IMG/VR virus record: IMGVR_UViG_3300021141_000051
Location: 1 to 25,975 of that record
Direction: 5' to 3' (one strand)
DNA length: 25,975 nt
Source: a virus
Below, in pieces: positions 1-25,975 of this stretch; positions within the stretch are counted from its first letter, which is position 1, and every line of letters begins with the position of its first letter. Made by a program: the position numbers and the translations under genes. The notes under the pieces were generated by a model that worked only from the letters and a program-made list of their open reading frames with translations, was not told where the DNA came from and did no database searches.

Positions 1-1706
1 GTGATGGTCTTTTTACTTTGGCTACTCCAGTTCTCGCTGGTCTCGGTACACCTACTAAGCAATTTTCAAGTTGTGTGCTTATTCGTAGTGATGATGACCT
101 TGACAGTATTTTTGCTAGCGGAGAAATGATGGCCAAGTATGCTAGCAAACGTGCTGGCATCGGTTTAGAGATTGGACGTCTACGTCCGCTAGGTTCACCT
201 ATCCGTGGCGGAGAGATTATGCACACAGGTATGATACCTTTCCTGAAAAAATGGTTCGGAGATTTGCGATCATGTTCACAAGGAGGTATCCGCAATGCTA
301 GTGCTACTGTATTCTATCCTATTTGGCATCATCAGTTTGATGATCTTATTGTCCTTAAGAACAACCAAGGAACAGAAGAAACCCGAGTCCGTCATATGGA
401 TTATGGGGTTGTGCTTAGTGCTTTCTTCTGGAGACGATTTAAAAACAAAGAACAAATAACATTCTTTGATCCCAACGAAGTGCCAGACTTATACGAAGCG
501 TTTTATTCTAACACAGAACTGTTTGAAGAACTGTATGTCAAGTACGAAAAACGCAAGGACTTGCGTACAAAAACTATGGCAGCAGAAGAAGTATTCAAGT
601 CGGGCATACTAAAAGAGCGTACAGACACAGGACGTATCTATCTTGTGTTCATTGACAACGTGATGAAGCAAGGACCGTTTGATCCTGAATATCATACCAT
701 TTACCAGAGTAATCTTTGCTGTGAAATACTTTTACCTACTAAGTCCTTTAAACGTCTGGATGACGATAGCGGTCGTATCGCACTTTGCACCCTGGGCTCA
801 ATCAATTGGGGTGCGTTCCGCAATCCAGAAGACATGCGCCGTGCTTGCCGTATACTGCATCGTAGCCTCAACAACATTCTTGATTATCAAGACTTTCTTT
901 CCATCCAGTCTAAACTATCCAACGACGAAATCAGACCACTGGGAATCGGAGTCACCAACCTTGCCTACTGGCACGCCAAACGTGGATTCAACTACGGAGA
1001 GCGAGACTCCTTGGCTGAAGTCAAGACGTGGATGGAACATCAAGCCTACTACCTGACAGAAATGTCAGTAGAACTGGCTAAAGAACGTGGTCGTTGTGTA
1101 GACTCAGACCGAACACGCTACGGCCAAGGTGTGTTTCCTTGGGAACTACGTGCCAAAGGTGTGAACGAACTTGCAGACTTTACACCAGAACTGAACTGGG
1201 AAAGCCTACGTGCAGAAATGCGCAGTTATGGTGTTCGCAATGCAACATCAATGGCCATTGCTCCTGTGGAGTCAAGCTCAGTTGTGATCAATTCAACCAA
1301 TGGGATTGAAATGCCCATGAGTTTAATCTCAGTTAAGGAAAGCAAAGCAGGATCATTAACACAGGTTGTGCCCGAGTATCACAAGTTGAAAAACAAGTAT
1401 CAACAGATGTGGGCACAAAAAGACTGCGATGGTTACTTGAAAACAGCGGCGGTGTTGGCAGCCTATGTTGACCAAAGTATCAGCACAAACACATTTTACA
1501 ATCCGGCACACTTTGCTGATCGCAAAGTTCCTACAACCCTGATTGCTCGGAACTTGATGCAGGCACATTACTGGGGACTGAAGACATTCTACTACAGCCT
1601 GATCAACAAAGCAGGCAGTAAGATGAAGGCCGAAGATGAAGCAGTTGCACCATTGGATGAAATTGATTTTGATCTCGATGAAGACTGCGAATCATGCAAA
1701 CTATGA
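1..1706 (+). CDS. nrdA: Ribonucleoside-diphosphate reductase class Ia, large (alpha) subunit; 5' end outside window
   Basis: Reduces ribonucleoside diphosphates to deoxy forms together with NrdB, supplying dNTPs for phage replication. The gene is cut by the window edge: the first whole codon is at 3 and the frame is open from there, so about 200 N-terminal residues (with any ATP-cone domain) are missing. Counting the codon at 18 as residue 1, the E. coli landmarks are visible: the active-site disulfide Cys in QFSSC (C19) and ALCTL (C257); the N-x-C-x-E radical site NLCCE (N232, C234, E236); and the tandem radical-transfer tyrosines in KTFYY (525-526). The mobile C-terminal tail ends CESCKL, giving a CxxC dithiol where E. 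coli has CESGACKI. The stop overlaps the next start (ATGA at 1703-1706). Identity is certain; only the truncation is limiting. Confidence 0.97.
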   Translation, partial: DGLFTLATPVLAGLGTPTKQFSSCVLIRSDDDLDSIFASGEMMAKYASKRAGIGLEIGRLRPLGSPIRGGEIMHTGMIPFLKKWFGDLRSCSQGGIRNASATVFYPIWHHQFDDLIVLKNNQGTEETRVRHMDYGVVLSAFFWRRFKNKEQITFFDPNEVPDLYEAFYSNTELFEELYVKYEKRKDLRTKTMAAEEVFKSGILKERTDTGRIYLVFIDNVMKQGPFDPEYHTIYQSNLCCEILLPTKSFKRLDDDSGRIALCTLGSINWGAFRNPEDMRRACRILHRSLNNILDYQDFLSIQSKLSNDEIRPLGIGVTNLAYWHAKRGFNYGERDSLAEVKTWMEHQAYYLTEMSVELAKERGRCVDSDRTRYGQGVFPWELRAKGVNELADFTPELNWESLRAEMRSYGVRNATSMAIAPVESSSVVINSTNGIEMPMSLISVKESKAGSLTQVVPEYHKLKNKYQQMWAQKDCDGYLKTAAVLAAYVDQSISTNTFYNPAHFADRKVPTTLIARNLMQAHYWGLKTFYYSLINKAGSKMKAEDEAVAPLDEIDFDLDEDCESCKL

Positions 1707-1894
1707 ACAGCGTTGAAAAAATCTGGGCCCGGGCTACAGGACACTTGATGGGAGAATCAGATCATGATCGCCCTGATGTGCCTATCTTGACACTGCAAGA
1801 AGCCCGAATAGCCTTGTTCTTCAAAACGTTTTGGGTTATAATACATATTATAACTTGTGGCTTTATTATAGCCAACACAATTAGACACTGGTAA
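1703..1894 (+). CDS. Small membrane protein between nrdA and nrdB
   Basis: A 63-residue protein of unknown function. I chose the ATG at 1703 because it overlaps the nrdA stop (ATGA), a typical translational-coupling arrangement; an in-frame ATG at 1694 would add three residues. The N-terminal half is polar and acidic. Residues about 37-57 form one hydrophobic, likely membrane-spanning segment (FKTFWVIIHIITCGFIIANT), followed by a short basic tail. It sits between the two reductase subunit genes with only 4 bp before nrdB, so it is co-transcribed with them. A direct role in nucleotide metabolism is not shown by the sequence. Reality of the ORF is supported by packing and coupling. Confidence 0.7.
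   Translation: MNSVEKIWARATGHLMGESDHDRPDVPILTLQEARIALFFKTFWVIIHIITCGFIIANTIRHW
1835..1854. repeat. Perfect 8-bp inverted repeat containing TATAAT on both strands
   Basis: GTTATAAT-ACAT-ATTATAAC, a perfect dyad inside the membrane-segment codons of the small ORF, 45 bp before nrdB. Both arms contain TATAAT. A TTG-containing hexamer (TTGTTC, 1814-1819) lies 17 bp before the plus-strand TATAAT (1837-1842). It could be an internal nrdB promoter or an operator, but the -35 match is only 3 of 6. Confidence 0.35.
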
Positions 1895-1898
1895 TACA

Positions 1899-2999
1899 AT
1901 GAGCCAAGCACAATACAATTTAAAAACAAAAACAGACTACCTCAATCGTAAGATGTTCCTGGACCCAGCAGGTCCGGTTACCATCCAACGCTTTGAAGAA
2001 GTCAAGTACAACAAGATTGCCAAGTACGAGCAAGAAGCACGTGGATTTTTTTGGGTACCAGAAGAAATTTCCCTGACCAAAGACTCACAAGACTTTAAAG
2101 ATGCGTCGGATACTGTCAAGCACATCTTTACATCAAACTTGTTACGTCAAACAGCACTAGATAGTTTACAAGGTCGTGGTCCAAGTCAAATCTTTACACC
2201 AGTGGTATCATTGCCTGAACTAGAAGCATTGGTCTATAACTGGACATTTTTTGAAACCAATATCCATAGTCGCAGTTACAGCCACATCATTCGCAACATC
2301 TACAATGTGCCCAAGGAAATGTTCAACACAATCCACGACACCAAAGAAATTGTTGATATGGCTTCGAGTGTAGGCATGTACTATGATCGACTACACATGA
2401 TCAACTGCCGTAAAGAACTGTTAGAAGACTTTCCCGAGCGTGAACATATCAAAGCAATTTGGATGGCACTGCATGCGTCATACGCATTGGAAGCATTCCG
2501 CTTCATGGTATCATTTGCCACAAGTTTGGCCATGGTAGAGAACAAGATCTTCATTGGCAACGGCAACATCATTCAGTTGATCCTGCAAGATGAAATACTA
2601 CACAAAGAGTGGACTGGTTGGATGATCAATCAAGTGGTAAAAGAAGATCCACGCTTTGCAGCCATCAAAGGTGAATGCGAAGCAGAAGTGTATCAACTGT
2701 ACATGGATGTTATTCGTGAAGAAAAAGAATGGGCAGAATACCTGTTCAAACATGGTCCGGTGATTGGACTCAATGCCAACATCCTGCGTGATTTTGTGGA
2801 CTACACTGCCGCTGCCGCATTGAAAGAAATTGGTATTAAATATCTAGCACCTGCTCCCAAGAGCACACCGATTCCTTGGTTTAACAAACACGTCAACACA
2901 TCGAACAAACAAACTGCACTGCAGGAGAACGAGTCGACTAACTATGTTATTGGCATCATGAGTGACACGTTAGATTACGATGAACTGCCAAATTTATAA
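1899..2999 (+). CDS. nrdB: Ribonucleoside-diphosphate reductase class Ia, small (beta, R2) subunit
   Basis: Carries the diiron-tyrosyl radical cofactor that starts the reaction in NrdA. At 366 residues it has the usual length. Compared with E. coli NrdB the ligands are D88 (ALDSLQGR), E119, H123, E214, E232 and H235 (QDEILH), with radical tyrosine Y127 in HSRSY and the electron-transfer Trp W52 in FFWVPEE. The C-terminal tail needed to bind NrdA is intact (Y349 in NYVIG, then DYDELPNL). The odd point is the first histidine motif: here it is E-T-N-I-H, so E119 and H123 are four apart, whereas E. coli has E-T-I-H (three apart). The start at 1899 follows the upstream small ORF by 4 bp. Class Ia R2 identity is certain. 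Confidence 0.97.
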   Translation: MSQAQYNLKTKTDYLNRKMFLDPAGPVTIQRFEEVKYNKIAKYEQEARGFFWVPEEISLTKDSQDFKDASDTVKHIFTSNLLRQTALDSLQGRGPSQIFTPVVSLPELEALVYNWTFFETNIHSRSYSHIIRNIYNVPKEMFNTIHDTKEIVDMASSVGMYYDRLHMINCRKELLEDFPEREHIKAIWMALHASYALEAFRFMVSFATSLAMVENKIFIGNGNIIQLILQDEILHKEWTGWMINQVVKEDPRFAAIKGECEAEVYQLYMDVIREEKEWAEYLFKHGPVIGLNANILRDFVDYTAAAALKEIGIKYLAPAPKSTPIPWFNKHVNTSNKQTALQENESTNYVIGIMSDTLDYDELPNL

Positions 3000-3014
3000 A
3001 ATAAAAGGAAAAAT

Positions 3015-3272
3015 ATGAAAGCAACTGTATGGAGTAAAGATCAGTGCCCCTATTGCGACCAAGCAAAAGCATTGTTAAAGAAAAACGGCATTGAGTTTGA
3101 AGAACGTAATGTAAGTAAAGATTGGACCCGAGAACAACTATTAGAAGCAGTACCAACTGCCAGAACCGTGCCGCAAATATTTTTAGATGATAGACTTGTT
3201 GGCGGATTTACAGAACTTAAAAAGTTATTTGAACAGGAAAACGCTGTTGGCTACGGCGATGGAGTATTATAA
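3015..3272 (+). CDS. Glutaredoxin
   Basis: An 85-residue thioredoxin-fold dithiol reductant, probably the electron donor for the NrdA/NrdB reductase encoded just upstream. The active site is CPYC (11-14), the cis-proline motif TVP is at 51-53, and the GGF glutathione-site motif is at 63-65. The length is typical of bacterial and phage Grx proteins (compare T4 NrdC in role). AAAGGAAAAAT immediately before the ATG is a good ribosome binding site. It lies 15 bp after nrdB and one base before the next gene, so it belongs to the nucleotide-metabolism operon. Confidence 0.95.
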   Translation: MKATVWSKDQCPYCDQAKALLKKNGIEFEERNVSKDWTREQLLEAVPTARTVPQIFLDDRLVGGFTELKKLFEQENAVGYGDGVL

Positions 3273-3273
3273 T

Positions 3274-3564
3274 ATGTTAATTGACAAAGGTGCCTCAGTA
3301 GGTGAAGTGGTGACACTAAAACTAACGTCTGGCGAAGAGCTAATTGGAAAATTAGTGGAAGAAACTGATGCACACTACAAGCTATCACGCCCAATGGTGA
3401 TTGCCATGGGTGCTCAAGGCCCAGGTCTAATGCCCTACTTGTTCACAGTGAGCCCAGACAAAGATATTAAATTGTCAAAAAGCACAGTTACAGTGGTTGC
3501 GGTCACAGACAAAATGTTTGCTGATCAGTTTATACAAAGCACCACTGGCATCAAACTGGTGTAA
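3274..3564 (+). CDS. Lsm/Sm-like beta-barrel protein, conserved in T4-like phages
   Basis: A 96-residue protein. The ATG at 3274 is preferred over upstream in-frame starts because GGAG (3261-3264) lies 9 bp before it, while longer versions would overlap most of glutaredoxin. The N-terminal half has the strand pattern of an Sm/Lsm-type SH3 barrel (VVTLKLTSGEELIGKLVEE, then YKLSRPMVI). Similar small proteins occur in marine T4-like phages. RNA binding is possible from the fold but cannot be shown here. It ends the reductase operon, 35 bp before the PAAR gene. Confidence 0.7.
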   Translation: MLIDKGASVGEVVTLKLTSGEELIGKLVEETDAHYKLSRPMVIAMGAQGPGLMPYLFTVSPDKDIKLSKSTVTVVAVTDKMFADQFIQSTTGIKLV

Positions 3565-3571
3565 ATTGCTG

Positions 3572-3579
3572 GATAAATA
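3572..3579 (+). promoter_or_regulatory. T4-late-like promoter octamer GATAAATA before the PAAR gene
   Basis: GATAAATA differs by one base from the T4 late consensus TATAAATA and lies 20 bp before the PAAR start. A structural gene is where a late promoter would be expected. T4 late promoters have no -35 element, so the match alone is modest evidence. Confidence 0.45.
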
Positions 3580-3599
3580 ATTGACAAGAACGGAACAAC

Positions 3600-3893
3600 A
3601 TGCCAGCAGTACAAAGACAAGGTGATACAAACTCTGAAGGCGGTGCAGCCACATCAGGTGTGGCCTCAGTACGAGTCAATGGCAAGCCTGTTGTAGTTGA
3701 TGGTGTAACCGTGTCAGCACACGCACCGTGGCCTCAACGTAGAAATAACCCGCATCCACCACATGCTGCCGCAAGCACTGCTGGTGGTAGTGGCACAGTA
3801 CGTGCTGGTGGAAAACCTGTTGTTAGAACTGGCAATGTTGACACCTGCGGACATGCACGAACAGGCGGCAGTCCAGATGTAAGGGCAGGATAA
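3600..3893 (+). CDS. PAAR-domain spike-tip protein (T4 gp5.4-like)
   Basis: A 97-residue PAAR protein, which caps the central spike of contractile tails and helps pierce the outer membrane. It shows the small Gly/Pro/Ala-rich repeats of the family, two copies of an R-x-x-GKPVV strand unit (near 25-33 and 68-75), and candidate metal ligands H41, H52/H55, C83 and H85, ending in DTCGHARTGGSPDVRAG. In T4 the equivalent protein is gp5.4. The stop overlaps the next start (TAATG at 3891-3895), so the downstream 689-residue protein is translationally coupled and probably part of the same tail structure. Confidence 0.9.
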   Translation: MPAVQRQGDTNSEGGAATSGVASVRVNGKPVVVDGVTVSAHAPWPQRRNNPHPPHAAASTAGGSGTVRAGGKPVVRTGNVDTCGHARTGGSPDVRAG

Positions 3894-5962
3894 TGGCTGG
3901 ATCATTATCTGCGCTACAACTACAGGCAGCTGCCGGTTTATTTCAAAATCAAGGCTATATTGTTAATGCAAATTTAACTGCAAATGTCACTGCATATACC
4001 TCAACTGCATTGTTGACTCCGTTGATAAATGCCATGTTGGCAGCTCCTGGAAATTTAACTGCAAATACACAAGTGCTTCTTCAGACATTTGCAGGAAATG
4101 TTGGGAATAGTTGCCCGGCATTGGCCGATTCAATTGTACTTGGAACAGTTGACATTGTTCCATTCAGCAATACTTCTCCAGGCATGTCGGGCGTGATTAC
4201 ATTGACTGCAGATGCATATATGGGCAATGGCGATCTTAGTAAATTTACACAAACTTTTGTTCAAACAAATAGTTATTGTTCAACTGTGAATAGTTTTATC
4301 AACAGTGCAGTAAACGCTAACAGCTATTTGGGCCCAACATTCACTGGCCAGGACAATCTTATTGCCAGTGGTCTTACTGAAATTAATCTTGCTACGGCTG
4401 CAATGGGTGATGACTTGTTCAATGCTGGCCACTACATAGATCTAGGGAATCTTGACAATTACGGAACTCCATTGGCACTGATACAACAGATATCACGCCG
4501 TGCTGGAACAATCAGTCCTTTGATAGCAACACTCAGCGTGGCCGGCGTGCCTGATAACATTATTCTCAATCTCAATGATCCTGCTGTAGTGGTGACTGAC
4601 ACCATACAGAAACTTATGTATAACGCATTGCTTGGCGTCACAGGCGATGAGCTTGCAAATATATTAAGAATACTAGATGTATGGACACCAAACATCAACA
4701 CATTGGCAGACTTGTTGAATCCTGCTGTGATGCTGCCTAACAGTTACCCATCCTTAACAATGCCAACTGCAGATGGTCCACGTGCTATTTACATCACACC
4801 AGATCCGCTGCCACTGGAGGATAACTTAACTGCGGAACAAAGTCAGGCTATACTTGATGAAGAAGCTGCCGCAAGAGCCATTGATCGACCTTTAGCGTGT
4901 GAAATACGTCAAAGCGAAAATCCAGTCACTGCTGGATCAACTGCCAGCCCCATAACAGGAGATACTTCTGGCAACACAGGTTCTGGCAATCAATACACAC
5001 CGAATAGTTTGTTAGAACCTATAGTGGCCGCTGACCAGGCTGGAATAAGTTATGAACGACTAAGCGTTATGACGACCCCGGGGCTGGCACTGGCCAACAA
5101 AGCATTGTCCTGCGCATTGGATCAGGTTACAAATGTCAGTCGTATGACCTTGCCACAGTTGGCTGTGGCATTCTTGTCAGCAGAAACCAACAAGGGGCTG
5201 ACGGCCATTGAATCGCAAACACAACCGTTGCCCACTGCGGATGTAAGTTATTATGCAAATAGTATAGCAACAGGATCTGGCGTAAATGGTACTATATTGT
5301 TAACTGATATTCTTGGAACTGCCGTAGGAACTAATATCACTGTTAATCTTGAAAACAGCGTTACTATCATTAATACATTATATGATAATGGCAACATAAA
5401 CAACGCACTGGCTAATTTAATTACCATATACAATGGCATATACGCAAACACAATTGTGTCAGACGAAGGAAACGTTGGAAACCTGATTACGGCTGCACAA
5501 GTTGAGATTGGAAATATTATTGCTGCCAACCCTGCGGAAACTGCCAATCTTAACATATACTTTTCAGCAATCAGCGCACAAATAACAAAAGAAACTGAAT
5601 TACAAGTCAAAGCAGGTATAGACATTGGCAATGTACAAGGCAACAGTCAACCAGCCATTATGAGTTTTGTGTCGGCATTGCCGGGATTTGGCCTTGAAAC
5701 CAAAGTTGGAGGGTCTGCACAATATTTAGAACTGGTAGCTAATATTGACACATCCACTACTGCAAGTAGTAACGCAACAAGTGCAGGGCAATCTACTGTG
5801 GCAGTACTGCGTGAAGGACGCACCACAACTGGACTTAATGTTGCAGGTGTTGGAACAGCGGCTACTACAGTGGATCCAATACCATCAACCCCGCCGCCTC
5901 AGGCAGTGTTAAGTTCATCTAAGTTCAGTGAACGAGAAGCACGTTTGCAAGTGGTTTATTAA
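3893..5962 (+). CDS. Large charge-poor probable virion protein, coupled to PAAR
   Basis: A 689-residue protein I do not recognise by name. It is rich in Asn, Thr, Ala, Ser and Leu and has very few charged residues in its first 180 positions, a composition common in tail-fibre or baseplate-associated proteins. NLTAN occurs twice near the N-terminus (27-31 and 53-57). Only four Cys are visible; there is no signal peptide and no clear membrane helix. The start at 3893 overlaps the PAAR stop. A Pro/Ser/Thr-rich stretch near 660-675 precedes a short charged C-terminus. Its stop overlaps the stop of a convergent minus-strand gene. A tail-tip or baseplate role is inferred from position only. Confidence 0.75.
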   Translation: MAGSLSALQLQAAAGLFQNQGYIVNANLTANVTAYTSTALLTPLINAMLAAPGNLTANTQVLLQTFAGNVGNSCPALADSIVLGTVDIVPFSNTSPGMSGVITLTADAYMGNGDLSKFTQTFVQTNSYCSTVNSFINSAVNANSYLGPTFTGQDNLIASGLTEINLATAAMGDDLFNAGHYIDLGNLDNYGTPLALIQQISRRAGTISPLIATLSVAGVPDNIILNLNDPAVVVTDTIQKLMYNALLGVTGDELANILRILDVWTPNINTLADLLNPAVMLPNSYPSLTMPTADGPRAIYITPDPLPLEDNLTAEQSQAILDEEAAARAIDRPLACEIRQSENPVTAGSTASPITGDTSGNTGSGNQYTPNSLLEPIVAADQAGISYERLSVMTTPGLALANKALSCALDQVTNVSRMTLPQLAVAFLSAETNKGLTAIESQTQPLPTADVSYYANSIATGSGVNGTILLTDILGTAVGTNITVNLENSVTIINTLYDNGNINNALANLITIYNGIYANTIVSDEGNVGNLITAAQVEIGNIIAANPAETANLNIYFSAISAQITKETELQVKAGIDIGNVQGNSQPAIMSFVSALPGFGLETKVGGSAQYLELVANIDTSTTASSNATSAGQSTVAVLREGRTTTGLNVAGVGTAATTVDPIPSTPPPQAVLSSSKFSEREARLQVVY

Positions 5963-6060
5963 ACCCATCCGCTAAAGTCGGTAGATAAGTCAATAGGATG
6001 AACTTCCCATCCGTCTTTTGACCAACGTAGTAACATCAATAATGTGTTTAGATAGTTCAT
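5959..6060 (-). CDS. 33-residue small protein, last gene of minus-strand micro-operon
   Basis: Starts at the ATG at 6060 and ends at 5959. Its start overlaps the previous stop as ATGA (6060-6057), and a good ribosome binding site, CAGGAG, lies about 8 bp upstream. The peptide begins MNYLNTLLMLLRWSKDGWEV and is hydrophobic then polar. Its stop overlaps that of the convergent 689-codon gene. The function is unknown; support comes from the binding site and coupling, not from homology. Confidence 0.5.
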   Translation of the reverse strand: MNYLNTLLMLLRWSKDGWEVHPIDLSTDFSGWV

Positions 6061-6140
6061 TTATTAAACTCCTGCACTAGATATACGAGAATTATTGCCC
6101 CGAATATTATGATTTGAACCGCGACTAATCCTATGTCCAT
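6057..6140 (-). CDS. 27-residue single-helix membrane peptide in minus-strand micro-operon
   Basis: The ATG at 6140 is preceded by GGAAG. The product is almost entirely one hydrophobic helix (VAVQIIIFGAIILVYLV) with a short polar tail, so it is expected to be membrane-embedded. It starts 2 bp after the upstream stop and overlaps the next gene by ATGA. Function unknown; tiny membrane peptides of this kind are common among phage accessory genes. Confidence 0.5.
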   Translation of the reverse strand: MDIGLVAVQIIIFGAIILVYLVQEFNK

Positions 6141-6142
6141 GA

Positions 6143-6247
6143 TTACTTCCAATAATGAAATTTGTTAGCAGAACTTTGACGATATTCGTGAATCATTTCT
6201 GCCCAGGCAATTAGACCGTTATACACTGTGTTGATAAAGTTTTTCAT
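6143..6247 (-). CDS. 34-residue small protein in minus-strand micro-operon
   Basis: The ATG at 6247 overlaps the stop of the 54-residue gene (ATGA) and has a very good ribosome binding site, AAAGGAAG, six bases upstream. The peptide begins MKNFINTVYNGLIAWAEMIH and looks like one amphipathic helix with a polar aromatic tail. I do not recognise a function. Confidence 0.55.
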   Translation of the reverse strand: MKNFINTVYNGLIAWAEMIHEYRQSSANKFHYWK

Positions 6248-6408
6248 AGATAACTTCCTTTACGGTCAAACTGTTTGGTCCAGTGTTCTACATCACAGAT
6301 GTCTTGTACGTTTTTACTTGCGAGATAAGCGTCTAATTTGCTTTGATAGTTCTGTCGTGGGAACATTTCGGCTAGACGCTCAATTAGTTTTGCTATTGTT
6401 GCTGTCAT
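6244..6408 (-). CDS. 54-residue protein resembling DUF3563
   Basis: The ATG at 6408 is chosen because AAAGGA lies just upstream on the minus strand (spacing 6-7); a longer in-frame form to 6480 has no such site. The sequence has the DUF3563 pattern: an amphipathic helix (IAKLIERLAEMFPR), then DAYLASKNVQDICDVEHW, with the family's YL...D..D.E spacing. Function of that family is unknown. First gene of a four-gene minus-strand operon, followed by an ATGA overlap. Confidence 0.65.
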   Translation of the reverse strand: MTATIAKLIERLAEMFPRQNYQSKLDAYLASKNVQDICDVEHWTKQFDRKGSYL

Positions 6409-6452
6409 TGCTTTTTCCTTTAGTAACGAGAAACTCGTGGTTTCTACTGAGT

Positions 6453-6460
6453 TATTTATG
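6453..6460 (-). promoter_or_regulatory. Possible late-type promoter of minus-strand micro-operon
   Basis: Reads CATAAATA on the minus strand, one base off TATAAATA, 45 bp before the first gene. A small hairpin (ACGAG-AAA-CTCGT, 6426-6438) lies in the predicted leader. Weak evidence by itself. Confidence 0.3.
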
Positions 6461-6517
6461 TTGCAACGCAATACACCCAATGGTTTCTACTAATAAAATA
6501 AACAAAACATGCATCGG

Positions 6518-6546
6518 TTGACACAAAATTGGTATTTTGTTATAAT
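6518..6546 (+). promoter_or_regulatory. Consensus sigma70 promoter with dyad in spacer
   Basis: Perfect TTGACA (6518-6523), a 17-bp spacer and perfect TATAAT (6541-6546). The spacer region forms an inverted repeat ACAAAAT-TGGT-ATTTTGT running from the -35 to the -10. The start of transcription is expected near 6553, about 20 bases before the metallopeptidase ATG. Confidence 0.85.
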
Positions 6547-6573
6547 TTGGGCATATAGTAAAAAAAGGCACAT

Positions 6574-6975
6574 ATGGAATTGCACGTTGAAGCCGGACCC
6601 AAAACCAAACGGTACATTGAAGCACTGGTTCCTAGCATGTTGACCCAACTTGGGCTTGCTAAAAATCAAAAATTGCTTATGATCAAAGTGGACTCAGATT
6701 TAGAGGAAATGGGCACCACTGTGCCGTTGACAGGACTTGACACTTACTTGGTGGTATTAAAACCCACTAGAAATTTGTATGCACTGGGCGTGACCCTGGC
6801 ACACGAGTTGGTGCATGTGCGACAAATGGCACGAGGCATCCTAAAAATCATGCCCAAAGGCAAAAAATGGAACGGCAAATACTACGGTCGTAATGTGGCA
6901 TATTTGCAACAGCCCTGGGAATTAGATGCCTTTGCCCGGCAAGAAATTGTGTTTCGCAGGGCAATTGAGTTGTGA
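6574..6975 (+). CDS. Small zinc metallopeptidase-like protein (HExxH...E)
   Basis: A 133-residue soluble protein with HELVH (H77, E78, H81) in a helix that continues HVRQMARG. A third potential zinc ligand is E116 in QPWELDAFARQ, a layout seen in short phage and bacterial HExxH peptidases distantly like SprT. Residues 97-110 (KKWNGKYYGRNVAY) sit between the two metal motifs. The substrate is unknown; possibilities include a host factor or a virion precursor. Driven by its own consensus promoter and followed at once by another promoter. The catalytic motif is clear; the family name is less so. Confidence 0.8.
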   Translation: MELHVEAGPKTKRYIEALVPSMLTQLGLAKNQKLLMIKVDSDLEEMGTTVPLTGLDTYLVVLKPTRNLYALGVTLAHELVHVRQMARGILKIMPKGKKWNGKYYGRNVAYLQQPWELDAFARQEIVFRRAIEL

Positions 6976-6981
6976 TTTCGG

Positions 6982-7010
6982 TTGACCAATAATTCCCAAA
7001 CTGCTATAAT
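6982..7010 (+). promoter_or_regulatory. Sigma70 promoter, conserved-spacer class (copy 1)
   Basis: TTGACC (6982-6987), 17-bp spacer AATAATTCCCAAACTGC, TATAAT (7005-7010). The ATG of the next gene is at 7017, about where transcription should start. Confidence 0.85.
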
Positions 7011-7016
7011 TAAGGT

Positions 7017-7250
7017 ATGAAATTAGATACAAATGAAATTTTGCAGTGGACCGGGGCTATTTTTATAGTAGCAGGGCATAGCCTCAATGCAGTGGGGCCA
7101 ACAGCTCATCCTTACAACATTCTTACATTTTTTATTGGGACTATTTTGTTCCTGATTTGGACTGTGCGTGTTGCAAATAAACCACAGATGTTTGTGAATC
7201 TTGTAAGTGTAGCAATTGGGCTAATCGGGCTGGTAAAAGCCTTTGGTTGA
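7017..7250 (+). CDS. Small polytopic membrane protein, probable leaderless mRNA
   Basis: A 77-residue protein with probably three membrane helices (about 10-27, 34-52, 57-75) joined by short loops, e.g. QWTGAIFIVAGHSLNAVG and PYNILTFFIGTILFLIWTV. I cannot assign a family. The ATG lies 7 bp after the -10 box, so the mRNA probably starts at or next to the start codon; AAGG (7012-7015) sits inside the promoter and is unlikely to be transcribed. Its stop codon TGA is part of the next promoter's TTGACC. Confidence 0.7.
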   Translation: MKLDTNEILQWTGAIFIVAGHSLNAVGPTAHPYNILTFFIGTILFLIWTVRVANKPQMFVNLVSVAIGLIGLVKAFG

Positions 7251-7275
7251 CCGAATATTCCCAATTTGCTATAAT
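7247..7275 (+). promoter_or_regulatory. Sigma70 promoter, conserved-spacer class (copy 2)
   Basis: TTGACC (7247-7252), 17-bp spacer GAATATTCCCAATTTGC, TATAAT (7270-7275). The upstream gene's stop codon is embedded in the -35 box. Confidence 0.85.
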
Positions 7276-7306
7276 ATAGCATAGTTTAACAAAAAGGAGT
7301 TCAAAA

Positions 7307-7597
7307 ATGGGTTTAAGATACGATATACTAGGCGAAATGATTACGTTAAACGAGCAAGAAAAACGCCAAGTTGGCATGTATGGTTGCACCGAGTCCGAAA
7401 TGCGTGAAGCAGTGGAATCGTCCAGCACTTTTAAATTCTCTGGCCCTGCAATGGTTGTGGCCAGCATGATGAGTGATGCACAAGAACTGATGGCCTACGA
7501 GCAACCGGACTTTAACACCATTGAAGATCAGCGTCAACTGCTGAATCGTGCTAAATTTGTCTTGTTTGAGTACATCATGGACAAACAAAACGGTTGA
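7307..7597 (+). CDS. Conserved-looking small soluble phage protein, unknown
   Basis: A 96-residue protein, predicted helical, with no motif I recognise. It begins MGLRYDILGEMITLNEQEKR and has a Met/Ser-rich middle (GPAMVVASMMSDAQELM). The start is well defined by AAAAAGGAG about 8 bp upstream. It has its own promoter and its stop TGA lies inside the next promoter's -35 box. Function unknown. Confidence 0.75.
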   Translation: MGLRYDILGEMITLNEQEKRQVGMYGCTESEMREAVESSSTFKFSGPAMVVASMMSDAQELMAYEQPDFNTIEDQRQLLNRAKFVLFEYIMDKQNG

Positions 7598-7622
7598 CCC
7601 GAAATTCCCAAACTGTTATAAT
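7594..7622 (+). promoter_or_regulatory. Sigma70 promoter, conserved-spacer class (copy 3)
   Basis: TTGACC (7594-7599), 17-bp spacer CGAAATTCCCAAACTGT, TATAAT (7617-7622). The previous gene's TGA (7595-7597) is inside the -35 box. Confidence 0.85.
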
Positions 7623-7652
7623 ACTTGTATAGAAACTAAAAAGGATTCCGAA

Positions 7653-8006
7653 ATGACAGCAATAGCAACACAGATCACAGAGCAGTTGGTACAAGACGCA
7701 ACCAACGAAGCAGGTATCCAAGCCCGCTCAGCGGCCAAAGCATTCCACGCCAAGCATGGCGATCGTGATGCTTGTGGCTTTGCTTGGGTCAACGTGTTTG
7801 GCGTACGGTCTAACTCAAAGTTGGGCAAGTGGCTACAGGCCGCGGGCTTCCGTAAGGACTACACTGGCAGTCTTCAACTGTGGAACCCCAGCGGTTTCCC
7901 AACCCAATCAATCAGCATTTTAGAAGCAGGTGCCGAGGCCTACGCTGAGGTACTGAAGACCAAGTTGGGCCTAACACAGGTCTACGCTGGAAGCAGATTA
8001 GATTGA
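7653..8006 (+). CDS. Conserved hypothetical phage protein (CGFAWVNV...LWNPS type)
   Basis: A 117-residue soluble protein. The start at 7653 follows AAAAAGGA (spacing about 7); upstream in-frame starts would run through the promoter. It has a helical N-terminus (1-34), then CGFAWVNVFGVRSNSKLGKW (41-60) and DYTGSLQLWNPSG, a combination I recall from conserved hypothetical proteins of T4-like phages. No catalytic motif is visible. Own promoter upstream, another at its stop. Confidence 0.75.
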   Translation: MTAIATQITEQLVQDATNEAGIQARSAAKAFHAKHGDRDACGFAWVNVFGVRSNSKLGKWLQAAGFRKDYTGSLQLWNPSGFPTQSISILEAGAEAYAEVLKTKLGLTQVYAGSRLD

Positions 8007-8035
8007 TTGACTGATAATTCCCAAACTGCTATAAT
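8007..8035 (+). promoter_or_regulatory. Sigma70 promoter, conserved-spacer class (copy 4)
   Basis: TTGACT (8007-8012), 17-bp spacer GATAATTCCCAAACTGC, TATAAT (8030-8035). It begins on the base after the previous TGA. Confidence 0.85.
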
Positions 8036-8065
8036 ATAAACATAGTAAGAAAAAAAGGAAAAAAG

Positions 8066-8266
8066 ATGTCAAGTTTTGCCGAAGATGTATTTGCAATCAA
8101 TCCCAATATCACAGCAGAGAATGATGTTCTTGACGTGGGATTTGATGTTGTAAAAAAAGCACTGGGATTGAAATCTGCTCGGTACTATTTTTGGTACCAT
8201 GAGGATTTCCCCTCAGATTTGATTAATGAATATTTTTGGTTGCAACAACAGAAAGAGGTAGCATAA
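8066..8266 (+). CDS. Small acidic phage protein, unknown
   Basis: A 66-residue acidic protein, rich in Asp, Glu and aromatics (ARYYFWYHEDFPSDL at 38-52). The ATG is preceded by AAAAAAGGA. It is in an operon with the next gene (one base between stop and ATG) under the promoter at 8007. No family recognised. Confidence 0.7.
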   Translation: MSSFAEDVFAINPNITAENDVLDVGFDVVKKALGLKSARYYFWYHEDFPSDLINEYFWLQQQKEVA

Positions 8267-8267
8267 A

Positions 8268-8744
8268 ATGGGTACACGTTCAAGAATTGGTGTCATGCAT
8301 GGTGACGTTTGCAAATCAGTCTACTGTCACTGGGACGGTTATCTGGAACACAATGGTGTGATATTGCAAGAGCACTATTATGACAGTGCCAAGGCCAACC
8401 ACCTGGTGTCACTGGGCGATGTGTCTTCTTTGAAACGCGATGTTGATTTTCCAGATGGCGAGTTCCATACTTTTGGTTCACCCATGGAAAATGTAACTGT
8501 GTTTTACGGTCGTGACCGTGACGAGACAGGTGCAGAGTTTGCAACAGATCATACCTTTGAAACGTTCTTTGATCGTGCCAACGACTGCGGCGCAGAATGG
8601 TACTACATCATGCGTGACGGTGTCTGGTACGTGGGTAACACACACGAAAATGATGCCAAGTATTACCGCAAGTTGGTATTGTTATTGAAGGCGCTAGTTG
8701 ACGAAATGGAAGTGAGCAAGACCTGGGACACAGTTGACCTGTAA
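8268..8744 (+). CDS. Conserved phage protein of the GTRSRIG / HWDGY type
   Basis: A 158-residue protein. The N-terminus MGTRSRIGV, followed by VYCHWDGYLEHNGVILQEHY (18-37) and a LGDVSSL segment, matches a conserved hypothetical family common in phages, with no known function. The C-terminal third is helical. Translation is probably coupled to the preceding gene. The last codons (Val-Asp-Leu-stop) are themselves the -35 box and spacer of the next promoter, so coding and promoter functions share the same bases. Confidence 0.8.
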   Translation: MGTRSRIGVMHGDVCKSVYCHWDGYLEHNGVILQEHYYDSAKANHLVSLGDVSSLKRDVDFPDGEFHTFGSPMENVTVFYGRDRDETGAEFATDHTFETFFDRANDCGAEWYYIMRDGVWYVGNTHENDAKYYRKLVLLLKALVDEMEVSKTWDTVDL

Positions 8745-8762
8745 TTCCCAAACTGCTATAAT
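8734..8762 (+). promoter_or_regulatory. Sigma70 promoter, conserved-spacer class (copy 5)
   Basis: TTGACC (8734-8739), 17-bp spacer TGTAATTCCCAAACTGC, TATAAT (8757-8762). The -35 box and the first part of the spacer are inside the end of the upstream gene. Confidence 0.85.
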
Positions 8763-8789
8763 ACACACATACACAACAACGGAGCGGGA

Positions 8790-9122
8790 ATGAAACTACA
8801 TATTCACACATATTTTTTTGTCACTCATCTTGACGGACACCTTGCTTTTGGTAAACGTAATAACAACTACTTTTATATTCCCGATGAGAAAACATATAAA
8901 AAACATTTTCGGAAAGATTGGAAATTAATGGAATTTGTTATGACCGAGTTGGGTCCCCGAATACGATTGAATAATAAAAAAATACAAGAGAATCCCAACC
9001 GGTATGGAGAAATAATCTCGTGGCATGAATTAGTTGACAACGACTTTCTTACAGATTATGAGCAGATACAATTACGACGACACGGCGAAATTTGTGATCC
9101 TACTCCGTGTATGTTTAATTGA
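8790..9122 (+). CDS. Hypothetical phage protein, 110 residues
   Basis: A basic, aromatic-rich soluble protein beginning MKLHIHTYFFVTHLDGHL, with a Lys/His/Tyr-rich region at 30-45. The start is fixed by GGAG (8781-8784) five bases upstream. No family recognised. Own promoter; its TGA forms part of the next -35 box. Confidence 0.7.
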   Translation: MKLHIHTYFFVTHLDGHLAFGKRNNNYFYIPDEKTYKKHFRKDWKLMEFVMTELGPRIRLNNKKIQENPNRYGEIISWHELVDNDFLTDYEQIQLRRHGEICDPTPCMFN

Positions 9123-9147
9123 CACAAATTGATTTTGGTAGTATAAT
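9119..9147 (+). promoter_or_regulatory. Consensus sigma70 promoter before 9179 gene
   Basis: TTGACA (9119-9124), 17-bp spacer CAAATTGATTTTGGTAG, TATAAT (9142-9147). It lacks the ATTCCCAA core of the other class but keeps the 17-bp spacing and the embedded stop codon. Confidence 0.85.
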
Positions 9148-9178
9148 ATAGATACAGTAAACAAAACAGGAGCCTGTA

Positions 9179-9451
9179 ATGAACGTCAAAGAAATTAACT
9201 CTGCAATTATGTTTGGTAACTTAACCAATGATCAGTTGTCTAGTGTGATCGATGCAGTGAAGTTTGCTCGTATGCAATTGACCAAACAAAAGACCCGTGC
9301 GTTCGGCATTGGTGACCGGGTAAAGTTTACCAGCAACCGCAATGGCTTGACCTACGTTGGCGATGTTCAAAAAGTCAAAATCAAATTTGTGCTGGTCAAG
9401 ACTCCAGGCGGCCTATTCAATGTACCTGCCAACATGTTGGAAGTGGCATGA
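9179..9451 (+). CDS. Small phage protein with KOW/SH3-like C-terminal barrel
   Basis: A 90-residue protein. Residues 1-37 are helical; 43-90 alternate strands around GDRVKF, then GDVQKVKIKFVLVKTPGG and VPANMLEV, the layout of a small SH3/KOW-like barrel seen in conserved T4-like phage proteins. A nucleic-acid or ribosome role is possible but unproven. AGGAG is at 9168-9172. ATGA overlap with the next gene. Confidence 0.7.
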   Translation: MNVKEINSAIMFGNLTNDQLSSVIDAVKFARMQLTKQKTRAFGIGDRVKFTSNRNGLTYVGDVQKVKIKFVLVKTPGGLFNVPANMLEVA

Positions 9452-9627
9452 ACAACAACTCCTTTAACTACAAAATGCAGATGCATTTGACCGAACAAGA
9501 GCTGGCCCAGTTCCGTGCCGCTTTTGCCGAGTTACAAAATGAAGTAACAGAAATATTCTTAGAAACAGAACAGCACAATGGCTTCCAAGCTGCCAATGAA
9601 GTGATCAATCGTGTTCGGAACAGGTAA
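9448..9627 (+). CDS. 59-residue helical phage protein
   Basis: Starts at an ATG overlapping the previous stop (ATGA, 9448-9451) and ends at 9627. The product is helical and acidic (LTEQELAQFRAAFAELQNEV, 14-33). No family recognised. It fills a 220-bp stretch that would otherwise be empty, with coupling as support. Confidence 0.6.
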   Translation: MNNNSFNYKMQMHLTEQELAQFRAAFAELQNEVTEIFLETEQHNGFQAANEVINRVRNR

Positions 9628-9669
9628 GTGCCTGCACCTAGTTTCCGTCAACAAACCAGGAGAAAGATA

Positions 9670-10092
9670 ATGGGACTTGACATGTATGCATACGTGGCCG
9701 CAAAGGAAGGCCAACAACGTGAGTTTTATGAGAGTGCCGAATTTGACGATGATGCCAAAGATTTTGTTAACAAGACAGTAGAACAGCCGCGTGAGATTGC
9801 CTACTGGCGCAAGCATCCTAATCTGCATGGCTGGATGGAACAGCTTTGGAAAAGTCGCAACGGCGGCAAAGGTGACAGCGCCAACTTCAATGGCATTGAG
9901 TTAGAAATTACATGGGAGGATCTTGAAATCCTTGAACTGGATATTATGAGTGGTACACTGCCCAGTACGTCAGGTTTCTTTTTTGGTAATGAAGCAGATG
10001 CGCACTATAAAGAACAAGATCTCAAGTTTGTTCGCGACGCTCGTGCAGAATTGTTTTGTGGATTAAAAGTGTTCTATAACAGTTCGTGGTAA
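9670..10092 (+). CDS. Conserved phage protein of the MGLDMYA...GFFFG type
   Basis: A 140-residue protein. The ATG at 9670 follows CAGGAGAAAGATA. MGLDMYAY, AYWRKHPNLHGWMEQLW (44-60), the acidic DLEILELDIM segment and GFFFG are signatures of a conserved hypothetical family widely seen in phages and some prophages. Function not known; conserved His, Trp and Gly residues suggest a folded enzyme or binding protein. It precedes the ligase by 12 bp and is likely co-transcribed. Confidence 0.8.
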   Translation: MGLDMYAYVAAKEGQQREFYESAEFDDDAKDFVNKTVEQPREIAYWRKHPNLHGWMEQLWKSRNGGKGDSANFNGIELEITWEDLEILELDIMSGTLPSTSGFFFGNEADAHYKEQDLKFVRDARAELFCGLKVFYNSSW

Positions 10093-10104
10093 CGGAGTAA
10101 ATAT

Positions 10105-11478
10105 ATGAATGAAACAAACTTCTCAGACCCAAGGTTTGCGGGCACAATGGTAGCAGGTTGGATTCTTGACCTGGAAAGCTCGGACAGTCGAATACATAAA
10201 GAAAAAACTATTGAAAAGGCATTGGTAGCTTCCCAGTTGGGCAGTTCTGATGCGCAGGCCTTCTTGTTCAATTGTTATCAAGCCTACAATCCTTTTTATG
10301 TGTTTGGCATCCGGCAAGTGCCCGAGACTGAGGGCTTAACCAGTCAATCAAATCCGTGGCCTAAGTTTTGGGCGTTGTTGGAAAGTCTGCGTACCCGTAG
10401 CGTCACAGGTAATCGAGCACGTGAGGCCATTGATGAATGTAGCCAACAGTTTGATTCAGATGAATGGAACAACGTGGCCCGGCGTGTGTTGATCAAAGAC
10501 CTGCGTTGTGGTATATCAGAAAAAACACTAAACAAGGTGTTGGGCCGAACTGAATGGAAGATTCCTGTATTCAGTTGCCAACTGGCACAGGATTCTACAG
10601 ACCACCCCAAGAAGTTGAAAGGTATCAAACGACTGGAAGTCAAACTGGATGGTGTACGTGTGTTGGCAGTTGTAAATGGATCTGCTTGTACATTGTACAG
10701 CCGCAATGGCAAAGAGTTTGAGAACTTTCCACAGATTGCAGACTTTATTGAAGAACATCGCAAAGCATTTCAGCGTGATTCTGCTTTTGGTGGACAGTTT
10801 GTGTTGGATGGCGAGATTGTGGGTAAGAACTTTCAGGACTTGATGAAGCAGGCACAGCGTAAGAGCAATGCTCGAACAGAAAACATGGTGTACCATGTGT
10901 TTGATATCATGCCGCTGAGTGAGTTCCGCGAAGGCTTCTGTAATCTACAGCAACACAAACGCATTGACTTGTTGAAACGTACACAAGCACACCTGCCAGA
11001 AAATGGTTGTGTGCGTGTGATGCCAGGTATGGATGTGGACTTGGACACAGCCGAAGGTCATGACGTCATGCGTAGGTTTGCCGAAGCGTCAGTAGAAGAA
11101 GGCTATGAAGGCATTATGATCAAGAGCATGGATGCGCCATATGAGTGCAAACGTTCGGACTCGTGGATGAAATGGAAACCCACAATCACAGTTGATCTCA
11201 ATATTGTGGGTTTTGAAGAAGGAACTGGTCGCAATCTAGGCCGGTTGGGTGCTATAATATGTGAAGGAGTCGATAATGACAGAAATATTCGTGTTAATGT
11301 TGGTAGCGGTTTGTCTGATAGCAATCGCGATGAGTATTGGACCGCTCGCAATGAGCTTCTTGATCGGGTGGTTGAGGTTGAAGCGGACGCAGTTACTCAA
11401 AACCAAGACGGATCATACAGTTTGAGATTCCCTCGCTTTGTGCGATTCCGTGGATTTGAACCAGGAGAGAAATTGTGA
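10105..11478 (+). CDS. ATP-dependent DNA ligase, T4 gp30-like
   Basis: Seals nicks in phage DNA using ATP. At 457 residues it is close to T4 gp30. The motifs in order are: adenylated lysine K180 in KLDGVR (motif I); YSRNGKEF (motif Ia, 198-205); LDGEIVG (motif III, 234-240); YHVFDIM (IIIa, 263-269); EGYEGIMIK (IV, 332-340); WMKWKP (V, 354-359). An OB-fold C-terminal domain follows. The N-terminal 150 residues are the helical DNA-binding region of viral ligases, with GISEKTLNKVLG near 136-147. A GGAG site precedes the ATG. A second, overlapping reading frame lies in the OB-fold codons (see 11276). Confidence 0.95.
   Translation: MNETNFSDPRFAGTMVAGWILDLESSDSRIHKEKTIEKALVASQLGSSDAQAFLFNCYQAYNPFYVFGIRQVPETEGLTSQSNPWPKFWALLESLRTRSVTGNRAREAIDECSQQFDSDEWNNVARRVLIKDLRCGISEKTLNKVLGRTEWKIPVFSCQLAQDSTDHPKKLKGIKRLEVKLDGVRVLAVVNGSACTLYSRNGKEFENFPQIADFIEEHRKAFQRDSAFGGQFVLDGEIVGKNFQDLMKQAQRKSNARTENMVYHVFDIMPLSEFREGFCNLQQHKRIDLLKRTQAHLPENGCVRVMPGMDVDLDTAEGHDVMRRFAEASVEEGYEGIMIKSMDAPYECKRSDSWMKWKPTITVDLNIVGFEEGTGRNLGRLGAIICEGVDNDRNIRVNVGSGLSDSNRDEYWTARNELLDRVVEVEADAVTQNQDGSYSLRFPRFVRFRGFEPGEKL
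11250..11258 (+). promoter_or_regulatory. Extended -10 promoter element inside ligase gene
   Basis: TGCTATAAT (11250-11258) is an exact extended -10 motif. The hexamer 17 bp upstream (CGCAAT) is not a -35 match. It lies 18 bp before a start codon with an ideal Shine-Dalgarno sequence, so it may drive the internal ORF. Confidence 0.45.
11276..11425 (+). CDS. Possible overprinted 49-residue membrane protein inside DNA ligase
   Basis: This ORF is in a different frame from the ligase. It has an extended -10 (11250-11258), AAGGAG (11264-11269) six bases before ATG 11276, and a stop at 11423-11425. The product starts MTEIFVLMLVAVCLIAIAMS and continues hydrophobic to about residue 32, followed by a Lys/Arg-rich tail (WLRLKRTQLLKTK), a classic single-pass topology with the basic end inside. 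The combination of promoter, binding site, spacing and helix is unlikely for a random frame, but no homolog or expression is known to me. Function unknown; a small regulator or lysis-type peptide would be speculation. Confidence 0.45.
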   Translation: MTEIFVLMLVAVCLIAIAMSIGPLAMSFLIGWLRLKRTQLLKTKTDHTV

Positions 11479-11494
11479 TGATACACCTAACGTA

Positions 11495-11523
11495 TTGACA
11501 CATTAAACAGATTGTTATATACT
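11495..11523 (+). promoter_or_regulatory. Sigma70 promoter after ligase
   Basis: TTGACA (11495-11500), 17-bp spacer, TATACT (11518-11523). It precedes the ATG at 11546 by 22 bases, with AAGGA between. It probably drives the run of coupled genes up to 13990. Confidence 0.75.
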
Positions 11524-11545
11524 ACATGTTATTAAGGAAAACATC

Positions 11546-11758
11546 ATGGCAAAAACTAAAACAGTAAACAAAATCAGTGACAAGTTGGTCAAGGTCAGCG
11601 AATCGTTTCAAGTATACATGTATGACAATGCATACATGATTGAAGTGGGCGGGCGTGACAGTGAGGGCGACTACAAAACAGTCAAGCTCATGGTTCCTGC
11701 ATTGGATCAATTGCAGGCCCTGATCAAAGAAACTACAGAGATGGATCGGGATGACTAA
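11546..11758 (+). CDS. Small conserved phage protein, 70 residues
   Basis: A short protein: a basic N-terminus, then a strand-rich core (VSESFQVYMYDNAYMIEVGG, 17-36) and a C-terminal helix. Similar short proteins occur in T4-like phages; function unknown. It has a good AAGGA site and its own promoter, and is separated from the next ATG by two bases, so it starts an operon. Confidence 0.7.
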   Translation: MAKTKTVNKISDKLVKVSESFQVYMYDNAYMIEVGGRDSEGDYKTVKLMVPALDQLQALIKETTEMDRDD

Positions 11759-11760
11759 TC

Positions 11761-12174
11761 ATGGCAACCTGGACACTCAAAACCCTACACAAAAAAAGTG
11801 CTGTTGAAAAGCAGTTCTGGTGCAAAGACGGCAAAACAATCATTCGCGAAGAAGGTTGGCGCTGGGGCGAATTCTATTGCGAAAGTGACGACCAACCTGT
11901 AATTGAACCAGAAGATGGTGAATACAATCTAAGCGAAAGCGACTACGATTGGGAACTGTCAAGCCTTGACGATGGATGCTGGGCTGATTGGACATTTCCT
12001 GAGGGCATGACAGAACAAGAACAAGCAGAGATTGAAGCAGCCTGGAACGAAGATTACTTTGACGGTATGGAAGAACTAGGTTGGCGCAATGATGACACAG
12101 ATTATATCTTGCAAGGTCCGCTGGAACTAACTGACGAAGAAGGCAATGTAGTATATTCTGGAGAAGAAGAATGA
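11761..12174 (+). CDS. Strongly acidic conserved phage protein
   Basis: A 137-residue protein rich in Asp/Glu and Trp. The block DDGCWADWTFPEGM (71-84) followed by a Glu-rich helix and MEELGWRNDDTDYILQGPLE (102-121) recalls a conserved T4-like phage family without known function. High negative charge would suit a DNA mimic or protein-binding inhibitor, but that is only a possibility. Ends with an ATGA overlap with the next gene. Confidence 0.7.
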   Translation: MATWTLKTLHKKSAVEKQFWCKDGKTIIREEGWRWGEFYCESDDQPVIEPEDGEYNLSESDYDWELSSLDDGCWADWTFPEGMTEQEQAEIEAAWNEDYFDGMEELGWRNDDTDYILQGPLELTDEEGNVVYSGEEE

Positions 12175-12401
12175 AAACTTTTGACACATTTGAGCAAGTA
12201 GAATCTATGGGTGCGTGTGTCAAGCGGCCTATTGTGGTGCATGCCAAACAAATCAACGAAGAATTTCGAGTGAACACGTTAGAAGGCAACTACAAACAGG
12301 GCAAGCCTGGTGATTACCTAATGCGTGGAATCGATGGTGAGTTATATATTTGTGATGGTCCTATATTTGAACGATCATACGACTTTGTAAAGGAAGAATA
12401 A
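12171..12401 (+). CDS. Small conserved phage protein with PGDYLM motif
   Basis: A 76-residue protein. RPIVVHAKQINEEFRVNTLEG (19-39) followed by GKPGDYLMRGIDGELYICDG and IFERSY matches a small conserved family of phage proteins with that ending (GDYL..G..GE.Y....IFE..Y). Function unknown. Coupled to the gene before (ATGA) and after (TAATG). Confidence 0.75.
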   Translation: MKTFDTFEQVESMGACVKRPIVVHAKQINEEFRVNTLEGNYKQGKPGDYLMRGIDGELYICDGPIFERSYDFVKEE

Positions 12402-12577
12402 TGTTAGATAAATTTTTTATATGGGTTGGCCGCAATAGAAGAGAAATCAGTCTTACAATTGGCGGAGTAAATGTACTATCTGGAATAAGTTCATTGGTCA
12501 CAGGTAACTATGCACTTGCTATAGTGGGATTTACAATCGGCGGAGCTCTTATTTTTGATGCCTACAAGGGAGTTTAA
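12401..12577 (+). CDS. 58-residue two-helix membrane protein
   Basis: The ATG overlaps the previous stop (TAATG). A basic N-terminus, IWVGRNRRE, is followed by two hydrophobic segments (about 17-33 and 37-53) with a tight turn, then a short polar tail. The WVGRNRR...GG.NVLSG pattern resembles small conserved membrane proteins in T4-like phages. The size and topology fit a holin, but no lysis enzyme adjoins it. GGAG lies just before the next ATG (12578), supporting one operon. Confidence 0.6.
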   Translation: MLDKFFIWVGRNRREISLTIGGVNVLSGISSLVTGNYALAIVGFTIGGALIFDAYKGV

Positions 12578-13129
12578 ATGATCACAATGCAACAATATAT
12601 GGAAGCTATTAATTACCGTGTTACCGAAGGCGGCGATTACGGATGGAATTGTTACGGTTCTAATTCGCATCAACTGAGTGCGTGGAACGGTGTTCACGGT
12701 TCGGGCGGCTGGAGTGCCAATATTGTGTTTAGTACCAAAAGTCAAAAGGTATATGAAGTAACAGTGTGTGACTATACACACGAACGTGCATATCGCTTGA
12801 TCAACCTCAAGTACCAAGACAAGAATGCGGCCGAGGCGATTCGACGCGGCGAGTCGGCCAATCAAGCCTGGGACGATGTTGATTACATTGATTTGGACGT
12901 CGAACAAGACTTTTTAGAAAAGCTAGAAGCCATTGTGGCCGGCGAGGTCTACGACACTCGTGTACAAATGCAAGTGGACTTTAGCGACGAAGAACTGTTG
13001 ACATACATGAAAATGGCTCATGACCAGGACATGACATTTAATGAATTTGTTGAACAAGCACTGAGAGCCGCAATCGAGCAACACAAGTTAGATAAGTTTG
13101 CAGATGACTACGCACAAGATTTAGGATAA
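12578..13129 (+). CDS. Conserved phage protein with C-terminal ribbon-helix-helix-like segment
   Basis: A 183-residue protein. The N-terminal part, with EGGDYGWNCYG and WNGVHGSGGWSANIVF, resembles a conserved phage family of unknown role. Residues 128-168 (a strand VQMQVDFS, then two helices ending NEFVEQALRAAIE) look like a ribbon-helix-helix DNA-binding unit, suggesting a transcription regulator. That domain call is by pattern only. One base separates it from the next gene. Confidence 0.65.
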   Translation: MITMQQYMEAINYRVTEGGDYGWNCYGSNSHQLSAWNGVHGSGGWSANIVFSTKSQKVYEVTVCDYTHERAYRLINLKYQDKNAAEAIRRGESANQAWDDVDYIDLDVEQDFLEKLEAIVAGEVYDTRVQMQVDFSDEELLTYMKMAHDQDMTFNEFVEQALRAAIEQHKLDKFADDYAQDLG

Positions 13130-13130
13130 T

Positions 13131-13595
13131 ATGGCCGTAATAAAAAGTGTACGAACAGATTATTATTTAAATTTTATCAAGGACGACCCTGTTCGTCCAC
13201 ATCTGCCGACCTTTTGGCGTGTGGATCCCAATAGAGAAGTATTTGTATTAGAAGATGACAGCACAAATGAAGTACTGGCCGTAATCTGTGCGGCATTTTG
13301 TAATCAAGTGCCAACTGACGAAGGTGAACTGGAAAAGTTTTCTACTCCTGCCACACCCAACGAACCCATTGGCGACATTGCAGTATTTTATACAGTATGG
13401 AGTTACCGGCCTGGTGCTGGTCGTGAACTTGTGTTGGGTGCTGCCAAACTGATCAAAGATACAATGCCAGTTAAACGATTTATAACATTGAGCCCGCAAA
13501 CAGAAATGGCTCGACGTTTTCATTTGCGTAATGGTGCAGTGGTATTACAAGTTAACACAACATCGGTCAATTACGAATATCTATTCGATGAATGA
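13131..13595 (+). CDS. GNAT-like acetyltransferase
   Basis: A 154-residue protein. The GNAT layout is visible: a central strand (IAVFYTVWSY, 83-92), the acetyl-CoA loop analogue RPGAGRELVLGAAKLIKD (93-110), then strand VKRFITLSP and helix EMARRFHLRNGAVVLQ. The acetyl-CoA loop is only a partial match to R/Q-x-x-G-x-G/A. Phages often carry such proteins; the substrate is unknown. ATGA overlap with the next gene. Confidence 0.65.
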   Translation: MAVIKSVRTDYYLNFIKDDPVRPHLPTFWRVDPNREVFVLEDDSTNEVLAVICAAFCNQVPTDEGELEKFSTPATPNEPIGDIAVFYTVWSYRPGAGRELVLGAAKLIKDTMPVKRFITLSPQTEMARRFHLRNGAVVLQVNTTSVNYEYLFDE

Positions 13596-13990
13596 TACAA
13601 GAAACCGAACAAGAACGACTCATACGCTATCTCAAAGGCGTTCGGTATGTGGTCATTAACTCATGCCACGGTGGGTATGGACTAAGTCAAGAAGCCGAGT
13701 TGTTGTATCTAAAACGATCACTGACTGACTATACAACACAAGATCGTGAAAGTCGATTTGACACTGAACGATATGGTCCGCTAATTCTGGTCAATGGAAA
13801 AATCTGGTACAGCAGTGATATTCCACGTGATGATCCGGTGCTGGTGTCTGTGGTGCGTGAATTGGGAGCCCGAGCCAATGGTAATTTTGCTGAATTAAAA
13901 ATTGTAGAGATTCCTGCCTCTGTAGACTGGCAAATAGACGAATACGACGGCCGTGAGTGGATTGCCGAAGTACACCGGACATGGAACTAA
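13592..13990 (+). CDS. Conserved phage protein (NSCHGGYGLS...DIPRDDP type)
   Basis: A 132-residue soluble protein. VVINSCHGGYGLSQEAELLY (20-39), SSDIPRDDPVLVSVVRELG (73-91) and ELKIVEIPASVDW (100-112) match a family I recognise from many phages, where it is annotated only as hypothetical. The conserved Cys-His in CHGG could be catalytic, but no enzyme function is established. Coupled to the gene before it. Confidence 0.75.
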   Translation: MIQETEQERLIRYLKGVRYVVINSCHGGYGLSQEAELLYLKRSLTDYTTQDRESRFDTERYGPLILVNGKIWYSSDIPRDDPVLVSVVRELGARANGNFAELKIVEIPASVDWQIDEYDGREWIAEVHRTWN

Positions 13991-13994
13991 CATA

Positions 13995-14002
13995 GATAAA
14001 TA
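13995..14002 (+). promoter_or_regulatory. Late-type promoter octamer GATAAATA
   Basis: One base off TATAAATA, directly before the ATG at 14010, which has no ribosome binding site. If used, the mRNA would be nearly leaderless. Confidence 0.4.
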
Positions 14003-14009
14003 TTACATT

Positions 14010-15548
14010 ATGTTTCTAAGTTTGATTACGTTAGCAGTAGCATTGAGCCTGTCGGTTATTGCGGCTTGGTATTCTATTGCAGGGCTTGCGGCCATATTTG
14101 CTGCCGCTGTGGTGCCTATTATAATCATGGGCGGCATCCTGGAACTGGCAAAAATTGTAGTCACACTGTGGCTGCATGAATACTGGCGTCAATGCCGCTG
14201 GTTAATGAAGGTTTACCTGGTGCCAGCAGTGTTTATGCTTATGGTCATCACTAGTATGGGCATCTTTGGATTCCTTTCAAAGGCACACATGGACCAAGGT
14301 ATGGTATCCGGTGATGTACAAGCCAAAATTGCTTTGTATGACGAGAAGATCAAGGTCGAAAAAGAAAACATAGATGCTAATCGCAAAGCTCTCAAACAGA
14401 TGGATGAGGCTGTGGACCAAGTTATGGGTCGCAGTCAGGACGAAAAAGGGGCAGACAAAGCTGTCAGCATACGCAGAACCCAGCAGAAAGAACGTGCTCG
14501 CCTCCTTGCAGACATTGCAACAGCACAACAAAAAATCACAGCACTCAACGAACAACGTGCGCCCATCGCGGCTGAAGTGCGCAAAGTAGAAGCCGAAGTT
14601 GGCCCTATCAAATACATAGCCGCACTTATCTATGGTGACAACCCTGACACTAATCTATTAGAAAAAGCAGTTCGTTGGGTTATTATAATATTGGTCACAG
14701 TGTTTGATCCATTGGCCATCATGATGCTGTTGGCTGCCACTGAGAGTCTAAAGTGGAACAGAGAAAAAAAGTACAAAGCAGATGACGGTCCACTCAGTGA
14801 TGAACAAATTGAACAGCTACAAGACCTAGTAAAAGATTTACCAACTGGAGACCTGGTTGTTAAAAGCACCTTGTTTCCAGAAGACACTGCTATTGACTGT
14901 GCCAAATGTGGCACCACACTAGTAGACGCACCAGGCATTGGACTATTTTGTCCCAACAAAGATTGTAACACAAATGGAGAGCAACATGACGCAAACGAAG
15001 ATTTACCCGTGGCAGAAGTTCCTACTGACAGGATTGTTAAAACAGAAGAAGTCAACACGAATGTCGTTGCCACCGATATTCAAGCACTCGATACAGAAGA
15101 TGATCACCTGGACGGAATGGATGCTGAAGCCAAAACAGCCGCACGTCGATGGAAAGAAGAAAATCCTGGACAAACATTAAAAACTCAGCAACGTTTGTAC
15201 GAAATTGGTAAGATTGATACGCTACCTTGGATGTCTTCCAAATACTACCTAGGACCAACTCCTGACAACGCACCTGCAAAAGAAAACACCACTGGATTCG
15301 GGACGTCATTTCCGTTGAGTCCAAAGAAAGGCGATACTTTCTTGCGTGTTGATCGGTTGCCAAGTGTACTGTACAAGTACAATGGAAATAATTGGATAGA
15401 GGTAGACAAGCAATTAAACAATCGCTATGCGTACAATGAAGCCTACATTGATCACTTGATTGTGAAAATTGATTCGGGAGAATACGATCCAGATCTGTTG
15501 AGCGAAGCAGAACAAGAACAAATTGAACGCCGTTTGACCGGACAATAA
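14010..15548 (+). CDS. Membrane protein with coiled coil, zinc ribbon and phage C-terminal domain
   Basis: A 512-residue protein. The ATG at 14010 is chosen over the in-frame GTG at 13953, which lies inside the previous gene and also lacks a binding site. It has N-terminal membrane helices (about 2-20, 25-48, 69-90), a long charged coiled coil (100-200), another hydrophobic helix near 215-245, then a zinc-ribbon-like C-x2-C...C-x4-C (CAKC...CPNKDC, near 302-325). A conserved C-terminal region (FLRVDRLPSVLYKYNGNNWI; ending EAEQEQIERRL) is known in T4-like phage proteins. Role unknown; a membrane-anchored organiser is only a guess. One base before clpX. Confidence 0.75.
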   Translation: MFLSLITLAVALSLSVIAAWYSIAGLAAIFAAAVVPIIIMGGILELAKIVVTLWLHEYWRQCRWLMKVYLVPAVFMLMVITSMGIFGFLSKAHMDQGMVSGDVQAKIALYDEKIKVEKENIDANRKALKQMDEAVDQVMGRSQDEKGADKAVSIRRTQQKERARLLADIATAQQKITALNEQRAPIAAEVRKVEAEVGPIKYIAALIYGDNPDTNLLEKAVRWVIIILVTVFDPLAIMMLLAATESLKWNREKKYKADDGPLSDEQIEQLQDLVKDLPTGDLVVKSTLFPEDTAIDCAKCGTTLVDAPGIGLFCPNKDCNTNGEQHDANEDLPVAEVPTDRIVKTEEVNTNVVATDIQALDTEDDHLDGMDAEAKTAARRWKEENPGQTLKTQQRLYEIGKIDTLPWMSSKYYLGPTPDNAPAKENTTGFGTSFPLSPKKGDTFLRVDRLPSVLYKYNGNNWIEVDKQLNNRYAYNEAYIDHLIVKIDSGEYDPDLLSEAEQEQIERRLTGQ

Positions 15549-15549
15549 A

Positions 15550-16749
15550 ATGATCGCTAAAACAACACCCACGCATTGTAATTTTTGTAACAAGCACAAA
15601 GATCAAGTGGGCAAACTAATTGTAGGACACAATGTTGGCATATGCAACGAGTGCGTGGAATTCTGTCACGGACTGCTGTTGTCAAAAGAACATGACAAGA
15701 AACCCACAACAGAGTCAGTGTTAGATCCACGTGAAATACACCGGTATCTGGACCAATATGTGATTGGCCAGACCACTGCCAAGATTGTGTTAAGTGTAGC
15801 AATTGCCAATCACTACAAACGTATTGGCAATGCAGATCCTGAAAACGAAATACAAAAAGCCAACATCTTGATGACCGGCCCAACCGGCACAGGTAAAACA
15901 TTGATGGCTCGCACAGTGGCCAAATACCTGGATGTGCCTTTTGTCATTGCAGATGCCACAACGCTGACAGAAGCAGGCTATGTAGGTGACGATGTTGACA
16001 GTTTGATTGCTAGATTGTATCACGCCAGCGGCAACGATGTTGAACGCACACAACGTGGAATCGTCTTTCTTGACGAAGTAGATAAGATTGCTCGCAAAGG
16101 TGAAAGCAGTACTGTATCACGTGATGTGAGTGGCGAAGGTGTTCAACAAGCACTGCTTAAACTGATCGAAGGCACACGTTGTAAAGTGCCAAATCAAGGA
16201 GTGCGCAAAACATCCAGCAGTGAAACAATTGACATTGACACTGCCAACATACTGTTTATTGTAGGTGGTGCATTTGTTGGACTAGACAAAGTGATTAAAG
16301 CACGTACACAAGGCACGTCGATTGGGTTTGGCGCCAGCACTGTCAAAGAAACTGTATCCGAAGCAATCACACCCGACGATCTGGTACGTTACGGAATGAT
16401 TCCAGAGTTTGTGGGACGGTTCCCATCTATTATACAGTTGGAAGAACTGACCAAATCTCAACTTATTACTATTTTAACAGAAGTAAAAAACAACTTGGTC
16501 AGTCAGTACAGATGGTTGTTTAACCAGGATGGTGTGGCCCTGGACTTTGATGCTGACAGCATAGACCTAATTGCAGAACGCACAATCACCACAAAAACTG
16601 GTGCTCGTGGATTGCACACAGAACTCGAACGTGTACTCTTACCCCATATGTACAACTTAAAAGATTATCAGTCTCGCAATATTTTAAAAATTGCCATTGA
16701 TAAAACACAAGTCGCTACACCCATTAACCTAGAACAACAAAATTCTTAA
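15550..16749 (+). CDS. clpX: ClpX-type AAA+ unfoldase with zinc-binding domain
   Basis: A 399-residue hexameric ATPase that unfolds proteins and feeds them to ClpP. All core parts are present: the N-terminal zinc domain Cys (C10, C13, C32, C35), Walker A GPTGTGKT (110-117), pore loop GYVG (143-146), Walker B IVFLDE (171-176), arginine finger R290 (VGRFP) and sensor-2 R353 (GARGL). The ClpP-docking IGF loop is kept (258-260). The E. coli RKH loop, which helps select ssrA-tagged substrates, reads RKT here (219-221). So it probably docks to host ClpP but may choose other substrates. No clpP is in the window. One base after the previous stop. Confidence 0.95.
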   Translation: MIAKTTPTHCNFCNKHKDQVGKLIVGHNVGICNECVEFCHGLLLSKEHDKKPTTESVLDPREIHRYLDQYVIGQTTAKIVLSVAIANHYKRIGNADPENEIQKANILMTGPTGTGKTLMARTVAKYLDVPFVIADATTLTEAGYVGDDVDSLIARLYHASGNDVERTQRGIVFLDEVDKIARKGESSTVSRDVSGEGVQQALLKLIEGTRCKVPNQGVRKTSSSETIDIDTANILFIVGGAFVGLDKVIKARTQGTSIGFGASTVKETVSEAITPDDLVRYGMIPEFVGRFPSIIQLEELTKSQLITILTEVKNNLVSQYRWLFNQDGVALDFDADSIDLIAERTITTKTGARGLHTELERVLLPHMYNLKDYQSRNILKIAIDKTQVATPINLEQQNS

Positions 16750-16767
16750 CGGTTTCTGATTTCTTGG

Positions 16768-16775
16768 TATAAATA
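16768..16775 (+). promoter_or_regulatory. Exact T4-type late promoter TATAAATA
   Basis: A perfect octamer, with no sigma70 -35 box upstream. It starts a leader containing a stem-loop and a strong ribosome binding site before a 14-codon ORF, between clpX and groES. Confidence 0.65.
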
Positions 16776-16779
16776 TCTT

Positions 16780-16800
16780 TGTAGTGCCTTCGGGGCTACA
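16780..16800 (+). promoter_or_regulatory. UUCG stem-loop in leader
   Basis: TGTAG (16780-16784) pairs with CTACA (16796-16800); inside, CC-TTCG-GG makes a stable UUCG tetraloop. It sits at the predicted 5' end of the late transcript and may protect it. Confidence 0.55.
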
Positions 16801-16807
16801 TCACATT

Positions 16808-16830
16808 AACTTGCTTATTAAAGGAGAAAA
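16808..16830 (+). repeat. 23-nt leader module, copy 1 (second copy before hsp20)
   Basis: Identical except for one base to 18974-18996. It includes the ribosome binding site AAAGGAG and the unusual upstream AACTTGCTTA. Confidence 0.8.
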
Positions 16831-16831
16831 A

Positions 16832-16876
16832 ATGATCAAAAACCTGTCACCACCTGATCACAGCATCAGCACATAA
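16832..16876 (+). CDS. 14-residue leader peptide or remnant ORF
   Basis: ATG at 16832 behind a strong AAAGGAG (spacing 6), stop at 16874-16876; the product is MIKNLSPPDHSIST. The full late promoter, stem-loop and binding site argue that it is translated. It may be a leader peptide for groES, or what remains of a gene whose body was deleted while its leader, shared with hsp20, stayed. Confidence 0.35.
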   Translation: MIKNLSPPDHSIST

Positions 16877-16895
16877 CCTTTTTAACCCAGTTCAG

Positions 16896-16924
16896 TTGAC
16901 ATAGCCATCGGCCTATGTTATACT
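16896..16924 (+). promoter_or_regulatory. Sigma70 promoter of groES-groEL, with dyad in spacer
   Basis: TTGACA (16896-16901), 17-bp spacer, TATACT (16919-16924). ACATAG and CTATGT form an inverted repeat across the spacer. No CIRCE or sigma32-type element was seen. Confidence 0.8.
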
Positions 16925-16957
16925 ATTCTATTGATTCATTTATTATAAGGAAAAACT

Positions 16958-17254
16958 ATGAAATTAATCCCTATCCGTGATCGCATTGTTGTGCGTTTGA
17001 TCGAGGCAGAAACTAAAACTGCCAGTGGTCTAATTATTCCAGATGCGGCAGCAGAAAAACCCAGCCAGGGTGATGTGCTTGCTGTTGGCCTTGGCCGTAT
17101 TGCCGAAGATGGCAAACTGGTACCAATGGTAGTTAAAGTTGGCGATCGTGTTTTGTTCAGCAAGACTGCTGTGCAAAAAGTCAAAGTCGACAACGAAGAA
17201 TTTAACATCGTGTACGAAACCGATGTAATGGCAATTGTAAATAAAGGAGAATAA
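16958..17254 (+). CDS. groES: GroES co-chaperonin
   Basis: A 98-residue lid protein for GroEL. Full length, with the mobile loop that contacts GroEL ([20 protein letters not shown], 17-36), the [11 protein letters not shown] strand, VKVGDRVLF and a C-terminal [11 protein letters not shown]. The loop wording (TKTASG.IIPD.AAEKP) is of the betaproteobacterial kind rather than T4 gp31, which differs strongly from GroES. AAGGA is 6-7 bp before the ATG. It is immediately followed by groEL (3 bp gap), as in bacterial chromosomes, consistent with acquisition of the pair from a host. Confidence 0.96.
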
Positions 17255-18901
<1,647 letters not shown>

Positions 18902-18930
18902 TTGACAAGATAATTTGATCTTGTTATAAT
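18902..18930 (+). promoter_or_regulatory. Consensus sigma70 promoter of hsp20, with dyad in spacer and overlapping late-like element
   Basis: TTGACA (18902-18907), 17-bp spacer, TATAAT (18925-18930). ACAAGAT and ATCTTGT form a 7-bp inverted repeat across the spacer. The -10 runs into AATAAATAC (18928-18936), close to a late promoter, so early and late start sites could overlap. It begins on the base after the groEL stop codon. Confidence 0.8.
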
Positions 18931-18936
18931 AAATAC

Positions 18937-18964
18937 GTGTGGATGCCGATGGTCGGGTCCACAC
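18937..18964 (+). promoter_or_regulatory. 5' UTR stem-loop of hsp20
   Basis: GTGTGGA (18937-18943) pairs with TCCACAC (18958-18964), 7 bp; inside, CCGA-TGG-TCGG adds 4 bp. It lies upstream of the ribosome binding site, so it does not itself cover it. Confidence 0.65.
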
Positions 18965-18973
18965 AGTATAGTC

Positions 18974-18996
18974 AACTTGCTTAATAAAGGAGAAAA
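18974..18996 (+). repeat. 23-nt leader module, copy 2, with hsp20 ribosome binding site
   Basis: Matches 16808-16830 with one difference. Contains AAAGGAG, 8 bp before the hsp20 ATG. Confidence 0.8.
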
Positions 18997-18999
18997 CAA

Positions 19000-19458
19000 A
19001 TGACTAAAACATTAACACTTCGCAGTTTTGATATTCCCGCAATTCACAAATTTGGTATCGGATTTGACAACATGTTTGATGAACTCATGCGTGTGAGTGC
19101 TCAACAATCCACCACTAACTATCCACCTTATAACATTGTACAAGTGAATGAAGACGAGTACATGATCAGTGTGGCTGTGGCTGGCTTTGGCCCTGACAAC
19201 CTTTCAGTTACCAAGGACAAAAAGTTCTTGATCATTGAAGGCAAACACAGTGCCGAAACTGTAGAATCACCTGATGCCTCTTATACATTTTTACACAAAG
19301 GCATTAGTGAGCGTAGTTTCCGCAGAGAATTCCAGCTGGCAGATCATGTGGAAATCAGCAATGCACATCTTGAACTTGGTATCTTGAGCATTCACCTACG
19401 ACGTGAAGTTCCTGAAGAAGCCCGGCCAAAGGCTATTGCAATCACTTACACTTCTTAA
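19000..19458 (+). CDS. Small heat-shock protein Hsp20 (IbpA-like)
   Basis: A 152-residue ATP-independent holdase that binds unfolding proteins for later refolding. It is clearly of the IbpA type: DIPAIHKFGIGFDNMFDEL (11-29), YPPYNI (41-46), VAVAGF (58-63), HKGISERSFRREFQL (99-113) and the alpha-crystallin G-x-L region LGILSIHLRREVPE (126-139). Hsp20 genes are also known in T4-like cyanophages. Here it follows groEL under its own promoter, with a stem-loop leader and a strong binding site. It could pass clients to the neighbouring GroEL/GroES. Confidence 0.95.
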   Translation: MTKTLTLRSFDIPAIHKFGIGFDNMFDELMRVSAQQSTTNYPPYNIVQVNEDEYMISVAVAGFGPDNLSVTKDKKFLIIEGKHSAETVESPDASYTFLHKGISERSFRREFQLADHVEISNAHLELGILSIHLRREVPEEARPKAIAITYTS

Positions 19459-19473
19459 TATAATAGTAAATAC

Positions 19474-19496
19474 TGTGGGGGCGCGGTGCCCCCACA
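19474..19496 (+). promoter_or_regulatory. Strong GC-rich stem-loop in clpS leader
   Basis: TGTGGGGGC (19474-19482) pairs with GCCCCCACA (19488-19496): 9 bp, loop GCGGT. No T-run follows, so it is not a typical terminator. AGTAAATAC lies just before it, weakly late-promoter-like. Confidence 0.65.
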
Positions 19497-19512
19497 TAAT
19501 AAAGGATATAAA

Positions 19513-19818
19513 ATGGCAGATACAAATACAGTGTCAAAATCAAAAGTAGAATTGCGTGAGCCACCATTATTCAAAATTATCTACTTGAATGACAACAAAA
19601 CATCTGTGGATTTTGTAGTTGAAAGTTTGATACAACACTTTGAATACACCGCAGAAACTGCTGTAACAATTACAGAAGATATTCATAATTCTGGGTCTGC
19701 AGTTGTTGCAATCTTGCCGTATGAAATTGCCGAACAAAAAGGCATCGAAGTCACACTGGATGCTCGCAGTAACGATTATCCGTTGCAGATTAAACTAGAA
19801 CCTGAAACTTTGCGTTAA
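19513..19818 (+). CDS. clpS: ClpS adaptor protein
   Basis: A 101-residue N-degron adaptor. The ATG at 19513 has AAAGGA 6 bp upstream; a longer in-frame start would fall in the leader stem-loop. The ClpS fold is plain: PPLFKIIYLNDNKTSVDFVV (17-36) corresponds to E. coli [20 protein letters not shown], and the N-degron pocket residues N26, D27 and H58 are present (E. coli N34, D35, H66). E. coli ClpS delivers substrates to ClpA, not ClpX, and no clpA is in the window, so it probably acts on host ClpA or ClpC. Ends with an overlap into the convergent phosphoesterase stop. Confidence 0.9.
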   Translation: MADTNTVSKSKVELREPPLFKIIYLNDNKTSVDFVVESLIQHFEYTAETAVTITEDIHNSGSAVVAILPYEIAEQKGIEVTLDARSNDYPLQIKLEPETLR

Positions 19819-20606
19819 AGATCAATAACAATGCGCTTGGGGTAATATGTTGGAGTCCATTCTGTAGAATCTTCAACTCTGCCTCGGCAATTGTTCACGT
19901 ATCTAATGCCATTTTGATGCTGATCAATGGGATTGTGGTAATGTCCAAAGCACCATGTTTTAACTTTGTTTTCTGTATCGCCATCCAGTGCCAATTGCAT
20001 TAGAGAATTTCCCATTACATTAAACTTATAAGTTGACGTAATTTCCATGTCATGATCGATTAAATCTACAGTTGGAACAGTGTGTGTGACAAGAACAATG
20101 GACGTAACATCTGGATGTGTTTGAAGGGTTTTAATACTGTTTCTCAAGTAAGCGACATCGTTATACGCCATACTGTATATAGCACTGGTAACAGGCATGC
20201 TGACATCCATAATATCGCAATACCATAATCTGCATTGTTCATCATCAATACTCGGATCTAAATCATATGTCCACCAACCATTGGTGCCAACAAATGCAAC
20301 ATTATTAACAATCACACAATTGTCTTGCAAAAACACTACATTTTCTATTCCAGCAACGGCTTCTTCTAATATGTTATAACTGCCCGAAATTGAATCTAAA
20401 CTATATCTATGCTCGTTGTTGCCGTCGATATAAAATACTGCTTGATAACATTGGCCAAGATGCTCCAACGTTTCTTTCACTATTTCAACATCCATGGAAA
20501 TATCACCAGCAACAACGCAAAATGGACTAGTGGCCAATCCAGTCCAATCAAATGTGTCCGTAGGGCCTAGATGTAAGTCAGAAATTAAATCAAATGTCAT
20601 TTGCAT
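19815..20606 (-). CDS. Calcineurin-like metallophosphoesterase
   Basis: A 263-residue protein with the metallophosphoesterase motif set in order: D-L-H (D10, H12), GD (G34-D35), GNNEH (62-66), VTH (H175) and GHYH (H222, H224). The usual GNH(D/E) motif has Asn (N64) in place of the catalytic His, which may change activity, although N63 is kept. Substrates of phage members range from nucleotides to phosphoproteins; none can be assigned. Starts at the ATG at 20606 without a clear Shine-Dalgarno sequence; a second Met is two codons on. Divergent from the next gene with a 26-bp gap, convergent with clpS. Confidence 0.88.
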   Translation of the reverse strand: MQMTFDLISDLHLGPTDTFDWTGLATSPFCVVAGDISMDVEIVKETLEHLGQCYQAVFYIDGNNEHRYSLDSISGSYNILEEAVAGIENVVFLQDNCVIVNNVAFVGTNGWWTYDLDPSIDDEQCRLWYCDIMDVSMPVTSAIYSMAYNDVAYLRNSIKTLQTHPDVTSIVLVTHTVPTVDLIDHDMEITSTYKFNVMGNSLMQLALDGDTENKVKTWCFGHYHNPIDQHQNGIRYVNNCRGRVEDSTEWTPTYYPKRIVIDL

Positions 20607-20632
20607 GATACATATTTAAAAGGAAACACACC

Positions 20633-20995
20633 GTGAACATTATTATTGACCCTGATCAAATTGAAAGTTATCGAGAAAAGTATACAGTATTGGAATTGGA
20701 TACCATTCGCGTCATCCCGGGAAATACAGAGGTAACTGCATACTGTGTGGTTGAAACGATTCCAATTATGGAGTTGCCGCTGACTGAAAGCAAAACAAAT
20801 CTTCATAACAATTTGTTAATAAATTACCGAAAGCGTGATTGGAACTATTGCCATCAAGCACTGGAACATTTAATTGGTAGTTGGAATAAAGAACTAGACA
20901 GTTTCTACGACGACATCCGTAATCGTGTTAACACATATATGGAAACGGATCCGGGCCCTGAGTGGGATGGAGTTATCGAAAAGCACACAGCATAA
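20633..20995 (+). CDS. Conserved phage protein, 120 residues, GTG start
   Basis: Begins with GTG at 20633, behind AAAAGGA. Strand-rich N-terminus (TVLELDTIRVIPGNTEVTAY, 18-37) and a helical C-terminal part with YRKRDWNYCHQALEHLIGSW (65-84) and EWDGVIEK. Similar proteins occur in marine T4-like phages next to radical SAM genes; function unknown. One base before the radical SAM ATG, so likely the same operon and possibly a substrate or partner of that enzyme. Confidence 0.65.
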   Translation: MNIIIDPDQIESYREKYTVLELDTIRVIPGNTEVTAYCVVETIPIMELPLTESKTNLHNNLLINYRKRDWNYCHQALEHLIGSWNKELDSFYDDIRNRVNTYMETDPGPEWDGVIEKHTA

Positions 20996-20996
20996 T

Positions 20997-22112
20997 ATGA
21001 CTAAATCATGTGTATTAGCACGACACGGATTGAGTATAGAGACCAGCGGTAATCTACTGCCATGTTGTCAATTCCGTGAAAGACCTCACGATGGACATAA
21101 ATCCTACACCATTCGTGATTACTCACAATGGCGTGTAGAAATGGACAGCCTGGCAGCAGATCTTGATGCAGGCATAGAAGATCCTAGATGTTATCAATGC
21201 TGGTATGACGAGAACCTAGGATACAGCAGTTTGCGAACAACATCCAATAAACGTCACGGCGACGCTGCCAATACAGATCCGTGGCATGTAGAATTTAAAT
21301 TGGGAAATTTTTGCAATCTTCGCTGTATCATGTGCAGTCCATACTCGAGTTCTAGCATTTGGTCAGAGTTCATACAAAATAAAGCAGAATATAACTCGGT
21401 TGGGGTCAATTGGAGTGTGACATCAAGTGAGCACAAGTGGTGGGACTCCGACGCATTTAAAGAGTTTTATCTTAAAGTTCTGCCCACAGTCACATACTTG
21501 CATTTCACTGGTGGTGAACCTTTTATGGTGCCCGGACTAGTTGATATCCTATCCAGTGTACCAGACCCACCCGCAGTAGAACTGTTGTTTGTAACAAACA
21601 TGACAACAATCAATGATGCAACATTATTGTTGTTAAAAAAGTTTAAGTCTGTTAATTTTGTCATCAGCCTTGAAGGCACAGGCAAACAAAATGATTATAT
21701 TCGATTTGGCAGTGATTTTTTAACCATTGAAAATAATTTAAAAAAAGTAAAAAGTGTGTTAAATGAAAAGTTAGAACTAGGGGTTAATCATACATTTCAG
21801 CACACCAGCATTTATTCTCTTCCTGCACTGATAGATTGGTGCTGTATTCAAAATATTGAATTACACTTTTCTCTTCATGGCGGCGAAGAATACATGAGAA
21901 TAAATTCTGTGCCACCTGCTGACATGGCTCGGTTCAAGGATCAAATTGAGCAGTCTTTGACGGTTAGGCCTGATGTTAAATCATACGTGCTTAATGTAAT
22001 CAAAGACTACCAGTATGATTCTGAACTAAATGATAAATTTCGCCGATATACCAACATGATTGACGGCATTAGGGGTAACAACTATAATTTAACATTTGAC
22101 CCTGCTAATTAG
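20997..22112 (+). CDS. Radical SAM protein with additional Cys clusters (twitch/SPASM-like)
   Basis: A 371-residue protein. The start at 20997 follows the previous stop by one base. The [4Fe-4S] motif CNLRCIMC is present (C106, C110, C113), and GGEP (172-175) matches the SAM-binding motif. The N-terminal region has LPCCQF (C23, C24) and CYQCW (C65, C68), probably a second cluster, as in twitch-domain radical SAM proteins. Such proteins recur in T4-like phage genomes but their substrate is unknown; a modified peptide or RNA is possible. The stop at 22110-22112 meets minus-strand genes convergently. Confidence 0.9.
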   Translation: MTKSCVLARHGLSIETSGNLLPCCQFRERPHDGHKSYTIRDYSQWRVEMDSLAADLDAGIEDPRCYQCWYDENLGYSSLRTTSNKRHGDAANTDPWHVEFKLGNFCNLRCIMCSPYSSSSIWSEFIQNKAEYNSVGVNWSVTSSEHKWWDSDAFKEFYLKVLPTVTYLHFTGGEPFMVPGLVDILSSVPDPPAVELLFVTNMTTINDATLLLLKKFKSVNFVISLEGTGKQNDYIRFGSDFLTIENNLKKVKSVLNEKLELGVNHTFQHTSIYSLPALIDWCCIQNIELHFSLHGGEEYMRINSVPPADMARFKDQIEQSLTVRPDVKSYVLNVIKDYQYDSELNDKFRRYTNMIDGIRGNNYNLTFDPAN

Positions 22113-22130
22113 TTTTACAAATGTATTGGT

Positions 22131-22164
22131 AATGGTCTTTTGTATGTTGATATCAACTTCTTTT
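22131..22164. repeat. 34-nt imperfect repeat, copy 1, just after stop of 22167 gene
   Basis: Matches 22836-22869 with three differences. On the minus strand the bases directly after the stop of the 161-residue gene read, in frame, R-K-E-V-D-I-N-I-Q-K, close to K-K-E-V-D-S-K-I-Q-K at the end of the 195-residue protein. Contains the palindrome GTTGATATCAAC (22146-22157). Confidence 0.8.
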
Positions 22165-22166
22165 CT

Positions 22167-22652
22167 TTAAGATCGAACCATCATAGCAAAACTGAAAAGC
22201 ACAACAGGAACAGATATTGCCATGAAACTTATACCTATAAGTACTCTGTCTATCATGTCGGCCTGTGCTTTGATCTTGGCGTTTTTTAAGTCTGCTTGTA
22301 TTTTGGCACGTTCCTTATATAAGCGAACACGTTCGGCCATCATTTGATCCCACACATCCCCATTACCTGAATATATCAACATTTCTTTAAGATCTTTTTC
22401 GGCATCACGTAGGGCCTTACTCTGCATGGCAATTTGTATTGACATTGATCTAATCTGACCGTCAGTGAGAATGCTGTTGCTGGTCTGTGCTGTTATATTA
22501 GCACTGTGAATTGCGTCACTGTTTTCAAAGAACCGGGCAAACTGTCCGTAGAGACTGTTGACATCTTTCCCCAAGGCAATGGCTTTTTTAATATACCCAA
22601 CCGATTGTTGAGCAGCCGTAAAAGCAAGACCAATGGTGATAGGATCAATCAT
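22167..22652 (-). CDS. Probable membrane protein with helical core
   Basis: A 161-residue protein. A mildly hydrophobic N-terminus (DPITIGLAFTAAQQSVGYIK), a long charged helical middle, likely coiled coil (75-135), and a C-terminal membrane helix (about 137-158, IGISFMAISVPVVLFSFAMM). The size and single C-terminal helix resemble phage membrane-associated virion or lysis proteins, but no family is recognised. Start overlaps the stop of the preceding gene (ATGA at 22652-22649). A sequence related to the end of the 195-residue protein follows its stop codon. Confidence 0.65.
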   Translation of the reverse strand: MIDPITIGLAFTAAQQSVGYIKKAIALGKDVNSLYGQFARFFENSDAIHSANITAQTSNSILTDGQIRSMSIQIAMQSKALRDAEKDLKEMLIYSGNGDVWDQMMAERVRLYKERAKIQADLKNAKIKAQADMIDRVLIGISFMAISVPVVLFSFAMMVRS

Positions 22653-22810
22653 GTTTTTTTTGGATCCTTTTTATCTTTAAGAGGAGGCTTGGACCATTCC
22701 AAGCACACAACTCGGCGATTGTACACATCACCGGACCAGGTCCATTTTACGCACCTTGGCTCTTGAGCCAGCATGCCTGCCAACATCAATGAGCCAATGG
22801 CGTTGAACAT
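22649..22810 (-). CDS. 53-residue protein with hydrophobic N-terminus
   Basis: The ATG at 22810 is one base after the previous stop; a longer form would overlap that gene. A hydrophobic start (MFNAIGSLMLAGMLA) may be a signal or anchor, followed by EPRCVKWTWSGDVYNRRVVCLEW with two Cys, then a Lys/Pro-rich tail. I recall similar short Cys-Trp proteins in T4-like phages. With the neighbouring coiled-coil membrane proteins it could be part of an envelope-associated set; function unknown. Confidence 0.6.
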   Translation of the reverse strand: MFNAIGSLMLAGMLAQEPRCVKWTWSGDVYNRRVVCLEWSKPPLKDKKDPKKT

Positions 22811-22811
22811 G

Positions 22812-23399
22812 TTACTTGTTGGCCAATGGATTATCAATGGCCTTTTGTATTTTGCTATCAACTTCTTTTTTCAACTGAACAACTTCACGTTCAATCTCTC
22901 TACGTGCATCGGCCATTTCTCTACGAATAACACTGGCTTCGTTACGTGCTTTTTCTAGGTCCTCACGCACTGCCTTGCGCATGTCACGCATTTCTGCTTC
23001 CGTTTCACGCTGTGCTGTTTTAACACTGCGTTCTACCTGTTCAGTCACAGACTCATTACGACGTAGATCATTCTTCAAATCAGTTTTGATATCGCGAGTA
23101 TAGTCACTAGTCTTGGCACTATTCTCTTCGATCACTGCCAGTCGTTTGTCAAAGCCACTCAAGTCTGGCGCAGAATATTCGGCAATCTTTTTCTTCATGC
23201 CCACATAGTCTTTGTACACTTCAAACGAACCATAAAGTCCGCCCAGTATACTACTCACAATGGTAAATGCTACCATCAGTTTGGCTGGTGTAAATTCATA
23301 GCCACCAATACTGATAACAGTATCTTTTGATGCGTACTTTTTAGCGGCTGCTTCTAGTTCGTCAACCTTTGCATTTACGTTTTTTATTTCTTCTGCCAT
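22812..23399 (-). CDS. Single-pass membrane protein with long coiled coil
   Basis: A 195-residue protein. AAGGAG lies about 7 bp before the ATG. A polar N-terminus, one membrane helix (about 37-58, TPAKLMVAFTIVSSILGGLYG), then a long charged coiled coil (95-185) rich in Glu, Arg and Lys. The topology (short N-terminus, one helix, long rod) fits a membrane-anchored spacer. Its 3' end is the second copy of the 34-nt repeat. Function unknown; the overall form resembles proteins found in several marine T4-like phages. Confidence 0.7.
   Translation of the reverse strand: MAEEIKNVNAKVDELEAAAKKYASKDTVISIGGYEFTPAKLMVAFTIVSSILGGLYGSFEVYKDYVGMKKKIAEYSAPDLSGFDKRLAVIEENSAKTSDYTRDIKTDLKNDLRRNESVTEQVERSVKTAQRETEAEMRDMRKAVREDLEKARNEASVIRREMADARREIEREVVQLKKEVDSKIQKAIDNPLANK
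22836..22869. repeat. 34-nt imperfect repeat, copy 2, inside 3' end of 22812 gene
   Basis: See copy at 22131-22164. Here it encodes the last helix (KKEVDSKIQKAI) of the coiled-coil protein. Confidence 0.8.
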
Positions 23400-23409
23400 T
23401 TTTTTCTCC

Positions 23410-25638
23410 TTATTTGTATTGTAGATTTACCAGGTCTTGGTGTAATCGATCACTTGACAATTGACGCAATAATCTTGTATTGTCAACATTGACTTGATTC
23501 CGGTATATTTCTCGTGGTGCATAAAACGCCACATCAGGCATGATCATTGAGTATGCTTGATAACCTGCAGGCTGGATAGCCATTCTACTTAGGTCAACCC
23601 CGCCGGCTAGTTCATTTGACTGTACATTTTTGTTTACCGAGTCTGTACGCTGTTCTTGTGCAGTAGCACTTGGTAATATCGGACGCTGTTCCATGGCATC
23701 ATTTAGTGCAGAACGGCCGCCAATTTTGATACCTTCAATCTGTGGTGTTTCTGTTTCTGGTTGTGTGTTGTTGCGCCCCAGTGCTGATTGCAAACTGTAC
23801 ATATCAAATTGGCTCGGTATCATGCTTGATGACAAAGAAATGTTAGGATCAGCAAATATACTTGTTGTTGCTGGGCGTAAGCCGCCAATGGTGACCACAC
23901 TGGTTTGCGACACACTGGTCACATTTACCACGGACATTTGTGATTGACTGCTGGATACCACTAGCCCTGTGCCTGTGCTGGCCTGTGTCATGCTACCAGC
24001 AATGCTTTGAGCAGTGAGTGCGCCAGCTACGGTCTCTGCTTGTTGTTGTGCTTGTTGTGCATCTTTGGCAGCGGCTGTTTCTGCGGCTTGCACAACAGAC
24101 TTTGCTTCGTTGCCTATTCTGGCTTGATTGGTGCTGATCATGCTCATAACACTGCCTAGACTGGGAGCCGACTTGCTGTTGCTATCGCTGGCTGTTTTAA
24201 CTTCGCCTGCTCGTGGTTGACTACTGCCGCCGCCCGGCGGAGGAGGTTGATTTGCTGGTGTGCCATTGGGATTGCCGGCAGCAGGTTGTTGTGCACCTTG
24301 CGGAGGAGGTGGACTACCCGGTGGTGGCTCTGAACCCGGTGGTGGCGGGGAAGGACTACCCGGTGGTGGAGGAGGTGGTCCGCTCGGAGGCGGAGCATCC
24401 TGCATCTGTGTGCCATCAGGTGCAACTGGTGCGGTATTGTTTGCTGCCGACGCTTGCTTGGCCATAGCAAATGCAAACCCCTTACAATTTGAACTGTATA
24501 AAGGATTGGCCACACAAGGATCAGCAGTATAAATCATTGTTGCCCAGGCACCTTCTACGGAAGAACCTGTGCCTGATGCTGACCCTACAATTCTACCTGT
24601 GCCCAACATGGATTGATTCATGCTAGATGGTAACAAAAACTTGTCACTCACTGAACCACTAGTACCATCACCTGTAAAACTATAACTCTTTGAATGTATA
24701 GACTGGTTGCTACTGTTTGTAAGTGACACTGTGGCATTGGCATACGCAGGTATGTTCATGGTCCAACTACATGACCCATCTTGATTCCAAGCAGTACATC
24801 CAGAAAAACCTTGCCCAACTCTCCAATTGAATCCGTAGTTGAATCCATGAATCATTGCACCAACTCCGGCACTTTGTAATGCGGTGTTAATAGCAAATGC
24901 TTGATTTAGAGAACTACCACCTTTAGTTGAATCCAATAAGTTGTTGGTGTTAAGAATGCTACCAAATCCTGCACAAGTTGAACTGTATGCTGGATTTGTT
25001 GCACAAGGATCAACTTTGTATTTTAAACGAAAATCCACATCAAAAACTTCTGGACCATAGTTGCCTGCCCAAAAATTATTATCTCTACCTATCATGCCCA
25101 CCTGTGCTGTGCTTAGTGTTGACGCAATATAGGGACTAGCAAATGTTTCAGAAAATGTAAAGTTAGTCCAGTTGTATTTGTTATTGGTTGCCGCAGAGTA
25201 ATCATAGTTTGCTATCAGGTTGCCGCCTGAACCGTATAGTTTTACATAAGCGGCTAGATAATCTTGTCTAGCATCATCCCATCCATTGCCGTTCTTGGCC
25301 CAAAGGCTGTAGGTAAATCCAGCAAGTTGTACACCTGTACCTCCTGCAGACAGTGCTGTGTTTATGTTGATAACTTGATTAAGGTCGGCGGTTCCGTAAC
25401 TGAAGTGAATGCGACCTCCAGGGATAATACTAGGGTTAGGTCCGCAGTTGCCTGGCTCGCCGGCATAAAAGCACAGTTGATTGACATACACACCATTGTT
25501 CCAGGTACTGGTTGTACTCGTAGGTGCAGTACCGTAATTTATTAAATTACCGGTAGTGGATATGTCTTGTGCGTTAGAATAATTTGTGGACAAGAACGCC
25601 AAGGATAGCGCCAATGCCAACTTTCTTATAAGTGTCAT
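23410..25638 (-). CDS. Exported proline-rich repeat protein
   Basis: A 742-residue protein. The N-terminus is a classic signal peptide (basic MTLIRK, hydrophobic core, cleavage probably after SNA at 23). Two related domains follow, each followed by a Cys motif: DPCATNPAYSSTCAGF (210-225) and DPCVANPLYSSNCKGF (373-388); LNQ..NINTAL / LNQAFAINTAL supports a duplication. A proline-rich hinge (416-468) leads to an Ala/Gln-rich helical region (about 500-545) and a Ser/Thr/Val-rich C-terminus. Phage proteins with signal peptides and NPLYS..C motifs occur in some marine T4-like phages. It may act in the periplasm or on the host surface. Start overlaps the upstream gene by 65 bp. Confidence 0.75.
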   Translation of the reverse strand: MTLIRKLALALSLAFLSTNYSNAQDISTTGNLINYGTAPTSTTSTWNNGVYVNQLCFYAGEPGNCGPNPSIIPGGRIHFSYGTADLNQVININTALSAGGTGVQLAGFTYSLWAKNGNGWDDARQDYLAAYVKLYGSGGNLIANYDYSAATNNKYNWTNFTFSETFASPYIASTLSTAQVGMIGRDNNFWAGNYGPEVFDVDFRLKYKVDPCATNPAYSSTCAGFGSILNTNNLLDSTKGGSSLNQAFAINTALQSAGVGAMIHGFNYGFNWRVGQGFSGCTAWNQDGSCSWTMNIPAYANATVSLTNSSNQSIHSKSYSFTGDGTSGSVSDKFLLPSSMNQSMLGTGRIVGSASGTGSSVEGAWATMIYTADPCVANPLYSSNCKGFAFAMAKQASAANNTAPVAPDGTQMQDAPPPSGPPPPPPGSPSPPPPGSEPPPGSPPPPQGAQQPAAGNPNGTPANQPPPPGGGSSQPRAGEVKTASDSNSKSAPSLGSVMSMISTNQARIGNEAKSVVQAAETAAAKDAQQAQQQAETVAGALTAQSIAGSMTQASTGTGLVVSSSQSQMSVVNVTSVSQTSVVTIGGLRPATTSIFADPNISLSSSMIPSQFDMYSLQSALGRNNTQPETETPQIEGIKIGGRSALNDAMEQRPILPSATAQEQRTDSVNKNVQSNELAGGVDLSRMAIQPAGYQAYSMIMPDVAFYAPREIYRNQVNVDNTRLLRQLSSDRLHQDLVNLQYK

Positions 25639-25975
25639 CTAATTTTACCTCATCCAACTTTGGAATCTTATGCGGATTAGCTTCCCAACTTGCTTTGGCT
25701 TGTTCACCAATTTTGCCTTCATAAGGGCAAGGTGTACCAGCTGCCAGCATGGCATCAAACACACGACGGTCTTGACACATAGTAGCAACTGCCGCAACCT
25801 TCATACCCATGTCATATAGTGTTTTAGATAACTTTAATCGTTCGCAATTCATGTCACGCACTGTGCCGCCCGAACTAACACCAAACACTTGTGTTTGTAC
25901 CGATCCGGAACTACCAGTACTACATAGGTCAGCATTGCCGCCGCTCAGCATGGCAGGTGCTACAGCAGTCGGGGG
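25574..25975 (-). CDS. Conserved Cys-containing phage protein, 5' end outside window
   Basis: The frame is open from the window edge to the stop at 25574; an internal Met lies at 25951 but the reading frame continues upstream, so the true start is probably outside. Visible: RDMNCERLKLSKTLYDMGMK, MCQDRRVFDAMLAAGTPCPY and a short hydrophobic C-terminus (VGIGAILGVLVHKLF). The NCERLKLSKTLYDMGMKVAAV block recalls conserved T4-like phage proteins found beside exported proteins. Its end overlaps the start of the signal-peptide protein by 65 bp in another frame. Function unknown. Confidence 0.7.
   Translation of the reverse strand, partial: PPTAVAPAMLSGGNADLCSTGSSGSVQTQVFGVSSGGTVRDMNCERLKLSKTLYDMGMKVAAVATMCQDRRVFDAMLAAGTPCPYEGKIGEQAKASWEANPHKIPKLDEVKLDDTYKKVGIGAILGVLVHKLF

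What the first reader, a model, noticed from the sequence alone, without database searches (positions are those of the whole stretch)
6982..8762. Five tandem sigma70 promoters sharing a conserved spacer
Promoters at 6982, 7247, 7594, 8007 and 8734 all have TTGAC(C/T), exactly 17 bp, and TATAAT. Their spacers share an ATTCCCAA core plus a TG in the same register, e.g. AATAATTCCCAAACTGC and GATAATTCCCAAACTGC. Spacers are usually free to vary, so selection or recent copying is implied. A regulator binding between the boxes, or spread of promoter-gene cassettes by recombination, would both explain it. A CATA/ATAG-like sequence also recurs shortly after the -10.
Basis: seen in the sequence. Interest (0 to 1): 0.76.

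Follow-up and report, generated by a model that had tools for sequence, protein, structure and literature searches.

The report
Jumbo-phage gene joints with clade-specific promoters
A group of giant freshwater phages gives each small accessory gene its own near-perfect promoter whose supposedly free middle stretch is shared across the whole phage clade; genes are shuffled at these promoters, and genes crossing to other clades sit behind the recipient clade's version.

Summary
Five promoters (6982, 7247, 7594, 8007, 8734) share TTGACY, a 17-bp spacer with ATTCCCAA and TG, and TATAAT (0 expected by chance). They are one local view of a genome-wide family: 26-33 such promoters per ~345-kb relative, all on one strand, in at least 120 viral stretches, absent from 399 Burkholderiaceae genomes. 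The phages are T4-superfamily jumbo phages (terminase 51% identical to PA5oct).

Each promoter drives one short gene through a ~30-nt leader, and often begins inside the previous gene's stop codon. Homology between relatives breaks at these promoters and gene order is permuted across them, so they act as shuffling joints. The spacer is not merely copied along with the gene. Other clades have identical boxes but different spacer 'dialects'. The same gene is found behind different dialects, nearly always matching its neighbours (60/60 and 29/32), and between clades homology stops at the Shine-Dalgarno. Within dialect A, positions -27 to -25 and -18/-17 change almost only A<->T, which implies selection.

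Most likely these are extended early-type sigma70 promoters tuned to RNA polymerase and serving as recombination joints, a variant of T4 PeSL shuffling. A clade-specific spacer-reading factor is not excluded. No transcription data exist.

The parts
6982..7010 (+). Dialect A promoter 1: TTGACC-AATAATTCCCAAACTGC-TATAAT; drives ORF 7017-7250
7247..7275 (+). Dialect A promoter 2: TTGACC-GAATATTCCCAATTTGC-TATAAT; stop codon TGA of ORF 7017-7250 lies inside TTGAC; drives ORF 7307-7597
7594..7622 (+). Dialect A promoter 3: TTGACC-CGAAATTCCCAAACTGT-TATAAT; stop TGA of ORF 7307-7597 lies inside TTGAC; drives ORF 7653-8006
8007..8035 (+). Dialect A promoter 4: TTGACT-GATAATTCCCAAACTGC-TATAAT; directly abuts stop TGA of ORF 7653-8006; drives 8066-8266 and 8268-8744
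8734..8762 (+). Dialect A promoter 5: TTGACC-TGTAATTCCCAAACTGC-TATAAT; stop TAA of ORF 8268-8744 lies in the spacer; drives ORF 8790-9122
6518..6546 (+). Flanking 12/12 promoter with another spacer (TTGACACAAAATTGGTATTTTGTTATAAT); drives ORF 6574-6975
9119..9147 (+). Flanking promoter of dialect C type (TAA-TTGACACAAATTGATTTTGG...TATAAT); drives ORF 9179-9451. In relative G004 the matching gene sits behind a dialect A promoter, the junction falling at the -10
6574..6975 (+). Gene family 5, 133 aa, HELVH motif, weak metallopeptidase similarity (DUF6782, below cut-off)
7017..7250 (+). Gene family 6, 77 aa, DUF6552-like
7307..7597 (+). Gene family 2, 96 aa, no match
7653..8006 (+). Gene family 0, 117 aa (phrog_22149, unknown function); in at least 80 viral loci behind promoters of different dialects
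8066..8266 (+). Gene family 15, 66 aa, unknown function
8268..8744 (+). Gene family 7, 158 aa (phrog_1987, unknown function); shares promoter 4 with family 15 here
8790..9122 (+). Gene family 11, 110 aa; absent from G004; in G001 at 192616, about 40 kb from the rest of this array

Best explanation
These are extended, consensus sigma70 promoters of early type that double as joints between single-gene cassettes in a clade of T4-superfamily freshwater jumbo phages. Shown: the clade uses one promoter design genome-wide (GG-TTGACC-AATAATTCCCAATTTGC-TATAAT-A-N4-CATAG, then a ~30-nt leader with AAGGAG and ATG); the upstream gene's stop codon often lies in or next to the -35 box; homology between relatives breaks at these promoters and gene order is permuted across them; other clades keep the boxes but have different spacers; exchanged genes are found behind the local spacer. 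Inferred: transcription by host RNA polymerase soon after infection; spacer maintained by selection for fit to RNA polymerase (bend near -25, beta' zipper and sigma3 at -18/-17); promoters act as short homologous recombination sites inside a clade, while between clades exchange occurs from the common leader/SD to the stop/-35 junction.
For: Genome-wide family: 26-33 PWM sites per genome on + strand and 0 on -; spacing 17 bp for 37/40, 34/39 and 36/42 TTGAC-TATAAT pairs found at 14-23 bp; at least 120 viral stretches with the 21-base pattern. Not host-derived: 0 of 399 Burkholderiaceae genomes, and 0 even of the looser TTGAC-N15-TGN-TATAAT in five genomes. Joints: blastn blocks end at promoters (11-19 ends in promoters against 2.2-2.5 expected for G001); 17/23 against 55/423 non-collinear junctions; family 0 is followed by 15, 4 or 12 in different phages, family 6 by 2 or 26, family 1 by 24, 10 or 21. 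Stop at 0/+4/+11 of TTGAC in 47/141 against 10/800 random positions. Dialects: within-clade spacer identity 0.36-0.54 against 0.24-0.32 between A and the others; dialect tracks TerL clade (A 69-90%, others 54-60%). Spacer goes with genome, not gene: 60/60 and 29/32 concordance, with at least 8 label changes on the gene tree (4 forced by strong branches); homology -64..+49 within a clade against -16..-4 between clades (medians, family 0). Selection: at -26, 42 A-to-T against 0 C/G; at -18, 92 against 7; at -17, 61 against 5; while -29, -23, -22 and -19 take G/C freely. Those positions match known RNAP contact or bend points (PMC5101437).
Against: No transcription start data, so promoter activity and early timing are inferred. 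The A/T rule at -25/-24 and -17 does not hold in dialect B (GG at -25/-24), so one universal RNAP preference cannot explain all dialects. Dialect PWMs come from genomes that include a few of the tested loci, and loci without a clear dialect were left out of the concordance. Synteny breaks may be enriched partly because promoters lie in variable regions anyway. Counts pool reciprocal comparisons and are not independent.
Confidence: 0.72

Rival explanations
1. A clade-specific factor (phage-encoded, injected with the DNA, or a modified host RNAP) reads the spacer, so each clade's promoters form a private regulon and incoming genes must take up the resident spacer.
For: Spacer is a genome-level trait, position-specific and clade-specific while the boxes stay constant. 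T4 offers a precedent for RNAP modification by an injected protein (Alt; PMC2988021).
Against: No candidate factor identified; no sigma70 region 2 match in 10 records. ATTCCCAA outside promoters was not clearly enriched beyond a similar background on both strands. Spacer positions overlap RNAP contacts, leaving little need for another protein. No dyad symmetry in 269 sites.
Confidence: 0.2
2. The shared spacer merely reflects recent copying: promoters duplicated with their genes and homogenised by recombination, without function for the spacer.
For: Cassettes do move and recombine at promoters. G004 has an apparent hybrid of the 8734 and 9119 promoters.
Against: Substitutions are restricted by position and type; promoters of different A genomes are almost as alike as those within one genome although genes are often only 70-85% identical; between clades genes arrive without the spacer.
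Confidence: 0.07
3. PeSL elements as in T4-like phages: composite terminator stem-loop plus early promoter that mediate shuffling.
For: Same role (promoters at swap points of small variable genes) and T4-type terminase. Some relatives carry a terminator hairpin directly before the -35.
Against: A stem-loop with T-run is present before only 9 of 93 core promoters and none of the window's five; instead the upstream stop codon overlaps the -35.
Confidence: 0.1
4. Chance or generic strong promoters; the spacer match is coincidental.
For: None.
Against: 0 expected in the window; family in at least 120 stretches with 0 on the opposite strand.
Confidence: 0.01

Closest known systems
T4 early promoters (Pe)
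   Same: Near-consensus -35, TGn and -10 elements with extra consensus beyond the hexamers, thought to optimise fit to host RNAP (PMC2988021); many small accessory genes of unknown function.
   Different: The shared spacer sequence here is different; several clades with identical boxes have different spacers; no UP-element conservation seen upstream of -35 beyond GG. The -35 to stop-codon overlap is frequent here; it was not examined in T4.
PeSLs (promoter early stem-loops) of T4-like phages, Arbiol et al. 2010; Comeau et al. 2014 (papers not held; known through PMC4503421)
   Same: Repeated early promoters between small variable genes act as exchange points for modular shuffling.
   Different: No stem-loop in the window's five and in only about 10% of relatives; exchange between clades leaves the spacer behind.
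PA5oct / GAP32-type jumbo phages (Arenbergviridae, Mimasvirus)
   Same: Nearest cultured relatives by terminase: 51% and 43%.
   Different: Dialect A is not seen among their listed promoter-like sites. GAP32 shows small sets of its own repeated spacers, not pursued.
Z-element / -17/-18 zipper-binding element and extended -10 of sigma70 promoters
   Same: Constrained A/T positions -18/-17 and TG at -15/-14 coincide with known contacts (PMC5101437, PMC4496709).
   Different: Those sources describe no sequence consensus for most of the spacer; here most spacer positions carry clade-specific information.

Membership tests
sigma70-type promoter | -35 and -10 hexamers near consensus with 16-19 bp spacing | tested here: met
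   11/12 hexamer matches and 17 bp in all five
sigma70-type promoter | transcription start downstream of the -10 | not testable with these tools
   no RNA data
T4-type early promoter | -35, TGn and -10 all present plus extra consensus | tested here: met
T4-type early promoter | active immediately after infection with unmodified host RNAP | not testable with these tools
   timing inferred only
PeSL element | terminator stem-loop adjoining the early promoter | tested here: not met
   0/5 in window, 9/93 in relatives
PeSL element | exchange points of gene shuffling in variable regions | tested here: met
T4-superfamily jumbo phage (PA5oct/GAP32 relatives) | T4 gp17-like large terminase | tested here: met
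   PF03237 hit in 9 of 12 records; 51% to PA5oct. The window fragment itself was not seen to hold a terminase; placed through G004 (80-89% DNA identity)
operator of a dimeric regulator in the spacer | dyad symmetry or covariation | tested here: not met
   269 unique sites: IR score 3.40 against 3.36 +/- 0.05 in column shuffles
host promoter element | present in host genomes | tested here: not met
   0 of 399 Burkholderiaceae genomes; host identity itself only weakly inferred

The most novel reading that the evidence does not exclude
Each jumbo-phage clade has a private promoter 'dialect' written in the -35/-10 spacer and read by a clade-specific factor (an injected or early-made phage protein, or a phage-modified RNA polymerase), so genes acquired from other clades are expressed only after recombining onto the resident spacer.
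Probability: 0.2. Interest if true: 0.82.

Novelty: new variant of a known kind. Interest (0 to 1): 0.6.

Why it matters
The spacer of sigma70 promoters is described as not sequence-specific over most of its length. Here natural selection appears to have fixed different full spacers between identical boxes in sister phage clades, with hundreds of natural variants and clear positional rules; that makes the effect of spacer sequence directly testable. It also shows how accessory genes are traded among giant phages: promoter-to-promoter inside a clade, SD-to-stop between clades, with the recipient's control region retained.

Tried and rejected
Spacer hairpin or inverted repeat (N4-like hairpin promoter): suggested by eye and by a mixed set, rejected on 269 unique class-A sites. 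PeSL composite with terminator as the rule: rejected. Host-derived promoter: rejected for Burkholderiaceae. Phage sigma factor: no sigma70 region 2 match in 10 records; more divergent sigma factors not excluded. Genome-level homogenisation: within- against between-genome spacer similarity differs by only 0.01-0.03. T4 late motif TATAAATA: no marked enrichment. INPHARED search with the 44-nt consensus: only chance-level partial matches. blastn of the region against phages: none. The two primary PeSL papers are not held.

Full report
Observation. Two perfect promoters with another spacer flank the array at 6518 and 9119.

Context. The window is a 25,975-nt virus record. It carries ribonucleotide reductase large and small subunits, an ATP-dependent DNA ligase, a ClpX-like AAA protein, GroEL-like and Hsp20 proteins, and many short unknown genes. 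Relative G004 (346,856 nt) covers most of it at 80-89% identity. Relatives have a T4-type terminase, nearest cultured kin PA5oct (51%) and the GAP32 group (about 43%). The GroEL-like protein is 75% identical to a Polynucleobacter GroEL, a weak hint at a betaproteobacterial host. G001 and G004 lack it.

Genome-wide family. All 138 distinct sites had the 17-bp spacing. In three ~345-kb relatives a matrix finds 26-33 sites on the coding strand and none on the other. The consensus is GG-TTGACC-AATAATTCCCAATTTGC-TATAAT-A-N4-CATAG, followed by a short leader with AAGGAG; the distance from -10 to ATG is usually 27-31 nt. ATTCCCAA is the peak of a graded distribution. The motif is absent from 399 Burkholderiaceae genomes.

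Joints between cassettes. In 47 of 141 clade-A promoters the upstream gene ends exactly at 0, +4 (TGA of TTGAC) or +11 (TAA of the spacer), against 10 of 800 random positions. blastn blocks between the window and relatives stop at promoters: 6977-7276, 7244-8055 and 8003-8764 lie together in G001, but 8734-9106 is at 192616, about 40 kb away. G004 lacks gene 8790-9122, with its junction at the -10, so that the gene downstream of window promoter 9119 sits behind a dialect A promoter there. Families are permuted: 0 is followed by 15, 4 or 12; 6 by 2 or 26; 1 by 24, 10 or 21. Where both neighbours are shared by two phages, 17 of 23 promoter junctions are not collinear, against 55 of 423 other junctions (reciprocal comparisons pooled, so not independent).

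Spacer dialects. The same genes occur in other jumbo-phage clades behind identical boxes but other spacers: B (AgnTTGGncaAatgGtGc), C (ACAAATTGGnTTTGGtG), E (AAnTGGTAAAACCTGTGC). Dialect follows phage clade: terminases of A genomes are 69-90% identical to that of G004, of the others 54-60%. On the tree of family 0 (74 rows) dialect changes at least 8 times, 4 forced by well-supported branches. Yet the promoter's dialect agrees with the other promoters on the same locus in 60 of 60 callable cases, and in 29 of 32 for family 7. For family 0, within-clade homology runs from the -35 (median -64 from ATG) through the next promoter (median +49 after the stop). Between clades it runs only from the Shine-Dalgarno (median -16) to the stop (median -4). 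The family 7 borders are less clear-cut. So the spacer belongs to the genome, not the gene.

Selection. Among 269 unique class-A sites, -27, -26, -25, -18 and -17 change almost only between A and T (for example -26: 42 T, 0 C/G; -18: 92 T, 7 C/G), whereas -29, -23, -22 and -19 freely take G or C. The class filter counts all mismatches alike, so it does not create this. Reviews place an RNAP-induced bend near -25 and beta' zipper/sigma3 contacts at -18/-17 (PMC5101437). Promoters are nearly as similar between A genomes as within one, which argues for clade-wide constraint rather than local homogenisation.

Mechanism. Most likely: host sigma70 RNA polymerase transcribes each short gene from its own strong early-type promoter; the spacer is part of the promoter's strength; repeated promoters give short homology for reshuffling within a clade; between clades only the gene body is retained, joined to resident control DNA through the conserved leader and the stop/-35 overlap. 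Activity, timing and the recombination route are inferred. Why clades differ is open: a clade-specific factor or RNAP modification, or alternative optima reached by drift.

Known and new. Early promoters with extra consensus (T4, PMC2988021) and promoter-mediated shuffling (PeSL, cited in PMC4503421) are known. The stem-loop that defines PeSL is missing in the window's five and in about 90% of relatives' core promoters. As far as searched here, clade-specific spacer dialects retained when genes cross clades were not found described, but most subscription papers are not in the library.

Noticed in passing
window 9119-9147 and 6518-6546: Two perfect promoters of another spacer type (TTGACACAAA...) flank the array; 9119 matches the dialect of relative G417, down to the TAA stop directly before TTGAC, and looks like an imported cassette.
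   Followed up: partly
L356, L048, L058 and others, directly upstream of -35: A recurrent hairpin AAAAGTAGTACT...AGTACTACTTTTTGG (terminator-like) precedes the promoter in a subset of relatives.
   Followed up: partly
G421:C1:137869-140784: The large terminase gene is split into two open frames about 1.3 kb apart (residues 1-174 and 173-521), which suggests an intron or homing-endonuclease insertion.
   Followed up: no
window 17258-18901: Phage GroEL-like chaperonin of 547 aa about 75% identical to Polynucleobacter GroEL; present in G003, absent from G001 and G004.
   Followed up: partly
Cronobacter phage GAP32 (JN882285), e.g. 8793, 10657, 338314, 351473 and 11183, 11575, 14725: GAP32 has at least two repeated spacer sets of its own (TTGACTTCGGTTAGCCCC..., TTGACAAAATGGTTAGAGTACTT...), suggesting that spacer dialects are wider than this clade.
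   Followed up: no
window 6574-6975: Cassette gene with an HELVH zinc-protease motif, only weakly similar to DUF6782 metallopeptidases.
   Followed up: no
L497 (G424) and L498 (G419): Some spacers in other clades are near-perfect inverted repeats (for example AAGGCCCGAAAGGGCCTT); no general covariation was found in dialect A, other dialects were tested only on small sets.
   Followed up: partly
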